A stretch of DNA of 64,000 bases, from the NCBI RefSeq assembly GCF_900113605.1, contig NZ_FOPY01000002.1, forward strand, positions 1-64,000, in the 5' to 3' direction. Each line of letters starts with the position of its first letter. Position 1 is the stretch's first letter. The notes beneath the pieces are model-generated. The model saw only the letters and a program-made list of their open reading frames with translations. It was not told the DNA's origin and did not search any database. This stretch comes from Modicisalibacter xianhensis (GTDB lineage Bacteria; Pseudomonadota; Gammaproteobacteria; Pseudomonadales; Halomonadaceae). This document shows positions 1 through 64,000 of this stretch, in pieces. The position numbers and the translations under genes were made by a program.

Positions 1-333
1 ACCAGCCGTTGATTCATCATTCGGACCGAGGCATTCAGTATTGCTGCGATCGCTACCAGCGCCTGCACGCTCGTCATGGCATCCGCTGTTCGATGACCGA
101 TGGCTACGACTGCTACCAGAATGCCTTGGCGGAGCGGGTTAATGGAATCCTGAAAACGGAGTTCCTGTTGGTGCAGCCTTGGGACCTGGACCAAGCCCGC
201 ACCATGGTCAACGAATCGGTTGAAATTTATAACCGTGACCGGCCCCACCTGGCCCTGAAATACAAAACGCCCGATGCAGTGCATCGGGCGCTCTGAGGCG
301 AAATTAGGTGTCAACCTATTTCAGGACTAGACA
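1..333 (+). mobile_element. Right end of an IS3-family insertion sequence
   Basis: The transposase fragment is followed by a short non-coding tail ending around 309-333. On the complementary strand this tail begins TGTCTAGTCCTGAAATAGG, and such a TG-initiated end is typical of IS3 elements. The other end and the target duplication lie outside the window, so the exact boundary is inferred. The element stops 18 bp before the start codon of the proX-like gene, leaving only its ribosome binding site (AAGGA, 341-345). Confidence 0.7.
3..296 (+). CDS. IS3-family transposase (OrfB), C-terminal part
   Basis: This is the end of a DDE integrase-type transposase; the gene begins before the window and the reading frame is open from base 3. 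The sequence shows HHSDRGIQY, which carries the second catalytic Asp, and NALAERVNGILKTE, which carries the catalytic Glu, followed by the typical YNRDRPHLAL segment near the C terminus. These are hallmarks of the rve core of IS3-family OrfB proteins. The stop codon lies 37 bp before the apparent terminal inverted repeat. It cannot be told from this window whether the upstream part of the transposase is intact. Confidence 0.9.
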   Translation, partial: QPLIHHSDRGIQYCCDRYQRLHARHGIRCSMTDGYDCYQNALAERVNGILKTEFLLVQPWDLDQARTMVNESVEIYNRDRPHLALKYKTPDAVHRAL

Positions 334-351
334 CCTGAAAAAGGAAAATCC

Positions 352-1287
352 ATGTCGCCTACCCTGACCAAGACCCTCGCCGCCCTTCCCCTGGCCAGTG
401 CCATTGCCCTGCCGGCGGTGGCCGACGACGCCACGCTCGACTTCGGCGTCCCGGCCTGGCCCGGCATCACCGTCAAGACCGAGATCGCCTCGCAACTGCT
501 CGAGCCGCTGGGCTACGAGACCCGCAGCCAGGAACTCGGCCTGCAGGTGATCTACCAGGCGCTGGAAACCGGCGATCTCGATGTTTTCCTCGGCGGCTGG
601 ATGCCGGCACAGCAGGATATGCTCAAGCCGCGCGAGGAAAGCGGCGACATCCTTCGTCTGGCCAACAATGTCGATGGCGCGCAAATGACGCTGGCCGTGC
701 CCGAGTACGTCTACGAGAACGGCGTGCAGAGCTTTGCCGACCTGGACGCCAACCGCGAACACTTCAATGGTGAGATCCATGGCTTCGGTGCGGGCTCCGC
801 CGCCAGCGAAATCCTCACCAAGGCCATCGACAATGACACCTGGGGCCTGGGCGACTGGCGCATCGTCGACACCAGTACGGTGGGCATGCTGAGCGCTGCC
901 GAGGATGCCATCTCGCGTCAGGAACCCATCGTCTGGGTAGGCTGGACACCGCACTGGATGAACCTGGAATTGCCGATGCGCTATCTTGACGATCCCAAGA
1001 ACCTGTTCGGCGAGAACAATGGCAAGAGCGATGTGCTGACTTTGATGCGCAGCGACTATGCCGAGTCCCACCCCAACCTCAAGAGCTTTTTCGAGCAGTT
1101 CGCCTTCAAGGCCGAGGAGCAGAGCTGGATGATCCAGGCGTTCGGGTTGGACGAGCGTGCCGCTGATGAGGTAGCCAAGGAGTGGATCAGCAACAATCCC
1201 GAGCGTGTCCAGGCCATGCTCGACGGTGTCACGACCCAGGATGGCGCACCGGCCTGGCCAGCCGTGCGTAAGGCTTTGTCGCTATAA
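352..1287 (+). CDS. proX: Glycine betaine/choline ABC transporter substrate-binding protein (ProX/OpuAC family)
   Basis: Periplasmic binding protein of 311 residues that would capture a quaternary amine (glycine betaine, choline or carnitine) for an ABC importer. An Ala/Leu-rich signal peptide ends near residue 24 (PAVADD). The mature part matches the OpuAC fold, with the LDFGVPAWPG start, a DLDVFLGGWMP segment and WVGWTPHWMN near residue 200, which supplies aromatic residues of the kind used to cage the ammonium group. No ATPase or permease gene lies downstream, and an insertion sequence abuts it upstream. It is therefore either an orphan binding protein or the last gene of a transport operon cut by the insertion. 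The exact ligand cannot be read from the sequence. Confidence 0.85.
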   Translation: MSPTLTKTLAALPLASAIALPAVADDATLDFGVPAWPGITVKTEIASQLLEPLGYETRSQELGLQVIYQALETGDLDVFLGGWMPAQQDMLKPREESGDILRLANNVDGAQMTLAVPEYVYENGVQSFADLDANREHFNGEIHGFGAGSAASEILTKAIDNDTWGLGDWRIVDTSTVGMLSAAEDAISRQEPIVWVGWTPHWMNLELPMRYLDDPKNLFGENNGKSDVLTLMRSDYAESHPNLKSFFEQFAFKAEEQSWMIQAFGLDERAADEVAKEWISNNPERVQAMLDGVTTQDGAPAWPAVRKALSL

Positions 1288-1296
1288 TCCTGCCTT

Positions 1297-1323
1297 CACG
1301 GCGGCCAGGCGTTGGCCGCCGTG
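1297..1323 (+). terminator. Hairpin after proX-like gene
   Basis: A perfect 11-bp inverted repeat (CACGGCGGCCA and TGGCCGCCGTG) with a 5-base loop lies 10 bp after the proX stop. There is no clear T-tract, so termination is plausible but not certain. It falls before the preferred start of the next gene at 1375. Confidence 0.45.
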
Positions 1324-1374
1324 CGCTGGATGCGTATCCTGATCGCCACCCAAACGACCGGATGCGCCGAACCC

Positions 1375-2061
1375 ATGTCCCGTCCCCTCCTCATCGTCAT
1401 CGTTTCGCTGGTCGCGCTGGCCGGTCTGGGCCTGCTATGGCAATGGTTGGCCATGAACGACGCCCTGTCGCCGGAACGCCTGATGGAACTCGTCCAGTAT
1501 TCCGTCGCCTGGCGCGACTCGCCCTGGGCCGTGCTCGTGGTCGTGGCCGTTTACGCCGGTGCCTCGCTGGTGGTGTTTCCGCTCAGTATCCTGGTGGCCG
1601 TCACCGGTTTGATGTTCGGGCCTTGGTGGGGGTTCGGCTATGCCCTGGCCGGTACGCTGGTGGCCTCGGCCACTACCTACTGGGCGGGACGCAAGCTGGG
1701 CCGCGATGCACTGCTGCGGCATGGGGGTCATCGCCTCAACGGGATTGCCAAGCATCTGGCCGGACGCGGCATCCGCACCATGACGGTAGTCAACCTGCTG
1801 CCACTGGCGCCCTTTACGCTGACCAACATGATGGCCGGCGCCTTCCACCTGCGTTTTCGCGACTACATGCTGGGTTCGCTGATCGGGATCGTCCCCGGCC
1901 TGGTGGGCATGACCCTGCTGGGTAGTCAGCTCGGCTCGCTGGTCACCGCCGAGAATCGCAGCGATCTCTACTATGCCCTGGGTGGCCTGGTGCTGGCAGT
2001 GCTGGTATTGCTGGGCCTCAAGCGGTATGCCACCTACCGGCAGCAACGCAGCCGGCGCTGA
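1375..2061 (+). CDS. TVP38/TMEM64 (DedA-like, SNARE-associated) membrane protein
   Basis: Inner-membrane protein of 228 residues in the VTT/SNARE-associated family (PF09335). Members of the wider superfamily are linked to lipid scrambling or undecaprenyl/lipid transport, but this protein's substrate is unknown. Visible features are an N-terminal membrane helix, the family segment FGPWWGFGYALAGTLVASA followed by YWAGRKLGRD, the second-half segment LLPLAPFTLTNMMAGAF, and a basic C terminus. The frame is open upstream to a TTG at 1312, but that start would lie inside the hairpin after proX, so the ATG at 1375 is preferred. It converges with the glycosyltransferase, 3 bp apart. Confidence 0.8.
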   Translation: MSRPLLIVIVSLVALAGLGLLWQWLAMNDALSPERLMELVQYSVAWRDSPWAVLVVVAVYAGASLVVFPLSILVAVTGLMFGPWWGFGYALAGTLVASATTYWAGRKLGRDALLRHGGHRLNGIAKHLAGRGIRTMTVVNLLPLAPFTLTNMMAGAFHLRFRDYMLGSLIGIVPGLVGMTLLGSQLGSLVTAENRSDLYYALGGLVLAVLVLLGLKRYATYRQQRSRR

Positions 2062-2064
2062 CCC

Positions 2065-3375
2065 TCATTTCTGCGAGGTTTCCGGCGCTTCGGGCTTGGC
2101 CATCAACCCGTGTACCGGCTCCTCCTGAAGCAGCGAGCGCAGCACCCGGCCGCGATGACGCAGTAACTGCCACTCCGCCTCCAGGCGACCACGCATGCGC
2201 TCCCAGGCATCCTCGTCGGCATGACTGACGGGGCCACCGGCAGCGATCGCTTGCCGGTAGACGTCCAGGCAGCGTGCGGCACAGCGTGACTCATCGAATG
2301 CCTGTGCCGTCGACAGGGCGCCTTCGCGTAGCGTGTTCCTCAATTCAGGCTCGTCGAGATTGCCGAGGGCGGACGCCAAGGCCTCGGTGTGATCGCCAGG
2401 CAACAGGTAGCCGTTGCATCCGCTTTTCACCACTTCACGTACACCCGGTGCATCCACCGCCACCACGGGCAGCCCGGCCGCCATGGCCTCGACCAGCACC
2501 ATGCCCTGGGTCTCGCTGTGCGAGGCAAACGCAAACACGTCCATGGCATGGTAGGCATCGATCAGGGCCTGGTCATGCAGCTTGCCGGTGAAATGCAGCC
2601 GATCGACGACACCGGCGTCGAAGGCGATCTCATGCATGGCCATGCGTGCATCGCCATCGCCGACGACGAGAAAGTGCGCACGTGGCCGCTGGATGAGAAA
2701 CCGCGCGACTGCCTCGGCCAGAAAAGGCAGGTTCTTTTCCCGCGCCAGCCGACCGACATGACCGATGACATAGGCCTGCTCGGGGATGCCCATGCGCCGA
2801 CGCATGGCCACGCCATTGCCGTGGGCGAAGCGCAGGGTATCGACGCCGCTGGGGACGACATGTACTGCCTCGTTGGCCCCGCGCAGGCGCAGCAAGTCGC
2901 GGATACTATCGCTGGGGGCGATCACGGCATCGCACAGGCGGGTATATTCGGTGGAAAGTGCCACGGCAAAACGCTGCATGCGGGGCGAATCGCCCGGCAC
3001 GTAGTGCGTGTAGTGCTCGTAGAGGGTGTGGTGGGTGAAAACCAGCGGCAAGCCATAGGTTTCCGCCGCCCGCGCTGCAGTATCGCCGAGCAGAAACGGA
3101 TGATGCGAGTGAACGATATCGGGATCGAAAGCCTCGATGGCTTCGTAGAGTTGTCCGGGGATCGGCACCGGCAAGGAGAAGTCGCTGCCGTTGAAATGCT
3201 GTACCGCTGCCACGCGCACCACGTCAGGCTCATGTTTCGGCTGCCCCTTCAGCTTGGGCGCCACGACCAATACCCGGTGCCCTTCCGCCTGCAGACGGGC
3301 CTTGAGCCGCTGTACCGACTCGCTGACCCCGCCGACGATGGGACGGTATGTATTGGTAAACATGAGTATGTTCAA
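2065..3375 (-). CDS. GT4-type glycosyltransferase
   Basis: Retaining glycosyltransferase of the GT-B fold, about 436 residues. The N-terminal acceptor domain begins NILMFTNTYRPIVGGVSES, the GG-containing loop typical of GT4 enzymes. The C-terminal donor domain carries GHVGRLAREKN and the EX7E-like signature in SETQGMVLVEAMAAGLPVV. It resembles glycolipid-forming or exopolysaccharide GT4 enzymes, but donor and acceptor cannot be assigned. A TTG start at 3375 is chosen because a strong AAGGAGA site (3383-3389) sits 7 bp upstream; the frame is open further upstream but without a good site. Neighbours do not suggest a pathway. Confidence 0.8.
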   Translation of the reverse strand: MNILMFTNTYRPIVGGVSESVQRLKARLQAEGHRVLVVAPKLKGQPKHEPDVVRVAAVQHFNGSDFSLPVPIPGQLYEAIEAFDPDIVHSHHPFLLGDTAARAAETYGLPLVFTHHTLYEHYTHYVPGDSPRMQRFAVALSTEYTRLCDAVIAPSDSIRDLLRLRGANEAVHVVPSGVDTLRFAHGNGVAMRRRMGIPEQAYVIGHVGRLAREKNLPFLAEAVARFLIQRPRAHFLVVGDGDARMAMHEIAFDAGVVDRLHFTGKLHDQALIDAYHAMDVFAFASHSETQGMVLVEAMAAGLPVVAVDAPGVREVVKSGCNGYLLPGDHTEALASALGNLDEPELRNTLREGALSTAQAFDESRCAARCLDVYRQAIAAGGPVSHADEDAWERMRGRLEAEWQLLRHRGRVLRSLLQEEPVHGLMAKPEAPETSQK

Positions 3376-3419
3376 GCCAACTTCTCCTTGGCAGTGAAGG
3401 TGACGGTGGCGGTTAGGCC

Positions 3420-4364
3420 TCACGTCCTCGCGATACCCTCTCGGTATGCAGTGGCACGCTGCGGTGGCGACGGTACGCGACCGGGCAGCGCCTCCTCAAG
3501 ATAGGCGACGAACGCCCGCAGGCGGGCCGGCAGATGACGACGCTGGTCATAGACGGCATAGAAGTCCGCCTCTATTCCCTGCCAGTCTGGCAGCAATCCG
3601 ACGAGTTGCCCGCTTTCCAGATAGGGATACACGTCCCACCACGAACGCAGCATGATGCCATGCCCTTCCAGCGCCAGCAGCGTAATCGCCTCGCCATCGT
3701 TGCTGGCCAGCCGCCCGGATACCTTGACCCCGACTTCGCGCGTTTCGTTCACGAAGCGCCACAACGCATAGTCACTGTCGTTTTCGCGAACCACCAGGCA
3801 GTGGTGCATCGCCAGATCCTGGGGTGCAGCCAACGGCGGCATGGAAGCGACATGGTCCGGGGCCGCACACAGAATGCGGCGATTATACAGAATGCGTCGG
3901 GCAATCAAGCGGGAATCCGGGGGCTGACCGATACGAATGCCGATATCGAAGCCGTGGTCCGCCAGGTTGAGAGGGAAGTTGGTCAACTCGAGAAGGATCT
4001 CGAGCCGGGGATGGCGCTGGGTGAACGCCGAGATCAGCGGCGCGACATGTCGCCGCCCGAAACCGAAGGTGGCATTGATACGCAGGCGTCCCGACAGTGC
4101 ACTCTGTCGTGCACTCAGCATACCCTCCAACTCACCAATGTCGTCGAGGATGACCGCTCCGCGTTCACGGTAGAGTTCGCCCTCGGGGGTCAACGTGAGA
4201 CGACGAGTGGTTCGGCTGGCCAGTTCGACGCCCAGTCGTGCCTCGATCTGCTTGAGACGCTTGCTGACCGCCGACAACGAGATGCCGAGCTCGCGGGCCG
4301 TCGCTGTCAGGCTGCCGCAGTGTGCCAGGCGTTGGAAGAATGCCAGGTCATCGACGTGGGCCAT
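3420..4364 (-). CDS. LysR-family transcriptional regulator
   Basis: DNA-binding regulator of 314 residues. The N-terminal winged helix (SLTATARELGISLSAVSKRLKQIEARLG, about residues 18-45) is followed by a periplasmic-binding-like effector domain from about residue 90. It is transcribed divergently from the tartrate/D-malate dehydrogenase gene across a 117-bp gap holding an inverted repeat. That arrangement is typical of LysR regulators that control the neighbouring gene in response to its substrate, so a tartrate- or malate-type inducer is inferred. This subgroup (first residues HVDDLAFFQRLA) resembles the DmlR-like branch. Confidence 0.85.
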   Translation of the reverse strand: MAHVDDLAFFQRLAHCGSLTATARELGISLSAVSKRLKQIEARLGVELASRTTRRLTLTPEGELYRERGAVILDDIGELEGMLSARQSALSGRLRINATFGFGRRHVAPLISAFTQRHPRLEILLELTNFPLNLADHGFDIGIRIGQPPDSRLIARRILYNRRILCAAPDHVASMPPLAAPQDLAMHHCLVVRENDSDYALWRFVNETREVGVKVSGRLASNDGEAITLLALEGHGIMLRSWWDVYPYLESGQLVGLLPDWQGIEADFYAVYDQRRHLPARLRAFVAYLEEALPGRVPSPPQRATAYREGIART

Positions 4365-4376
4365 ACGATTATCAAC

Positions 4377-4398
4377 TGCAACGCAACAATAGCTTGCA
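4377..4398. promoter_or_regulatory. Candidate LysR operator in divergent promoter
   Basis: A short dyad, TGCAA then 12 bases then TTGCA, lies in the gap between the lysR gene and the divergent dehydrogenase, 13-34 bp before the regulator's start codon. Its location and size suit a LysR-type site, but the half-sites are short and the assignment is inference. Confidence 0.3.
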
Positions 4399-4481
4399 TT
4401 CTACTCTGATTATTCCATGCCTGACAGCGTCTAGACTCTGGGTATCCGCATCCCCTACAACCCGACAAGAAGGAGACCGCC

Positions 4482-5558
4482 ATGACCCATCGCATAGCCG
4501 CCATCGCCGGTGATGGCATCGGTACCGAGGTACTGCCGGAAGGCTTGCGTATCCTCGAGGCCGCGGCCAAGCGTTTCGACATCGATCTTGAAATCGAACA
4601 TTTCGACTTTGCCAGCTGCGATTATTATCTCGAGCATGGGCAAATGCTGCCGGACGACTGGTTCGATACCCTGTCATCATTCGATGCCATCTTCTTCGGT
4701 GCCGTGGGCTGGCCGGAAAAGGTCCCCGACCACATATCGCTGTGGGGCTCCCTGCTCCAGTTCCGCCGCGCTTTCGACCAGTACATCAACCTTCGTCCCT
4801 GCCGCCTGATGCCAGGCATCAAGAGTCCATTGGCCGATCGCGAACCCGGGGACATCGACTTCTACGTGGTGCGCGAGAACACCGAAGGGGAATATTCCAG
4901 CGTCGGCGGCAAAATGTTCGAAGGCACCGAGCGCGAGGTGGTCATCCAGGATACGGTCATGACCCGGACCGGTATCGACCGGGTACTCAAGTACGCCTTC
5001 GACCTGGCCTCGAAGCGTCCGCGCCACAAGCTGACCTCGGCTACCAAGTCCAACGGCATCTCCATTACCATGCCCTACTGGGATGAGCGGGTAAAAGCCA
5101 TGGCCAGCCACTATCCGGATGTCACTGTCGACCAGTTCCATATCGACATTCTAACGGCCAACTTCGTGCTGCATCCCGACTGGTTCGATGTGGTGGTGGC
5201 CAGCAACCTGTTCGGCGACATTCTTTCCGACTTGGGCCCCGCCTGTACCGGCACCATCGGCGTGGCTCCCTCGGCCAACATCAACCCGGAAGGCAAGTAT
5301 CCCAGCCTGTTCGAGCCGGTTCACGGTAGTGCGCCGGACATTGCCGGCAAGGGCATCGCCAACCCCATCGGCCAGATGTGGTGTGGCGCCATGATGCTCG
5401 AGCATCTCGGCCATGAAGAGGCGGGTAAGGCCATCGTCGACGCCATTGAACAGGTACTGGCAGCAGGACCGGAACAGGCGCCACTCACCCCTGACTTGAA
5501 AGGCCAGGGCACGACCCAGTCATTGGGTAAAGCCATCACCGAAGCGCTCGAGAAGTAA
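4482..5558 (+). CDS. ttuC: Tartrate dehydrogenase/decarboxylase or D-malate dehydrogenase
   Basis: NAD-dependent beta-decarboxylating dehydrogenase of 358 residues, the usual family length. It belongs to the isocitrate/isopropylmalate dehydrogenase superfamily, TtuC/DmlA branch, acting on tartrate, D-malate or related acids. Key features are IAGDGIGTEV at the N terminus, LWGSLLQFRRAFDQYINLRP with the substrate-binding Arg residues, YVVRENTEGEYSS, TSATKSN with a catalytic Lys, DILTANFVLHPD and the metal-binding Asp-rich segment NLFGDILSDLGPA. LFEPVHGSAPDIAGKGIANP binds the cofactor. An AAGGAG site precedes the ATG. The divergent LysR gene is its probable regulator. Confidence 0.88.
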   Translation: MTHRIAAIAGDGIGTEVLPEGLRILEAAAKRFDIDLEIEHFDFASCDYYLEHGQMLPDDWFDTLSSFDAIFFGAVGWPEKVPDHISLWGSLLQFRRAFDQYINLRPCRLMPGIKSPLADREPGDIDFYVVRENTEGEYSSVGGKMFEGTEREVVIQDTVMTRTGIDRVLKYAFDLASKRPRHKLTSATKSNGISITMPYWDERVKAMASHYPDVTVDQFHIDILTANFVLHPDWFDVVVASNLFGDILSDLGPACTGTIGVAPSANINPEGKYPSLFEPVHGSAPDIAGKGIANPIGQMWCGAMMLEHLGHEEAGKAIVDAIEQVLAAGPEQAPLTPDLKGQGTTQSLGKAITEALEK

Positions 5559-5563
5559 CCAAA

Positions 5564-5595
5564 CGTACCAGTGTGTCCCAGGGCATACTGGTACG
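5564..5595 (+). terminator. Hairpin after ttuC
   Basis: A 9-bp perfect inverted repeat (CGTACCAGT and ACTGGTACG) separated by 14 bases starts 5 bp after the ttuC stop. No strong T-tract follows, so it may be a weak or Rho-assisted terminator. Confidence 0.4.
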
Positions 5596-5715
5596 GTTAC
5601 AGTACGGCGTTCGTTATCATCTAGATCAATTTTCTCGCTCTTTCGTCTTGCAACTTGTCCGCGATCCCCCTATCCATGAGTGAAACCTACAATGACAAGG
5701 ATAAGGATATCGGCC

Positions 5716-6288
5716 ATGGCCATTGCAACCCAATTGCCCACGTTTCCCCGCCTTACCTGGTTGGCGCCCTTTTCGTTCCTGGCCGGCTGCACCGGTATTC
5801 CCGAGGGCACCCAGGCCGTGACCGATTTTCGGCTCGAAAACTATCTGGGTCGCTGGTACGAGATCGCCCGTCTGCCGCACGGTTTCGAGGAAGGTCTCTC
5901 CTGTGTCACTGCCACTTATCGCCCGCGTGACGATGGCGGAGTCGATGTCATCAACCAAGGATATAACCTGGAAAATGGCCAGTGGGACGTCGCCGAAGGG
6001 AAGGCGTACTTCATCGAGAGTCCCGATGTCGGCCGTCTCAAGGTCAGCTTCTTCGGCCCGTTCTATGGCGGTTACAACATTCTGGAACTCGACGCGGACT
6101 ATCGCCATGCCCTGGTGGCCGGCCCCGACCGCGACTATCTATGGATCCTGGCACGCGAGCCCAGTCTCGACGAGCACACTTACCGCTCGCTGGTCCGTCG
6201 AGCCCGGGAATTGCAATTTCCCGTCGACAAACTGATCAAGGTGGAACAACGCCCGACCATTTGCCCCGAACAGCGTCAGGCGAGCTGA
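5716..6288 (+). CDS. blc: Lipocalin-family outer-membrane lipoprotein (Blc-like)
   Basis: Bacterial lipocalin of about 190 residues that would bind lysophospholipids or fatty acids at the inner face of the outer membrane. The lipoprotein signal ends in the lipobox FLAGC, so lipidation is expected at that Cys. The lipocalin GXW motif is in YLGRWYEIARLPHGFE, and the family pattern NGQWDVAEGKAYF and PFYGGYNILELD follows. The ATG at 5716 is chosen because AAGGAT lies 10 bases upstream and it gives a compact signal peptide; a GTG at 5680 would add 12 residues. It appears to be a single-gene unit. Confidence 0.85.
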   Translation: MAIATQLPTFPRLTWLAPFSFLAGCTGIPEGTQAVTDFRLENYLGRWYEIARLPHGFEEGLSCVTATYRPRDDGGVDVINQGYNLENGQWDVAEGKAYFIESPDVGRLKVSFFGPFYGGYNILELDADYRHALVAGPDRDYLWILAREPSLDEHTYRSLVRRARELQFPVDKLIKVEQRPTICPEQRQAS

Positions 6289-6423
6289 TAGCAACCCGGC
6301 ATCTGCCTTCGACTAAAGACGCTTGCTATATGTTTAACATTCACCATTAAAGCTTCTACATTTTTTCTGGTAGGCCCTTGTGGCCTGCACCCTGTTCAAC
6401 GCCACCAACAAACAGGTAGAAAA

Positions 6424-7455
6424 ATGAAGCTTGGACGCCGCCAGTTCCTGTCAGCATCGGCCGCCCTGGCCGCTGCCAGTACTGCCCCCACCCTGTTCGC
6501 CCACACAGGCATGAGCGCTTCGCCACCGGATCGTTATCCGGCCGATGCCTGGAAGATCGTCGATGAACGTTTCCGCGATTATTTCCTTTTCAATACACCG
6601 CTGCAGCGCCAGTGGACCGGCGGGTTGTGGCTGGAGGGGCCGGCCTGGAATGCCGTAGGCCGCTACGCCGTTTTCAGCGACATTCCGCGCGCCCGGCAAA
6701 TGCGCTGGGACGAAGCCACCGGACAGGTCAGCGTACTGCGCCACAAGGTAGGTCACTCCAATGGCAACACCTTCGATGACCGCGGTCGCCTGGTCTCCTG
6801 CGAGCACTCCCCAGCGCGCGTGATCCGCTACGAATGGGATGGAACTACCACCGTACTGGCCAGCCAGTACCAGGGCAAGCCGCTCAACGCCCCCAATGAC
6901 CTGGTAGCGCTGCCCTCGGGCGGCATCATCTTCACCGATCCCGGTTACGGGGCCCACGTGGAATATGAAGGGCACAAGCGTGAACTGCAGCTCAAGCCGG
7001 CCATCTACTACATCGACGACTCACTGGACGAGCCGATCCTGCTGACCGACGAGATCCACAAGCCCAACGGCATCGCGCTGACCCCGGACGGCAAGGCCTT
7101 TTACGCCAGTGACACCGCCCCGTCGCACTTCCCCGACCAACCGGCGGCCATCATCAAGTGGTCCCTGGCAGAAGATGGCAAGAGCGTCAGCAACCGACAG
7201 GAAATCGTTACCAGCAACAGCACCACCTATGATGGCCTGACCTGCGACGTGCACGGCAATATCTGGTCGAGCGCCTCGGGCGGCGAGAGCGTCGACGGTG
7301 TGGCGGTGTTCACTGCGGATGGCACCCTGCTGGGCCGCATCTTGCTACCCGAAATCTGCTCCAACGTCTGCTTTGTCGGCGAGGATCGCAACCAGCTGCT
7401 GATGACCGCCAGCCAGTCGATCTACACGCTGTACACCGCCACTCAGGGCGCCTGA
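6424..7455 (+). CDS. Tat-exported SMP-30/gluconolactonase-like protein
   Basis: Beta-propeller lactone hydrolase of 343 residues in the SMP-30/gluconolaconase/LRE family, which opens sugar lactones using one divalent metal. The N terminus MKLGRRQFLSASAAL is a twin-arginine signal, so the folded enzyme should be exported. Metal-site style elements are visible: EGPAWNAVGRYAVFSDIP near residue 70, SNGNTFDDRGRLVSCEH near 120, LNAPNDLVALPSGGIIFTDP near 160 and KPNGIALTPDGKAFYASDT near 220. The substrate is unknown. A strong terminator follows directly, so this looks like a monocistronic gene. Confidence 0.85.
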   Translation: MKLGRRQFLSASAALAAASTAPTLFAHTGMSASPPDRYPADAWKIVDERFRDYFLFNTPLQRQWTGGLWLEGPAWNAVGRYAVFSDIPRARQMRWDEATGQVSVLRHKVGHSNGNTFDDRGRLVSCEHSPARVIRYEWDGTTTVLASQYQGKPLNAPNDLVALPSGGIIFTDPGYGAHVEYEGHKRELQLKPAIYYIDDSLDEPILLTDEIHKPNGIALTPDGKAFYASDTAPSHFPDQPAAIIKWSLAEDGKSVSNRQEIVTSNSTTYDGLTCDVHGNIWSSASGGESVDGVAVFTADGTLLGRILLPEICSNVCFVGEDRNQLLMTASQSIYTLYTATQGA

Positions 7456-7477
7456 TCCCGGCCCTTGGCCAACCAAC

Positions 7478-7520
7478 CGCCAGCCGCCACCCATTTGTGA
7501 AAGGGTGGCGGCTGGCGTTT
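7478..7520 (+). terminator. Rho-independent terminator after the SMP-30 gene
   Basis: A perfect 15-bp GC-rich stem (7478-7492 with 7503-7517), a 10-base loop and a TTT start of a T-rich tail lie 22 bp after the stop codon. Confidence 0.8.
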
Positions 7521-7690
7521 ACATTATCGCACCCGCGTTTTTCATCACGTCGACGTCACCTCTTGTCCCTCTTCGCCCAACCCTCGAAGGTATTTATCCA
7601 TCGAGGCAGCTAATCGTGCATTAACGCCATCGATTACGCTGCCCATGGATGTTTCCCAACAGAACAACAGGACAATAGGCAGGCGCCACG

Positions 7691-8509
7691 ATGACTCTCG
7701 ACCAGTTCTTCGCCAAGCTTTGGAACGACTACACGGCGATGACGCCGCAGGCCCAGCGCATTCACGATGCGTTTGTCGCCGACGGCGAGGCCATCATCAA
7801 CGATCATGTCGCTTTCCGCACCTTCGATCGCGGGCCGATTACCTTGGCCAATCTCGAACCACACCTGCTGGCGCTGGGCTATACCCGCTTCGAACCTTAC
7901 GACTTCGCCGCCAAGAAGTTGCGCGCCTACGGTTACCTGCCCCCCTCTGAAGAACAGCCGCGCATTTTCCTGTCGGAACTCAAGTGCGATGAGCTTTCGA
8001 CGACCGCTCAGCGCATCATCGACGGGCTCGTCGGCCAGATCGATGCCGCCCGGGTGGGAACACCCGAAGTGATGTGGGCCGGCCGCCTATGGGATGCCCC
8101 CAGCTTCGAGGACTATCAGACCCTGATGGACGAGAGCGAGTATGCCGCCTGGCTGTCGATCATCGGCTTGCGCGCCAACCATTTCACCATCAGCGTCAAC
8201 CACTTCCAGACCTACGACAGTGTCGAGAAGGTGCTCGACAAGGTCGAGTCGCTGGGCCTGGGCATCAATGCCTCGGGCGGGCGCATCAAAGGCTCGCCCG
8301 AGGTGCTGCTGGAGCAGGGCTCGACGTTGGCCGACCGCGCCGAGTTTACCTTCGCCGGTGGTCAGGTCGAGGAAATACCCACCTGCTACTACGAGTTCGC
8401 CAAGCGTTATCGCGCCAGTGACGGTAGGCTCTATCAGGGCTTCGTGGCCGCCAGCGCCGACAAGATTTTCGAATCCACCGATGTCCGGGGCGCTCGCCAT
8501 GCTGGCTGA
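7691..8509 (+). CDS. DUF1338 (HglS/YdcJ-like) VOC-fold iron enzyme
   Basis: Protein of 272 residues in the DUF1338 family. Its characterised member HglS is a VOC-fold Fe(II) enzyme converting 2-oxoadipate to D-2-hydroxyglutarate in lysine breakdown. The three likely metal ligands are His39 in NDHVAFRTF, His164 in RANHFTISVN and Glu235 in CYYEFAKRY, matching the family's His-His-Glu pattern. It is shorter than HglS (about 450 residues), as in the gammaproteobacterial short form. It overlaps the start of astE by 11 bp, so the two are co-translated. The context points to amino-acid catabolism near arginine/glutamate rather than proven 2-oxoadipate chemistry. Confidence 0.8.
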   Translation: MTLDQFFAKLWNDYTAMTPQAQRIHDAFVADGEAIINDHVAFRTFDRGPITLANLEPHLLALGYTRFEPYDFAAKKLRAYGYLPPSEEQPRIFLSELKCDELSTTAQRIIDGLVGQIDAARVGTPEVMWAGRLWDAPSFEDYQTLMDESEYAAWLSIIGLRANHFTISVNHFQTYDSVEKVLDKVESLGLGINASGGRIKGSPEVLLEQGSTLADRAEFTFAGGQVEEIPTCYYEFAKRYRASDGRLYQGFVAASADKIFESTDVRGARHAG

Positions 8510-9485
8510 GTGGCTCGACCTGACGCTGGACGGTGAGCTGCCCTCTGACACTCAGGGGCGGCTGCCCTTCGGGCGTTATGTCCTTCACGGACCGGGCATT
8601 CTCGAACTGGCACCCAGTTCGCTTCAGCCACAAGCTCGGGCGGTGATCGTCTCCGTCGGCATCCACGGCAACGAAACCGCCCCCATCGAGCTGCTAGGCG
8701 AAATGCTTGCCCGTCTGGAAGCCGGCCTGCTGCGCCTCGGCGCCCCGACGCTGATCATTCTCGGCAACCTGCCCTCGATTCGTGCCGGACAGCGCTTTTG
8801 CGAAACCAACCTCAATCGCCTGTTCCGCCGCGATCAAGACGAACCGGGCGACGAGCCGCAACGGGCCCGCGAGTTGATGGCAGCTGTCGATAGTTTCTAT
8901 GCGCGCCACTCCCAGCCGCGCCTGCACTACGACCTGCACACCGCCATTCGCGATAGCCGCTTCCCCCGCTTTGCCGTCGAGCCCTACGCAGATAACGGCA
9001 TCCATGCCGAGCAATGGCGCTGGCTCGCCGCAGCCGATATCCAGGCGGTACTGCATCAGCATCAGCACAGTTGGACGTTTTCGCACTATTCGAAGCATTA
9101 CTATCAGGCGCAGGCGTTTACTCTCGAGCTGGGCAAGGTGCACCCCTTTGGCGAAAACGATCTAGCAGTACTTCGCCCCATGCGACAACTGCTCGAAGCG
9201 CTGCTCGAAGGGCGCGAACCGCCCGGCGCCGACCCCGATGCCATGAAATTCTTCACGGTAGCGCATGAGCTGATGCGCGAAAGCGAGGACTTCCGCCTGT
9301 GCTTTCCCGACGATACGCCGAACTTCAGCGAATTCGATGTCGGTACCCGCCTGGCCTGTGATGCCAAGGCGGGCGAGTTTATCGTCACCGAGCAGCCCTT
9401 GGCGGTGGTCTTTCCCAACGCTCACGTGGAACTCGGGGCCCGTGCCGCCCTATTGGTACGCGCCACGACGACACCGCAGAATTAA
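8499..9485 (+). CDS. astE: Succinylglutamate desuccinylase
   Basis: Zinc hydrolase of 328 residues that performs the last step of the arginine succinyltransferase pathway, splitting N-succinylglutamate into succinate and glutamate. Zinc ligands are visible as His56 and Glu59 in GIHGNETAPIE and His147 in YDLHTAIRDS, and the catalytic Glu210 is in FTLELGKVHPFG. The length fits the family. The ATG at 8499 begins the conserved start MLAEWLDLTLDG; a second ATG at 8481 is possible. The remaining ast genes are not in this window. The gene sits between the DUF1338 gene and an arginine/ornithine-type ABC transporter. Confidence 0.9.
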   Translation: MLAEWLDLTLDGELPSDTQGRLPFGRYVLHGPGILELAPSSLQPQARAVIVSVGIHGNETAPIELLGEMLARLEAGLLRLGAPTLIILGNLPSIRAGQRFCETNLNRLFRRDQDEPGDEPQRARELMAAVDSFYARHSQPRLHYDLHTAIRDSRFPRFAVEPYADNGIHAEQWRWLAAADIQAVLHQHQHSWTFSHYSKHYYQAQAFTLELGKVHPFGENDLAVLRPMRQLLEALLEGREPPGADPDAMKFFTVAHELMRESEDFRLCFPDDTPNFSEFDVGTRLACDAKAGEFIVTEQPLAVVFPNAHVELGARAALLVRATTTPQN

Positions 9486-9565
9486 CGTTAGCGGCACATG
9501 CTACCTAGACGGCGCCGCATAGAATAAAAAACTTTTTCATTACAATAATTTAGAGGAAATTTACC

Positions 9566-9610
9566 ATGAACCCTCCAATATCGTCAGACCAAAGTCGTAA
9601 CTCTGGGTGA
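9566..9610 (+). CDS. Possible 14-codon leader ORF
   Basis: A very short reading frame (MNPPISSDQSRNSG) has an AGAGGAAA ribosome-site-like sequence 7 bp before its ATG and lies in an A+T-rich stretch between astE and the aot leader. It has no recognised composition such as a run of Arg or His codons, so an attenuation role is not indicated. It may be chance. Confidence 0.2.
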   Translation: MNPPISSDQSRNSG

Positions 9611-9624
9611 ACAACCCGCTCTGA

Positions 9625-9656
9625 ATCGGCGTCGAACGCCTGTTAGAATCGCTGCC
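9625..9656 (+). promoter_or_regulatory. Candidate promoter of the aot operon
   Basis: TAGAAT at 9644-9649 matches five of six bases of a sigma-70 -10 box. The region about 17 bp upstream (CTGAAT) is only a weak -35 match. Transcription from here would give a leader of roughly 150 bases before aotP. Confidence 0.3.
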
Positions 9657-9701
9657 TTTTCTGCGGCATCACGCTGCGTCAGCTCGCATCGATACACCGT
9701 A

Positions 9702-9804
9702 CAGGTGACTTACGAAACGGCCCGCCCAGCCCCGGCTCATGCCGGCCCTGACCTGGGCACGGTTTCGTAGGTGACCTGACAAGCCAGTCACCGGAGCCCG
9801 ACTC
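9702..9804 (+). promoter_or_regulatory. Structured RNA leader with alternative hairpins before aotP
   Basis: Two 17-base arms (9702-9718 and 9762-9778) pair with one mismatch and one G-U pair. They enclose nested stems GCCCAG/CTGGGC (9724-9729 with 9753-9758) and CCGGC/GCCGG (9732-9736 with 9741-9745). A third segment, AGTCACC at 9786-9792, is complementary to GGTGACT of the first arm, and its GTCACC also pairs with GGTGAC of the second arm. It lies against the GGAG ribosome site before the ATG at 9805. The pairings are mutually exclusive, as in a cis-acting switch. No known riboswitch class was recognised. Confidence 0.5.
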
Positions 9805-10575
9805 ATGGCCGAAACGCCCCTTCCCCTCGAAGTGCGCAACCTACGCAAGCGCTTCGGAAGCAACGAGGTCCTCAAAGGCCTGTCCCTGCAAGCCCATCAG
9901 GGCGACGTGATCACGCTCATCGGCGCCTCCGGCTCCGGCAAGAGCACCTTCCTGCGTTGCATGAACCTGCTCGAGCAACCCAATGAGGGCGATATTCTCG
10001 TGCATGGTGAGGAGATTCGCTTCAAGGAAACCCGCCATGGCCGCGAGCCCGCCGACTGGAAGCAGGTCGAGCGTATCCGCGCCAAGCTGTCGATGGTCTT
10101 CCAGGGCTTCAATCTGTGGGCGCACATGACGCTGCTCGAGAATGTCATCGAAGCGCCGATCCATGTGCTCAAGAAGCCCCGCAAGGAAGCCATCGAGCAG
10201 GGCCGCGCCCTGCTCGATCGCGTCGGCCTGCTCGAGCGCGCCGACTATTACCCGGCACAGATGTCCGGGGGGCAGCAGCAGCGCGGTGCTATCGCCCGTG
10301 CCCTGGCCATGGAGCCGGAAGTCATGCTGTTCGACGAGCCGACCTCGGCACTCGATCCGGAGCTGGTCGGCGATGTGCTCAAGGTAATGCGCGACCTGGC
10401 CAAGGAAGGACGCACCATGGTCGTGGTCACCCACGAGATGGCCTTCGCCCGGGATGTGTCCAGTCAGGTGATCTACCTGCATCAGGGCGTGGTAGAAGAA
10501 GCCGGGCCGCCCGCAGACGTGCTGGACAACCCGCGCTCCGAGCGTCTCAAGCAATTCCTCGCGCCCAAGCATTGA
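9805..10575 (+). CDS. aotP: Basic amino-acid ABC transporter ATPase (AotP/HisP/ArtP type)
   Basis: ATP-hydrolysing subunit (256 residues) of a polar amino-acid importer, most like arginine/ornithine or histidine systems. Walker A is GASGSGKST (about residues 39-47), the Q-loop is MVFQGFNLW, the signature is [14 protein letters not shown] and Walker B is [13 protein letters not shown], followed by the switch His in VVVTHEM. The signature has Gly where most relatives have Val (QQQRVAIARAL), which is a mild oddity. The operon order is ATPase, two permeases, two binding proteins. A structured leader precedes it, and the upstream neighbour astE supports arginine/ornithine as substrate. Confidence 0.88.
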
Positions 10576-10588
10576 GCAGGAGAGAACC

Positions 10589-11305
10589 ATGATCGACCTG
10601 CAGGGCTACGGCCCGCGCCTGCTGGAAGGTGCTCTGGTAACCATCGAACTGGCGGTACTGTCGCTGCTGCTGGCCGTTATCCTCGGCTTGCTCACCGCCA
10701 GCGCCAAGATGTCACGCAGTTGGATCCTGCACCGCATCGGCACGCTTTACACTACAGTGATTCGTGGCGTACCCGACCTGGTACTGATGCTGCTGCTGTT
10801 CTTCGGTGGGCAGATGGGCATCAACCTGGTTACCGACTGGCTCTATTACCAGTTCGACATCGACATTTTCATCAACGTCAACGAGTTCATCGCCGGGGTC
10901 GTGACCATCGGGCTGATCTTCGGTGCCTACATGGGCGAGACGTTCCGTGGTGCCTTTCTTGCCGTGGACAGTGGCCAGATCGAGGCCGGCCGGGCCTACG
11001 GCATGTCCGAAGGACTGATGTTCCGGCGCATCCGCTTTCCGCAGATGATGCGCCATGCCCTGCCGGGACTGTCGAACAACTGGATGGTGTTGCTCAAGAC
11101 CACGGCGCTGGTCTCGATCATCGGGCTCACCGACATGGTACGCGTGGCTGCCGAGGCCTCCAAGGCCACCCACGAGCCGTTCACCTTCCTGATCCCGGTC
11201 GCGGTGATCTACCTGCTGATCGCCAGTGTCTCGGAGTGGATCTTTGCGCGCCTGCAGAAACGCTACAACGTCGGGTTCGGGGAGGCTGACGAATGGAACA
11301 ACTGA
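10589..11305 (+). CDS. aotQ: Amino-acid ABC transporter permease (AotQ/HisQ type)
   Basis: Inner-membrane permease of 238 residues with about five membrane helices. The EAA-loop region that docks to the ATPase is visible as IEAGRAYGMSEGLMFRRIRFPQ. The N-terminal half contains the HisM/HisQ-family segment LYTTVIRGVPDLVLMLLLFFGG. An AGGAGAG ribosome site precedes the ATG, and the gene overlaps the next permease by 13 bp, so the two should be made in equal amounts and form a heterodimer. Confidence 0.88.
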   Translation: MIDLQGYGPRLLEGALVTIELAVLSLLLAVILGLLTASAKMSRSWILHRIGTLYTTVIRGVPDLVLMLLLFFGGQMGINLVTDWLYYQFDIDIFINVNEFIAGVVTIGLIFGAYMGETFRGAFLAVDSGQIEAGRAYGMSEGLMFRRIRFPQMMRHALPGLSNNWMVLLKTTALVSIIGLTDMVRVAAEASKATHEPFTFLIPVAVIYLLIASVSEWIFARLQKRYNVGFGEADEWNN

Positions 11306-12021
11306 ATATCTGGTTCACCAACCTGCTGGCCGACAACACCATCTTCAACGCCCAGACCCTGGAATACTATGCCGAGGGCCTGGCCACGACAGTTCAACTG
11401 GTGTTCCTGTCACTGGTCATCGGCCTGGTCATGGCCGTCCCGCTGGCCATCGCCCGCGGCTCACGGCGCAAGTGGATCAAGATGCCGATCTTCTTCTACA
11501 CCTACATATTCCGCGGCACACCGCTGCTGATCCAGCTCTACATCATTTATTACGGCGTGGTGTTCATCGATGGCATCCAGGATACCTGGTTGTGGCTGAT
11601 CCTCGAAGAACCGTTCTACCCCGCGCTGATCGCTTTCACCCTGAACACGGCCGCCTACACCACGGAAATCTTCCACGGGGCGATCAAGGCCACGTCCAAG
11701 GGCGAGATCGAGGCAGCTCGTGCCTACGGCATGTCACGCGGCCTGATGATGCGGCGCATCATCCTGCCCAGCGCTTTCCGCCGCGCCCTGCCGGCCTACG
11801 GTAATGAAGTGATCTTCATGCTGCACGCCAGCGCCATTGCCAGCGTGGTGACGATCATGGACCTGACCGGCGCCGCCCGACTGGTCTATGCGCGCTATTA
11901 TGCCCCGTTCGATGCGTTCCTGTTCGTGGCCATGCTCTACCTGTGTCTGACGTTTGCCATCCTCTACCTGTTCCGCTATCTCGAGAAGCGCATGCTGGCG
12001 CATCTCCGGCCGCAGAGCTGA
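11293..12021 (+). CDS. aotM: Amino-acid ABC transporter permease (AotM/HisM type)
   Basis: Second inner-membrane permease, 242 residues, partner of the preceding gene. The EAA loop is IEAARAYGMSRGLMMRRIILPS, and the family segment FYTYIFRGTPLLIQLYIIYYG is in the N-terminal half. The translation start overlaps the end of aotQ by 13 bp. A 134-bp gap with small hairpins follows before the first binding-protein gene, which may allow separate control of the binding proteins. Confidence 0.88.
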   Translation: MEQLNIWFTNLLADNTIFNAQTLEYYAEGLATTVQLVFLSLVIGLVMAVPLAIARGSRRKWIKMPIFFYTYIFRGTPLLIQLYIIYYGVVFIDGIQDTWLWLILEEPFYPALIAFTLNTAAYTTEIFHGAIKATSKGEIEAARAYGMSRGLMMRRIILPSAFRRALPAYGNEVIFMLHASAIASVVTIMDLTGAARLVYARYYAPFDAFLFVAMLYLCLTFAILYLFRYLEKRMLAHLRPQS

Positions 12022-12155
12022 GGCAGCGTCAAACGAGCGTTGGGAAAATGCCTTCGGATGGCATGATTCCCTCTTCCGACACGACCTTGGGTACGCTACC
12101 TTGGTCGGGTCATCGATCAAAAGTCGATTCGCACAACAAAAGGGAAAGTCTCTCC

Positions 12156-12926
12156 ATGAAAAAATTGCTGACCGTCACACTGCTGGGCGCCGCCCTCGTA
12201 GCCGGCTCTGCCCAGGCCCGCGATTACGACACCGTACGCTTTGGTGTCGACGTCCCGTACGAGCCGATGGAATACCGCACGCCGGAAGGCGAGCTGACTG
12301 GCTTCGACATCGAACTCGGCAATGCCCTGTGTGCGGAAATCGGCATCGAGTGCGAATGGATCGTGCAGGGCTGGGACGGCATCATCCCGGGCCTCATGTC
12401 ACGCAAGTACGACGCCATCATGTCCTCGATGACCATCAATGAAGAGCGTCGCGAGCAGGTGCTGTTCTCAGATCCGTACTTCACGCCGCCGTCCGCCTGG
12501 TTCGTGCCGGCTGACAGCAACATCGACATGCCCGCCAAGGAGACCCTCGAAGGCAAGAACATCGGGGTGCAGCGTGGCACGCTGCAGGACAACTACGTAA
12601 GCGACATGTACGGCGAGATCGCTGATGTCAATCGTTACGCCACCGCCGACGACATGGTGCTCGACATGGAAGCCGGACGCCTCGACGCCGTGTTCCTCGA
12701 CTTCCCGGTCGGCAAGTCCACGCTGCTCGACAGCGAAGACGGCAACTACAAGGTCGTCGGCAGCATGATCACCGAGCCCAAGTCCTATTTCGGCGATGGC
12801 TTCGGTATTGCCTTCCGCAAGCGTGACGAGGACCTCGCCAGCAAGTTCAACGAGGCGCTCGCCACGCTCAAGGAAAACGGCACCTACGACGAGATCTTCA
12901 ACAAGTACTTCAGCAACAAGAAGTGA
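12156..12926 (+). CDS. aotJ: Basic amino-acid ABC transporter binding protein (AotJ/ArgT-like) 1
   Basis: Periplasmic receptor of 256 residues for arginine, ornithine, lysine or histidine. The ATG at 12156 starts a classical signal peptide cleaved after AGSAQA. The type-II binding fold is evident: VRFGVDVPYEPMEYRTPEGELTGFDIELGNAL, then YDAIMSSMTINEERREQVLFSDPYF, and GVQRGTLQDNYV. The gene follows the permeases in the same direction. It is about 60% similar by eye to the next binding protein, so a local duplication is likely. Confidence 0.87.
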   Translation: MKKLLTVTLLGAALVAGSAQARDYDTVRFGVDVPYEPMEYRTPEGELTGFDIELGNALCAEIGIECEWIVQGWDGIIPGLMSRKYDAIMSSMTINEERREQVLFSDPYFTPPSAWFVPADSNIDMPAKETLEGKNIGVQRGTLQDNYVSDMYGEIADVNRYATADDMVLDMEAGRLDAVFLDFPVGKSTLLDSEDGNYKVVGSMITEPKSYFGDGFGIAFRKRDEDLASKFNEALATLKENGTYDEIFNKYFSNKK

Positions 12927-12934
12927 CCGCAGGC

Positions 12935-12958
12935 GCTCCGGGCCACACGGCCCGGAGC
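12935..12958 (+). terminator. GC-rich hairpin between the two binding-protein genes
   Basis: A perfect 10-bp stem (GCTCCGGGCC with GGCCCGGAGC) and a 4-base loop start 8 bp after the first binding-protein stop. There is no T-tract. It may terminate partially or stabilise the 3' end of the upstream message, as intergenic hairpins do in transporter operons. Confidence 0.45.
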
Positions 12959-13208
12959 ACCGGGTCGGCAACCGCTCATGAACGCCTCGCCCATGCCACC
13001 GCTTTCGGCCACAGCCTATATCGTGCCGTTCTATCTCAGCGAATGGTTCGACGAATAGCCTTTCCTCGATGACGCGCCCGCGTCGTCCCGGCACGCCCGT
13101 GCCTGCTGCAATAGCCAGCCCCTGATATCACTCCAGATTTGCCCTGTGTCGAAAGGGCATGCTCCCGGTGCCACTGCACCTAACTCATCCTCCAGGAGGA
13201 GATTCGAC

Positions 13209-14006
13209 ATGCGTCATTCACGCTTGCTGCTTACCGCCGCCCTGAGCGCTTCCCTGGCCAGTGCGGTATTTTCCGGCTCCGTCATGGCTCGCGACGACGA
13301 CCCGATTCGTCTGGCCGTCGACGTGCCCTACGAGCCGTTCGAGTACAAGACCGCCGACGGCACGCTGACCGGTTTCGAAGTCGACCTGGGCAATGCCGTC
13401 TGCGACTATCTCGAGGTCGAATGCACTTGGGTCGAGCAACCTTGGGACGGCATGATTCCCGGCCTGATGGCACGCAAGTACGATGCCATCATGTCGTCGA
13501 TGGCGATTACCGAAGAACGCGCCCAGCAGGTCCTGTTCTCCGAGCCCTACTACACCACGCCCAGCGCCTGGATCACCGCCAAGGACCGTGACATCGACAT
13601 CCAGGACAAGGAGAGTCTCAAGGGCCTGACGGTCGGCGTCCAGCGCGCCACCATTCAGGACCGCTACGTTACCGACCTCTATGGCGATGTGCTCGAGATC
13701 CGTCGATACGGCAGCGCCGATGACGTAATTGCCGACATGCAGACCGGTCGCCTCGACCTGACCTTCATGGACTACCCGATCGCCGAGGCGAGTATCGACA
13801 TCGACACCGAAGGCAGCGAGTTCAAGCGCATCAGCGACTTCATCAAGGAGCCAAAGAAGTATTTCGGCCAAGGGGTCGGTGTGGCTTTTCGCAAGCGGGA
13901 CAAGGCGCTGGCCGAGAAGTTCAACGAGGCACTGGCCGAACTCAAGGCCAATGGCACCTACGAAGAGATCATGAACAAATACTTCACTTACGACGTCAAG
14001 CTATGA
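13209..14006 (+). CDS. Basic amino-acid ABC transporter binding protein 2 (paralogue)
   Basis: Second periplasmic binding protein of the same family, 265 residues, with a signal peptide ending near SVMARDD. It keeps the same landmarks as its neighbour (LAVDVPYEPFEY, YDAIMSSMAITEERAQQVLFSEPYY, GVQRATIQDRYVTDLYG) but differs across the putative ligand pocket: AWITAKD replaces AWFVPAD, and FMDYPIAEAS replaces FLDFPVGKS. The ATG at 13209 is chosen because a strong AGGAGGAG site lies just upstream. It probably feeds the same permease with a different amino acid, as ArgT and HisJ do in enteric bacteria. Confidence 0.87.
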   Translation: MRHSRLLLTAALSASLASAVFSGSVMARDDDPIRLAVDVPYEPFEYKTADGTLTGFEVDLGNAVCDYLEVECTWVEQPWDGMIPGLMARKYDAIMSSMAITEERAQQVLFSEPYYTTPSAWITAKDRDIDIQDKESLKGLTVGVQRATIQDRYVTDLYGDVLEIRRYGSADDVIADMQTGRLDLTFMDYPIAEASIDIDTEGSEFKRISDFIKEPKKYFGQGVGVAFRKRDKALAEKFNEALAELKANGTYEEIMNKYFTYDVKL

Positions 14007-14055
14007 GATCGCATGCCGCCCCGCTCCACGGGGCGGCATCGACAAGCGAGGTAAC

Positions 14056-15210
14056 ATGCTGACCCTGCTACGCAACGCCCGACTCTACAGCCCGGAACCG
14101 CGCGGGCTATGCGATCTTCTGATTGCCGACTCGCGCATCGCCGCCATCGCTGCGGCGGGCGAGACGTTGGCTACAGGCCCTGGCATCAACGAGATCGACT
14201 TGCACGGCCGACGTGTGGTACCCGGCCTGGTCGATCCTCTGGTACATTTTCTCGGCGGCGGCGGTGAAGGCGGCTTCGGCACCCGCACGGCCGAGCTGAC
14301 CCTGGACGAGGCCTTGCGTTCGGGCGTGACGACACTGGTCGGTGCGCTGGGCACCGACGCCCTGACCCGCACCCCGGCCAACCTGATTGGCAAGGCACGT
14401 GAGCTGGCCGCCGGCGGCCTGAGCACCTATGCCTATACCGGTTCGTACCAGCTTCCCCCAGTCACCTTGACCGGCAGCGTGAATGGCGACATCGTCTTCA
14501 TCCCCGACTTCATCGGTGTCGGCGAGGTGGCCATCAGCGACCATCGTGGTTCTCAACCCAGCTGGCAGGAACTCGCCCGGCTCGCCTCCGAGGCGCGTAC
14601 CGCCGGCATGCTCGCCGGCAAGTCGGGCATCGTCTTCGTGCATGTGGGCGATGCTGACACTCGACTCGAGCCGCTGCGCGATGTTGCACGAAACACGGCA
14701 ATCCCGCTGAGCCAGTTCTACCCCACCCACATCAACCGTACCTCGGCCCTGTTCGAGGATGGCCTGCGTTTCGCACGCGAAGGCGGACGCATCGACTTCA
14801 CGACCAGCACCACACCGGAACTCCTTGCCGACGGCGAAGTACCCGCTGCGGAAGCGGTCGACCGAGTGCGTCATGCCCGGATCGACCTTTCGCGTGTCAG
14901 CCTGTCTTCGGATGCCAACGCCTCGCTGCCTCGCTTTGATGCCCAGGGTCGTTTCGTGGGGCTGGAACCCGGCCGTCTCTCCAGCCTGTTCGACACGCTG
15001 GGCGAGTGCCTCGATCTCGGCTTGCCTTTGGAACAGGCGTTACCGTGTGCCTCGACCCATGCGGCCGATACTCTGGGCCTGCACCGCAAGGGCCGCCTCG
15101 CAGCCGGTCAGGATGCGGACCTGCTCGTGCTGTCCGACGATGCCTGGCACATCGACGAGGTATGGGCGCTGGGCAAGTGCGTGCATGGCGGGCACGGATC
15201 CCGACGCTAG
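14056..15210 (+). CDS. iadA: Isoaspartyl dipeptidase-like amidohydrolase with altered metal ligands
   Basis: Amidohydrolase-superfamily protein of 384 residues, nearest to IadA, which hydrolyses beta-aspartyl dipeptides. The GGGGE loop (67-71), His196 (VHVGD), His225 (PTHINR) and Asp286 (SSDANAS) match the IadA active site. Two normal metal ligands differ. The first His of the HXH motif is Leu62 (DPLVHF instead of QHVHL), and the bridging carboxylated Lys aligns with Glu157 (GVGEVAISDHR). The protein is otherwise full length without frameshift. It follows the second binding protein by 49 bp, so it may act on an imported amide or dipeptide. The precise activity is uncertain. Confidence 0.7.
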   Translation: MLTLLRNARLYSPEPRGLCDLLIADSRIAAIAAAGETLATGPGINEIDLHGRRVVPGLVDPLVHFLGGGGEGGFGTRTAELTLDEALRSGVTTLVGALGTDALTRTPANLIGKARELAAGGLSTYAYTGSYQLPPVTLTGSVNGDIVFIPDFIGVGEVAISDHRGSQPSWQELARLASEARTAGMLAGKSGIVFVHVGDADTRLEPLRDVARNTAIPLSQFYPTHINRTSALFEDGLRFAREGGRIDFTTSTTPELLADGEVPAAEAVDRVRHARIDLSRVSLSSDANASLPRFDAQGRFVGLEPGRLSSLFDTLGECLDLGLPLEQALPCASTHAADTLGLHRKGRLAAGQDADLLVLSDDAWHIDEVWALGKCVHGGHGSRR

Positions 15211-15274
15211 CAGTTGGCTCAACCCCGGCAAGCGCTTAACCTGTGCGCAGAGACACTGGCCAACAGGGAAGTCG

Positions 15275-16228
15275 ATGATTCGTACCTTTACTTTCGATAA
15301 GCACGCCATCAAGGAAGTCAGCCGTGAGGCCCAGCCGCTCCCGCAACGGCTGTCCTCAGCGGCCTGGATCGATGCGCACGAGCCCGACGACGACGAGCGC
15401 GAACAGCTCAACGCCTTTCTCGCCGATGAACTACCTGCCGGTGAGGACGTGGAGGAAATCGAATCGTCGGCGCGCTACTTTGTGGATGCCGATGGCATCC
15501 ACGTACACTCCCTGTTCCTGTCACACAGCGAAGGCCGCCACGGCAATACCACCGTGGCCTTCATCCTGCAGCCTGATCGCCTGATCACGTTTCGCGATTG
15601 CGAACTCGCCGACTTTCGCCTGCTGCGCATGCGAGCCCGCTATGGGCAGGTAGAGGCTGCGTCTCCCCAGGAGTTGGCGCTGACCATCTTCGACCAGAAA
15701 GTCGAGAATCTCGCCGACACCCTGGAGGACATCCATCGCAAGCTCGAGGATGTCAGCCATCTGGTACTTGAGGAGGAGGATTCGGATCTCGAGGATGCGA
15801 TTGATCAGCTCGCCAAGCTGGAGGACAGCAACGGCAAGATTCGCCTGTGTCTGATGGATACACAGCGCTCGGTGGCCTTCCTGATGCGCCAGTTGCGAGG
15901 CCACAACGAGTTGCAGGAAACTGCGCGCGAGATCATGCGCGACGTCGAGACGTTGATGACCCACACCACCTTCTTGTTCGACAAGATCAATTTCTTGATG
16001 GACTCGACCCAGGGTTTCATCAACATCCAGCAGAACCAGATCATCAAGATCTTCTCGATTGCCGCTGTCGTCTTTCTCCCGCCGACGTTGGTCGCCAGTA
16101 TCTATGGTATGAACTTCGAGCACATGCCGGAATTGTCATGGCCCTATGGCTACCCGTTCGCGTTGTTGTTGATGGTGGTGGCCGGGATTTCGCCGTATCT
16201 GTATTTCAAGCACAAGAACTGGCTTTAG
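15275..16228 (+). CDS. corA: CorA-family divalent cation transporter
   Basis: Magnesium/cobalt-type channel of 317 residues, the usual length for CorA. A large acidic cytoplasmic domain is followed by a long helix (about 170-265) and two C-terminal membrane helices. The selectivity motif YGMNF is in SIYGMNFEHMPE at the loop between the helices, and the protein ends in the basic tail YFKHKNWL. The ATG at 15275 is chosen because it starts the family-typical IRTF N terminus. It stands 64 bp after the amidohydrolase in the same direction and may share its transcript. Confidence 0.87.
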   Translation: MIRTFTFDKHAIKEVSREAQPLPQRLSSAAWIDAHEPDDDEREQLNAFLADELPAGEDVEEIESSARYFVDADGIHVHSLFLSHSEGRHGNTTVAFILQPDRLITFRDCELADFRLLRMRARYGQVEAASPQELALTIFDQKVENLADTLEDIHRKLEDVSHLVLEEEDSDLEDAIDQLAKLEDSNGKIRLCLMDTQRSVAFLMRQLRGHNELQETAREIMRDVETLMTHTTFLFDKINFLMDSTQGFINIQQNQIIKIFSIAAVVFLPPTLVASIYGMNFEHMPELSWPYGYPFALLLMVVAGISPYLYFKHKNWL

Positions 16229-16265
16229 AAGGACACTTCAACGAGCTGTTCCCACTCTCGGCAAC

Positions 16266-16724
16266 TCAATGGGAATGGGAGCCACCGATATGCTGCACGG
16301 GAGGCGGCAGTTCGCCGTTGTCCTGCTCGTCGGCGGGCAGCGCGAGTTCACGCAGGATGCCACAGGCGCCGGCTTCCGCTTCACCCCGACAACGTGCCCG
16401 CAGATCGAGCAGCGCGTCGCGCAGGCTGGCCAACTGGGCGAGACGCGCCTCGACGTGACCAATGTGCTCGTCGATGAGATCGTTGACCGCAGCACAATCA
16501 CGCTCGGGGTGATCGCGAAGGGCCAGCAACTCGCGGATTTCGTCGAGCGCCATGTCCAATGCCCGGCAATGACGGATGAACGTCAGTCGTTCGACATGCG
16601 TCGCGCCATAGACCCGATAATTGCTGCTGCTACGCGCCGGCTCGGGCAGTAGTCCCTCGCGCTCGTAGTAGCGAATCGTCTCCACCTGGCACCCGGTCCG
16701 GCGGGCCAGTTCACCGATCTTCAT
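16266..16724 (-). CDS. cadR: Cd(II)/Pb(II)-responsive MerR-family regulator
   Basis: Metal-sensing regulator of 152 residues. The MerR winged helix is MKIGELARRTGCQVETIRYYE, followed by a dimerisation helix. Cys77, Cys112 and Cys121 occupy the positions used by CadR/PbrR to bind cadmium or lead, and the C terminus ends in a His-containing tail (HIGGSHSH), as in Pseudomonas CadR. A cadA-type efflux ATPase normally lies divergent to it, but none is present here; the next gene is an amidotransferase read in the same direction. The regulator therefore acts on distant targets, or its target was lost. Confidence 0.85.
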   Translation of the reverse strand: MKIGELARRTGCQVETIRYYEREGLLPEPARSSSNYRVYGATHVERLTFIRHCRALDMALDEIRELLALRDHPERDCAAVNDLIDEHIGHVEARLAQLASLRDALLDLRARCRGEAEAGACGILRELALPADEQDNGELPPPVQHIGGSHSH

Positions 16725-16737
16725 TACACGTCTCCTG

Positions 16738-16776
16738 CCGATGCACCGCGAAGGTGCAATTTCTTTCCTGCATCGG
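16738..16776 (-). promoter_or_regulatory. Overlapping inverted repeats in the cadR leader
   Basis: Two inverted repeats share one arm. CCGATGCA (16738-16745) pairs with TGCATCGG (16769-16776), while TGCACC (16742-16747) pairs with GGTGCA (16753-16758). They lie 14-52 bp before the cadR start codon. They could form alternative hairpins in the leader or be part of the operator. No canonical MerR-type operator was recognised. Confidence 0.35.
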
Positions 16777-16883
16777 TCACTGGAAGTCTTTCAATGGTAT
16801 GTCAGGCGCCAGGAGTGGCAACCATGGCACGCCCCGACAGGCGATTGGCACGCTCCTTACTTTAGTTTAAATGCATCGCCTGA

Positions 16884-16925
16884 ACGGCGGAGCCGGCGCT
16901 CTCACCGGTTCCGCCGTCCGTTTTT
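16884..16925 (+). terminator. Rho-independent terminator with no annotated upstream gene
   Basis: A 13-bp stem (16884-16896 with 16905-16917, one G-U pair), an 8-base loop and a T5 tract (16921-16925) form a textbook terminator for rightward transcription. No rightward gene lies within 600 bp upstream. The T-tract overlaps the 3' end of the leftward amidotransferase gene. It could end a small RNA or be the remnant of a lost gene. Confidence 0.6.
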
Positions 16926-17650
16926 CAAGATGCCACCGACTGATGCAAAGCCTGATCAAGAAAGTTGAGCATCCAGCGCACCACCACCTGATCGTCCACC
17001 GGCGCACTGAGCGAGGTCATGCCCTCCCGCAACCGGTTGCCCGGCAGAATGTCGCGCTTGAACTCCATCAGATCAGCCGAATAGGCCTTGGTGAACTCGG
17101 GGTGTCCTTGGACACCGAGGAATGTCTCCCCTACCTGCATGAGATAGATCGGACAAAAATCGCTCACGGCGAGGATCTTCGCCCCTTCCGGCAACTGTCG
17201 CACCTGGTCCTGATGGCTGACCACCAGATCGAGCCCTTCCTGCCAGGGTTCCATCCAGGCGGCACGCTCTGTCACCCGGTTGAAAGACATGCCCACGCCC
17301 CAGCCGCGTTCATTCTTGACCACCTCGCCCCCCAGCGCCTTGGCGATCAACTGATGTCCGAAGCATACGCCGACCAATGGCCGGCCTGTCCGCCAGAGTT
17401 CACGCACGAAGCTGCAAAGCCTGTCGATCCAGTCGCTACCGTCGTTGACGCCAAACTTGGACCCGGTAATCAGCCAGGCATCTACCGCCATGGTATCGGA
17501 GGGAATGTCCCCGTCGTGGCAGCGCCAGGTCCGAAAGCTCAGCGTGGGGTCGGCTGACGTCATTAGCCGCTCGAACATGTCGGGATAATTGCCATGACGA
17601 GGCTGTAGCTCCTCGGCCACATCATCGCACTGCAGCAGACCGATGCGCAT
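16925..17650 (-). CDS. Class I glutamine amidotransferase-like protein (GMP synthase-like)
   Basis: Single-domain glutamine amidotransferase of 241 residues. The catalytic triad is visible as Cys96 in VGVCFGHQL, His183 in VQGHPEF and Glu185 two residues later. There is no attached synthetase domain, so it belongs to the stand-alone YfeJ/gamma-glutamyl-type group. Such proteins hydrolyse glutamine or gamma-glutamyl compounds such as those of polyamine degradation. The true substrate is not evident. It is transcribed alone, divergent from the TraX-like gene. Confidence 0.82.
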   Translation of the reverse strand: MRIGLLQCDDVAEELQPRHGNYPDMFERLMTSADPTLSFRTWRCHDGDIPSDTMAVDAWLITGSKFGVNDGSDWIDRLCSFVRELWRTGRPLVGVCFGHQLIAKALGGEVVKNERGWGVGMSFNRVTERAAWMEPWQEGLDLVVSHQDQVRQLPEGAKILAVSDFCPIYLMQVGETFLGVQGHPEFTKAYSADLMEFKRDILPGNRLREGMTSLSAPVDDQVVVRWMLNFLDQALHQSVAS

Positions 17651-17772
17651 GCGTCACTCCTTTATCGATCGTTGTGTCGTTCGTGGCGTGCCAGGACATG
17701 CCCAAAGGCAGGCGAAGCGATGGCACGCGGCAGCCATGGGCGCTATCGTAGCGTGGAATCGGGCCTTAACCC

Positions 17773-18576
17773 ATGCCGGAGCGATCCATGCCCCTGACAT
17801 CACAAAGCATCCCTTTCCAAGAAGTCCAGCGTCCTTCGTCAGCATGGACGGGCTGGGGCCAGTGGCTGGCCCTGATCACCATGACCGTGGACCACGTTAC
17901 GCGCTACCTGTTACCCGATCATTGGAACGTCGGGTGGGCAAGCTCCTCCATCGGACGCATCGCCTTTCCCCTGTTCGCCGCCATGGTGGCCTGGCACGCG
18001 CTGTTCAATACCCGCAGCCCGCTGCGCTATGCTCGTCGAATCCTAGTCATCGGCCTGTTAGCTCAGTTGCCCTACCTGGCCATGCCGCGCGATCATTTCC
18101 AGTTGAACATCTGCTTCACGCTGGCCTTGGGGCTGTTCTGGGGAAGCTGGCTGTTCGACGTCGTCCGCCAGTCGGGAACGAGGCGTAACACGTTCATCAC
18201 GGCCCTGCTTATTGCCCTGACAGGCCTGGCCTGGCTGCTCATCGGGCCATGGGTAGAGTACGGCCGCCAAGGCTTGCTGATGATTCCGTTCTACATGCTC
18301 GCCTTCCAGGCATTGAGCCAACCGGCCGAGCCACTGCTGGAGCGCCTGTGGGCCGCCCTTGCCACGCTACCGCTGCTGCTCAATGCCGGATTGCTCAACA
18401 GCTCGGACATGGCCAAGTCATTTACCGTCGCGACCTGTCTGGCCGTGCTGCTGCTGGCCGCCGGTGCAGCCAGGCACATTCCCCAGGTGGGCTATGCCAT
18501 GCCACGCCGGGTCTGGCTGGCCTGGTACCCGGCGCACTTTGCGGTTATCGCGCTCCTGCTGTTACTGATGGAGTGA
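17773..18576 (+). CDS. TraX-family membrane protein
   Basis: Polytopic membrane protein of 267 residues, with about eight hydrophobic segments, resembling the TraX family (PF05857) whose founder acetylates F-pilin. The conserved MTVDHVTRYL and SSIGRIAFPLFAAMVAWH segments near the N terminus carry the Asp-His and Gly-Arg features of the family. No conjugation genes are nearby, so this is a chromosomal acyltransferase-like protein with unknown acceptor. The first ATG at 17773 is used; another lies five codons later. Confidence 0.75.
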   Translation: MPERSMPLTSQSIPFQEVQRPSSAWTGWGQWLALITMTVDHVTRYLLPDHWNVGWASSSIGRIAFPLFAAMVAWHALFNTRSPLRYARRILVIGLLAQLPYLAMPRDHFQLNICFTLALGLFWGSWLFDVVRQSGTRRNTFITALLIALTGLAWLLIGPWVEYGRQGLLMIPFYMLAFQALSQPAEPLLERLWAALATLPLLLNAGLLNSSDMAKSFTVATCLAVLLLAAGAARHIPQVGYAMPRRVWLAWYPAHFAVIALLLLLME

Positions 18577-18601
18577 CGTCCTGCGCCTCTCACTAACCGA
18601 G

Positions 18602-20926
18602 TCACGTCATGTAGTTTGGCGCGGGCAGTACCCGTGCCAGCGCCGAAAACGTCAACGGACGATGGAAGAAGAACCCCTGGAATCTTTCGCAGCCGTTGGC
18701 TGACAGGAAAGCCAGTTGGTCGTCCGTTTCCACGCCTTCGGCCACGACATCCAACGCCAGATGCTGGGAAATGGCGATGATCGTCTGCACGATAGCGGCG
18801 TCGTTGGGGTCGTCCAGTTCCTGCACGAAGCTGCGGTCGATCTTGAGTTCATCGAGGGGCAGACGCCGAAGATAAGACAGCGACGAGTAACCGACCCCGA
18901 AGTCGTCGATAGCCAGGCCGACGCCGATGCGCTTGAGCTCGCGCATCTTGTCGACGGCACCCTGCAAGTGGTCGATGAGCACGCCTTCGGTCAACTCGAG
19001 GAACAGACGCTCAGGCGCGATCCCTGAACTGCCGACGGCTCGCTCGATGCATGTCACGAAGTCGGACTCGCCGAAATGACGGGGACTGATGTTGATGGAC
19101 AGTCGCGGCAAGCGCTCGGCATCGAGGGCCTGCAGGCAACGGCAGGCCTCGCGCAGCACCCATTCGCCCAACTCGACGATCAGGTTGCTTTCTTCCGCCA
19201 GTGGAATGAATTCCGCCGGTGACACCGAGCCACGCGTCTCGTGTTCCCAACGCAGCAGCGCCTCGGCACCGACGATGACGCCATAGGCATCGACTTGAGG
19301 TTGATAGTGCAGGCTCAACCGGTCGTCCTCGATGGCCCGACGCAGGTCGCTTTCCAGCGCCAGACGCCGTTCGACCTCGATCTGCATGCTGGGCTGGTAG
19401 CAGCAGACCCGTGAGCGGCCTTGGGTCTTGGCCTGGTACATAGCGGTATCCGCGTGCTTGAGCAGGTCATCGGCATTCTGTGAGCCATCGGGGAACAGTG
19501 TCATGCCAATGCTCGGCGTTACACGCAAGGTACGTCCATTCAGCACATAGGGAACAGAAAGCGCATTCAGGAATCGCCGCGCCAATGCCATGGCCGCCCG
19601 GTTGGCACGGTCGGGTGAGTCTGGCAAGCCAGTGACCAGAACCACGAACTCATCGCCGCTCAAGCGGGCCGCGACATCTCCCTGACGAAGCAGGCCGGTC
19701 AGACGCTGGGCCACATCGCGCAGTAGCCGATCGCCCATGGCATGCCCCAGCGAGTCATTGACTGCCTTGAAGCGATCCAGATCGAGGAACAGCACGACGC
19801 CACGTTCGCCACTTTGCTGGCAGGCCTGATGTGCCGCACCAAGCCGCTCGAGGAGCAGGCGACGATTGGGCAGGTTGGTCAGAGGGTCGTAGAAGGCCTG
19901 ATGATGGATCGTTTCCTCGGCACGCTTGCGCTCGGTAAAGTCCTCGATGACCGCGACACCGCCAGCGATCTGGCCACTCGCGTCGCGAATCCCGTTGAAG
20001 AAGGCGCGTAACGGAATCATTCGCCCCGAATGAATGCTGACGTAATCCCCCTCGTAGTAACCACTGCCTTCGTGAAGCGCACGAGCCACCGCGTCCATGA
20101 CCCGGGAGTCGATCAAGTCATGGCAAAGGTCCAGCCCGATCACCCCGCCCCGTCGCCCGCCGACAATGTCGAGAAACTTGTCATTGCAATCGAGAATGCC
20201 ACCCTGCGCATCGAAATGCAGGATACCCAACGGCGCGGAGTGAAAAATGCTGCGATAGCGGCTACGACTTTCACGTAGCGCCCGCTCACGTTCCTCCCCC
20301 TGGGCACGCAGCCGAATATTGTCGGCGATCAGCCTTCCGAACCGGTAGCTGGCGACCAGCGTGAGACACAGGAACAAGGCCATCAGCAGCGCCAGCAGCA
20401 TGGCGACCGGCGTGCCTGTCTGCACAAAGCGCAGCATCAACGGCGCCATGGTCGGCACCAGAAACAGCGCCGCGACACCCCATACCGACGATAACGTCGT
20501 TACCGCCCCGGCGCTGACGCCGGCCAGAATGATGGCCAGCGCCGCCTGTCGCTCGTGCTGATCGACAGGAAACAGCAGAAAACCGGCGGCCCCCCAGGCC
20601 ATGCCCGCAGTCAACGCACCCAATGAGAACCCGATGAGCCAGCGCCTTCGGGCCTGCATGGCATCGTTCTGGCGTCGATAGCGATGCGCCAGGCCAAGAC
20701 GCAGCAGGGAAACCGCAACGATGGCCACCAGCCAGGCCAGTAGCCAGGCATGTGGCATGACCGACCAGAGCGACACAATGAGCAACAGGGCACAGGCCAC
20801 ACTGGCCAGGACCGGCTGCCAAAGCCCGTGATACAGCATGCTCACCCGTTCGCGGCGCACTGCCGGCAGGGAGCCACGCCCCAACATCCTCCGCCATGGT
20901 GCGAAGCGCCCCAATGAATCCGTCAT
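18602..20926 (-). CDS. Membrane-bound PAS-GGDEF-EAL cyclic-di-GMP signalling protein
   Basis: Signalling protein of 774 residues. Five or six membrane helices fill roughly residues 25-195, followed by a PAS domain (about 215-335), a GGDEF domain (about 345-505) and an EAL domain (about 520-765). The cyclase signature reads SGDEF rather than GGDEF, a variant often still active. The phosphodiesterase domain keeps EALLRW, ELTEGVLID and DDFGVGYSSL. Either or both activities are possible. The membrane-embedded N terminus may sense an envelope signal. It is transcribed alone. Confidence 0.9.
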   Translation of the reverse strand: MTDSLGRFAPWRRMLGRGSLPAVRRERVSMLYHGLWQPVLASVACALLLIVSLWSVMPHAWLLAWLVAIVAVSLLRLGLAHRYRRQNDAMQARRRWLIGFSLGALTAGMAWGAAGFLLFPVDQHERQAALAIILAGVSAGAVTTLSSVWGVAALFLVPTMAPLMLRFVQTGTPVAMLLALLMALFLCLTLVASYRFGRLIADNIRLRAQGEERERALRESRSRYRSIFHSAPLGILHFDAQGGILDCNDKFLDIVGGRRGGVIGLDLCHDLIDSRVMDAVARALHEGSGYYEGDYVSIHSGRMIPLRAFFNGIRDASGQIAGGVAVIEDFTERKRAEETIHHQAFYDPLTNLPNRRLLLERLGAAHQACQQSGERGVVLFLDLDRFKAVNDSLGHAMGDRLLRDVAQRLTGLLRQGDVAARLSGDEFVVLVTGLPDSPDRANRAAMALARRFLNALSVPYVLNGRTLRVTPSIGMTLFPDGSQNADDLLKHADTAMYQAKTQGRSRVCCYQPSMQIEVERRLALESDLRRAIEDDRLSLHYQPQVDAYGVIVGAEALLRWEHETRGSVSPAEFIPLAEESNLIVELGEWVLREACRCLQALDAERLPRLSINISPRHFGESDFVTCIERAVGSSGIAPERLFLELTEGVLIDHLQGAVDKMRELKRIGVGLAIDDFGVGYSSLSYLRRLPLDELKIDRSFVQELDDPNDAAIVQTIIAISQHLALDVVAEGVETDDQLAFLSANGCERFQGFFFHRPLTFSALARVLPAPNYMT

Positions 20927-21292
20927 CCACTCTCCCTATCCTGGGCCTGGACCTGCCGCAGGTTGTCCTGTAGCAGCCCCGAATGCTCTCGTCCTTGAGC
21001 CAGCCGACATGGCAGCCACTCAGCCTTGTACGTTATCTCATCATAGCGAACCAACGAGCCCCGACGAATGGATGAGATCGCTGCGTTGAATCGAGTGAGC
21101 GTTTACCGATATTTCGCATGTCGCCCTTGAGTGAGCTCAAGCCTTGCTATGCTTGCCAGAGGTGGGGTGGGCGCGACCGTGGAGCGCTAGCCGCACCGGG
21201 GCGGCCATCGCAAGCCCGTTCGTGGCATTCCGCCATACAACAACAGGAAACCATGGTGGCCGCAGCTTCCATCCGACCCTGGGGAACCTGCC
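20927..21292. other. Intergenic region between the GGDEF/EAL gene and malate dehydrogenase
   Basis: This 366-bp gap separates two divergently read genes and should hold both promoters. A short dyad, CTTGAG-TGAG-CTCAAG (21126-21141), lies just upstream of a TATGCT sequence that could serve as a -10 box for the rightward gene. No convincing gene or RNA was seen. Confidence 0.4.
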
Positions 21293-22396
21293 ATGAAACG
21301 TCCCGTACGGATCGCCATTACCGGCGCTGCCGGTAGCATCAGCAACTCCCTGCTCTTTCGTATCGCCGCCGGCGACATGTTCGGCCCCGACCAGCCGGTC
21401 ATCCTGCAACTCATCGAGCGCCCCGAAGCCATGCCTGCCTTGCATGGGATGGCCATGGAACTCGAAGACTGCGCCTTTCCGCTGCTGCATACCGTACGCC
21501 TGCACGACAACGCCGAAGCCGGCTTCAAGAACGTGCATTATGCGATCCTGCTCGGCGCTCGGCCGCGAGGCCCCGGCATGGAACGCAAGGACCTGCTGTC
21601 GGCCAACGCCGAGATATTCAGTCGTCAGGGTCGGGCCTTGAACGACCATGCCAACCATGACGTCAAGGTCGTGGTGGTCGGTAACCCCGCCAACACCAAC
21701 GCGCTGATCGCCAGCCGTAATGCACCGGACCTTTCGCCGTCACAGTTCACGGCAATGAGCCGCCTCGACCACAACCGTACCAAGGGCATGCTGGCTAATC
21801 ATACCGGCTGCAACCCAACTGATATTCGCCGGGTGGCAGTCTGGGGCAACCACAGCGCCACCCAGTACCCTGACCTGCGCCACGCAGAAACGTTCGGCAT
21901 GCCGGTCTTTCCCAGCCTGGACCTGAATTGGGTCGAGAACGACTTCATTCCCCGGGTCCAGAAGCGTGGCGCCGAAGTCATCGCCGCCCGCGGCCAGTCC
22001 AGTGCCGCCTCGGCGGCAAATGCCGTCATCGATCACATGCGCGACTGGGCCCTGGGCACCCCGCCGGGCGATTTCACCAGCATGTGCATTGTCTCGGACG
22101 GCAGCTATGGCGTGGCCAAGGGCATCGTCTTTTCCTTCCCGGTCTGCTGTCGCTATGGTCGTTACCAGATCGTCCAGAACCTGGCCATGGATGAGGCAAG
22201 CCTGAAGCGGCTAAAGACCACCGAGGCCGAACTGCTCGAAGAAAAGGCGGCTGTCGATCACCTGCTGCCCAAGGAAACCGAAGAAGCCCACAATAACCTG
22301 AGTATTCGCCTGCGCTCCGGCGCTGTCCGCTATGCAGAGGAAGACAACGATGATGACAGTCCGGCAACCGTGCTGAGAACCGATCGCGTCATGTAA
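21293..22396 (+). CDS. mdh: Malate dehydrogenase homologue with atypical features
   Basis: NAD-dependent 2-hydroxyacid dehydrogenase of 367 residues, closest to cytosolic-type malate dehydrogenase (normally about 325-330). Catalytic elements are intact: the substrate Arg loop [29 protein letters not shown] and the catalytic His in [11 protein letters not shown]. Two oddities stand out. The Rossmann glycine motif reads GAAGSIS, with Ser17 for the third Gly, and there is an extra acidic C-terminal tail of about 40 residues ([10 protein letters not shown]). It is probably a functional but divergent enzyme or a paralogue with a different substrate. It converges with the following membrane gene. 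Confidence 0.8.
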
Positions 22397-22410
22397 ACGA
22401 CGCCCAGCGT

Positions 22411-23544
22411 CTAGCGATGCCGTTCGATGGATGTTTGATTGGTCATCGGCGGCATCGTGAACGTTCTTACCACCCACCACAGCGCTACCAGCAATCCCAG
22501 CGGCAGCAGTACCGTCTCGAGCAGGTAGACCACCAGCAACTGGATGAAGCGGTCCACCATATCGTCGGAAAAGCCGCGAACATCCAGCGCCATCGCCGTT
22601 GTCTCGTCACGCAGTTCGCGCATCCAGTCGAATAGACCGCTATCCTCCGCTTCCAGCGCTTCGACATCGGCTTCCTGCAGTTCGGCCGTGGCAGTATCCA
22701 ATTGTTGCTGAGCCACGATACGTCGGGGCTCGAGCACGGCATCCGAGATCACGGCGACCCCGGTCACCGCCAACGGCACCATGAGCCGGGCAACGACCAA
22801 CAGGACCAGGGCACCGCGCGCCAGCCGTCCCAGACGCCAGGCAACCGACGGCAACATTAGCGAGATCAGGAGAATCAGGGCCACGGTACTGCCCAGCACG
22901 GCGATCGACGCATTGTGACCGAGCTCGATCAGCACGCGCTGGATGCCGATCGAGGCCATTGCCACGACCATGACATCAGAATAGCGCTCGGCCATGTCCT
23001 GCAATGGCTTGAAGAATTGCCCTGGCTTGACCGCCACGCCACCGATGACCGGCAAGGTCAGCTCGGCTTCGGAGACCAGGGCGATACCGCGATCAATCAG
23101 ACGCGCCGACCCGTAGGAAGCGGCAGCCAGCACCAGCGAGCGGTTCAGCGCCTCCACCGCCGTAGTCTCGACCGGCGCCATCGCCGGCCCCAGCACGCGT
23201 CGTTCGGCCAGGCCACTGCCCGATGCCAGCAGCACGAGACATAACAGGAACGCCATGGCGACCCGCTGGCCCACGCCATGGCGGGGACCGGAGAGCCCCG
23301 CGGGCGCTGCCTGGCGCGACATCGTCCAGGATAGGCAAGGCAGCACCAGGCTCAGCGCCAGCAACACACCTTGCCAGGGCGCCTGCATGCTTTTCAGCCA
23401 CCATTGCCGTGCCGCCACGGCGCCGACGAGCCAACCCAGCAGCAGGCCGTAACTCAGCCATGGCAGGTCCATCACCCACCAGTAACTCACCAGGTAGGCC
23501 GCATCGAGCAATGCGGCCACCCCCACTCGCCAGACGACGTTCAT
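22411..23544 (-). CDS. Polytopic membrane protein of unknown function
   Basis: I do not recognise a family. The 377-residue protein has about eight hydrophobic segments: three near the N terminus (residues 1-75), one at about 95-115, a group at about 190-260, and one near the C terminus (VVYLLETVLLPLGLLVALWWV). Between the last two groups is a hydrophilic stretch rich in Glu, Asp and Gln (QQQLDTATAELQEADVEALE) likely to form a coiled coil. The ATG at 23544 is chosen because GAGGAG lies upstream. It converges with the malate dehydrogenase gene and appears monocistronic. Confidence 0.65.
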   Translation of the reverse strand: MNVVWRVGVAALLDAAYLVSYWWVMDLPWLSYGLLLGWLVGAVAARQWWLKSMQAPWQGVLLALSLVLPCLSWTMSRQAAPAGLSGPRHGVGQRVAMAFLLCLVLLASGSGLAERRVLGPAMAPVETTAVEALNRSLVLAAASYGSARLIDRGIALVSEAELTLPVIGGVAVKPGQFFKPLQDMAERYSDVMVVAMASIGIQRVLIELGHNASIAVLGSTVALILLISLMLPSVAWRLGRLARGALVLLVVARLMVPLAVTGVAVISDAVLEPRRIVAQQQLDTATAELQEADVEALEAEDSGLFDWMRELRDETTAMALDVRGFSDDMVDRFIQLLVVYLLETVLLPLGLLVALWWVVRTFTMPPMTNQTSIERHR

Positions 23545-23661
23545 GAAATAACTCCTCGACTTTCTCCGACTAAGGCCTGCCCCGTGCACACGGTACAGCG
23601 CAACATTTGCAGCCTGCCCAGTTAATTACCATCCTAGTTATCAAAGCTGAGGAGAGGCCTT

Positions 23662-24348
23662 ATGAACGACCGAGTTTTTCTGATCACCGGTGCCTCCAGC
23701 GGCATCGGTGCCGCCACCGCCCGCGCCGCGCACCGAGAAGGCTACCAGCTGGTGCTGGCGGCACGCTCCGCGGACAAATTGGATGCCCTGGTCAAGGAGT
23801 TCGGTCCCGAAAAGGCCTTGGCCATCTCCTGTGACGTGACCTCCATGGACGACCAGCGTGCCATGGTCGATCAGGCGCTGGAGCATTTCGGACGCATCGA
23901 TGCCGTGTTCGCCAATGCCGGGCGCGGCGGTTCGCCGGGCGGCTTCAGCGAGGCCGACCATGAATCATGGCGCGCATTACTGATGACCAACGTCTATGGC
24001 GTCGGCCTGACGATCCAGGCCACCCTTCCCGCCCTGCGCCGTAGTCGGGGGCATATCCTGCTCACCGGTTCGGCAGCCGGTCGCGCCACCATTCCCGGCT
24101 CGATGTACAGCGCCAGCAAGTGGGCGGTGACCGGCATCGGCTACAACCTGCGCGAAGAACTGCGCGGCACCGGCATCCGCGTGACCTTGATAGAGCCCGG
24201 CATGGTCGATACTGCCTTTTTCGATCAGGCGCCGGCACATGCGTTACAGGATAGGGACATTGCCAATGCCGTACTGTATGCGGTCAACCAGCCCCCGCAC
24301 GTCGACGTCAACGAAATTCTCGTGCGCCCGACCCCACCCATGGACTAG
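23662..24348 (+). CDS. Short-chain dehydrogenase/reductase
   Basis: NAD(P)-dependent oxidoreductase of 228 residues, the classical SDR length. The cofactor motif is TGASSGIG (residues 9-16), followed by NAG in FANAGRGGS. The catalytic Ser-Tyr-Lys set is TGSAAG, then YSASKWAV, with IEPGMVDT after it. An aliphatic or hydroxy-acid substrate, as for YdfG-like members, is possible but not shown. An AGGAGAGG site precedes the ATG. No operon partner is evident. Confidence 0.88.
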   Translation: MNDRVFLITGASSGIGAATARAAHREGYQLVLAARSADKLDALVKEFGPEKALAISCDVTSMDDQRAMVDQALEHFGRIDAVFANAGRGGSPGGFSEADHESWRALLMTNVYGVGLTIQATLPALRRSRGHILLTGSAAGRATIPGSMYSASKWAVTGIGYNLREELRGTGIRVTLIEPGMVDTAFFDQAPAHALQDRDIANAVLYAVNQPPHVDVNEILVRPTPPMD

Positions 24349-24456
24349 GCTGGCAAAGGCAATAACAAAAACTTGATCGATGGCATGAATCGGGACTAGC
24401 ACAAGCGTCAAAAATTGCGCATCCTGACACGGTCATAGGTAAGGCACTGGAGCCTC

Positions 24457-24744
24457 ATGGACGCTGTACGACAGATGAACGGCTGTGCTTCTTCCGCACA
24501 GCCGTCGAAATGGAAAAGCGATTTCGATGTCCGCGACATGGAAAAACGCACCCGCCTGATGCGCGTCGTCACCCGCCGCATCGCCCTCTCGGAACTTGGC
24601 AACCGGGAAATCGCCCGCCGCGCAGGCATCCCTCCTCAACGCATCAGCGATCTTCTCGCAGGACGCATCGAGCAGTTCTCCGTCGACGAGCTGCAGGCGC
24701 TGCGCGAGACCGTGGAAGAGGACGTCACAACGCCGCCCCTCTAA
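24457..24744 (+). CDS. Small XRE-type helix-turn-helix protein
   Basis: Protein of 95 residues with a Cro/C1-type helix-turn-helix in the second half (ELGNREIARRAGIPPQRISDLLAG). This pattern occurs in HigA-like antitoxins and small phage-type regulators. No toxin-like gene lies beside it: the upstream gene is an SDR and the downstream gene is yaeQ on the other strand. The first 30 residues are polar and unlike the rest, so translation may start at the internal Met28. A GGAG site precedes the first ATG. Confidence 0.7.
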   Translation: MDAVRQMNGCASSAQPSKWKSDFDVRDMEKRTRLMRVVTRRIALSELGNREIARRAGIPPQRISDLLAGRIEQFSVDELQALRETVEEDVTTPPL

Positions 24745-24754
24745 GCGACAAGGG

Positions 24755-25294
24755 CTACCGCCCGCCCTGCAACCACTCGAGCGGCAACTCGTGCTGGCCA
24801 CGTTCGTCGGTCACGAACAGCGTATCCTCGCTGAGCATCACCGCCCATTTGACGCTGCGCGGCAGGTTCTCTGCGAGTGCAGCCAGGGGCGCCTGGGGTA
24901 ACGCCGCAATATTCAGATTGCCCAGCGTGTCCACGCTGGGCAATACACGCGTTTCCCAACCTCGCCGATTGCCATACGCCAGCAGCGAAACCCGCTCGGC
25001 GCGGCGTGAACACCAGGTCAGCCGCTCGGCATCGGGCTGGCCGACCTCGATCCAGTGCAGGATTCGCTCATCCAGGCTCTTTTCCCATAATGCCGGCTCA
25101 TCGACATCGGACAGTCCTCGGCCGAAGGCGAGCCCCTCGGCGTACCACAAAGCGTAAGCCAGCAAGCGTACTGCCAGGCGCTCCTCGGTTTCGGACGGGT
25201 GACGCGCCACGGTGAAACGCAGCGTGGCGTAGACGTCACGATCCAGATCGGACAGGCTGAGGTCGACCTTGTAAGGCGTGGCGGTCAGGGCCAT
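24755..25294 (-). CDS. yaeQ: YaeQ family protein
   Basis: Protein of 179 residues matching YaeQ in length and pattern, including MALTATPYKVDLSLSDLDR at the start, RHPSETEERLAVRLLAYALW and YGNRRGWETRVLP. YaeQ has a fold related to restriction-endonuclease-like (PD-(D/E)XK) proteins and was reported to compensate for loss of the elongation factor RfaH, but its biochemical role is unclear. The ATG at 25294 is chosen because it gives the family-typical N terminus. It is divergent from the alkylation-repair gene. Confidence 0.87.
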   Translation of the reverse strand: MALTATPYKVDLSLSDLDRDVYATLRFTVARHPSETEERLAVRLLAYALWYAEGLAFGRGLSDVDEPALWEKSLDERILHWIEVGQPDAERLTWCSRRAERVSLLAYGNRRGWETRVLPSVDTLGNLNIAALPQAPLAALAENLPRSVKWAVMLSEDTLFVTDERGQHELPLEWLQGGR

Positions 25295-25429
25295 GAGACA
25301 CATTCCAGATGAACAGGGGCGCCTAGCATAACCTGCATGGCGCAACACGGCCCACCAGTTCCGTTTCCGGCGAGTTTCGCGAGCACCCTGACGTAGAATG
25401 CAGTCATCAGCGGTTTGTGGAGAGAGCTC

Positions 25430-26809
25430 ATGCTGGATCGCGACGTTTGCCGACGTGCACGGCTTGCACGCGATGCCCGCTTCGACGGCCAGTTCTTCAC
25501 TGCCGTCAGGACAACGGGAATCTATTGTCGTCCGATCTGCCCGGCCACGCCTCCCCAGGAAGGAAACGTCGATTATTATCCTAGTGCCATCGAGGCGGCC
25601 AGGGCCGGCTATCGCCCTTGTCTGCGCTGTCGTCCGGACAGCGCCCCCGGCTCACCGGCCTGGAAAGGCACCGACACCACGCTTGAGCGCGCCCTGCGCC
25701 TGATCGACGCGGGCGCCCTGCAGGACGCCTCGCTCGACCGGCTCTGCTCGCGCCTGGGCATCGGCGATCGCTATCTCCGCGCCCTGTTCCAGCGTCGCTT
25801 CGGCGTTTCGCCGAAAGCGTATGCGCGCTACCAGCAGTGCCTGTTTGCCAAGCAACTTCTCCACCAGACCCGCCTGCCGGTGACCGACATCGCTTATGCC
25901 AGCGGATTTCGCAGCCTACGACGTTTCAACGCCTGTTTCCGCGAGTACATGGGCATGGCCCCCAGTCAGCTACGCCGACAGGCCGGCACCACGACGGGTG
26001 GCCTGACGCTTCACCTGGCCTATCGCCCACCCTATGCCTGGCCGGTCATGCAGCGTTTCCTGGCGAGGCGCAGGATCGACGGCCTGGAGTGGATCGGTGA
26101 CGACCACTATGGGCGTAGCTTCACCTGGCAGCATACCAAGGGATGCTTTACCGCCATTCACGATCCCAGGCGGCATGGGTTCCGGGTCACGCTGGAACTC
26201 GACGACCTGAGTGTCATGCAGCCGGTCGTGGCCAATATCCGCCGCATTCTCGATCTGGATGCCGATACGCGGGCGATCGAAACCCACCTGGCAGGAGCCG
26301 CCCCCGGCCTGCCGCTAATCGAGGGGCTGCGCCTGCCCGGCACGTGGAGCCTGTTCGAAGCCGGCGTGAGAGCGATCCTCGGCCAGCAGGTATCAATCGA
26401 TGCCGCCAAGCGCCATGTCCAGATGCTGGTCGAGACGCTAGGCCCCGGATTCGCCGATAGCGCTGGTGAGCAACGGCGTCACTTCCCGGGGCCCGAGTCC
26501 ATTGCCGAAAACGAGCTGGCCTTTCTGCGCATGCCCGGGGCCCGTCGCGAGACACTGCGTCGCTTCGCCGCCTGGTATCGTGACGCCCCGAAAGTCGATG
26601 ATCCGGCCCACTGGTTGGCGCTCAAGGGCATCGGCCCATGGACGGTGGACTATGCACGCTTGCGTGGCACCAGCCATCCCGATATCTGGCTGGCCGGCGA
26701 CCTGGGCGTGAAACAGGCTCTAGGCGCCTTAGAGAGCGAATCGCGAATTGACCCGCAAGCTGCCGCTCCCTGGCGCAGCTACCTGACACTGCAACTGTGG
26801 AATCGCTGA
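25430..26809 (+). CDS. alkA: Ada-type sensor fused to 3-methyladenine DNA glycosylase AlkA
   Basis: Repair and regulatory fusion of 459 residues. The N terminus is an Ada zinc-binding domain with Cys33, Cys37, Cys64 and Cys67, which in Ada accepts methyl groups from phosphotriesters. An AraC-type helix-turn-helix follows at about residues 85-175. The rest is AlkA: an N-terminal beta domain, then the helix-hairpin-helix GPD domain ending LKGIGPWTVDYARLRG and the catalytic Asp in WLAGDLGVK. The ATG at 25430 lies 5 bp after a GGAGAG site. It is followed after 1 bp by ogt, so the two form an alkylation-repair operon that the fusion may itself induce. Confidence 0.9.
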   Translation: MLDRDVCRRARLARDARFDGQFFTAVRTTGIYCRPICPATPPQEGNVDYYPSAIEAARAGYRPCLRCRPDSAPGSPAWKGTDTTLERALRLIDAGALQDASLDRLCSRLGIGDRYLRALFQRRFGVSPKAYARYQQCLFAKQLLHQTRLPVTDIAYASGFRSLRRFNACFREYMGMAPSQLRRQAGTTTGGLTLHLAYRPPYAWPVMQRFLARRRIDGLEWIGDDHYGRSFTWQHTKGCFTAIHDPRRHGFRVTLELDDLSVMQPVVANIRRILDLDADTRAIETHLAGAAPGLPLIEGLRLPGTWSLFEAGVRAILGQQVSIDAAKRHVQMLVETLGPGFADSAGEQRRHFPGPESIAENELAFLRMPGARRETLRRFAAWYRDAPKVDDPAHWLALKGIGPWTVDYARLRGTSHPDIWLAGDLGVKQALGALESESRIDPQAAAPWRSYLTLQLWNR

Positions 26810-26810
26810 C

Positions 26811-27293
26811 ATGTACGTGGATTATCTGACCCCACCCTGCGACAGCCCCATCGGTCTGCTGGAAATACGTACCAATGACCAGGGCGTCACGCATATCCTG
26901 TTCGTCGAATCACCTTCCCGGCCGGCTCGCCCCCACCCGCTAATCGAACGCTGCCAGGCGCAGCTCAGCGAATATTTTCAGGGACAGCGCCTCGAATTCG
27001 ACCTGCCCCTCGCCCCGATAGGCACCGATTTCCAGCAACGGGTGTGGACGCGTCTGCGCGAAGTACCCTACGGCGAGACCTGTAGCTACGCGGCGATTTC
27101 CGCCGGTATCGGCAGTCCGAAAAGCCATCGTGCCGTGGGGGCCGCCAACGGTCGCAATCCGCTGGCGATCATCGTGCCCTGCCACCGGGTGATCGGCAGC
27201 AATGGCCGACTCACCGGCTATGCGGGGGGCCTGGCACGCAAGGAGTGGCTTCTCGCCCATGAGCAGGCAAACCGGGGTTTCGCCCTTCAATAA
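26811..27293 (+). CDS. ogt: Methylated-DNA-protein cysteine methyltransferase
   Basis: Suicide repair protein of 160 residues that transfers the methyl group from O6-methylguanine to itself. The acceptor Cys124 lies in IIVPCHRVIG, preceded by the arginine-finger region GSPKSHRAVGAANGRNP and followed by GRLTGYAGG. The gene is separated from the Ada-AlkA fusion by a single base, so expression is coupled. Together they provide the functions that other bacteria place in ada, alkA and ogt. Confidence 0.92.
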   Translation: MYVDYLTPPCDSPIGLLEIRTNDQGVTHILFVESPSRPARPHPLIERCQAQLSEYFQGQRLEFDLPLAPIGTDFQQRVWTRLREVPYGETCSYAAISAGIGSPKSHRAVGAANGRNPLAIIVPCHRVIGSNGRLTGYAGGLARKEWLLAHEQANRGFALQ

Positions 27294-27385
27294 TGCTGAA
27301 TGACGCCGTATGACTTGGCCGCGCCGGCCGGCTTGGCTAGGGTGGACATGACGTACACTGACTAACGCTATTACGGAGACCACCC

Positions 27386-28057
27386 ATGAAACGCCTTCTC
27401 GCAGGGTTGATGCTCATCGCCGCCACGCCGGTGTTCGCCGATGGCAAGGCGACCATTGCCTCGAACGACAGCCAGCAGGACATGCAGATGGAGATTCAGT
27501 GGGCCGGGGACAAGATGCGCATGGACTTTCCCGGCCAGCAGCAGCACGGTTACATGCTGATGCGCGACGGCAAGGGCTACATGGTGACCCAGCAGGGCGG
27601 ACAGCCGCTCATCATGGACATGTCCATGCTCAGGGAGATGAGCGACTCGATGGACGATAACACCGGGGCCATGGCCGGCCAGGCGGAAACCGTCGAAACC
27701 TTGGAGGTCACCGGCGAGACGGAGACCGTCGCCGGCATCGAAGGGAAAGTCTATCGTCTCGAGTGGACCGATCGTGGCGGTCAGACCCACGAAGACACGC
27801 TGGTACTCAGCGACGACCCGCTGGCCCACGAGATGCTGACTGCCTTCCAGAACTACGTGCAAGCCGTCATGGGGCGCGCCGACCCGATCGGCCAGGCGGT
27901 TCTCGAACGCGACTTGGGCATGTTGCGCTTCGGCGAACGCTTCAAAGTCGCTGAAATCGCCAAGGCCTCGCCCGCCGAAAGCGCCTTCGAACTACCGGAA
28001 AACGCCATGACCATGGATCAAATGATCCGTGAGCAGATGGGGGAAGGCGCCCAGTAA
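27386..28057 (+). CDS. Secreted protein of unknown function, DUF4412-like
   Basis: Periplasmic or secreted protein of 223 residues with a clear signal peptide ending in PVFADG. The body is Met- and Asp-rich (MRMDFPGQQQHGYMLMRDG, then DMSMLREMSDSMDD). The layout resembles DUF4412 proteins, which often repeat phrases such as MRMD and are thought to bind a ligand on a beta-sheet scaffold. This family assignment is by pattern only. It lies downstream of ogt but with a 92-bp gap, so it is probably separate. Confidence 0.6.
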   Translation: MKRLLAGLMLIAATPVFADGKATIASNDSQQDMQMEIQWAGDKMRMDFPGQQQHGYMLMRDGKGYMVTQQGGQPLIMDMSMLREMSDSMDDNTGAMAGQAETVETLEVTGETETVAGIEGKVYRLEWTDRGGQTHEDTLVLSDDPLAHEMLTAFQNYVQAVMGRADPIGQAVLERDLGMLRFGERFKVAEIAKASPAESAFELPENAMTMDQMIREQMGEGAQ

Positions 28058-28069
28058 CAAGACGGTTTA

Positions 28070-28102
28070 CTGCACCTGCAGCTCTCAGACCGGCAGGTGC
28101 AG
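28070..28102. terminator. Bidirectional hairpin between convergent genes
   Basis: A perfect 10-bp stem (CTGCACCTGC with GCAGGTGCAG) with a 13-base loop sits between the convergent secreted-protein gene and the phosphodiesterase gene, overlapping the latter's stop codon. T-tracts are weak on both sides. Confidence 0.45.
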
Positions 28103-28573
28103 AATCGCCCCGCGCAAGCCGCGGGTATCTGCCCACAGCTTGCCCACGGTGATCGGCAGCGTAAAACGCCGCCGCCCACCACCGCCCGGATTGAACAATA
28201 GCCGTCTATCCTGCCATTCATTGCGCGGCTTGTGGGAATGGCCATGCAGTACGGCATCGCAGGGTGTGCCGGTGTCAAAATCGTCCAGATTGTGGACCAG
28301 ATGCAATCGCCAGCCATTGACGACGAGATCCTGCGTCATCGGCAGGCGCCCGGCCCAGTCCGGCGTGTCGATATTGCCGCGCACGGTGTACAGCGGCGCC
28401 ATCCCGGCCAAACGTTTCAGGATATCTTCGTCACGCTCACGGCTGCCCACATCGCCCAGATGCAGCAGCAGCTCGCAGCCGTCGAGCATGGTCAGCGCTT
28501 CGTCGCGCAGCGTACCGTGGGTATCGGCGATCACGCCGATTGGCGAGGCGATCTCGTGCACCGGCACTGCCAT
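28085..28573 (-). CDS. YfcE-type metallophosphoesterase
   Basis: Small phosphodiesterase of 162 residues in the YfcE/MJ0936 family, dimetal enzymes that cleave phosphodiesters in vitro. Metal-ligand motifs are all present: IADTHG near the N terminus, LHLGDVGS, VRGNID and HGHSHKPRNE. The physiological substrate is unknown. It starts 6 bp after ilvD on the same strand, so the two are co-transcribed, though no functional link is known. Confidence 0.88.
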   Translation of the reverse strand: MAVPVHEIASPIGVIADTHGTLRDEALTMLDGCELLLHLGDVGSRERDEDILKRLAGMAPLYTVRGNIDTPDWAGRLPMTQDLVVNGWRLHLVHNLDDFDTGTPCDAVLHGHSHKPRNEWQDRRLLFNPGGGGRRRFTLPITVGKLWADTRGLRGAILHLPV

Positions 28574-28579
28574 TTCTTC

Positions 28580-30271
28580 CTACTCCGGCAGGTCCGTTAC
28601 CGCGCCCAACGACGCCGAACTCACCGTTCGCGCATACTTGGCAAGTACACCACGCCGGTATCTTGGCTCGGGCTGACGCCAGGCGGCACGGCGGCGAGCC
28701 AGTTCGTCGTCGCTGACATTGACCTCGATGACATCGGCCTCGGCATCGATGGTGATCTCGTCGCCATCTTCCACCAGCGCGATCGGCCCGCCTTCGAAGG
28801 CTTCAGGCGTCACGTGGCCAACCACGAAACCGTGGCTGCCGCCCGAGAAGCGCCCGTCGGTGATCAACGCCACGTCGTTGCCCAGGCCGCGCCCCATGAT
28901 CGCCGAGGTCGGCGTCAGCATTTCGCGCATGCCCGGCCCGCCCCTGGGCCCTTCGTAGCGGATTACCAGCACGTCGCCGGCCACCACGGTGCCGTCGTTG
29001 ATACGGGCCTGGGCCTCCTCCTCTGAGCCGAACACCCGGGCGCGGCCCGTGAAACGTGTGCCTTCCTTGCCGGTGATCTTGGCCACTGCGCCGGTGGGTG
29101 CCAGATTGCCATAGAGGATACGCAGGTGACTCTGCGCCTTGATTGGCTTGTCCAGCGGCATGATGATCTGCTGGTCATCCGGGTAGGGTTTCACGTCGGC
29201 CAGGTTCTCGGCCAGGGTCCGGCCGGTCACCGTCAGGCAGTCACCGTGCAGCAGCCCGGCATCGAGCAGCGTCTTCATTAGCGGCTGGATGCCGCCGATG
29301 GCCACCAGCTCGCTCATCATGTAATGGCCGCTGGGGCGCAGGTCGGCAACTACCGGTACGCGTTTACCGATCCGCGTGAAGTCTTCCAGCGACAACTCGA
29401 CGCCGATGGTGCTGGCCATGCCGATCAGGTGCAGTATGGCGTTGGTCGAGCCGCCGAGGGCGATGACCACGGTGATGGCGTTCTCGAACGCCTCGCGAGT
29501 CATGATGTCGCTGGGCTTGATGTCCTTCTCGAGCAGCTCAAGGACCGCTTCGCCGGCCGCATGGCAGTCGTCGCGCTTGGTCTGCGAGACGGCGTTCTGC
29601 GCCGAACTGTTGGGCAGGCTCATGCCCAGCGCCTCGATGGCCGAGGCCATGGTGTTGGCGGTATACATGCCGCCGCAGGATCCCGGGCCGGGAATCGCTG
29701 TTTCCTCGATCTGCTTGACGGCGATACGGTCGATATCGCCGCGCGAATGCGCGCCCATGGCCTCGAAGACCGAGACGATATCGGTATGATTCTCGCCGGG
29801 CAGGATGGTGCCGCCATAGACAAAGATGCTGGGCCGGTCGAGACGCGCCAGCCCCATCATGCACCCCGGCATGTTCTTGTCACAGCCGCCGATGGCTACC
29901 AGGCCATCGAAGCCTTCGCAGCCGGCCACCGTCTCGATGGAATCACAGATCACCTCGCGCGAGACCAGCGAGTACTTCATGCCCTCGGTGCCGTTGGCAA
30001 TACCGTCGGAGATGGTAATGGTATTGAAGATCACGCCCTTGCCGCCGGCTGCATCAGCGCCCAGACGCGCCTGCTCGGCCAGGGTATCGATGTGGCTGTT
30101 GCACGGCGTAACCTGGCTCCAGGTCGAGGCGATACCGACCTGGGGTTTGGCGAAGTCCTCGTCACTGAAGCCCACCGCGCGCAGCATGGCGCGACTGGCG
30201 GCCTTGCCCGGCCCATCGACGACCGGGCTGGAATAACGACGACGTGGATCCTGGGAATTCTCCTCGCTCAT
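28580..30271 (-). CDS. ilvD: Dihydroxy-acid dehydratase
   Basis: Iron-sulphur dehydratase of 563 residues, catalysing the penultimate step of valine and isoleucine synthesis (dihydroxy-acid to 2-keto acid). Cluster cysteines appear in [18 protein letters not shown] and [13 protein letters not shown]. The C-terminal catalytic region has [13 protein letters not shown] and [19 protein letters not shown]. The length fits the short [2Fe-2S] class (about 560 residues) rather than the 610-residue E. coli enzyme. The ATG at 30271 follows a GGAGAGAG site; six extra upstream codons are possible but have no site. It is the first gene before the phosphodiesterase. Confidence 0.9.
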
Positions 30272-30339
30272 GGTCTCTCTCCGCGGCATGCATGGTCAGA
30301 ACAGAGTCTGGCCATCGCCCGCCGCGGTTGCAAACCCGA

Positions 30340-31731
30340 TCAGCCGTACTGGTGGGCAAGCCTTGGCCGGATGAGCGCGACTACCACGCCCACGACACTC
30401 GATGCCACCAGCGCGCCGACGAAGGGCGCCAGGGTCGGCGTACCTCCGGGAAAACTCGCCGCGAGCAGGCCGGCCTGAAGGCTACCCTGGGCGACCCAGC
30501 CCGGCAGCACGGCACCGACCAGTCCAGCAAGCCCACCGCTGACCGCAGCGGCGGTACTCATGCGCGACCACAAGCCCAGCAGCACCGGCACCACCGCGGT
30601 GGCACACAGCAGATCGGCGATCAGGAACAGGCGCAACACCGACACGCCCTGCAGCGCGATGATCACTACCGGCACCATCAGTGCCACCGACAGCCAGCGC
30701 GCCCCATTCAAGGACAGTTCCCGGCGAGACAGACCATCGCCAACAGCCAGCGAGGCAATCCCGTTCTGTAGCGTATCCACGCTGGAAGCGACCAGTGTCA
30801 CCGCCAGCACCAGCGCCAGCAGCTTGAGCCAGCTGGGCGCCTCGCTGAGCAGCGCAAAGAACGGCATCGGTGGTTCGCCCAGGCCGACACCGCTCATCGC
30901 CGCGAGAATGCCCAGCCCGCCGACCACGGCCACGACGATCACGGTCGTCACTCCGCCCAGTACCGCGCCCTGCCCCAGGGCAGCCCCGTTCCTGGCCGCC
31001 CAGACGCGCTGCCAGTAGCCCTGATGGAACAGGTTGGCGGCGGTCACCGCGATGACCAGCGTCAGCGCCACGCCCAGCGCACTCCCGGTCGGCACACCGG
31101 GAAGTGCGGCATCGGCGGGCATGGCCGGCAGGCGCTGCAACGCGACGACGCCCACCACGGCCAGCAGGCCGATCAGCAGCAGTGCCTGCCAGCGGTCGGT
31201 GACCAGGCTTGCCCGTAGCCCGCCCCAGGCGGTGTAGATCAGCGTGATGATGGCGACCGCCACCACGACCACCCCGCCCGGCACGCCTGACAGCAAGGCC
31301 GTGATCCCGCCGATGGCGGTCAGCTCGGCAGCCAGGAAGCAGGCCATGTAGAGTACCGAGATCAGCGATACATAGCGGCGCACGCCATTGCCGAAGCGCG
31401 AGGCGGCAAATTCGCCGATGCTGCGCCCTTCGGGCAGGTGACGGCGGATCGCCGGCCCGCATAGGGCCAGTACGATGAACGGCAGCGCAGACCCCAGCGC
31501 ATACCCGCCCAGGGCAATGGGACCGACAAAGGCGCCCACCTCAGGCGGCGCGAAGAGGATCCATGCCCCCATGCCCGAGGCCAGAAACGACAGGCCCAGC
31601 GTCGAGGCGCCCTGCGAATTTCGTGCGGTGACGTAATCGTCGAGGTTGGTGCCTGCGCGACTCGCGCGCAGGCCGAGAATGGCAAACAGCAGCAAGGCGG
31701 CGCCCAGCGCCGCCAGGGTGGCGTAAAGCAT
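30340..31731 (-). CDS. thiV: Sodium:solute symporter under TPP control (ThiV-like)
   Basis: Secondary transporter of 463 residues with about 13 membrane helices, in the SSS family (PanF/PutP relatives). Family pattern: the LDDYVTARNSQG entry, ASGMGAWILFAPPE and LPEGRSIGEFAASRFG. A TPP riboswitch directly precedes it, so its substrate is almost certainly thiamine or a precursor such as the hydroxymethylpyrimidine. A predicted SSS-family thiamine-related transporter called ThiV is known from comparative genomics of TPP riboswitches. The exact ligand is inferred. Low thiamine pyrophosphate should increase its translation. Confidence 0.8.
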   Translation of the reverse strand: MLYATLAALGAALLLFAILGLRASRAGTNLDDYVTARNSQGASTLGLSFLASGMGAWILFAPPEVGAFVGPIALGGYALGSALPFIVLALCGPAIRRHLPEGRSIGEFAASRFGNGVRRYVSLISVLYMACFLAAELTAIGGITALLSGVPGGVVVVAVAIITLIYTAWGGLRASLVTDRWQALLLIGLLAVVGVVALQRLPAMPADAALPGVPTGSALGVALTLVIAVTAANLFHQGYWQRVWAARNGAALGQGAVLGGVTTVIVVAVVGGLGILAAMSGVGLGEPPMPFFALLSEAPSWLKLLALVLAVTLVASSVDTLQNGIASLAVGDGLSRRELSLNGARWLSVALMVPVVIIALQGVSVLRLFLIADLLCATAVVPVLLGLWSRMSTAAAVSGGLAGLVGAVLPGWVAQGSLQAGLLAASFPGGTPTLAPFVGALVASSVVGVVVALIRPRLAHQYG

Positions 31732-31741
31732 GTCGCTCTTC

Positions 31742-31832
31742 CTCCGCCGGCATTAACCGGATCAGGTTCCAGGGTCAGTCCTTTGCGAAAGGACAATCTC
31801 AGCCCTGCCGGACGGCAGGACACCCCTGGCGA
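31742..31832 (-). promoter_or_regulatory. TPP riboswitch (THI element)
   Basis: Read leftward, the consensus appears as AGGGGTG, then GGCTGAGA, a variable hairpin closed by TCCTTTCGCAAAGGA, then CTGGAACCTGATC and AATGCCGG. These are the conserved pyrophosphate- and pyrimidine-binding parts of the thiamine pyrophosphate aptamer. Outer stem P1 pairs 31828-31832 with 31744-31748. The ribosome site GGAGGA of the symporter (31740-31745) overlaps the 3' strand of P1, so ligand binding should hide it and repress translation directly. Confidence 0.93.
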
Positions 31833-31938
31833 CAGTGAATGAATTGTGAGCCTGACTGCATATCAGGTTGCAGGTAATGATCGGTCGCGGGATGCCGAGT
31901 GTAAAGCACCCAGACTGACAAGACACGACAGCCCGGCG

Positions 31939-32889
31939 TTAGAGGCGAGTCAAGGGAAAGGCGAGTTTACCGGACGACCGGACCACTCCCGGCTGGTTTT
32001 CAGCGCGGGAAAACAGCGCATGGATGAATCGACTGAGGGGTGAATCGGCGCCGAAGACTGCCACCAAATGAAGATCTGCCTCGGCCAGGTGTCCGGCCAG
32101 GCGTCGGCGCACCTCCCGTTCGCCGAGCAGGGCCACCAGGGTCGCCTTGCCACGATCCTGATCGATATCCTTGCCGTTTACCGCCAGGCCATCGGTCAGA
32201 TCGTCATAGAGCTGGTAGGCCTGGCCGAGCGCCAGGGCGAAGTACTGCAAGTGCGATGCCACGGTCGCGGAGGCACTGGCGGCGAGCCCCGCCAATGCCA
32301 GGGTCGCCTGGAACAGTGCGCCGGTCTTGAGGGTGTTGGTCGTGGTTACATCATCCACATCAAGCAAGTGCTCGGCGGCATGCAAATCCTGATATTGTCC
32401 TCTGACCAACCCTTGTTCGCCGACTGCCCGGGAGAGTTGCGTCACCATCTCGGCACGTATGTCAGGAGCAATGCCAGGCGCTGCCGACACTAGCCCGAAC
32501 GCCCGGCTCAGCAGCGCTACCATCGACAGCATGGCGACATCCTCACCGTACTGGCGGTGTGTCGTGGGTCGTCCCCGCCGCAGGCTGGCATCGTCCATGC
32601 AGGGCAGGTCATCGAGAATCAGCGACGCGCTGTGAATCATCTCCACGGCACAACCCAGATCAAGCAAGGCCGGCGACTCGTGGCCCAGCCCCCGGGCAGC
32701 GAGAACCAGCAGGCTGGGACGCACCCGCTTGCCCCCTGCCAGCAGGCAATCGCGCATGGCCAGGCTCACGGCGTCGCCACCCACCTTGGGCAGCAACTCG
32801 TCCAGGCGCGCATCGACCTGCCGGCGCAATTCGGCAAACTCGCTTGCGGCCATGTTACCGGCATCGGGTCGATGTGATATTGAACCCAT
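31939..32889 (-). CDS. crtE: Geranylgeranyl diphosphate synthase
   Basis: Prenyltransferase of 316 residues that supplies C20 geranylgeranyl diphosphate for carotenoids. The first Asp-rich motif is DDLPCMDD (about 93-100), preceded by GGKRVRPSL, and the second is DDLTD near residue 234. The extra residues between the first Asp pair and the second match the bacterial type-II CrtE pattern. It is divergent from the isomerase gene across a 176-bp gap with a putative operator; in Pantoea crtE leads the same operon instead. A GGGAG site precedes the ATG. Confidence 0.92.
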   Translation of the reverse strand: MGSISHRPDAGNMAASEFAELRRQVDARLDELLPKVGGDAVSLAMRDCLLAGGKRVRPSLLVLAARGLGHESPALLDLGCAVEMIHSASLILDDLPCMDDASLRRGRPTTHRQYGEDVAMLSMVALLSRAFGLVSAAPGIAPDIRAEMVTQLSRAVGEQGLVRGQYQDLHAAEHLLDVDDVTTTNTLKTGALFQATLALAGLAASASATVASHLQYFALALGQAYQLYDDLTDGLAVNGKDIDQDRGKATLVALLGEREVRRRLAGHLAEADLHLVAVFGADSPLSRFIHALFSRAENQPGVVRSSGKLAFPLTRL

Positions 32890-32989
32890 CTGGTGACACT
32901 CCCGTTAGGCACCCAGGCGCGACATTGTTATCTTGAAGAAGTGGCCCGTTGGGTACCGATTGACGAGCCTCGTAATTGCATTACCATGC

Positions 32990-33010
32990 CTTGTACAAGT
33001 TACGTATAAG
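32990..33010. promoter_or_regulatory. Candidate operator between crtE and fni
   Basis: The sequence holds the palindrome CTTGTACAAG (32990-32999), and TTGTACAAGTT is followed directly by ACGTATAAGTT, an 11-bp tandem repeat with eight identities. Seen as a dyad, CTTGTAC and GTATAAG are separated by 7 bp. A TATAAG inside the second repeat could be a -10 box for fni, with TTACCA 18 bp upstream. A very similar element lies before crtZ. TGTACA repeats spaced by 11 bp recall operators of CarH/LitR-type MerR regulators, but no such regulator is in the window. Confidence 0.45.
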
Positions 33011-33065
33011 TTAGGCATTCCTCGCGACAATAGCAATCGACAACACTCGGGCCCAGGAGATGCAC

Positions 33066-34127
33066 ATGGCCGATGGCGATCTGGTAAACCGCAAGAACGA
33101 TCATCTGGATATCGTGCTGGATGACCGGCGAGCGCTCTCTCCTGGACAGACAGGTTTTTCACGTTACCAGTTCCTTCACTGCGCCCTGCCCCAACTGCAT
33201 CTGGATGACATCGACCTTAGCACCCCATTGCTGGGCAAGACACTGCAGGCCCCTTTTTTGATCAGTTCGATGACCGGCGGCGCTGCACGGGCCAAGGCCA
33301 TCAATCACCACCTGGCCGAGGCCGCCGAGGCCCTGGGCATCGCGCTGGCCATCGGCTCACAGCGCGTGGCCCTGCAATCCGGCAGCGATCACGGCCTGAC
33401 CCGTGACCTGCGTCAGCTCGCTCCGAGCATCCCCTTGCTGGGCAATATCGGAGCCGCTCAACTGGTCGAGCGCGACGGGATCGACTGGGCACGCCGGGCC
33501 GTCGAGATGATCGGCGCCGACGCTCTCATCGTCCATCTCAACCCCCTGCAGGAGGCCGTTCAGGCCGGGGGCGACCGCGACTGGCGCGGCATCCTGGAGG
33601 CCATCGAATACCTGGTCACGGTGCTGGACGTCCCGGTCGTCATCAAGGAGGTCGGTGCCGGCATTTCCGCTTCGGTCGCCCGCTCGCTGGTCGACGCCGG
33701 TGTAGCGGTCATCGACGTGGCCGGCGCCGGCGGCACCAGTTGGGCCGCGGTCGAGGCCGAGCGGTCGCCGGACGAGGCGTCACGCAAGGTCGCCATGGCA
33801 TTCGCGGGATGGGGCATACCCACGGCACTGGCCCTGCAATCGGTACGCCATGCTCTGCCCGACACGCCATTGATCGCCTCGGGCGGCATACGCGATGGGG
33901 TGGATGCCGCCAAGGCGATCCGCCTGGGTGCCGATGCCGTCGGTCAGGCGGCAGCCGTGCTGCAAAGCGCCACGCAATCCACCCAGGCGGTGATCGACCA
34001 TTTCGAGATGGTGATTCACCAGCTACGTATCGCCTGCTTCTGCACCGGCAGCGCCGATCTGGCAGCGTTGCGCCGCGCCGAGCTGGTCGACCTGCAAGAT
34101 CCGGCACTGGGCAGCCTGCATGGCTAA
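33066..34127 (+). CDS. fni: Isopentenyl-diphosphate delta-isomerase, type 2
   Basis: FMN-dependent type 2 isomerase of 353 residues that interconverts isopentenyl and dimethylallyl diphosphate. Visible features are [11 protein letters not shown] at the start, [46 protein letters not shown] with the catalytic Gln region, [10 protein letters not shown] and the FMN-binding [12 protein letters not shown]. The ATG at 33066 is chosen because GGAG lies 7 bp upstream; another ATG two codons earlier is too close to it. It is the first gene of the rightward carotenoid operon and overlaps crtX by 8 bp. Confidence 0.92.
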
Positions 34128-35424
34128 GGAACCCAAGCCGATCCATGTCGGGATCGTCGCGCCACCCTTTCCCAGCCACTACCGCGCCCTGCAGGCGCTA
34201 GCCGCCGAGTTGATCGAACGCGGCCATCGCGTGACGGTCATCGACCGCGCGGATGCCGCGCGCTGGCTCGACGCCCCACGCATCGGTTTTCACACGCTCG
34301 GGCATGCTAGCCATCCTCCCGGCTCGCTGAATCGACTGCTGCGCCTGGCCGCCAGTCCCGGTAGCCCGTGGGGATTGCTTCGCCTGATTCGCGAACTGGC
34401 CGCCAACACCGACATGCTTTGCCGTGAACTCCCCGAAGCGCTAGGGACACTGGGCATCGACCTGCTGCTGTGCGACCAGATGGAAGCCGCTGGCGGCCTG
34501 GTCGCAGAGGCCGCTGGCCTGCCCTACGTCTCGGTAGCCTGTGCCTTGCCAGTCAATCGCGAACCCGGCATTCCCTTGCCGGTGATGCCAATGGCCTTCG
34601 GTCAAGGGTCGCGCTACATCAAGATGTATGCCAGTAGCGAGCGGGTCTACGATGTCCTGATGTCCCCCCTGCGCCGAGCCATCGCCGTCAATGCCGAGAC
34701 CTTCGGCCTGCCGCCCCGCGACGGGCTGCATGAGTGCCTGTCGCCATACGCCCAGATCAGTCAAACGGTGCCCGGCTTCGAATTGCCACGACGTGCCTTG
34801 CCTGCCCATTTTCATCATGTCGGACCGCTGCGTCCGCCTGCCATGAACCAGGACGCATTGGACTTGCCGGCCGCTGAAGGTCGCCCGCTGGTGTTCGCCT
34901 CGCTGGGCACGCTACAAGGCCATCGCTACCGGCTGTTCCAGCGTATTGCCCGCGCCTGCCGTCACCTCGATGTACAACTGCTGCTGGCCCATTGTGGTGG
35001 CCTGAGCGCCTATCAGGCCCACACCCTGAAGCGCGAGGGAGCGACCTGGATCACCGATTTCGCCCCACAGCGCGCGGCGCTTGAACGTGCCGATGCGGTG
35101 ATCACCCATGGCGGGCTCAATACGGTGATGGACGCCCTGTCGACCCGCACGCCGATGCTCGTGCTGCCCATCGCCTTCGACCAGCCCGGCGTGGCGGCGC
35201 GTATCGAGCATGCCGGGGTTGGCCTGCGCACCTCGCCGACGTTCGCCGGTACACGCTCGCTGGCGGGGAAGCTTCACGAACTCCTGCATTACGGACGCTT
35301 CACAGCACCGCTGGAACGCTTGGGCGCACAAGTCGATGCCGCCGGTGGCGTCCCGGCTGCGGCCGACATCGTCGAGAACACGTTTGCCGGCGCTGTGCCG
35401 GCCGGAAGGATGGACTGCGCATGA
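34120..35424 (+). CDS. crtX: Zeaxanthin glucosyltransferase
   Basis: Family-1 glycosyltransferase of 434 residues that adds glucose to zeaxanthin hydroxyl groups, giving mono- and diglucosides. The N-terminal acceptor domain starts [20 protein letters not shown]. The C-terminal UDP-binding signature is [29 protein letters not shown] followed by [13 protein letters not shown]. It overlaps fni by 8 bp and crtY by 4 bp, in the same order as in Pantoea carotenoid clusters. Confidence 0.92.
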
Positions 35425-36623
35425 CCACGCCCGATTTCGATCTGATCTTGGTGGGCGGCGGCCTGGCCAATGGCCTGATCGCGCTGCGCCTCAAGCAGGC
35501 GCGTCCTGCGCTGCGTCTGCTGATGCTGGAACGCGATGCGCGCCCCGGCGGCAATCACACCTGGTCATTCCATGATGGTGACCTCGACGATGCCCAGCAT
35601 GCCTGGCTGGCACCGTTGATCGGCTGCCGCTGGCCGAGCCATCGGGTAATCTTTCCCCAACGCACGCGCCAGCTGCGCGGTGGTTATGCCAGCATCTTCT
35701 CGGCGGATTTCGCCCGGGCGCTGGAAGACGCACTCGGCAACGACCTATGGGCCGATACTCGTGTCGAGTCGGTGCAGCCCACCCGGGTGACCCTGAGCGA
35801 TGGACGCACCCTGCAAGCTGGTGCTGTGATCGATGGACGCGGTGTCGACCCCAACCCGCACGTGGCGCTGGGCTACCAGGCCTTTCTCGGCCAGGAAGTC
35901 CGCCTGGCGCGCCCGCATGGCCTGACGCAGCCCATCCTGATGGACGCCAGCGTTGCCCAGAGCGACGGCTACCGCTTCGTCTACGTGCTGCCGTTCAGTG
36001 CCGACACGCTGCTCATCGAGGATACCCACTATGTCGACGGCCCCCAGGCCGATGAAGCCACGTTGCGCGCGCATGTCGAAGCCTATGCTCGGGCCAGCGG
36101 CTGGCAGATCCAAGAGGTGCTTCGCGAGGAACGCGGCGTGCTGCCGATCACCCTGGCTGGCGACATCGATGCTTTCTGGCGCGGCGCCGACGGTCAACCA
36201 CGCAGCGGCCTACGCGCCGGGCTGTTCCATCCCACCACCGGCTACTCGCTGCCCCACGCCGCACGCCTCGCCGAGCAGATTGCCAGGCTTGACGACCTGA
36301 GCGCGCCGGCGCTGTTCACCGCCATCCGCGACACGGCCGAGCGGGAATGGCGCCGTCAGGGATACTTCCGCCTGCTCAACCGCATGCTGTTCCTGGCCGG
36401 ACGGGCCGACCAGCGCTGGCGCGTCATGCAGCGTTTCTACGGCCTGCCGGAGCCGCTCATCGAGCGCTTTTATGCTGGCCGGCTCACGGCAGCCGACAAG
36501 CTGCGCATCGTCGTCGGCAAACCGCCAGTACCCATAGGCGAGGCTGCGCGGGCCGTGCAACTCACCCATCCCCGGCATATCGCCTCGCACCAGCGTTCCC
36601 ATCAGCTCAGGAGCCGTCCATGA
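35421..36623 (+). CDS. crtY: Lycopene beta-cyclase
   Basis: Flavoprotein cyclase of 400 residues that closes both ends of lycopene to beta-carotene. The dinucleotide-binding N terminus reads DLILVGGGLANGLIALRL. The conserved GGNHTWSFHD, QPILMDASV, LIEDTHYVDG (IEDT motif) and FHPTTGYSLPHA segments identify CrtY. Its ATGA start overlaps the crtX stop, and its stop overlaps the crtI start in the same way. Confidence 0.92.
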   Translation: MTTPDFDLILVGGGLANGLIALRLKQARPALRLLMLERDARPGGNHTWSFHDGDLDDAQHAWLAPLIGCRWPSHRVIFPQRTRQLRGGYASIFSADFARALEDALGNDLWADTRVESVQPTRVTLSDGRTLQAGAVIDGRGVDPNPHVALGYQAFLGQEVRLARPHGLTQPILMDASVAQSDGYRFVYVLPFSADTLLIEDTHYVDGPQADEATLRAHVEAYARASGWQIQEVLREERGVLPITLAGDIDAFWRGADGQPRSGLRAGLFHPTTGYSLPHAARLAEQIARLDDLSAPALFTAIRDTAEREWRRQGYFRLLNRMLFLAGRADQRWRVMQRFYGLPEPLIERFYAGRLTAADKLRIVVGKPPVPIGEAARAVQLTHPRHIASHQRSHQLRSRP

Positions 36624-38113
36624 CCCAACCCAAGCGTGCCGTAGTGATCGGTGCCGGTTTCGGCGGCCTGGCCCTGGCCATCCGCTTGCAGGCCGGTGGC
36701 TACCAGACCACCCTGCTAGAGAAGCGCGACAAGCCCGGCGGGCGAGCCTATGTCTATGAGGACAACGGTTTCGTCTTTGACGCGGGCCCCACGGTAATCA
36801 CCGATCCGTCCGCGCTGGAAGAGCTTTTCACGCTGGCCGGAAAGCGCCTTGAGGATTATGTCGAGCTACTGCCGGTCACGCCGTTCTATCGCCTGTGCTG
36901 GGAAGACACGCCCGCCTTCGATTACGTCAACGACCAGGCCGAACTCGAACGCCAGATCGCCGAGCGCAATCCTGAAGATGTGGAAGGCTACCGGCAGTTC
37001 CTCGACTATTCCCGCGCCGTGTTCGAGGAGGGCTATCGCAAGCTCGGCGCCGTGCCGTTCCTGTCGTTTCGCGACATGGCGCGCGCCGGGCCGCAACTCG
37101 CCAGGTTGCAGGCCTGGAAAAGCGTCTACGCCATGGTGTCGCGTTTCGTCAAGGATGAGCACCTGCGCCAGGCGTTTTCCTTCCACTCACTGCTGGTGGG
37201 CGGCAACCCCTTCGCCACGTCGTCGATCTACACCCTCATCCACGCCCTGGAGCGCGAATGGGGCGTGTGGTTTCCGCGCGGCGGCACCGGCGCGCTGGTG
37301 CGCGGCATGGTCCGGCTGTTCGAGGATCTCGGCGGCCAGCTCGAACTCAACGCCCCGGTGAGTCGCATCGAGGTCAGCAATGACCGTGTCAGCGGCGTCA
37401 GCGTCGAGGACGGCCGCCATTTTCCAGCCGACGCCCTGGCCTCGAATGCCGATGTCATGCACACCTATGGCCAGTTGCTCGGCACGCACCCACGCGGTAT
37501 CAGCCAGGCCCGCACGCTGGGCCGCAAGCGCTTCAGCATGTCGCTGTTCGTGATCTACTTCGGCCTCGACACGCCACCGCCCGACGGCCTGGAACACCAC
37601 ACGGTGTGCTTCGGCCCGCGCTACCGCGAGCTGATCGAGGACATCTTCAACGGCGAGACGCTGGCCGACGACTTCTCGCTCTATCTGCATGCGCCGTGCG
37701 TCACCGACCCCTCGCTGGCCCCGCCCGGCTGCAGCGCGCACTACGTGCTCGCACCTGTGCCGCATCTGGGCAAGGCCCCCATCGACTGGAGTGTCGAAGG
37801 GCCGCGCTACCGCGACCGCATCCTCGAGTATCTCGAACAGCACTACATTCCCGGCCTGCGCGAGCATCTGGTGACCTGCCGCCACTTCACGCCCGAGGAT
37901 TTCCGCGACGAACTCAACGCCCACCTGGGCTCGGCGTTTTCGCTGGAGCCCATCCTCACCCAGAGCGCCTGGTTCCGCCCGCATAACCGCGACGCGCGGA
38001 TCGACAATCTTTACCTGGTGGGTGCCGGCACCCATCCCGGCGCCGGCGTGCCGGGCGTGATCGGCTCGGCCAAGGCCACGGCTGGCCTGATGCTGGAGCG
38101 CCTCGACGCATGA
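36620..38113 (+). CDS. crtI: Phytoene desaturase (lycopene-forming)
   Basis: FAD-dependent desaturase of 497 residues that converts phytoene to lycopene in four steps. The FAD motif is VIGAGFGGLALAIRLQ (about residues 9-24), then KRDKPGGRAYVYED and FDAGPTVITDPS. The C-terminal signature is NLYLVGAGTHPGAGVPGV. The ATG at 36620 is chosen because it overlaps the crtY stop in an ATGA pair and has an AGGAG site 8 bp upstream. Confidence 0.94.
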   Translation: MTQPKRAVVIGAGFGGLALAIRLQAGGYQTTLLEKRDKPGGRAYVYEDNGFVFDAGPTVITDPSALEELFTLAGKRLEDYVELLPVTPFYRLCWEDTPAFDYVNDQAELERQIAERNPEDVEGYRQFLDYSRAVFEEGYRKLGAVPFLSFRDMARAGPQLARLQAWKSVYAMVSRFVKDEHLRQAFSFHSLLVGGNPFATSSIYTLIHALEREWGVWFPRGGTGALVRGMVRLFEDLGGQLELNAPVSRIEVSNDRVSGVSVEDGRHFPADALASNADVMHTYGQLLGTHPRGISQARTLGRKRFSMSLFVIYFGLDTPPPDGLEHHTVCFGPRYRELIEDIFNGETLADDFSLYLHAPCVTDPSLAPPGCSAHYVLAPVPHLGKAPIDWSVEGPRYRDRILEYLEQHYIPGLREHLVTCRHFTPEDFRDELNAHLGSAFSLEPILTQSAWFRPHNRDARIDNLYLVGAGTHPGAGVPGVIGSAKATAGLMLERLDA

Positions 38114-39048
38114 GCGAACCAACCGACGTCAATGACCTGGCACGCCATGCCACCCAGACCATCCAGACCGGTTCGAAGAGCTTCGCCACCGCTTCGCAAT
38201 TATTCGATCCCGCCACGCGGCGCAGCGCCGTGATGCTCTACGCCTGGTGCCGCCACTGCGACGATGTGATCGACGGTCAGGAATTGGGATTCGGCCAGGC
38301 CGAGGGCGAGCGTGCCGACGCGTCCTGCCTGGCCGAGCTACGCGCAACGACCCGGCGTGCCTATGCTGGCGAGACGATGGAAAGCCCGCCGTTCGCCGCT
38401 TTCCAGCAGGTTGCCCTGACCCACCGCATCCCCGAGCGCTACCCCATGGATCACCTCGACGGCTACGCCATGGATGTGCAGCATCACCGTTACGAGACGC
38501 TCGAGGATACGCTGACCTATTGCTACCGCGTCGCTGGCGTGGTCGGCGTGATGATGGCCATGGTCATGGGCGTGCGCGACGCGCCGACCCTCGACCGCGC
38601 CTGCGACCTGGGGCTGGCTTTTCAATTGACCAATATCGCCCGCGACATTGTCGAGGATGCAAGCATCGGCCGTTGCTATCTGCCCGCAGAATGGCTGCAC
38701 GAAATGGACATCCCGGCAGACGAGGTTGCCGACCCGAGCCATCGCGATGCCTTGGCCGGCCTGGCCGCCCGCCTGGTCGACCTGGCGGAGCCCTACTATC
38801 AATCGGCCAAGGGTGGGCTGAATGCGCTACCGCCACGCTCGGCCTGGGCCATCGCCACGGCGCACGGAGTCTATCGGGAAATCGGCATCAAGGTGAAGGC
38901 ACAAGGCGCCCGAGCGTGGGATACGCGGGTTTCGACCAGTCGAGCCGACAAGCTACGCCTGCTGGCCCAGGGCTCGGCGATGGCGTTGCGCTCACGGGTC
39001 GGCACGCCCGAGCCGAGACCGCCCGGGCTGTGGACACGACCGCACTGA
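38110..39048 (+). CDS. crtB: Phytoene synthase
   Basis: Squalene/phytoene synthase of 312 residues that condenses two geranylgeranyl diphosphates to phytoene. The Asp-rich motifs are HCDDVIDGQ near residue 52 and NIARDIVEDA near residue 177, with KSFATASQLF near the N terminus and RCYLPAEWL following. It overlaps the crtI stop by 4 bp and is the last rightward gene; crtZ converges 19 bp beyond its stop. Confidence 0.93.
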   Translation: MSEPTDVNDLARHATQTIQTGSKSFATASQLFDPATRRSAVMLYAWCRHCDDVIDGQELGFGQAEGERADASCLAELRATTRRAYAGETMESPPFAAFQQVALTHRIPERYPMDHLDGYAMDVQHHRYETLEDTLTYCYRVAGVVGVMMAMVMGVRDAPTLDRACDLGLAFQLTNIARDIVEDASIGRCYLPAEWLHEMDIPADEVADPSHRDALAGLAARLVDLAEPYYQSAKGGLNALPPRSAWAIATAHGVYREIGIKVKAQGARAWDTRVSTSRADKLRLLAQGSAMALRSRVGTPEPRPPGLWTRPH

Positions 39049-39067
39049 ACTCCTGGCGTCTGGGCCC

Positions 39068-39577
39068 CTAGCGATCGTCCTGACGCTTCAACGCTCCACC
39101 ATGCAGGTCGCGCAATTGACGTTTCAGGGTGCTCACCGGCGGCGCAATCAAGAAACCGAACGACACGCAGCCGTCCTTGCCATGCACGGCATGGTGCATG
39201 CGATGGGCCTGGTAGAGGCGCTTGAGATAGCCGCGGCGAGGCACATAGCGAAACGGCCAGCGCTGATGCACCAGGCCGTCGTGGGCGAGAAAATACAGAA
39301 AACCGTAAGCAGTCATGCCGGCGCCGATCCATTGAAGCGGATACCATCCCGCCGTACCCAACGCGATCAGGGCAATCGCAATACCGGCGAAGACCACGGC
39401 ATACAAGTCATTCTTCTCGAACCAGCCGCTACGCTCGGGCGAGTCGTGTGGCTCATGATGCGAGCGATGCCACGCCCAGCCCCAGCCATGCATGATGTAC
39501 TTGTGAGCGAACCAGGCGAACGCCTCCATGCCGGCCACCGTCAGCATGACGATCAAGATATTCAGGACATAGCTCAT
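39068..39577 (-). CDS. crtZ: Beta-carotene 3-hydroxylase
   Basis: Di-iron membrane hydroxylase of 169 residues that makes zeaxanthin from beta-carotene. Four His clusters are visible: HKYIMH, HRSHHEPH, HDGLVH and HRMHHAVHGKD. About four membrane segments are present. It has its own promoter region and converges on crtB, the same arrangement as in Pantoea. The upstream region shares a TGTACA-type element with the crtE/fni gap. Confidence 0.94.
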   Translation of the reverse strand: MSYVLNILIVMLTVAGMEAFAWFAHKYIMHGWGWAWHRSHHEPHDSPERSGWFEKNDLYAVVFAGIAIALIALGTAGWYPLQWIGAGMTAYGFLYFLAHDGLVHQRWPFRYVPRRGYLKRLYQAHRMHHAVHGKDGCVSFGFLIAPPVSTLKRQLRDLHGGALKRQDDR

Positions 39578-39603
39578 CGATCTCGCTCCCGGCCTTGGCA
39601 GGA

Positions 39604-39626
39604 CACTGTACCGCTACTGTACAAGC
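39604..39626 (-). promoter_or_regulatory. Candidate operator upstream of crtZ
   Basis: Read leftward, GCTTGTACAGTAGCGGTACAGTG carries two GTACAG units 11 bp apart, and its first nine bases match the element between crtE and fni (CTTGTACA, then a GTA unit after 7 bp). It ends 27 bp before the crtZ start codon, a position where a bound protein could block transcription. Confidence 0.4.
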
Positions 39627-39681
39627 TCACACGGTACTTCGACAGGACAAACCCGCAGAGTTTCATTTTCTCGCTGTACAT

Positions 39682-39706
39682 AAAAACCGCCGCCCGAAGG
39701 CGGCGG
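39682..39706 (-). terminator. Rho-independent terminator of mmsA
   Basis: Read leftward, an 8-bp GC stem (CCGCCGCC and GGCGGCGG) capped by a TTCG tetraloop is followed by TTTTT (39686-39682). It lies 29 bp after the mmsA stop codon. Confidence 0.9.
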
Positions 39707-39734
39707 AAGGGAGGCATTCCAGAGGGGTGGCAAC

Positions 39735-41234
39735 TCAACCCATCGAAATCGTGCTGTTGATACCGCTGGAGACGTTCTCGGGCTCGAACCAACGCGCGGT
39801 GACGGTCTTGGTCTGGGTCCAGAAGGCGATGGCCTGCTTGCCGTTGGGGCCGAGATCGCCAAGCTTGGAGGCACGCGACCCGGTGAAGCTGAAGTAGGCC
39901 ACCGGTACCGGGATCGGCACGTTGATGCCGACCTGACCGACATCGATGTCGCTTTCGAAGCGCTTGGCCGCCCACCCCGAATTGGTGAATATCGCCGTGC
40001 CGTTGCCGTTGGGGTTGGCGTTGATGAACTCGATGGCGTCGTCCAGCGTCTCGACACCTGCCACGCACAGCACCGGGCCGAAGATCTCCTCCTTGTAGAT
40101 GGTCATGTCGGCGGTCACGTCACTGAAGATGGTCGGGCCGACGAAGTTGCCGTCCGGGTAGCCTTCCACTTGAATGTCGCGGCCATCCAGCGCCAATGTC
40201 GCGCCTTCGCCCTCCCCCGTGTCGATCAGTTGCAACACGCGATCGCGTGCCGCCGGTGAGACCAGCGGACCGAGATCAGCGTCGCGCTGGGTGCCGGGGC
40301 CGACCTTCATGGCGCGGGATTTTTCGACGATCTCGTCGAGCCATTGCCGGGCCTCGCCCACCAGCACCAGAACCGAGTTGGCCATGCAGCGCTGCCCGGC
40401 GGCGCCGAAGGCCGATCCGAGAATGTTGTTGATGGCCTGGCTGCGGTTGGCGTCGGGCATGATCACGCAGTGATTCTTGGCGCCCATCATGGCCTGCACG
40501 CGCTTGCCCGCCTTGCCGGCCCGCTCGTGAATCAGGGTACCGATGCGCGTCGAACCGATGAACGACAGCGCCTTGATGTCGGGGTGGTCACACAGCCGGT
40601 TGGCCACGTTCGGGCCACCGTGCACCACGTTGAGCACCCCGGCAGGTACGCCGGCCTCGTGAGCCAGCTCGACCAGGCGCATGGTCGAGGATGGGTCCTG
40701 TTCGGAGGGCTTGAGCACGAAGGTGTTGCCCGTAGCGATGGCCAGCGGGAACATGAAACACGGCAGCATCACGGGGAAGTTGAAGGCGGTGATGCCGGCT
40801 CCCACGCCCAACGGCTGGTTCAGCGAATAGACATTGACGTCGCTGGCGGCGTTCTCGGCGATCTCGCCAAGCTGCAGCGTGGTGATCGAGCAGGCGTGCT
40901 CGACCACTTCCAGGCCACGCCCCACCTCGCCTTCGGCGTCCGGCAGGGTCTTGCCGTGCTCCTCGGTGATCAGCGAGGCGATCTCGGCGGTGTGCTCTCG
41001 GATCAACGCCTGAAACTTGAGCATGATGCGCATGCGCTTGGCCAGCGGTACCTTGCGCCAGGTCTTGAAGGCTGCCTTGGCACTGGCCACGGCACGGTCG
41101 ACCTCCTCGACGGTACAGAACGGCACGCGCGCCACGACTTCCTGGGTGGCCGGGTTGATCACGTCGCGCCATTCCCCTGACTGCGAGGGAACGGGCTGAC
41201 CATCGATGTACAGGGAAACATTTCGGACGGACAT
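39735..41234 (-). CDS. mmsA: Methylmalonate-semialdehyde dehydrogenase (CoA-acylating)
   Basis: Aldehyde dehydrogenase of 499 residues that oxidises methylmalonate- or malonate-semialdehyde to propionyl- or acetyl-CoA, used in valine, inositol or beta-alanine breakdown. The catalytic Cys is in [13 protein letters not shown], where the family has Cys-Met, and the cofactor segment is [16 protein letters not shown]. The ATG at 41234 is chosen because GAGGAG lies upstream and the start [12 protein letters not shown] is family-typical. A LysR gene is divergent to it, and a strong terminator follows it. Confidence 0.9.
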
Positions 41235-41357
41235 GGTGGCGGCTCCTCGTTCGTTGTCTTTGTTGGTGTGCCCGTGCATGGCGAAATGCAGCGGTGGCAA
41301 TTCTTCGAGTCTAGTCAGAGGGCGAATTGACAGACAACCGGCAGCGCAGCACATTGC

Positions 41358-41375
41358 TTGTGCATGAATGCACAA
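41358..41375. promoter_or_regulatory. Perfect dyad in the mmsA/lysR gap
   Basis: TTGTGCAT-GA-ATGCACAA is an 18-bp perfect inverted repeat lying 11-28 bp before the preferred lysR start codon and about 125 bp before the mmsA start. The location fits an autoregulatory LysR site that could also control mmsA. Confidence 0.45.
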
Positions 41376-41385
41376 GGCTGACGAC

Positions 41386-42321
41386 ATGCTGGACTGGCAG
41401 GATATCCAGATTTTTCTCGAAGTGGCACGCTGCGAGCGCCTGACCGATGCCGCCCGTCGCCTGGGGCTGGATCACTCCACCCTGTCGCGTCGCGTCCGCC
41501 GCTTCGAGAAGCAACTCAACACCCAACTGTTCGAACGCAGCACGCGGGGCTACCGGCTCACCGAGGCCGGACAGCGCCTGCTCGGGCATGCCGAGGAAAT
41601 GGCCCGCCACGCCATCGACGCCCGCGAGACGCTGGCCGACCAAAATCATCAGGTCAGCGGCCAGATTCGCCTGGGTGTCACCGAAGGTTTCGGCACCTGG
41701 GTGATCGCGCCGCTACTGGCCGCCTTCTGCGAGCGTCATCCCGGCATCACCGTGGACTTGCTGGCCCTGCCGCGCATGATCAACCTCAGCCGTCACGAGG
41801 CGGACCTGGCGATCACGCTGGACCGGCCGACCAGCCAGGGACTGGTGGTATCGCGATTGTGCGATTATGCACTGCGCCTGTATGGCAGCCAGGGCTACCT
41901 ACAGCGTCACGGCACGCCCCGGTCGCTGGCCGACTTGTCCCACCATCGCCTGATCGGCTACGTCGACGACCTGATCTTCAGTGAGCAGCTCAACTACCTG
42001 GTGCCCTTGCTCGGCGCGGAGTCCGGCCACGGCGCGCCGGCCCATTTCAGCCTGCGCAGCACCAGCGTCTCGACCCAGTGCAGCGCCACACGCCACGGCG
42101 CCGGCCTGGCCATCCTGCCCTGCTTCATGGCCTCGGGCTGCAAGGACCTGGTCGGGGTGCTTAACGACAAAGTGGAAATCCACCGCCAGTTCTGGATCGT
42201 GTCGCGCCAGGAACAGCGCCAGCTTGCCCGGGTCAGGCTACTGTGGGAGTTCCTGCGCGACGCCGGCGAGCGCAACCGCGAATTCCTGATGGGTGAATCG
42301 GCCGAACTGGTCGTGCCCTGA
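41386..42321 (+). CDS. LysR-family transcriptional regulator
   Basis: Regulator of 311 residues. The N-terminal DNA-binding region is [25 protein letters not shown], with a second helix in [16 protein letters not shown]. An effector-binding domain follows. Divergent placement against mmsA suggests control of semialdehyde or amino-acid catabolism. The ATG at 41386 is used because AAGG lies 9 bp upstream and it gives the typical LysR start; the earlier ATG at 41368 lies inside the dyad. Its stop codon abuts that of selO. Confidence 0.85.
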
Positions 42322-43797
42322 TCACGTTCCGCAGAACGTCCGGAACACCTGCTCGCTGGGTTCGGCCGGCAGCGTATAAGACTCACGGCCGGGCTGCTCC
42401 TCGAACGGCCTGGCCAGCACCTCGCGCAAGGCCTCGAAGGGTGCGAAGTCACCTTCGTAAGCCGCCGACAGCGCTTCCTCTACCTTATGGTTGCGCGGGA
42501 TGTAGAGCGGATTGACCGCCCGCATGCGTGCGGCAATGGTCGGGGGCTCGGCATCTTCACGCACCAGCCGCGCCTGCCACTGTTCCAACCAGGCCTCCAG
42601 CGGCTCGCTGCGCTCGAAGAGTTCAAACAGTGCCGGCCGGGCCTCGGCGGATTCGGCCACGTCGGCCAGCAGGCGAAAACTCAGGGTGAAGTCGGCACGT
42701 CCGGCCTGCAGAGCCTCAAGCAGCGAATCGGCCAGTTCGCTGTCGCCCTCCTCGTGCTTCGCCAGGCCGAGCTTGGCGCGCATCACCGCGAGCCACTCGG
42801 CACCGTACTGGTCGGGATAGGCCTCGATGACCTGGGTGGCGCGTTCGACGGCACGCTCCTGCTCGGTATCGATCAGCGGCAGCAGCGTTTCGGCAAAGCG
42901 CGCCAGGTTCCACTGGATGATGCCCGGCTGGTTGCCATAGGCATAACGCCTGCCCTCGTCGATGGAGCTGAACACCGTGCGCGGGTCGTAGGCTTCCATG
43001 AACGCGCAGGGGCCGAAGTCGATGGTCTCGCCGGACACCGCCGTGTTGTCGGTATTCATCACCCCATGAATGAAGCCCACGCCCATCCAGCGCGCGACCA
43101 GCGCCGCCTGACGCGCCTGCACCGCTTCCAGCAGGCCCAGATAGCGCTCACCCTCGGGGCGTTCGCTCAGCTCCGGAAAGTGGCGCTCGATGACGTGATC
43201 GGCCAGTTCGCGCACGCCCTCGATGTCACCACGCGCAGCGAAATACTGAAACGTCCCCACGCGGATATGGCTCGACGCCACCCGCGTGACGACTCCACCG
43301 GGCTCGGGCACCCGGCGCACGACACGCTCGCCGGTGGTGACTGCGGCCAGCGCCCGCGTGGTCGGGATACCCAAGGCATGCATCGCCTCGCTGACTAGAT
43401 ATTCGCGCAGCACCGGCCCCAGCGGTGCACGGCCGTCGCCGCCACGCGAGAACGGCGTACGCCCGGCGCCCTTGAGGTGAAGATCGCGCAGCCGTCCATG
43501 CCGGTCGGTAACCTCACCGAGCAGCACGGCGCGGCCGTCGCCCAGCCGCGGCACGAAGTTGCCGAACTGATGGCCGGCATAGGCCATGGCCAGCGGCTCG
43601 GCCCCCGGCGGTACCGAGTTGCCCGAGAACCAGGCCGCCGCCTGCCCGGCATCGAAGGCCTCGATGTCGAAGCCGAGCTCCTCGGCCAGCGGGCGGTTGA
43701 AGGCGACCAGTTCGGGCGCCTTCACGGGAACGGGGTCGAAGCGTTCAAAGAAACGCTCCGGCAGTCGTGCATAGTGCAACGAAAACGCGGGAAACAT
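42322..43797 (-). CDS. selO: Protein adenylyltransferase SelO (YdiU)
   Basis: Pseudokinase-fold enzyme of 491 residues that transfers AMP from ATP to protein side chains; in E. coli it responds to oxidative stress. Recognisable features are HYARLPERFFERF at the start, AYAGHQFGNFVPRLGDGRA, LKGAGRTPFSRGGDGRAP for nucleotide binding, GVMNTDNTAVSGETIDFGP at the active site, and the C-terminal FCGT with the conserved Cys that is selenocysteine in vertebrates. The ATG at 43797 follows a GGAG site and fits family length. It is read in the same direction as the next gene upstream. Confidence 0.92.
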   Translation of the reverse strand: MFPAFSLHYARLPERFFERFDPVPVKAPELVAFNRPLAEELGFDIEAFDAGQAAAWFSGNSVPPGAEPLAMAYAGHQFGNFVPRLGDGRAVLLGEVTDRHGRLRDLHLKGAGRTPFSRGGDGRAPLGPVLREYLVSEAMHALGIPTTRALAAVTTGERVVRRVPEPGGVVTRVASSHIRVGTFQYFAARGDIEGVRELADHVIERHFPELSERPEGERYLGLLEAVQARQAALVARWMGVGFIHGVMNTDNTAVSGETIDFGPCAFMEAYDPRTVFSSIDEGRRYAYGNQPGIIQWNLARFAETLLPLIDTEQERAVERATQVIEAYPDQYGAEWLAVMRAKLGLAKHEEGDSELADSLLEALQAGRADFTLSFRLLADVAESAEARPALFELFERSEPLEAWLEQWQARLVREDAEPPTIAARMRAVNPLYIPRNHKVEEALSAAYEGDFAPFEALREVLARPFEEQPGRESYTLPAEPSEQVFRTFCGT

Positions 43798-43890
43798 CGC
43801 AACTCCAGCGGCATCCAGCCGAATGACGAATGACATCCTGTCCCGATCAGCGTAGGCCATGCCCGGCAAGGATGCCGGCAGGAAACAGGA

Positions 43891-45039
43891 TCAGGACGGG
43901 GGATAGCGTCGGCTCAGCTCGTCATCATACTCGCCGTGCCCATGGCCCACATAGACCTGCGGCAGCCATTGCAGGTCATGCCCCAGCCGCTCCATCGAGT
44001 CCTGCAGTTCCAGCGCGGCGACCCACGCCTGGGGCAGCCCGCCGAGACCGAAGCGAAGGCCGAGCAGATTGCCGGCGAGCAGGCCGGCGTCCTTGCTGTC
44101 ACCGCCATGGTTCACCGCCCACAGCACGCCCTGCCGGTAATTCCCGGCAGCCAACGCACACCATGTCGCGACGGCCAAGGCTTCCTGAGCGGTTCGTCCG
44201 GCACCGAGCGCCGCAATCCCCTGCGGGCTGGGCACGCTGCCCTGGGCATGCAACTCACGGACCGCATCGAGCAGAAAACGAATCTCCGCCTGGCAACGCG
44301 ACAGGCTGGCCCGTTCGTCATCGTTCTCGATGTAAAAATCGATGCAGGCTCCGCTATCCATGAAGGTCAGCGCCTGGGGCAGCAGCGTCTCGAGGGATTG
44401 CTCGCTTTCGAGCAGACCATTGATCAGGTAAGCGAACACACCGGCACCAAGATAAGCGCAGGGGTGGCCATGGGTCAGGCGGGCGGCCTCGCAGGCCACC
44501 GAGAAGGCTCGCTCACGATGCCGGAGCAGAAAGTCACTCCAGGGAAACAGCCCGATGGCCGCGGCTCGCGCCAGGGCAGCACTGCCGTTGACCGCATTGC
44601 GTGGCAGCGAGGTAAAGGCCGGGGCCTGTTGCAGAGCCTTCAGGCATGTCTCGTCGGGAAAGTGTCGCTGGTGAAGCTGTGGATTGACGACCAGTCCATT
44701 ATTCCGGTCGACACCGGCGACAGTCGGCGTGACGCCCTGGGTGACTGCCCAGCGCATCAGGGCATGATGAATGACGGCGACCGGATCGTAGATGTCACGC
44801 TCCTGGATACGCACATAAGCGCGCAACATCCCCTCGGCAGTAAACAACATCGTCTGGGTCGCCCCACTGACGCCTCCCCGCACGCCACCGAGCCCCAGCA
44901 GGTCGCTCACCCCGTCGGGACCGAACTGTGCGACGATCTTGTCCCATCCCTGCGATTCGATCGGCGCGCCCAAGGCATCGCCGATAGCTCCACCCAACAG
45001 GCAAGCCTGTGTCAGTTCGATCCGTTGTGCCGTATTCAT
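43891..45039 (-). CDS. ADP-ribosylglycohydrolase-fold protein with degenerate metal sites
   Basis: Protein of 382 residues in the ADP-ribosylglycohydrolase (DraG/ARH) family. The opening ACLLGGAIGDALGAPIES is typical. Family members bind two magnesium ions through a (S/T)DDT motif and a GDSDST-like motif. Here the first reads SGATQTM (residues 58-64) and the second GGDSKDAG (312-319), so both Asp of the first site, and the second Asp and Thr of the other, are missing. The frame is intact and full length. It could be a pseudoenzyme or have changed chemistry. The ATG at 45039 follows a GGGAGG site. Confidence 0.75.
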   Translation of the reverse strand: MNTAQRIELTQACLLGGAIGDALGAPIESQGWDKIVAQFGPDGVSDLLGLGGVRGGVSGATQTMLFTAEGMLRAYVRIQERDIYDPVAVIHHALMRWAVTQGVTPTVAGVDRNNGLVVNPQLHQRHFPDETCLKALQQAPAFTSLPRNAVNGSAALARAAAIGLFPWSDFLLRHRERAFSVACEAARLTHGHPCAYLGAGVFAYLINGLLESEQSLETLLPQALTFMDSGACIDFYIENDDERASLSRCQAEIRFLLDAVRELHAQGSVPSPQGIAALGAGRTAQEALAVATWCALAAGNYRQGVLWAVNHGGDSKDAGLLAGNLLGLRFGLGGLPQAWVAALELQDSMERLGHDLQWLPQVYVGHGHGEYDDELSRRYPPS

Positions 45040-45291
45040 ACTCGACCTCCCGCCCCATGGCTCTAGGAGCAAGGCTAGGGCCAGCATACGACAACACGTG
45101 TCGTTCGCCACCTAACTCCGAGCAGGTTACGACTCGAGAACCAGACGAGACTCGCCTTCATCAAGGCCACACGACCACCCCGCTCATCGGCGTCGCACCA
45201 TCTCTCTCATTCCCGTGGCGTCTACCTGTTGCTCACTGTCTTGGAACCGGGCGTCCTATAGTAGGTTCAACCTCGAACGGAGATGACCTAA

Positions 45292-46620
45292 ATGCCCAAA
45301 CCATTGACCTGGCCCTTGCGAGTACTGAACCGCTTTCGCCAGAGCATCGCGTACCTGACCAGCCTGATTACCCTGGTTTACCTGGGCCTGGCACTGCTCG
45401 TGGTGCTGCTCCCCGTCGATGCCTCCGTGCTGCCGGATTTTCTCGAGTTCGTGAACTTCGACGACCCGGATACGGCACGCACGCTACTGGCGACACTGAT
45501 TGCTGGGATGATCTCGCTGATGGTGTTCAGCTTTTCGATGGTCATGTCGGTACTCAGCCAGGCAGGGGGTAACTTTTCCCATAAGCTGGTTTTCGGACTG
45601 GTCACGGAGCGTCGCCATCAGCAGGTGCTGGGCCATTACCTGGGCACGATCCTGTTCATCCTGGTGCTGCTGATGGTGCCGGAGGATGGCAGGACCCCCG
45701 ATCTCTGGCGTTCACTGGCCGTCTACCTGGGCGCCGCGATGGTGATCCACTGCCTGGCACTGTTCGTCTACTTCATTCACAACGCCTCCCAATCCGTGCA
45801 GATCAATGCCGTCACGCAGGAACTGCATCGCTCCGCGCTGCAATCCATGGAAGGGCTTCAGGCCAGGCAGGCCCAGTCCCGATGGTGCTACGCCAGCGAT
45901 CGTCGAGTGCCTGCCAACTGCCATATCATTCATGCCCGGCAGAGTGGCTATATCCAGCGCACCCATCTCGACGAGTTGGCCAACCTGGCCAAGCAGTCAA
46001 ACGTCACCATTCATTTCAATTTTACGCTGGGCGACTTCATCGTCAGAGGCTTTCCGATATTGCAGATAGAGACGGCGCGTTCCCTTGACGATGACTGGTG
46101 CGAAGCCGTGAGAGCTCAACTGGAGTACGTGGAAGGCGAGTCGATCCAGGACCTCTACGTCAATGGGCTGACACAGCTCATGGAGATCGCCATCAAGGCC
46201 CTTTCCCCCGGCATCAACGACCCGGGCACCGCCAGGCTGTGTCTGCACCAGATCACCGAGCTGCTCTGCGAGCGGCTCAGGTTCCAGCCCTGCAACACCC
46301 TGGCTGACGACACGGGACAGGTCAGGGTCACCTGGCCCGAGGAGTCGCTGGAAAGCCTGCTCTACAAGTTGTATACGCCCATTTTGCATTACGGACGCGA
46401 CGACGTGAGCATCGGCCTGGCTCTGCTGCAATCACTCAAGACCCTGTCTCTGTTCGCCGATGCCGAGCAACGTGAGCTTATCCAGGCACATGCGCAACGC
46501 GTCGTCGCTGCATTGGCCGACCGGGTCAGCGACTCGCTGGACAGTCGGTTCATTCTCGAACGCCTCGATGGCGGCACGCATCGGCTCAACTTGTCGCGTG
46601 AATCGTTCGAGACTATTTAA
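45292..46620 (+). CDS. DUF2254 predicted membrane protein
   Basis: Protein of 442 residues in the DUF2254 family (PF10011). Four membrane segments lie at about 18-40, 65-88, 112-132 and 142-165, with a large soluble C-terminal part. The family-typical KALSPGINDPGTA and GDFIVRGFPILQI segments are present. Function is unknown in the family. It has a GGAG site and precedes the Spo0M-like gene by 86 bp, so they may be co-transcribed. Confidence 0.82.
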   Translation: MPKPLTWPLRVLNRFRQSIAYLTSLITLVYLGLALLVVLLPVDASVLPDFLEFVNFDDPDTARTLLATLIAGMISLMVFSFSMVMSVLSQAGGNFSHKLVFGLVTERRHQQVLGHYLGTILFILVLLMVPEDGRTPDLWRSLAVYLGAAMVIHCLALFVYFIHNASQSVQINAVTQELHRSALQSMEGLQARQAQSRWCYASDRRVPANCHIIHARQSGYIQRTHLDELANLAKQSNVTIHFNFTLGDFIVRGFPILQIETARSLDDDWCEAVRAQLEYVEGESIQDLYVNGLTQLMEIAIKALSPGINDPGTARLCLHQITELLCERLRFQPCNTLADDTGQVRVTWPEESLESLLYKLYTPILHYGRDDVSIGLALLQSLKTLSLFADAEQRELIQAHAQRVVAALADRVSDSLDSRFILERLDGGTHRLNLSRESFETI

Positions 46621-46706
46621 ACCGATGCAGATCGCCCGGACATGACGTGTCATGTCACCATGGCACTGTTGGCAAACTTCCCATACAGCACGGCAAGGAG
46701 TCGAAG

Positions 46707-47465
46707 ATGCTCGACAAACTGATGGCAGCCATCGGAATCGGCAGTGCTCAGGTGGACACCCGCCTGGAGGCGGATGTCGTCCGCGCCGGCGAGACACTGC
46801 GCGGCCAGATTCACATCAAGGGCGGCGAAGTGGCCCAGGAGATCGACGGCCTGACCCTGGACCTGGTCAGTGAAGTCACTGAGGAAGTCGACGACAAGAA
46901 GGTGCGTGTACCGCACAGCTGGGCGCGCCTGAGCCTGACCGAGCGACTCAGCGTGCAGCCCGGTGCATCACAGGTCCACGATTTCACATTGGATATCCCG
47001 CTGCTCTCGCCGCTGTCGATAGGCCGCCAGCAGCCCCGCACCTGGGTCGCGACTCGAGCAGACATCGCCATGGCCATCGACCCGCGCGACCAGGACGCCC
47101 TGCGCATCCAGCCCGCGCCGCTGCACGAGAACGTGCTCGACGCCATGGCGGCCCTGGGCTTTCGCCTGACTGAGGCACCGCTGAACCGCTCGCGGATGAA
47201 CCCGCAGACCGGCTTCGTCCAGGAGTTCGAGTTCAAGCCCGAGCGCGGTGGGCGCTTCTCGCACCTCGACGAGGCGGAACTGGCCTTTCTGCCCTCCCGC
47301 GAAGGGGTGCTCGATCTGCTGATACAGCGCGATACCAAGGCGCGCGGCCTCGGCTCGATGTTTGCCGAGATGACCGGCACCGACGAGCAATTCCACCGCC
47401 TGACCCTGCACGGCAACGAAACCCGGCAGACCCTGCAGGATGCCCTGGCACGGAACCTGTCCTGA
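46707..47465 (+). CDS. Spo0M-family (SpoOM/arrestin-like) protein
   Basis: Soluble protein of 252 residues resembling Spo0M, a regulator of sporulation entry in Bacillus with an arrestin-like beta-sandwich. Landmarks are MLDKLMAAIGIGSAQVDT at the start, RAGETLRGQIHIKGGEVAQEIDG, LDIPLLSPLSIG and GFVQEFEFKP. Non-sporulating bacteria often carry it with unknown, perhaps envelope-stress, function. The ATG at 46707 follows an AAGGAG site. Confidence 0.83.
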   Translation: MLDKLMAAIGIGSAQVDTRLEADVVRAGETLRGQIHIKGGEVAQEIDGLTLDLVSEVTEEVDDKKVRVPHSWARLSLTERLSVQPGASQVHDFTLDIPLLSPLSIGRQQPRTWVATRADIAMAIDPRDQDALRIQPAPLHENVLDAMAALGFRLTEAPLNRSRMNPQTGFVQEFEFKPERGGRFSHLDEAELAFLPSREGVLDLLIQRDTKARGLGSMFAEMTGTDEQFHRLTLHGNETRQTLQDALARNLS

Positions 47466-47607
47466 CCCCGCCTGGCTGATGACGCAAGCGCCGGTGCCCG
47501 GCGAGCATCGGCGCTTGCAGTGGTGACCGCGACATGGTTTATTCCCGCGCCTCGTCCAGTCCGGTATGGTTGGAACGTGTTCGACCGCCCCGCATCAAGG
47601 AAGCGCC

Positions 47608-50600
47608 ATGTCCCTGTTTTCTAACGACGCCCTGCAGCCCGGCTTCATGGTCGTCCATGGCAATCGCCTGGAAGACCTGCGCGGCGTGGCGGTGGAATGG
47701 ATGAAGCGTCATCCGCTGGCGCCGCTGGAAAACGAAGTCATCCTGGTACAGAGCAACGGCATCGCCCAGTGGATGAAGCTGGCGCTCGCCGCAGACACCG
47801 ACGAGGCCGGCACCGGCGGCTCCGGCATTGCTGCCGCGCTGGACATCACCCTGCCGGCACGCTTTCTATGGCAGGCCTACCGCGCCGTTCTTACCCATAT
47901 CGAGAACGATCCCGCTGCCGTGCCCTCGACCTCGCCGTTCGACAAGGCGCGGCTGACCTGGCGCCTGCTGCGTCTGTTGCCCGAACTGATGACGCACGAC
48001 ACCTTCGCGCCGCTCAAGCAGTTCCTGGATGGCGATGGCGACCTGCGCAAGCACCACCAGCTGGCCGAGCGCCTGGCCGACCTGTTCGACCAGTACCAGG
48101 TCTACCGCGCCGACTGGCTGGATGCCTGGGGGCGCGGCGAGGACGTGCTGATCACCGCGCGTGGCGAGTCCCGCCCGCTGGATGAAGGCCAGCGCTGGCA
48201 GCCCGAGCTGTGGCGCGCCATCCGCGAGGACGTGGGTAGCGATGGCATCGACTCCAGCCGCGCCATGGTCCACCGGCGCTTTCTCGATGCCGCCCAGGCA
48301 CTGACGCCCGAGAATCGCCCGCCGGGCCTGCCGCGCCGGGTCATGGTGTTCGGCATCTCCTCGCTGCCGCAACAGGCGCTCGAGGCGATGGCCGCCATCG
48401 CCCGCTGCTGCCAGGTGGTGCTGTGCGTACATAACCCCTGCCAGCACTACTGGGCGGACATCATCGAACACAAGGACCTGCTGCGCGCACGGCGTTTTCG
48501 CCAGGCACGCAAGGACGGCATGCCCGAGCGCCTCGACGTGATCGGCGACGGTGACGGCGAGGCCGACCTGCACTTGCATGCCCAGCCGCTGCTGGCGGCG
48601 TGGGGCAAGCAGGGCCGCGATTACCTGCGCCTGCTCGACGAGCACGACGACACCCAGCAGTACGAACGCCTGTTCGCCGCCGAGTCGCTGCGCATCGACC
48701 TGTTCGACTCGAACGGCGACGGCTGCCTGCTGCACCAGCTGCAGGACGACATTCGCGAGCTGCGCCCGCTGCACGAGACCCGCGAGCGCTGGCCGGCCGT
48801 GGACACCCACCGCGATGACTCGGTGGTCTTCCATGTCGCCCACAGTGCCCAGCGTGAAGTCGAGATCCTTCACGACCAGCTGCTCGCCGCGTTCAGCGCC
48901 GACCCGAGCCTGCGCCCGCGTGACGTGATCGTCATGGTGCCGGACATCGACAGCTACGCGCCGCACATCCAGGCAGTGTTCGGGCAGATGCCAACCGACG
49001 ACCCGCGCCACATCCCCTTCACGCTGTCGGACCAGGGCAGCCGCCACCGCCTGCCGCTGCTGATCGCACTGGAAAAGCTGCTGCGCCTGCCCGAGCTGCG
49101 CCTGTCGGTCAGCGACCTGCTCGACCTGCTCGACGTGCCCGCGCTGCGCACGCGCTTCGGCATCGCCGAGGACGACCTGCCCACCCTTCGCCGCTGGATT
49201 CACGGCGCCGGTATCCGCTGGGGCCTGCACGGCCTGCAGCGCCGCAGCCTCGACCTGCCCGACGGCATGGAACAGAACACCTGGACCTTCGGCCTGCGCC
49301 GCCTGCTGCTGGGCTACACCGTGGGCAGCGCCGCCGATGGCGCCTGGCGGGATATCGAGCCGTTCGATGACATCGGCGGACTGGAAGCGCAGCTCGCCGG
49401 CCCGCTGGCGACGCTGCTGGAGACCCTCGAGGACCAGTGGCACGCGCTGCGCGGCGAGACCGACGTGGTCGGCTGGGGCACGCGCCTGCGCGCCCTGCTC
49501 GAGGCCTGTTTCTTCGCCGACGAGGCCCGCGACAGCCTGGTGCTTACCCAACTCGAACAGGCCCTGCAAACCTGGCAGGAAAGCGCGTTGGAGGCCGGCC
49601 TGACCCGCGACCTGCCGCTGTCCATCGTGCGCGAGCACTGGCTTGACCAGATCGACGAGCAGACCCTGTCGCAGCGCTTCATGGCCGGCGCGGTCAACTT
49701 CGCCACGCTGATGCCGATGCGCGCCATCCCCTTCCAGCGTGTCTGCCTGCTGGGCATGAACGACGGCGACTACCCGCGCAGCCATCCGCCCATCGACTTC
49801 GACCTGATGAACGGCGACTACCGTCCCGGCGACCGCTCGCGCCGCGAGGACGACCGTTACCTGTTCCTCGAGGCGCTGCTCTCGTCGCGCCAGCAGTTCT
49901 ACGTCAGTTGGGTGGGTCGCAGTATCGTCGACAACAGCGAGAAGCCGGCCTCGGTGCTGGTCGGCCAGTTGCGCGACCATCTGGCGGCCGGCTGGCGCAC
50001 TGACGACGACACCGACCTGCTCGGCGCGCTGACCACCTTTCATCCATTGCAACCGTTCAGCCGCGCCTACTTCCCTGCCGCCGAGGAGTACGCCGCGCGC
50101 AACGTGGCGGCACGTCGGCTGGTGACCTATGCCCATGAGTGGCGAGCCGTGCATCACGAAGCGACGGACAACGAGGCGCTGAGCGTCTCGTCGAGATCAG
50201 ACGTTCTGGCCGACTTCGAACAGGATACGCCACTGACGCTGCACCAACTCGGCAGCTTCCTGCGCAACCCCGCCAAGGCGTTCTTCAACACTCGGCTCAA
50301 GGTCTACCTGGAGCGCGAGGATATCGTCAGCCTCGACCAGGAGCCCTTCGCCCTCGACGGGCTGGAACAGTGGCAACTGCAGGACCTGTTGATCCAGGCC
50401 CAGCGTCAGGCCGTGGACAGCGGCCACTCCCGCGAGGCGGCACTGAGCGACATGCTCGATACCCTGCAGGGCCAGGGCGTGCTGGCCATGGGCGCCTTTG
50501 GGGAACGCATGCGCGATTCCCTGGCCGAGCCCATGGAAGCGCTGTTCGACGACTATCGCCAGGCCTTGGATGAGTGGCCTTACGCGTTTGATGAGCCGGC

Positions 50601-51201
50601 GCCGGTACGCCTGGCAATTCCCGGCGGCCCGCTGCTGGAAGACTGGCTGGGCGATCTGCGCCACGACGACGCCGGCAACCGCTGTCGCCTGCTGCTTATC
50701 AGCAGCAGCCTGGTGAAAAAGAACCGCTACAACTGGCACCACCTGCTTCGCCCCTGGGTGGCGCACCTGGCGGGACACCTTACGTCTCACCCTGACGACG
50801 CGCCGCTGACCACGCGCCTGCTCTCCAAGGCGGGCAACATCACATTGCCACCGCTCGATCCCGCCGTGGCCCGCGAGCACTTGCGCGCCCTGATTGATGC
50901 CTGGCAGGTCGGCATGCAATCCCCCCTGCCGTTGGCCACCGGCACCGCCTTCGCCTGGCTGGGCAAGGAAGGCAACCCGGAAAGCACGCCGGACAGCGAT
51001 GCCTGGAAAGCGGCGATCAGCGCCTTCCAGGGCGATGACTTCGTGGCCGGCGAGGTCGGCCGCGACCCGTACCTGGCCCACCGCTGGGCGACCTTCGCCA
51101 CGCTCTACCAGACGCATCTCGGCACGCCCTATGCCTTCGCCACCCTGAGCGAGCGCTTGCTGGCCCCCGTGTACCACGCCGTGAAGGGAGGCGGAAAATG
51201 A
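47608..51201 (+). CDS. recC: Exodeoxyribonuclease V subunit gamma (RecC)
   Basis: RecBCD complex scaffold of 1197 residues, slightly longer than E. coli RecC (1122). It holds the inactive helicase and nuclease folds that split the DNA strands and recognise Chi. The N terminus (FMVVHGNRLEDLRGVAVEWM, ENEVILVQSNGIAQWMKLAL) matches the family, and GMNDGDYPRSHPPIDFDLM and RREDDRYLFLEALLSS lie in the central region. The ATG at 47608 follows AAGGAAGCG. The gene overlaps recB by 4 bp. Gene order is recC-recB-recD, without a protease gene between them. Confidence 0.92.
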   Translation: MSLFSNDALQPGFMVVHGNRLEDLRGVAVEWMKRHPLAPLENEVILVQSNGIAQWMKLALAADTDEAGTGGSGIAAALDITLPARFLWQAYRAVLTHIENDPAAVPSTSPFDKARLTWRLLRLLPELMTHDTFAPLKQFLDGDGDLRKHHQLAERLADLFDQYQVYRADWLDAWGRGEDVLITARGESRPLDEGQRWQPELWRAIREDVGSDGIDSSRAMVHRRFLDAAQALTPENRPPGLPRRVMVFGISSLPQQALEAMAAIARCCQVVLCVHNPCQHYWADIIEHKDLLRARRFRQARKDGMPERLDVIGDGDGEADLHLHAQPLLAAWGKQGRDYLRLLDEHDDTQQYERLFAAESLRIDLFDSNGDGCLLHQLQDDIRELRPLHETRERWPAVDTHRDDSVVFHVAHSAQREVEILHDQLLAAFSADPSLRPRDVIVMVPDIDSYAPHIQAVFGQMPTDDPRHIPFTLSDQGSRHRLPLLIALEKLLRLPELRLSVSDLLDLLDVPALRTRFGIAEDDLPTLRRWIHGAGIRWGLHGLQRRSLDLPDGMEQNTWTFGLRRLLLGYTVGSAADGAWRDIEPFDDIGGLEAQLAGPLATLLETLEDQWHALRGETDVVGWGTRLRALLEACFFADEARDSLVLTQLEQALQTWQESALEAGLTRDLPLSIVREHWLDQIDEQTLSQRFMAGAVNFATLMPMRAIPFQRVCLLGMNDGDYPRSHPPIDFDLMNGDYRPGDRSRREDDRYLFLEALLSSRQQFYVSWVGRSIVDNSEKPASVLVGQLRDHLAAGWRTDDDTDLLGALTTFHPLQPFSRAYFPAAEEYAARNVAARRLVTYAHEWRAVHHEATDNEALSVSSRSDVLADFEQDTPLTLHQLGSFLRNPAKAFFNTRLKVYLEREDIVSLDQEPFALDGLEQWQLQDLLIQAQRQAVDSGHSREAALSDMLDTLQGQGVLAMGAFGERMRDSLAEPMEALFDDYRQALDEWPYAFDEPAPVRLAIPGGPLLEDWLGDLRHDDAGNRCRLLLISSSLVKKNRYNWHHLLRPWVAHLAGHLTSHPDDAPLTTRLLSKAGNITLPPLDPAVAREHLRALIDAWQVGMQSPLPLATGTAFAWLGKEGNPESTPDSDAWKAAISAFQGDDFVAGEVGRDPYLAHRWATFATLYQTHLGTPYAFATLSERLLAPVYHAVKGGGK

Positions 51202-54200
51202 GCGATGTCACGCAGCTTGATCCACTCAACTTTCCCTTGCACGGCAGCCGACTGATCGAAGCCAGCGCCGGCACCGGCAAGACCTTCACCATCGCCCTGC
51301 TCTATGTGCGCCTGGTGCTTGGTGCGCGCCGCGACGACGATCCCGCCGCCTTCGCCCGGCCGCTGACGCCGCCGGAAATCCTGGTGGTGACCTTCACCAA
51401 CGCCGCCACCCAGGAACTGCGCGAGCGTATCCGTCACCGCCTGGTCGAGGCTGCCGAGGTGTTTCGTGCCGGCGCGCAGACCGACACCAGCGAGGCCACC
51501 GCCAAGCCGGCCGATCCGCTCCTGCTCCAGCTGCGCGACGAGTACGACCCGGCCACCTGGCCAGCCTGCGCACGCCGCCTGCAACTGGCCGCCGAGTGGA
51601 TGGACGAGGCCGCCGTCTCGACCATCCACAGCTGGTGCTATCGCATGCTGCGCGAGCATGCCTTCGACAGTGGCAGCCTGTTCTCGCTCAACCTAGAAAA
51701 CGACCAGAGCGAGCTGATCAGCGAAGTGGTGCGCGACTACTGGCGCAGCTTCTACTACCCGATGAGCGTCGACGAGCTGCCCGCGGTGATGCGCTACTGG
51801 CAGTCGCCCGACACACTCTACGAGCATATCTGCCGACTGCTGCCCGAGTGCGACGCCCTGCCCGAGGGCGCGCCGCCGCCCGACGAGGCGCTGAATGAAG
51901 CCCGGGAAGCGACTGCTCAGCGTCTCGCCGAGCTCAAGGCGCCCTGGTCGCAATGGGTGGATGAGTGCGAAGCCCTGTTCGAGGACGCCGCCAAGCGCAA
52001 GGCCTTCAAGGGCCAGAGCTTCAATGCCCGCAGCCGCGCCAACTGGCTGGGCGCGTTACGTGATTGGTGTCAGGGTGACGACGTGCGACCGGCGCTGACC
52101 GAGGCCGCCTGGAAGCGCCTGACACCGAACGGCATGGCCGAGATCTGGCTCAAGGGCGAGCCACCCGATCACCCCGCGCTCAGTGCCATCGTCGAGTTAC
52201 AGACCGAACTCGAGGCGTTGCCCGAGCCGCGCGCCACGCTGCTGCTTCATGCCGTGCACTGGTGCCGCGCGCGCCTGGAGCGCGAGCAACTGCGCCGCGC
52301 CGAGATGGGCCCCAACGAACTGCTGACTCATCTCGACCGCGCCCTGGCCGGGGGCAACTGCGAAGCGCTGGGCGCACAGATCCGCCGCCAGTTCCCGGTG
52401 GCGCTGATCGACGAGTTCCAGGATACCGACCCGGTGCAGTACCGCATCTTCGACTGCATCTACCGCATCAAGGAGAACCGCCGCGACAACGGCGTGTTCT
52501 TGATCGGCGACCCCAAGCAGGCGATCTACGCCTTCCGCGGCGCCGACATTCACACTTACCTGCAGGCGCGCCGCGATACGGCAGGCCGGCATGTCACGCT
52601 GGGCACCAACTTCCGTTCCTGCACGCCGATGGTCGAGGCAGTCAACCGTTGCTTCGCGCATGCCGAGCAGCACCCGCCCGGCGCGTTCCTGTTCAAGGGC
52701 AAGGACGGCAGCAATCCCGTCCCGTTCAATACCGTCGCGGCCAAGGGGCGCAAGGACGCACTCACCCTGAACGGCCAGCCGCTGTCGGCCATGACCCTGT
52801 GGCAACTGGAAAGCGACGAGCCGCTGGCCAAGGGTGCCTATCACACCGAGATGGCCGAACGCTGCGCCAGCGCCATGGTCGAGCTACTCGACCATGGCCA
52901 GCACGGCCGCGCCGGCTTCCGTAGTGATGACACTTTCAAGCCACTCAGGCCCTCCGACATGGCGGTGCTGGTCAACGGCCTGGGTGAAGCCCGGGCCATC
53001 CGCCAGGCACTGGCCCGGCGCGGGGTGAAGAGCGTGTACCTGTCCGACAAGGACAAGGTGTTCACCTCGCCCATCGCGCCACAGGTCGAAACCTGGCTGC
53101 GGGCCTGCGCCGAGCCCGACGACGACCGCAAGCTGCGTGCTGCCCTGGCCACGCCCGCGCTGGGGCTCGACCTGCCCGAACTCGATGCCTTGAATGAGGA
53201 CGAACTGGCCTGGGAAGGCCGGGTCATGCAGTTCCGCGATTATCACCGCCAGTGGCAGTTCCAGGGCGTGCTGCCACTGCTGCGCCGGGTGATGAACGAC
53301 TTCGCCGTACCCGCCCGGCTGCTCGCCGACGGGCCCGCCAGCGATGGTGAACGCCTACTCACTGATTTGCTTCACCTGGGCGAGTTGCTTCAGCAGGCCA
53401 GCCAGGAACTCGACGGCGAGCATGCGCTGATCCGCTTTCTCGCCGAGGCCATCGCCGACCCGCAGGGCCAGGGCGACGCCCACAAGCTGCGCCTGGAAAG
53501 CGATGCCGATCTGGTCCAGGTGGTCACTATCCACAAGTCCAAGGGCCTGGAGTACCCACTGGTGTTCCTGCCCTTCATCTGCAGCCACCGCCCGACCAAG
53601 AAGGACGACTCGCCGCTGCGCTGGCACGACGATGCCGGCAGGCTGCAGATCAGCCTGGAAGCCGACGAGGCCATCCTCGAGCGTGCCGACCGCGAGCGCC
53701 TCGGTGAGGACCTACGCAAGCTCTACGTCGCGCTGACCCGCGCCCGCCACGCCACCTGGCTGGGCATGGCGCCGCTCAAGGGCATGGAAAGCTGCGCCGT
53801 GGGGCAACTGCTGGCCAACGGCGAAGCCATCGCGCCGTCCAACTTCGGCAATATGCTGGCCACACTCAAGGGCCGCTGCGAGTCGATTGAATTGTGCCCC
53901 GCGCCAGAGATCACTCGCCGCGTCATCAGTCTGGACGACAAACAACCGCTGCTTGGTGAAGTGCGCCAGCCGCTGCGCCGCGCCCGCGAGCACTGGTGGA
54001 TCGCCAGCTATTCGGCGCTGCGCTTCTCCGGCGAGGCTCCAGCCATCGCCCCCGAAACGACGTTTGCGCCCATCGAGTCCACGGCAAGCACCACAAACGA
54101 GTCGACACCGTTCGAACCGGCGACTGCCGTCGAAGCCACCGCCTTCGAGGTCATGGCCGAGCCCCGCGACAGTTCCGAACCCGACGCGCCGGTGCCCAGC

Positions 54201-54974
54201 CTTCACCGTTTTCCACGCGGCCCCGGTCCCGGCACCTTCCTGCATGGCATCCTCGAGTGGGCCGGTCAGCAGGGTTTCGCCCAAGTGAACGCTCATCCCG
54301 CCCAGCGCGAGGACACCCTGGCGCGGCGCTGCAACCTGCGCGGCTGGAGTCAGTGGCTACCCACGCTGGACGAGTGGCTGGCCGACCTGTTGAGCCGCCC
54401 CCTGCCGCTGCCCAGTGCGAACGGCATGACCGACGAGGTGCGCCTGGAAGACCTGAATGCCTATCAGGTCGAGATGGAGTTCTGGTTCGCGGCCAACCAG
54501 GTCGACGCGCCCGTGCTCGACGAACTGGTGCGCCGCCATACCCTGCACGGCATGCCAAGGCCGCGCGCCGAACGCGACAGGCTCAACGGCATGCTCAAGG
54601 GCTTCATCGACCTGGTGTTCGAGCATCAGGGTCGTTATTACGTGGCCGACTGGAAGTCCAACCATCTGGGCCTGGACGACAGCGCCTACACGAGTGAGGC
54701 GATGCGTGCCGCCGTCGCCGAGAAGCGCTACGACCTGCAGTACGCGCTCTACCTGCTCGCGCTGCACCGCCTGCTCAAGGCACGCCTGCCGGATTATGAC
54801 TACGAGCGCCACATCGGCGGTTCACTGACGGTGTTCCTGCGCGGCACCCATGCCGCCAGCCGTGGCGTGCACGCCGAGCGCCCCCCACGCCAATTGATCG
54901 AGGCCCTGGACGCGCTGTTCCGTGGCGATGCTCCCGAGTCCACTCACACCCAGGCCATGGAGACACCGGCATGA
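51198..54974 (+). CDS. recB: Exodeoxyribonuclease V subunit beta (RecB)
   Basis: Motor and nuclease subunit of 1258 residues. The helicase begins EASAGTGKTFTIALLY (Walker A, about residues 21-36); motif II region LIDEFQDTDPVQY and GDPKQAIYAFRGADIHTYL follow, with VVTIHKSKGLEYPLVFLPF later. The C-terminal nuclease domain contains FIDLVFEHQGRYYVADWKSN with the catalytic Asp and Lys. It overlaps recC and recD by 4 bp each. The Pro/Glu/Thr/Ala-rich stretch before the nuclease (about 950-1000) is the likely tether. Confidence 0.95.
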   Translation: MSDVTQLDPLNFPLHGSRLIEASAGTGKTFTIALLYVRLVLGARRDDDPAAFARPLTPPEILVVTFTNAATQELRERIRHRLVEAAEVFRAGAQTDTSEATAKPADPLLLQLRDEYDPATWPACARRLQLAAEWMDEAAVSTIHSWCYRMLREHAFDSGSLFSLNLENDQSELISEVVRDYWRSFYYPMSVDELPAVMRYWQSPDTLYEHICRLLPECDALPEGAPPPDEALNEAREATAQRLAELKAPWSQWVDECEALFEDAAKRKAFKGQSFNARSRANWLGALRDWCQGDDVRPALTEAAWKRLTPNGMAEIWLKGEPPDHPALSAIVELQTELEALPEPRATLLLHAVHWCRARLEREQLRRAEMGPNELLTHLDRALAGGNCEALGAQIRRQFPVALIDEFQDTDPVQYRIFDCIYRIKENRRDNGVFLIGDPKQAIYAFRGADIHTYLQARRDTAGRHVTLGTNFRSCTPMVEAVNRCFAHAEQHPPGAFLFKGKDGSNPVPFNTVAAKGRKDALTLNGQPLSAMTLWQLESDEPLAKGAYHTEMAERCASAMVELLDHGQHGRAGFRSDDTFKPLRPSDMAVLVNGLGEARAIRQALARRGVKSVYLSDKDKVFTSPIAPQVETWLRACAEPDDDRKLRAALATPALGLDLPELDALNEDELAWEGRVMQFRDYHRQWQFQGVLPLLRRVMNDFAVPARLLADGPASDGERLLTDLLHLGELLQQASQELDGEHALIRFLAEAIADPQGQGDAHKLRLESDADLVQVVTIHKSKGLEYPLVFLPFICSHRPTKKDDSPLRWHDDAGRLQISLEADEAILERADRERLGEDLRKLYVALTRARHATWLGMAPLKGMESCAVGQLLANGEAIAPSNFGNMLATLKGRCESIELCPAPEITRRVISLDDKQPLLGEVRQPLRRAREHWWIASYSALRFSGEAPAIAPETTFAPIESTASTTNESTPFEPATAVEATAFEVMAEPRDSSEPDAPVPSLHRFPRGPGPGTFLHGILEWAGQQGFAQVNAHPAQREDTLARRCNLRGWSQWLPTLDEWLADLLSRPLPLPSANGMTDEVRLEDLNAYQVEMEFWFAANQVDAPVLDELVRRHTLHGMPRPRAERDRLNGMLKGFIDLVFEHQGRYYVADWKSNHLGLDDSAYTSEAMRAAVAEKRYDLQYALYLLALHRLLKARLPDYDYERHIGGSLTVFLRGTHAASRGVHAERPPRQLIEALDALFRGDAPESTHTQAMETPA

Positions 54975-57217
54975 AGGAACTCGACCTGTTCGATGACCTC
55001 AACCCCGAGGCGGACAGGCCGCAGCGGGACGTCTCGCATGCCGCCTGGCACGATCACGCTGCGCTGCTGGCGCTGCTGCAGCGCTGGGTGGATCGCGGCT
55101 GGCTGCGCCCGCTGGACCGCGCGCTGGTGGTGTTCCTGCATCGCGAAGTCGGCGACGGGCACCCGCTGCTGCTGCTCGCCGCCGCGCTGGCCAGCCATCA
55201 GCTCGGCCGTGGGCATGTATGCCTGGACCTCGCCCAGACCCTGGCCGCGCCCAACCTGGCGCTCTCGCTGCCACCGGAAGGCGACGACCTCAGCGACCCG
55301 CCGCCGCTGCCCAGCGAGATTCTCGACGGTCTGCACCTCGACACCTGGCGCGCCGCACTGACCGATCCGATGCTGGTCGGCGAGGCCAACCACGGCCGCG
55401 CCGGCAATACCCCGCTCGTACGACTGGATACCGCCGGCAGCACACGCCTCTACCTGCGCCGCTACTGGCAATATGAGCAGGACATCCGCCACGCCCTGCA
55501 CGGCCGACTGACGAACGACTTGCCCACACCGCCGACCGATACCCTGAGGCAGGCGCTCGAGGCATTGTTCGGCGAAGCGACCGCCACCCAGGCGCATGAC
55601 GACGCCCAGCTCGACTGGCAGAAGCTCGCCTGCGCCCTGGCTGCCCGTTCGCGCTTCTCGGTAATCACCGGCGGTCCCGGTACCGGCAAGACCACCACCG
55701 TGGTGCGCCTGCTCGCCCTGCTCCAGGCCTTGCAGCTTGGCCAGCAACAGGGCAAGGGCAGCGACCGGCCCCTGCGCATTCGCCTGGCCGCCCCGACCGG
55801 CAAGGCCGCCGCGCGCCTCAACGAGTCCATCGCCAAGCAGGTCGAAGGCCTCTCGTTGCTGGAACTCGCCACGGCGGCCAGCACCGACGGCGTGGATATC
55901 CGAACGCTGCGCGAAGCGATCCCCACCGAGGTCACCACGCTGCACCGCCTGCTCGGTTCACGGCCGGATACGCGCCACTTCCGCTACAACCCCAGCAACC
56001 GCCTGAGCCTCGACGTGCTGGTGGTCGATGAAGCCTCGATGGTCGATATCGAAATGATGGCCGCCCTGCTCGGCGCCCTGCCGCCACGCGCGCGGCTGGT
56101 ACTGCTGGGCGACAAGGACCAGCTTGCCTCCGTGGAAGCCGGTGCCGTGCTCGGCGACCTGTGCCAGCGTGCCGAGGCCGCTCACTACACCCCCGAGACC
56201 AGCAATTGGCTGGCTCAGGTCGCGGGCGCCACGCTACCCGAGCGTTATCAGAGCGACCACGGCCAGGCACTGGATCAGGCCATTGCCATGCTGCGCGTGA
56301 GCCACCGCTTCGATGCCAGCAGCGGCATCGGTCAGTTGGCCCAGGCCGTGAACCGCCCACTGTCCAGCGACCATCAACCCAAGGACAAGCGCCGCGCAGT
56401 GCGGGGTGTCTTTCAGCAGGGCTATGCGGATATCGCCCACCTGCGCCTGAGCGACAGCGACGACCCGGCGCTGGACCGGCTGGTGGTCGACGGCAACCCC
56501 AACGGCTTTCTCAACAAGGGCCGCGGACGTGCTGGGCGCGACGGCGAACTGCCGCCACCCACCGGCTACCGGCACTATCTGGAAACACTGGCCGGGCATC
56601 GCCCACCCGCCGACGCCGACCTGGAGCACGACCGCGAGACCTTCGATGCCTGGGCACGCGCCGTCATCGACGCCTATGGCCGCTTCCAGTTGCTGTGCGC
56701 GCTGCGCAAGGGCCCATGGGGTGTGGAAGGCCTGAACCCGCGTATCGCCCGCGCCCTGCGCCGCCAAGGGCTGATTCACGCCAGCGACGCCGAACTCGAA
56801 CGCGGCTGGTATCTTGGCCGGCCGGTGCTCGTCACTCGCAACGACTACAGCCTGGGGCTGATGAATGGCGACATCGGTATCACCCTCGCCCTGCCACTGC
56901 CCGGCCAACCCGGCGAGACGATGCTGCGCGCCGCCTTCCCCAGCAACGACGGCAGCGGACGCATCAAGTGGGTACTGCCCAGCCGCCTGCAGGCGGTGGA
57001 AACCGTCTTCGCCATGACCGTCCATAAGTCCCAGGGCTCGGAATTCACGCACACCGCATTGGTGCTACCCGACGCCCCCAACCCCATCTTGACGAGAGAA
57101 TTGATCTATACGGGCATTACGCGTGCCAAGGATTGGTTTACCTTGGCAGAAAGCGGGCGCGGGATACTGGATGAAGCGGTGCTGCGGGAAGTGACGCGGG
57201 TGAGTGGTTTGACGTGA
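54971..57217 (+). CDS. recD: Exodeoxyribonuclease V subunit alpha (RecD)
   Basis: 5' to 3' helicase subunit of 748 residues. Walker A is GGPGTGKTTTVVRLL near residue 234, DVLVVDEASMVDIEMM is motif II, LLGDKDQLASVEAGAVLGDL follows, and the motif VI region has VHKSQGSEF and ELIYTGITRAKDW. It is longer than E. coli RecD (608), with extra material in the N terminus and in the region with the sequence NGFLNKGRGRAGRDG. It is the last gene of the operon; a terminator follows 226 bp downstream. Confidence 0.93.
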   Translation: MKELDLFDDLNPEADRPQRDVSHAAWHDHAALLALLQRWVDRGWLRPLDRALVVFLHREVGDGHPLLLLAAALASHQLGRGHVCLDLAQTLAAPNLALSLPPEGDDLSDPPPLPSEILDGLHLDTWRAALTDPMLVGEANHGRAGNTPLVRLDTAGSTRLYLRRYWQYEQDIRHALHGRLTNDLPTPPTDTLRQALEALFGEATATQAHDDAQLDWQKLACALAARSRFSVITGGPGTGKTTTVVRLLALLQALQLGQQQGKGSDRPLRIRLAAPTGKAAARLNESIAKQVEGLSLLELATAASTDGVDIRTLREAIPTEVTTLHRLLGSRPDTRHFRYNPSNRLSLDVLVVDEASMVDIEMMAALLGALPPRARLVLLGDKDQLASVEAGAVLGDLCQRAEAAHYTPETSNWLAQVAGATLPERYQSDHGQALDQAIAMLRVSHRFDASSGIGQLAQAVNRPLSSDHQPKDKRRAVRGVFQQGYADIAHLRLSDSDDPALDRLVVDGNPNGFLNKGRGRAGRDGELPPPTGYRHYLETLAGHRPPADADLEHDRETFDAWARAVIDAYGRFQLLCALRKGPWGVEGLNPRIARALRRQGLIHASDAELERGWYLGRPVLVTRNDYSLGLMNGDIGITLALPLPGQPGETMLRAAFPSNDGSGRIKWVLPSRLQAVETVFAMTVHKSQGSEFTHTALVLPDAPNPILTRELIYTGITRAKDWFTLAESGRGILDEAVLREVTRVSGLT

Positions 57218-57442
57218 ATAACAAAGTCAGAATTCGGCTCAAAGCGATCATGTACCGGTTCGATTCAGGTAATTAAATGAGATGGAGTGAGTCGGCACAC
57301 TCGCCTTTCTAATTATAGACAGGGTTATTAACAGAACAGCACGCTCTCTTCTTAGTCTTCTCTAAAAAATAACCATGCTTTACTCATTGACTCATGGATG
57401 AGTCTCATTAGGGAACCCTTCGACATAAGATGACTTGAGAGC

Positions 57443-57462
57443 GCCTGCAAAGCGGGCTTTTT
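57443..57462 (+). terminator. Rho-independent terminator after recD
   Basis: A 6-bp stem (GCCTGC with GCGGGC, one G-U pair), a 3-base loop and TTTTT make a short terminator for rightward transcripts. Confidence 0.6.
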
Positions 57463-57474
57463 CCTTTCGACAAT

Positions 57475-57511
57475 AGCTAAGGGGCACAACCGTAGTCGTC
57501 GCCCCTTAGCT
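57475..57511 (-). terminator. Hairpin at the end of the Q/N-rich gene
   Basis: A perfect 11-bp inverted repeat (AGCTAAGGGGC with GCCCCTTAGCT) with a 15-base loop lies 24 bp beyond the stop of the leftward gene. The tail read leftward is ATTGTC, so it is not a classical T-tract. Confidence 0.5.
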
Positions 57512-57535
57512 TGTTTGGAATACTATCTACAAGTC

Positions 57536-58066
57536 CTATTGAGAATTGGAAGAGCTAGAACCACTCTGGTTTTGCTGCTGCATTGAGCCGGAGCTACCTT
57601 GCGAGCTTTGCTGACGCTGGCTGTTCTGCTGCTGTTGCCCCTGTTGTTGAGCTGCGGCTTGCTGAAGGCCCTGAATATACCCTTGCTGGTAGCCTCGGAT
57701 AAGCCCCTGCTGAGTGCCTTCTTCCTTACCTTCCATATATCCCTTGACGTAGATGTATTGCATCAACTGCTGAGGGCTAGTGATCTGGGCACCTTGGTTA
57801 CCCATCTGACCACCTTGGTTGTTACCCTGATTCCAGCTTGGGTTCCCTTGGTTCCAATTCTGGTTGCCATCTTGCCCCCAGTTAGGGTTACCTTGCCTTT
57901 GGCTATGCTGGTTGGGGTCATTCCATTCTTGGCGATACGACTGCTGCCCTACTTGTGGGCCTTGGTTATTCTGGTAGCCTTGCCCTTCATTCCATTGCTG
58001 GGCTGTGGCTGCTCCAGTAGCGAGGGCTGATGAAATGGCTGCTGTAATGAGTAGGCGCTTGAGCAT
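57536..58066 (-). CDS. Secreted glutamine/asparagine-rich protein of unknown function
   Basis: I do not recognise this family. The 176-residue product has a clean signal peptide (LLITAAISSALATGAATA), then a low-complexity segment (about 23-95) rich in Asn, Gln, Trp and Gly with repeats such as NWNQGNPSWNQGNN. A predicted helical segment (about 99-138, QQLMQYIYVKGYMEGKEEG and GLIRGYQQGYIQGLQQ) follows, then a Gln/Ser tail. Q/N-rich exported proteins can self-assemble, but that is speculation. The ATG at 58066 follows AGGAGGAA. Base composition is lower in GC than the neighbours. Confidence 0.75.
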   Translation of the reverse strand: MLKRLLITAAISSALATGAATAQQWNEGQGYQNNQGPQVGQQSYRQEWNDPNQHSQRQGNPNWGQDGNQNWNQGNPSWNQGNNQGGQMGNQGAQITSPQQLMQYIYVKGYMEGKEEGTQQGLIRGYQQGYIQGLQQAAAQQQGQQQQNSQRQQSSQGSSGSMQQQNQSGSSSSNSQ

Positions 58067-58445
58067 ATTTCCTCCTTGATTCTGCGTATCAAGTGAAATC
58101 CCCAATATGCGTAGCGGGAAATCACTTCTACCCACCCTAGATGCTGAAAAGAGAAATTGAAGAAACTCGCCGAAAATTTATTGTTATTTTTTGAAAACCC
58201 ACACATTATAATCAAACTGATATCATTAGGATTGAAATAATTACTTTGCATAATTTTACCCCCCCCCAATTGAGCATTTATCAAAATGCATATTATAATT
58301 TATAGCTTAAATTAACTAAAAACAACATTACAGGATTTGATTGTTTATACGCTCCTCTCCTACGTTGAAACTGTCGATTGCTTGAAGGGCAATCCGGTTT
58401 AGGACAAACCGTCTTATCATCGCTTTTCATCAGCATGGAGGTAGT
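58067..58445. other. A+T-rich intergenic region upstream of two secreted-protein genes
   Basis: This 379-bp gap separates the two divergent small genes. Its A+T content is far above that of the window, with runs such as TTATTGTTATTTTTTG and a run of nine or ten Cs near 58260. Promoters for both genes should lie here. A hairpin, CGGTTT-AGGAC-AAACCG, sits about 30 bp before the EF-hand gene's ribosome site. Such A+T-rich patches often bind silencing proteins of the H-NS/MvaT type. Confidence 0.5.
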
Positions 58446-58778
58446 ATGAAACGCAACTGGATTAATGGCATTGGCGGCACTCTTGTTCTCTTTTCTCTGC
58501 TAGGCGCTGGTGGCGCCTTTGCTCAGGAAGACAATGGCTTCAACGACTGGGATAGTGATGGTAACGGCGCCATCAACTATGAAGAATGGGATGCTGGCTT
58601 TGACGATGAAGGCATTTTCGATACTTGGGATGCCAACGACGACGACGTCATCGATGACACTGAATATGGTGAAGGTATTTACAATGCCTATGATCAGGAC
58701 GAAAGCGGCGATCTGACCGAGGACGAATACGGCGACTTCAATGATGACGCCGGTGATGAAGGCTTCTGGGACGTATAA
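58446..58778 (+). CDS. Secreted EF-hand calcium-binding protein
   Basis: Exported acidic protein of 110 residues. The signal peptide ends AGGAFAQ. Three EF-hand loops of 12 residues follow: DSDGNGAINYEE (36-47), DANDDDVIDDTE (62-73) and DQDESGDLTEDE (83-94). The first and third keep the usual Gly at position 6; the second has Asp there. The protein is strongly negatively charged and likely binds calcium outside the cytoplasm. Function is unknown. An AGGAGGTAGT-like site (ggaggtagt) precedes the ATG, and a terminator follows. Confidence 0.85.
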   Translation: MKRNWINGIGGTLVLFSLLGAGGAFAQEDNGFNDWDSDGNGAINYEEWDAGFDDEGIFDTWDANDDDVIDDTEYGEGIYNAYDQDESGDLTEDEYGDFNDDAGDEGFWDV

Positions 58779-58805
58779 AATACATCCTTATCCATGAGAT
58801 TGCCG

Positions 58806-58832
58806 AAGCGGGGGAGTGTTCTCTCCCGCTTT
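58806..58832 (+). terminator. Rho-independent terminator after the EF-hand gene
   Basis: An 11-bp stem (58806-58816 with 58821-58831, one G-U pair), TGTT loop and a short T-rich tail (TTGTTGTG) lie 27 bp after the stop codon. Confidence 0.75.
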
Positions 58833-59144
58833 GTTGTGTCTAGGCTTGCGCGTTCCTGCTATACCCGAAAGGCTACCAGCCGATCGCACCTCCTACAGTC
58901 CTACTGCTGTTTGCCCCCCAACATTGCTACGCCCACAGACCCTGCAAGAAAACTGCGTCATGGCATGCCTGCTTCCTTACTACTGCGCTACCGCCATGTT
59001 TCTGGCTCTTGCGGGGATAAGCAGTCGACTGGCTGGATAGCCATAACTGGCATAGATTGATAGTCAACAATGGGTTTCGCCCGGCCATTGGGCCAGCGAC
59101 TCCATCCGCCAATAACAAAAATCCGGTGCGAACAAGAATTGGCC
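58833..59144. other. Intergenic region before the caa3 oxidase operon
   Basis: This 312-bp gap separates the EF-hand gene from the oxidase operon and should hold the operon promoter. No convincing gene, RNA or clear sigma-70 box was seen. Confidence 0.4.
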
Positions 59145-60146
59145 ATGGATGCGACGAAATGCCCCCCAGGGATGCGGGTGCTGGTTTCTCTGACCGCGCT
59201 TTCTTCACTCTCCGGATGCAGTGGTCCCCAATCGGCTCTGCAACCAGCCGGGGTCGATGCCGAGCAGATCGGGCAACTGTTTTGGTGGATGTGTGCGGTC
59301 GCTGTCCTGATCTGGTTGCTGGTGATCGGCTTCGCCGTCTATGCCACGCATATCAACCCTGAGACCCATGACAGCCGAGCGGCACGCTGGTTGATTATCG
59401 GTGGCGGCGCTATTGCCCCGCCTGTTGTGTTGGGGGCATTGCTGGTCTTTGGTCTGCCTCTTCTTCCCTCACTCAGTGCGCCGGCAGAAGACGGCCTGCA
59501 AGTCACTGTCTCGGGCGAGCGTTGGTGGTGGCGAGTGCAGTACCCGACACCATCGGGCGGAACCGTCGAACTTGCTAACGAGGTTCGGCTGCCAGTGGGT
59601 GAACGGGTCGGATTCAGTCTCACTAGTCCGGATGTCATCCATTCATTCTGGATTCCCTCCCTGGGCGGTAAGGTCGACATGATTCCAGGGCGGACCACCC
59701 GCTTGACGCTGGAGCCTACCGACGTCGGTGTGTATCGCGGCGCCTGCGCCGAGTATTGCGGTACGGCCCATGCACTGATGAATTTCCAGGTGGTGGTCAT
59801 GGAGCCAGAGGCATTCACCGTTTGGCTCGAGCAGCAGGCGGCACCCGCCCAGACACCTCAAAGCTCGCTTGCCAGGCGGGGGCAGGAAGCCTTTCTGGCC
59901 AACGGCTGCAGTGCCTGTCATACCATCCGCGGCACCCCCGCCGACGGCGTGTTGGGGCCGGACCTGACGCACGTCGGTAGCCGCCTGAGTCTGGGGGCGG
60001 GCATTCTGCCTAACGATGCAGAGGCCTTTGCCCGCTGGATCCGTCATACCGACCAGATCAAGCCGGGGGTGAACATGCCGGCATTCGCCATGTTGCCCGA
60101 GGGGCAGCTTACTGCACTCGCCGCTTACCTGAGTGGACTGAAATGA
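59145..60146 (+). CDS. coxB: Cytochrome c oxidase subunit II with fused cytochrome c domain (caa3 type)
   Basis: Lipoprotein subunit II of about 333 residues. The signal ends in the lipobox LSSLSGC. Two membrane helices follow, then the cupredoxin domain with the copper A motif GACAEYCGTAHALMNF. The C-terminal cytochrome c domain has the haem-binding CSACH and the distal Met in GVNMPAFAML. This is the electron entry module of a caa3 oxidase. The start is uncertain: ATG at 59145 is used, but an ATG at 59172 would give a shorter classical lipoprotein signal. It overlaps the next gene by 4 bp. Confidence 0.88.
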   Translation: MDATKCPPGMRVLVSLTALSSLSGCSGPQSALQPAGVDAEQIGQLFWWMCAVAVLIWLLVIGFAVYATHINPETHDSRAARWLIIGGGAIAPPVVLGALLVFGLPLLPSLSAPAEDGLQVTVSGERWWWRVQYPTPSGGTVELANEVRLPVGERVGFSLTSPDVIHSFWIPSLGGKVDMIPGRTTRLTLEPTDVGVYRGACAEYCGTAHALMNFQVVVMEPEAFTVWLEQQAAPAQTPQSSLARRGQEAFLANGCSACHTIRGTPADGVLGPDLTHVGSRLSLGAGILPNDAEAFARWIRHTDQIKPGVNMPAFAMLPEGQLTALAAYLSGLK

Positions 60147-62677
60147 TGCCTGCTGATGCCCAGAGTGATGACGACCGGGCTGACCGGGCACGTCAAAAAG
60201 CGCAGGAGGCGCGACTGAGCAAGCCTTGGGTGACGCCACGCGGCTGGCGCTACTGGTCGGCAGTCAATAATTCCGAAGTCGGTCGCTGGTACACCGCAAC
60301 CTCCTTCCTGTTCTTTCTTTTTGCTGGGGTGCTGGCGTTATTGATGCGCACGCAACTGGCCGTTCCAGAAAACGACTTCCTGTCGGCAGGCACCTATAAC
60401 CAGATATTCACCTTGCATGGCTCGGTGATGATGTTCCTGTTTGGTGTGCCGATTTTCGAAGCCTTCTCGATCATGATCCTGCCGCAGATGCTGGGCGCGC
60501 GGGACCTGCCGTTTCCCCGCCTGTCGGCATATGGGTACTGGAGTTTCCTGATCGGTGGCGTCTTTGTCTGCGGGTCGATTTTCTTTGGGGTCGCGCCCGA
60601 AGGCGGCTGGTTCATGTACCCGCCCCTGACCACGACATATCAGGAAGGGCTGGGAGCCGATATCTGGCTGCTGGGACTTTCATTCATCGAGGTCGCGTCA
60701 CTTGCCGCAGCGGTCGAGCTCATTGTCGGTGTGCTCAAGACGCGCCCACCAGGCATGCGCATCAACCTGATTCCCCTTTACGCCTGGTACATCCTCGTGG
60801 TGGCGGGAATGATCCTGTTTGCCTTCCCTCCACTGATCGCCGGCGATTTGCTGTTCGAACTGGAAAGGGCGTTCGATTGGCCTTTTTTCGACCCTGCCCG
60901 GGGCGGGGATCCTTTGCTCTGGCAACACCTATTCTGGATATTCGGTCATCCCGAGGTGTATATCATCTTTCTGCCCGCGATCGCGCTAGTGGCAATGATC
61001 GTCCCGACCTTTGCCCAGCGGCCCATCATCGGCTATAGCTGGATCGTGCTGGCCGCCGTCGGCACGGGCTTCATCAGCTTCGGTTTGTGGGTGCATCACA
61101 TGTACACCACTGGCCTGCCTAACGTCTCCCTGGCCTTCTTCTCGGCGGCCTCGGAGGCGGTCGCCATCCCTACGGGAGTCCAGCTCTTCTGTTTTCTTGC
61201 CACGGCGGTTGCCGGCCGGTTCGTGCGTTCAGTGCCCATGCTCTTCGTCACTGGCGCCTTGGCGATCTTTGTGCTGGGTGGTCTCACTGGAGTCATGGTG
61301 GCCATCGCCCCATTCGACTTCCAAGCCCATGATACCTATTTCGTGGTGGCTCACCTGCACTATGTGCTGATCGGCGGCATGTTGTTTCCGGTAGCAGCCG
61401 GCCTCTACTACTTCTACCCCATGGCTACCGGCAAGCTGCTGGCACAGAAGCCGGGCTACTGGGCATTCTGGTTGATGTTCTTTGGCTTCAACGTCACCTT
61501 TCTGCCGATGCATCTTACCGGCCTGCTGGGCATGCCGCGGCGTGTATTCACCTATCCTGCCGATATCGGCTTCGATGTGCTCAACCTCACTTCGTCCATT
61601 GGTGCCTTCATCTTTGCAGCGGGGGTCGTCGTGCTGGTGCTCGAAGTCGTGCGCCCAAAGACGAAACAACCCTATGCGAAACGCAATCCCTGGGGCGCAG
61701 GAACCCTGGAATGGCTCGGAGAAATGCCGGGCAAACCCTGGGGGATACGTTCGATTCCCTCCATCAAGGGACGTTATCCGCTCTGGGATCAGCCCAACCT
61801 CATGCAGGATGTCGATGCCGGGCGCTTCTACCTTCCCGATGCCGAAGAAGGCAAGCGAGAGACGTTGATCACCACGACGATCGATGCCGACCCGATCCAG
61901 TGCCTACGGGTTCCCGGGCCGACATTCGTGACGCTCTGGGCGGCGATCTTTACTGGTGGGGCTTTCATTTTCGCCACCTATAAATGGTACTTCGCCGCAG
62001 GCATCAGCGCTGTACTGGCATTGGTCACGGTGCTCATCTGGCTATGGACCGGCACGGCAAAAATACCCGAGAAGCGCAGCAAGGAGGCGGGGCTGGGTGT
62101 AACGTTGCCGCTGTATGCCTCGGGTTCGACGTCGGTGGGATGGTGGGCGATGTTCATCACCATGATCGGGGACATGAGCGCCTTTGCCAGCCTGATTTTC
62201 GGGTATTTCTTTTTCTGGACCGTGCATGAGGATTTTCCGCCCGATCCGGCGTCCGGCCCGGGGCTTTTCTGGCCGCTGATAGCCGTGGGGCTACTGCTGG
62301 GTGCCTGGCTGCTTACCGTACTGGCCAGGTGCTGGAATCGACACGACCGGCCCATGGCGTTCCATGTCGGGCTCGGGCTGGCGGTATTGCTTAATGTGGC
62401 CGGCACAATGGCGCTGTTGGCCGGCCCCTACCTGAGTGGTCTCGACCCCACGCGCCATGTCTATCCAGCCACTGTCTGGGTGCTGGTGCTGTGGGCGGTA
62501 ATTCATTTTGGTGTCGGTCTGGTGATGCAGCTTTACTGCATCGCTCGTCGCTGGGCCGGCCGCATGAGTGCCGACCATGACATCGATATCCAGAATGTCG
62601 CGCTGTATTGGCACTTCATGGCCATTACGGCCGTGCTGACAGTGGCGGTTATCGCCGGTTTTCCGATGGTGGCTTGA
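60143..62677 (+). CDS. ctaD: Cytochrome c oxidase subunit I-III fusion
   Basis: Fused haem-copper oxidase of 844 residues. The subunit I part (about 1-530) has 12 membrane helices, with haem ligands in TLHGSVMMF and AHLHYVLIGG, and copper B ligands in WIFGHPEVYIIFLPA and LWVHHMYTTG. The Tyr after GHPEV is the cross-linked one of A-type oxidases. The remaining region (about 590-844) matches subunit III with about seven helices (WAMFITMIGDMSAFASLIFGYFFFWTV). The ATGA start overlaps coxB. Such fusions occur in several proteobacteria and in actinobacteria. Confidence 0.92.
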   Translation: MMPADAQSDDDRADRARQKAQEARLSKPWVTPRGWRYWSAVNNSEVGRWYTATSFLFFLFAGVLALLMRTQLAVPENDFLSAGTYNQIFTLHGSVMMFLFGVPIFEAFSIMILPQMLGARDLPFPRLSAYGYWSFLIGGVFVCGSIFFGVAPEGGWFMYPPLTTTYQEGLGADIWLLGLSFIEVASLAAAVELIVGVLKTRPPGMRINLIPLYAWYILVVAGMILFAFPPLIAGDLLFELERAFDWPFFDPARGGDPLLWQHLFWIFGHPEVYIIFLPAIALVAMIVPTFAQRPIIGYSWIVLAAVGTGFISFGLWVHHMYTTGLPNVSLAFFSAASEAVAIPTGVQLFCFLATAVAGRFVRSVPMLFVTGALAIFVLGGLTGVMVAIAPFDFQAHDTYFVVAHLHYVLIGGMLFPVAAGLYYFYPMATGKLLAQKPGYWAFWLMFFGFNVTFLPMHLTGLLGMPRRVFTYPADIGFDVLNLTSSIGAFIFAAGVVVLVLEVVRPKTKQPYAKRNPWGAGTLEWLGEMPGKPWGIRSIPSIKGRYPLWDQPNLMQDVDAGRFYLPDAEEGKRETLITTTIDADPIQCLRVPGPTFVTLWAAIFTGGAFIFATYKWYFAAGISAVLALVTVLIWLWTGTAKIPEKRSKEAGLGVTLPLYASGSTSVGWWAMFITMIGDMSAFASLIFGYFFFWTVHEDFPPDPASGPGLFWPLIAVGLLLGAWLLTVLARCWNRHDRPMAFHVGLGLAVLLNVAGTMALLAGPYLSGLDPTRHVYPATVWVLVLWAVIHFGVGLVMQLYCIARRWAGRMSADHDIDIQNVALYWHFMAITAVLTVAVIAGFPMVA

Positions 62678-62698
62678 GCAAGAGCCCCTGGAGGTCCT

Positions 62699-63112
62699 AT
62701 GGCACAACGCATGGAATCCGAACCCGATTCAGAGAGCGAAGCCCTTCCAGAACGACGGGAGACGCTCTGGCTATTGGCACTGAGTCCCATGCTGTGGATG
62801 CTTTATTTTCTGGTGTCCTATGCCACCGCGGCTATCTGGTGCGCGAAAGTGGTGGGGCGCGATGGCTCCCTGGAGGGCGCGCGCATCGCGATCGGCGTCT
62901 ACACCGTGCTCACGCTGGTGGGCATTGGCATCGTGACCTGGCGCGGCTTTCGCAAGCACAGTTTCGGCACTGCGACGGTACCACACGACTTCGATACGCC
63001 TGCCGATCGTCATCGCTTTCTCGGCTTTGCCACGGTACTGCTTGGCGGCCTTTCCGTGGTCGCTACGCTGTACGTCGCCCTGGCCATCGTCTTCATCGGC
63101 AGCTGCACATGA
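62699..63112 (+). CDS. Small membrane protein of the oxidase operon, function unknown
   Basis: Protein of 137 residues with a polar, acidic N terminus (EPDSESEALPERRE) and three membrane segments (about 24-48, 64-80 and 107-133). I do not recognise a named family. It lies between subunit I-III and ctaG and overlaps ctaG by 4 bp, so it is probably an assembly or accessory factor of this oxidase. An AGGTC-like site is weak. Confidence 0.7.
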   Translation: MAQRMESEPDSESEALPERRETLWLLALSPMLWMLYFLVSYATAAIWCAKVVGRDGSLEGARIAIGVYTVLTLVGIGIVTWRGFRKHSFGTATVPHDFDTPADRHRFLGFATVLLGGLSVVATLYVALAIVFIGSCT

Positions 63113-63765
63113 CGCGCCCTTGCATTGCATTCATGAGCCTATGCCTATTGGCGTTTGCTCTGCTGGGGCCGCTGCTCGACCTGGCCAGGCTGAGCTTCGG
63201 CGGGCACATGGCCCTGCACATGCTGATCGTGGCGGGAGTAGCGCCCCTGCTGGCCATGGGGCTTGCTGGCAGCCGCCTCGACCCGGCCCAAAAGGCACCG
63301 AAACTATTCTCGCCTCTTCTGGCGTCAGTGCTTGAATTCCTGGTGATCTGGGCCTGGCATGCTCCGTCGCTACATCACGCCTCAAGGCAGTCGATGATCG
63401 TGTTCGCTCTCGAACTGGCAAGCTACCTGGCGGTCGGACTCCTGCTATGGTGCGCAGCCTTCGGTGGCCCACACCAAAAGGCACATGGGCGGGCGGCCAC
63501 TGGCATCGCGGGATTGCTGCTGACCTCGATGCACATGACCTTGCTAGGGGTGCTGTTGGCGCTGACCGACCGTCCACTATACCGGCACTCGGGGTCAGCT
63601 CCCTGGGCACTCACACCGCTTCAGGACCAGCAAATCGGCGGGGTAATCATGCTCGGTGTCGGTGGTGCGGTCTATCTTCTTGGAGGCCTGTATCTTCTGG
63701 CCGGTCTATTGCGTGGCACTCCTGTGACGGGTACCAATTTACCGGAGAAGCGACATGAGGGTTGA
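63109..63765 (+). CDS. ctaG: CtaG-family cytochrome oxidase assembly protein
   Basis: Membrane protein of 218 residues in the caa3-type CtaG family (PF09678), which helps assemble caa3 oxidases, unlike the copper chaperone CtaG/Cox11. Features are about six membrane helices, FGGHMALHMLIVAGVAPLLA with paired His-X3-His, WAWHAPSLHHAS, and TSMHMTLLG. The His/Met-rich positions suggest copper handling. Its ATG overlaps the preceding stop, and its end overlaps the next gene by 11 bp. Confidence 0.85.
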   Translation: MTRPCIAFMSLCLLAFALLGPLLDLARLSFGGHMALHMLIVAGVAPLLAMGLAGSRLDPAQKAPKLFSPLLASVLEFLVIWAWHAPSLHHASRQSMIVFALELASYLAVGLLLWCAAFGGPHQKAHGRAATGIAGLLLTSMHMTLLGVLLALTDRPLYRHSGSAPWALTPLQDQQIGGVIMLGVGGAVYLLGGLYLLAGLLRGTPVTGTNLPEKRHEG

Positions 63766-64000
63766 GCCAACCCGAGCCCTGTTGTATCGGCTTACCACTC
63801 TCCCGCATCGGGTCATTCGATACATGGTCGGTCATGGAAAGGCGTTACTGTTGAGCTTGGCAATGCTGGGCGGCGTACTGGCCGGTGGTGGTTTTCTTGT
63901 CGTGTGGCTGGGCCTGGTACCGATCAGTGCCAGCTCGGGCCACTGGCCCGTGACTCGCTGGTTCTTGCATTTTGCCATGCGCAATGCTGTCGAAACCCAG
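63755..64000 (+). CDS. Membrane-anchored c-type cytochrome-like protein, 5' part
   Basis: An open frame starts at an ATG 11 bp inside the end of ctaG, with a GGAGAAG site upstream, and runs past the window end (82 codons seen). It begins MRVEPTRALLYRL and has one membrane segment (ALLLSLAMLGGVLAGGGFLV) followed by SGHWPVTRWFLHFAMRNAVE. This start is familiar from membrane cytochrome c proteins found in caa3 oxidase operons, but the haem motif, if present, is outside the window. Confidence 0.6.
   Translation, partial: MRVEPTRALLYRLTTLPHRVIRYMVGHGKALLLSLAMLGGVLAGGGFLVVWLGLVPISASSGHWPVTRWFLHFAMRNAVETQ

Follow-up and report, generated by a model that had tools for sequence, protein, structure and literature searches.

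A lineage-specific hairpin in the probable leader of an aotP-like gene of Modicisalibacter xianhensis and two sister species

What kind of element is a long hairpin directly ahead of an amino acid transporter gene? Structured 5′ UTR hairpins are a general kind of element in bacterial operons, and the hairpin described here shares with them a stable stem placed between promoter and ribosome site, a lineage-limited distribution and a fast-changing interior; it differs in having no Rfam family. With translational riboswitches, the aotP leader would share the possibility, indicated by folding predictions, of mutually exclusive pairings near the ribosome site, but the hairpin occurs in three species only and its ribosome site is predicted not to be strongly buried. 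SpeFL-type leader peptides, which sense ornithine, exemplify leader control by a basic amino acid; unlike them, the aotP hairpin holds no shared coding frame. A leader peptide inside the hairpin was considered and rejected, as the frames shift between the three species (judged by eye).

For genes of arginine/ornithine uptake, the aotJQMP operon of Pseudomonas aeruginosa has been described, in whose activation ArgR and CbrAB take part (PMC8871633). The passages concerned describe activation by regulators, not by leader RNA, and the operon offers no precedent for a leader switch. In the open-access literature we found nothing on an aotJQMP leader, on a Halomonas arginine leader RNA or on a candidate motif of the aotP leader. 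The first-pass annotation of the locus, which had proposed mutually exclusive hairpins as a regulatory leader, knew of no class with this structure. This is borne out by the absence of Rfam matches at 9480–9900 (up to E 5) and at eight related loci (up to E 0.5); at the gathering score, Rfam recognises in the whole window only a TPP riboswitch (RF00059, 31721–31837, minus strand, 62.5 bits).

Genomic context and predicted promoter

The window, that is, the whole analysed stretch of 64,000 nucleotides, stems from a 4.36-Mb genome of the family Halomonadaceae, whose AotP is 91% identical to that of Halomonas sp. PR-M31. A five-gene cluster for a basic amino acid ABC transporter begins at 9805 (Table 1); downstream of aotP, two binding proteins resemble the lysine/arginine/ornithine family TIGR01096 with scores below its cut-off. 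Upstream, at 8502–9485, lies astE, scoring above the cut-off of the astE model, and the hairpin sits between astE and the cluster. When 201 family genomes were searched for aotP relatives, 186 matched; among the matches listed, 135 of 140 places had astE at most 700 bp ahead of aotP. These 140 upstream places comprise 30 plus 110 loci, with one genome (G001) appearing twice and at least nine listed rows left out. A −10-like match was present in 137 of the regions; 135 entered the leader-fold and TGN counts, 132 the small-frame scan, 131 the tests of anti-ribosome-site helices, 85 the codon-position test and 62 the consensus. A second aotP-like gene in G001 (L156, contig C18) is without the family promoter pattern.

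Is the hairpin transcribed? Ahead of a TAGAAT-like hexamer, the TGN of an extended −10 element is found in 131 of 135 aotP leaders (among the matches listed), and in the window the pattern predicts a start at ~9656. Since this position lies upstream of 9702, the hairpin would be transcribed, and the region is, judging from its sequence, very probably the leader (5′ UTR) of aotP; a start downstream of 9702, which the first-pass annotation had named as speaking against its proposal, is not indicated. Where the spacing is shared (62 places), the best-conserved stretches of the consensus include a −35-like block (cCTGCC; the window has CTGAAT at 9621–9626), the −10 element and then a block of CGCCCC plus a T run.

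Table 1. Features of the aotP locus in the window
Feature	Position	Strand	Basis or remark
ATPase gene (aotP/hisP-like), first gene of the cluster	9805..10575	+	best NCBIfam model HisP, score below the model cut-off
Extended −10 promoter element TGTTAGAAT, predicted start ~9656	9641..9649	+	sequence pattern in family leaders
Small 5′ hairpin, TGCGG (9662–9666) with CCGTA (9697–9701)	9662..9701	+	predicted in all three hairpin genomes
Alternative local pairing, CACC (9695–9698) with GGTG (9704–9707); could occupy the 5′ arm	9695..9707	+	constrained fold; in the third species, a C-G becomes U-G
5′ arm of the long stem, CAGGTGACTTACGAAAC	9702..9718	+	fold and arm comparison
Nested inner hairpin	9719..9761	+	22–47% different between species, folds in all three
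3′ arm of the long stem, GTTTCGTAGGTGACCTG	9762..9778	+	fold and arm comparison
Alternative hairpin GGTGACCTG..CAGTCACC, whose end abuts GGAG	9770..9792	+	predicted, +3.3 kcal/mol (window)
GGAG ribosome site	9793..9796	+	read in the sequence; GGAG in aligned leaders, GGTGGA in genus g4

Upstream of the promoter, 85 of the 140 regions (among the matches listed) follow a design of fixed spacing, consisting of an A-rich block, a ribosome-site-like stretch with an ATG, GACCAAnGTCG and the promoter. The window's copy spans 9541–9610, with an AACAAYAA-like A-rich block and its ATG at 9566; from ATG to −10 the distance is 75 nt here and 78 nt in 62 places. The inverted repeat GACCAAAGTCG at 9587–9597, ~64 bp before the predicted start, matches the family's GACCAAnGTCG at fixed spacing and is a candidate activator site. 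After removal of redundancy, a small frame that starts at the upstream ATG is open in 39 of 47 cases, where shuffles give an expectation of 0.52; the two other frames are open in 13 and 25. In the window and in G008 the small frame ends early, after 14 codons. Changes at codon positions 1, 2 and 3 number 89, 76 and 84 over 26 pairs, so even a spread that the peptide sequence is not constrained, and a functional peptide was rejected although the frame is open more often than chance. Within the A-rich blocks, AANAANAA occurs in 31 of 47 against 0.038 expected, with no exact copy in the window, and resembles the Hfq/Crc site of Pseudomonas amiE, AAAAAUAACAACAAGAGG, as printed in the methods of PMC6422490 (the results print a slightly different end). 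A search of the open-access literature on Crc/Hfq in Halomonas returned nothing on topic.

A long hairpin in three sister species

Folding confirms the long stem with nested inner stems that had been noticed in the sequence. Its arms pair at 16 of 17 positions, with one G·G mismatch and one U·G, and RNA 9696–9810 reaches −56.1 kcal/mol as compared to −38.7 (s.d. 3.4) for shuffled sequences (z −5.18; 0 of 200 as good); for the longer RNA 9644–9830, z is −2.64, with 1 of 200 shuffles as good. The 5′ part of the window's leader, where the small hairpin is predicted, folds otherwise when more coding sequence is included. When 3196 stretches of 115 nt were taken from both strands of the window at every 40 bases, 82 were at least as stable (47 after GC correction), which places the energy of the hairpin in the top few percent without making it unique. 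Inverted repeats of 16 out of 17 pairs with at most one G-U and a loop of 3–60 occur twice in the 64-kb window, at the hairpin and at 7475–7520. The latter, with 16 of 17 pairs and no G-U, lies just after an ORF ending at 7455 and is possibly its terminator. Between 9000 and 10500, no terminator-like site was found (loops of 3–8 only), and no U run follows 9778 in the sequence, as an attenuator built on an intrinsic terminator would have it.

Over 135 family leaders (among the matches listed), the mean fold z is −0.32, little better than shuffles. The window is the most extreme of this set, with z −4.4, and the two other hairpin genomes score −2.5 (G008) and −2.2 (G003); as G188, G176, G187 and others without the hairpin also fall below −2 (among the matches listed), by z alone just the window leader stands out. 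Unrelated long or terminator-like hairpins lie between promoter and ribosome site in other lineages, namely in L120 and L198 (G188, G140), in L115 (G176), and in L122 together with other g2 leaders. Their z values are −2.9, −2.1 and −2.5, the consensus fold of g2 lacks significance (z −1.2), and hairpins in the aotP leaders of other lineages may have arisen more than once.

How widely is the hairpin itself distributed? A covariance model built from the leaders of the three hairpin genomes (G000, the window's own, G008 and G003) matched 3 of 275 Halomonadaceae genomes, these same three and each time before aotP; beyond these hits it recognised only their opposite strand, in two of the three. 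Of 390 genomes sampled across the order, one matched, the window's own. Both searches used stricter filters, with which weak matches may be lost. Together with the missing library match, this narrow range speaks against membership in a riboswitch class, for which a conserved core in many species would be expected. A plasmid collection yielded one weak match, covering 34% of the query. The 11 other members of the genus have no such hairpin, and in their leaders 59 to 90 nt separate the −10 hexamer from the start codon. A tree built on the aotP region from 13 of the 14 genus members and three others of the family (G013, whose locus was too short, was left out) unites the three hairpin genomes with a support of 0.999. 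The best-supported account, on present sequence comparisons, is a young, lineage-specific hairpin that would have been gained in the ancestor of three sister species.

Among these species, 4 of 36 columns vary in the arms (9702–9720 plus 9762–9778) as compared to 55 of 134 at the four-fold sites of aotP (Fisher P 0.0004), and 5 of 54 vary when spacer and ribosome site are added to the arms (P 8e-6), with both column sets selected once the alignment had been inspected. The interior differs pairwise by 22–47% but folds in each species, with z values of −2.2, −1.6 and −3.3 (matched by 14, 39 and 1 of 500 shuffles). Taken jointly, the three leaders have a consensus fold of −50.0 against −35.3 for column shuffles (z −4.0). 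Changes in the outer stem consist of two A-U/G-U exchanges and, in G003, the loss of the U·G through a one-base deletion and a C-G turned into C·A. Two-sided changes affect none of the 16 outer pairs, 1 of the 35 pairs of the whole fold, an inner one, and none of the alternative pairs. Arms and fold alike have been retained across the three species; because there are only three sequences, selection on pairing is not proven.

Pairing next to the ribosome site

The first-pass annotation had noted that segment 9786–9792 (AGTCACC) can pair with either arm and had read this choice as the architecture of a leader that toggles access to the ribosome site. The dual pairing holds in all three species. 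Including G-U, the longest run is 7 pairs long for the 5′ arm and 6 for the 3′ arm, the values in G003 being 7 and 5, and both runs recurred in 0.34% (window), 1.5% (G008) and 1.9% (G003) of trials when the 14-nt spacer was shuffled, a support that is nominal, the feature having been picked after the fact. The proposal is supported in part: the strong nested hairpin and a third segment able to pair with either arm are there, whereas the toggle as an established switch is not supported. The long stem dominates the predicted ensemble, and GGAG is predicted not to be strongly buried. Forcing the 3′-arm pairing takes the fold 3.3, 4.8 and 4.0 kcal/mol above the ensemble (G000, G008 and G003, respectively) and forcing the 5′-arm pairing 8.2, 10.0 and 6.7 kcal/mol; at 3.3 kcal/mol, simple arithmetic assigns the 3′-arm alternative about half a percent of the molecules at 37 °C.

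In all three species, a weak local stem is predicted to engage the first two Gs of GGAG (pairing probability 0.75–0.99). In the window leader, GGAG is opened at a predicted cost of 1.9 kcal/mol whether the hairpin is present, absent or excised in silico; in an RNA that begins behind the 5′ arm, the cost is 3.0 kcal/mol. To open the wider footprint, −20 to +12, the full leader requires 10.3 kcal/mol, the leader lacking the hairpin 8.9–9.1 and the RNA that begins behind the 5′ arm 14.7; the three hairpin leaders require 10.0–11.4, other family leaders 7.5–13.7. By prediction, these costs suggest that the 5′ arm shields the ribosome site from the 3′ arm, while the whole hairpin is near neutral.

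Might the leader still be a real switch? The long stem would then be the open state, and if the 5′ arm were taken up by a protein, a small RNA, a processing cut or the upstream CACC, the foot of the 3′ arm would pair with CAGTCACC (9770–9792) and block the ribosome site. The low cost of the 3′-arm alternative (3.3–4.8 kcal/mol) and the rise of the footprint cost upon loss of the 5′ arm speak for such a device, and the G·G mismatch, which keeps GGTG in both arms, is identical in all three species. The alternative pairs are likewise present in each of them, with 33 of 33 cells standard, yet every shuffle reaches the same value and the count therefore says little. Against a switch stand the predicted predominance of the long stem and, in G003, the loss of one G from the 3′ arm, which shortens the alternative hairpin. 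GTCAC adjoins the ribosome site in 4 of the 11 hairpin-free sisters (G001, G006, G012 and G013), which makes the segment probably older than the stem and counts against a switch, as does the lack of a ligand and of covariation among three sequences; none of the computed results points to an amino acid or protein ligand. Taken together, we consider a real switch unlikely, though worth serious thought.

A family-wide helix at the ribosome site, formed by a 5′ element, CGCGCCAG, with CUGGAGC, was rejected as unproven. Consensus folds computed genus by genus hinted at it (g1 minus the hairpin clade, with z −4.6 relative to column shuffles; g2; g12 together with g13), and 638 of 786 cells pair over 131 leaders (among the matches listed). 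In a chosen set of 40 out of ~76 distinct block pairs, which leans towards pairing because all g4 rows and many poorly pairing rows were left out, 90.8% of cells pair as compared to 89.8% (s.d. 0.7) in shuffles, 50 of 500 of which reach the observed value; when slid, the blocks pair at 26–48%. The two elements are complementary, with covariation not above shuffles. On average, the helix has a predicted probability of 0.03, and pairing with the ribosome site rises when the 5′ ends are shuffled (0.26 vs 0.07; the shuffle spreads the U run). CGCGCCAGCC, just after the predicted start in relatives (L187, L240), is complementary, in many genera, to CTGGAGC at the ribosome site; it is absent from the window's group.

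What the hairpin may do

What is the role of the hairpin, if it is not a ligand switch? We lean, with confidence that is evenly balanced, towards a lineage-specific, self-contained 5′-UTR hairpin with a mild effect on translation or message stability. A short ancestral aotP leader would have gained a 77-nt self-complementary stretch in the ancestor of the three sister species, and this stretch would fold into one long hairpin that loops itself out, with 14 nt and GGAG remaining beside it, so that ribosome access is predicted to be about the same as without the hairpin. The 5′ arm would be protective, holding a 3′ arm that would otherwise be free for AGTCACC and for a hairpin touching the ribosome site. 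As a counterpoint to such neutrality, the hairpin is predicted to make the footprint slightly less accessible (10.3 vs 9.1 kcal/mol), and the low variation of both arms and the spacer could reflect a more active role than that of a tolerated loop. What computation shows is that the stretch folds, that the hairpin is narrowly distributed, that its arms vary little and that its carriers form a single group. From this we infer that selection acts on the RNA form and that the net effect is a mild one.

Long leader stems elsewhere serve as RNase III sites or 5′ stabilisers, and the hairpin could similarly act on the message instead of on initiation. A long stem with small interruptions and arms that vary little would fit, but the mismatch and bulges break up a perfect helix, and we find this quite doubtful. 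Alternatively, the arms might matter as DNA, with a regulator binding inverted GGTGAC/GTCACC half-sites and the RNA fold a by-product. A DNA-level role of the arms is possible, given that they are conserved as sequence and that GGTGAC-N11-GTCACC forms an inverted repeat at 9770–9792; such a site would, however, lie ~115–135 bp downstream of the predicted start, and the interior would need no refolding. With one mismatch allowed, the forward strands of G000, G003 and G008 hold 8, 17 and 11 copies as compared to 9, 17 and 16 of a control, and in G000 and G008 the leader itself holds the sole perfect copy. We regard a regulator site as very improbable. Insertion of a mobile palindrome of the REP or MITE type into the leader would account for a gain in one group that is missing in the sisters, but it is largely refuted and has next to nothing in its favour otherwise, as the three genomes hold no second copy where a dispersed repeat would have several (no place outside the leader matches the arms with fewer than 2 mismatches), the model finds only aotP leaders in 275 genomes, and a target-site duplication was not seen (by eye only).

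A bolder reading would be a young, group-specific RNA switch, in which the 5′ arm acts as a protector strand that keeps the 3′ arm off a pre-existing GTCACC. The short ancestral leader would thereby have been made two-state, and the G·G mismatch would be the price of having GGTG in both arms. We rate this as improbable. If the leader is not a switch, it counsels caution: dual complementarity is easily had when arms hold the odd palindrome GGTGACC, and conserved pairing potential is then no evidence of a toggle. If it is a true switch, the three species would document the birth of a regulatory leader inside one genus, with the hairpin-free sister species as natural controls.
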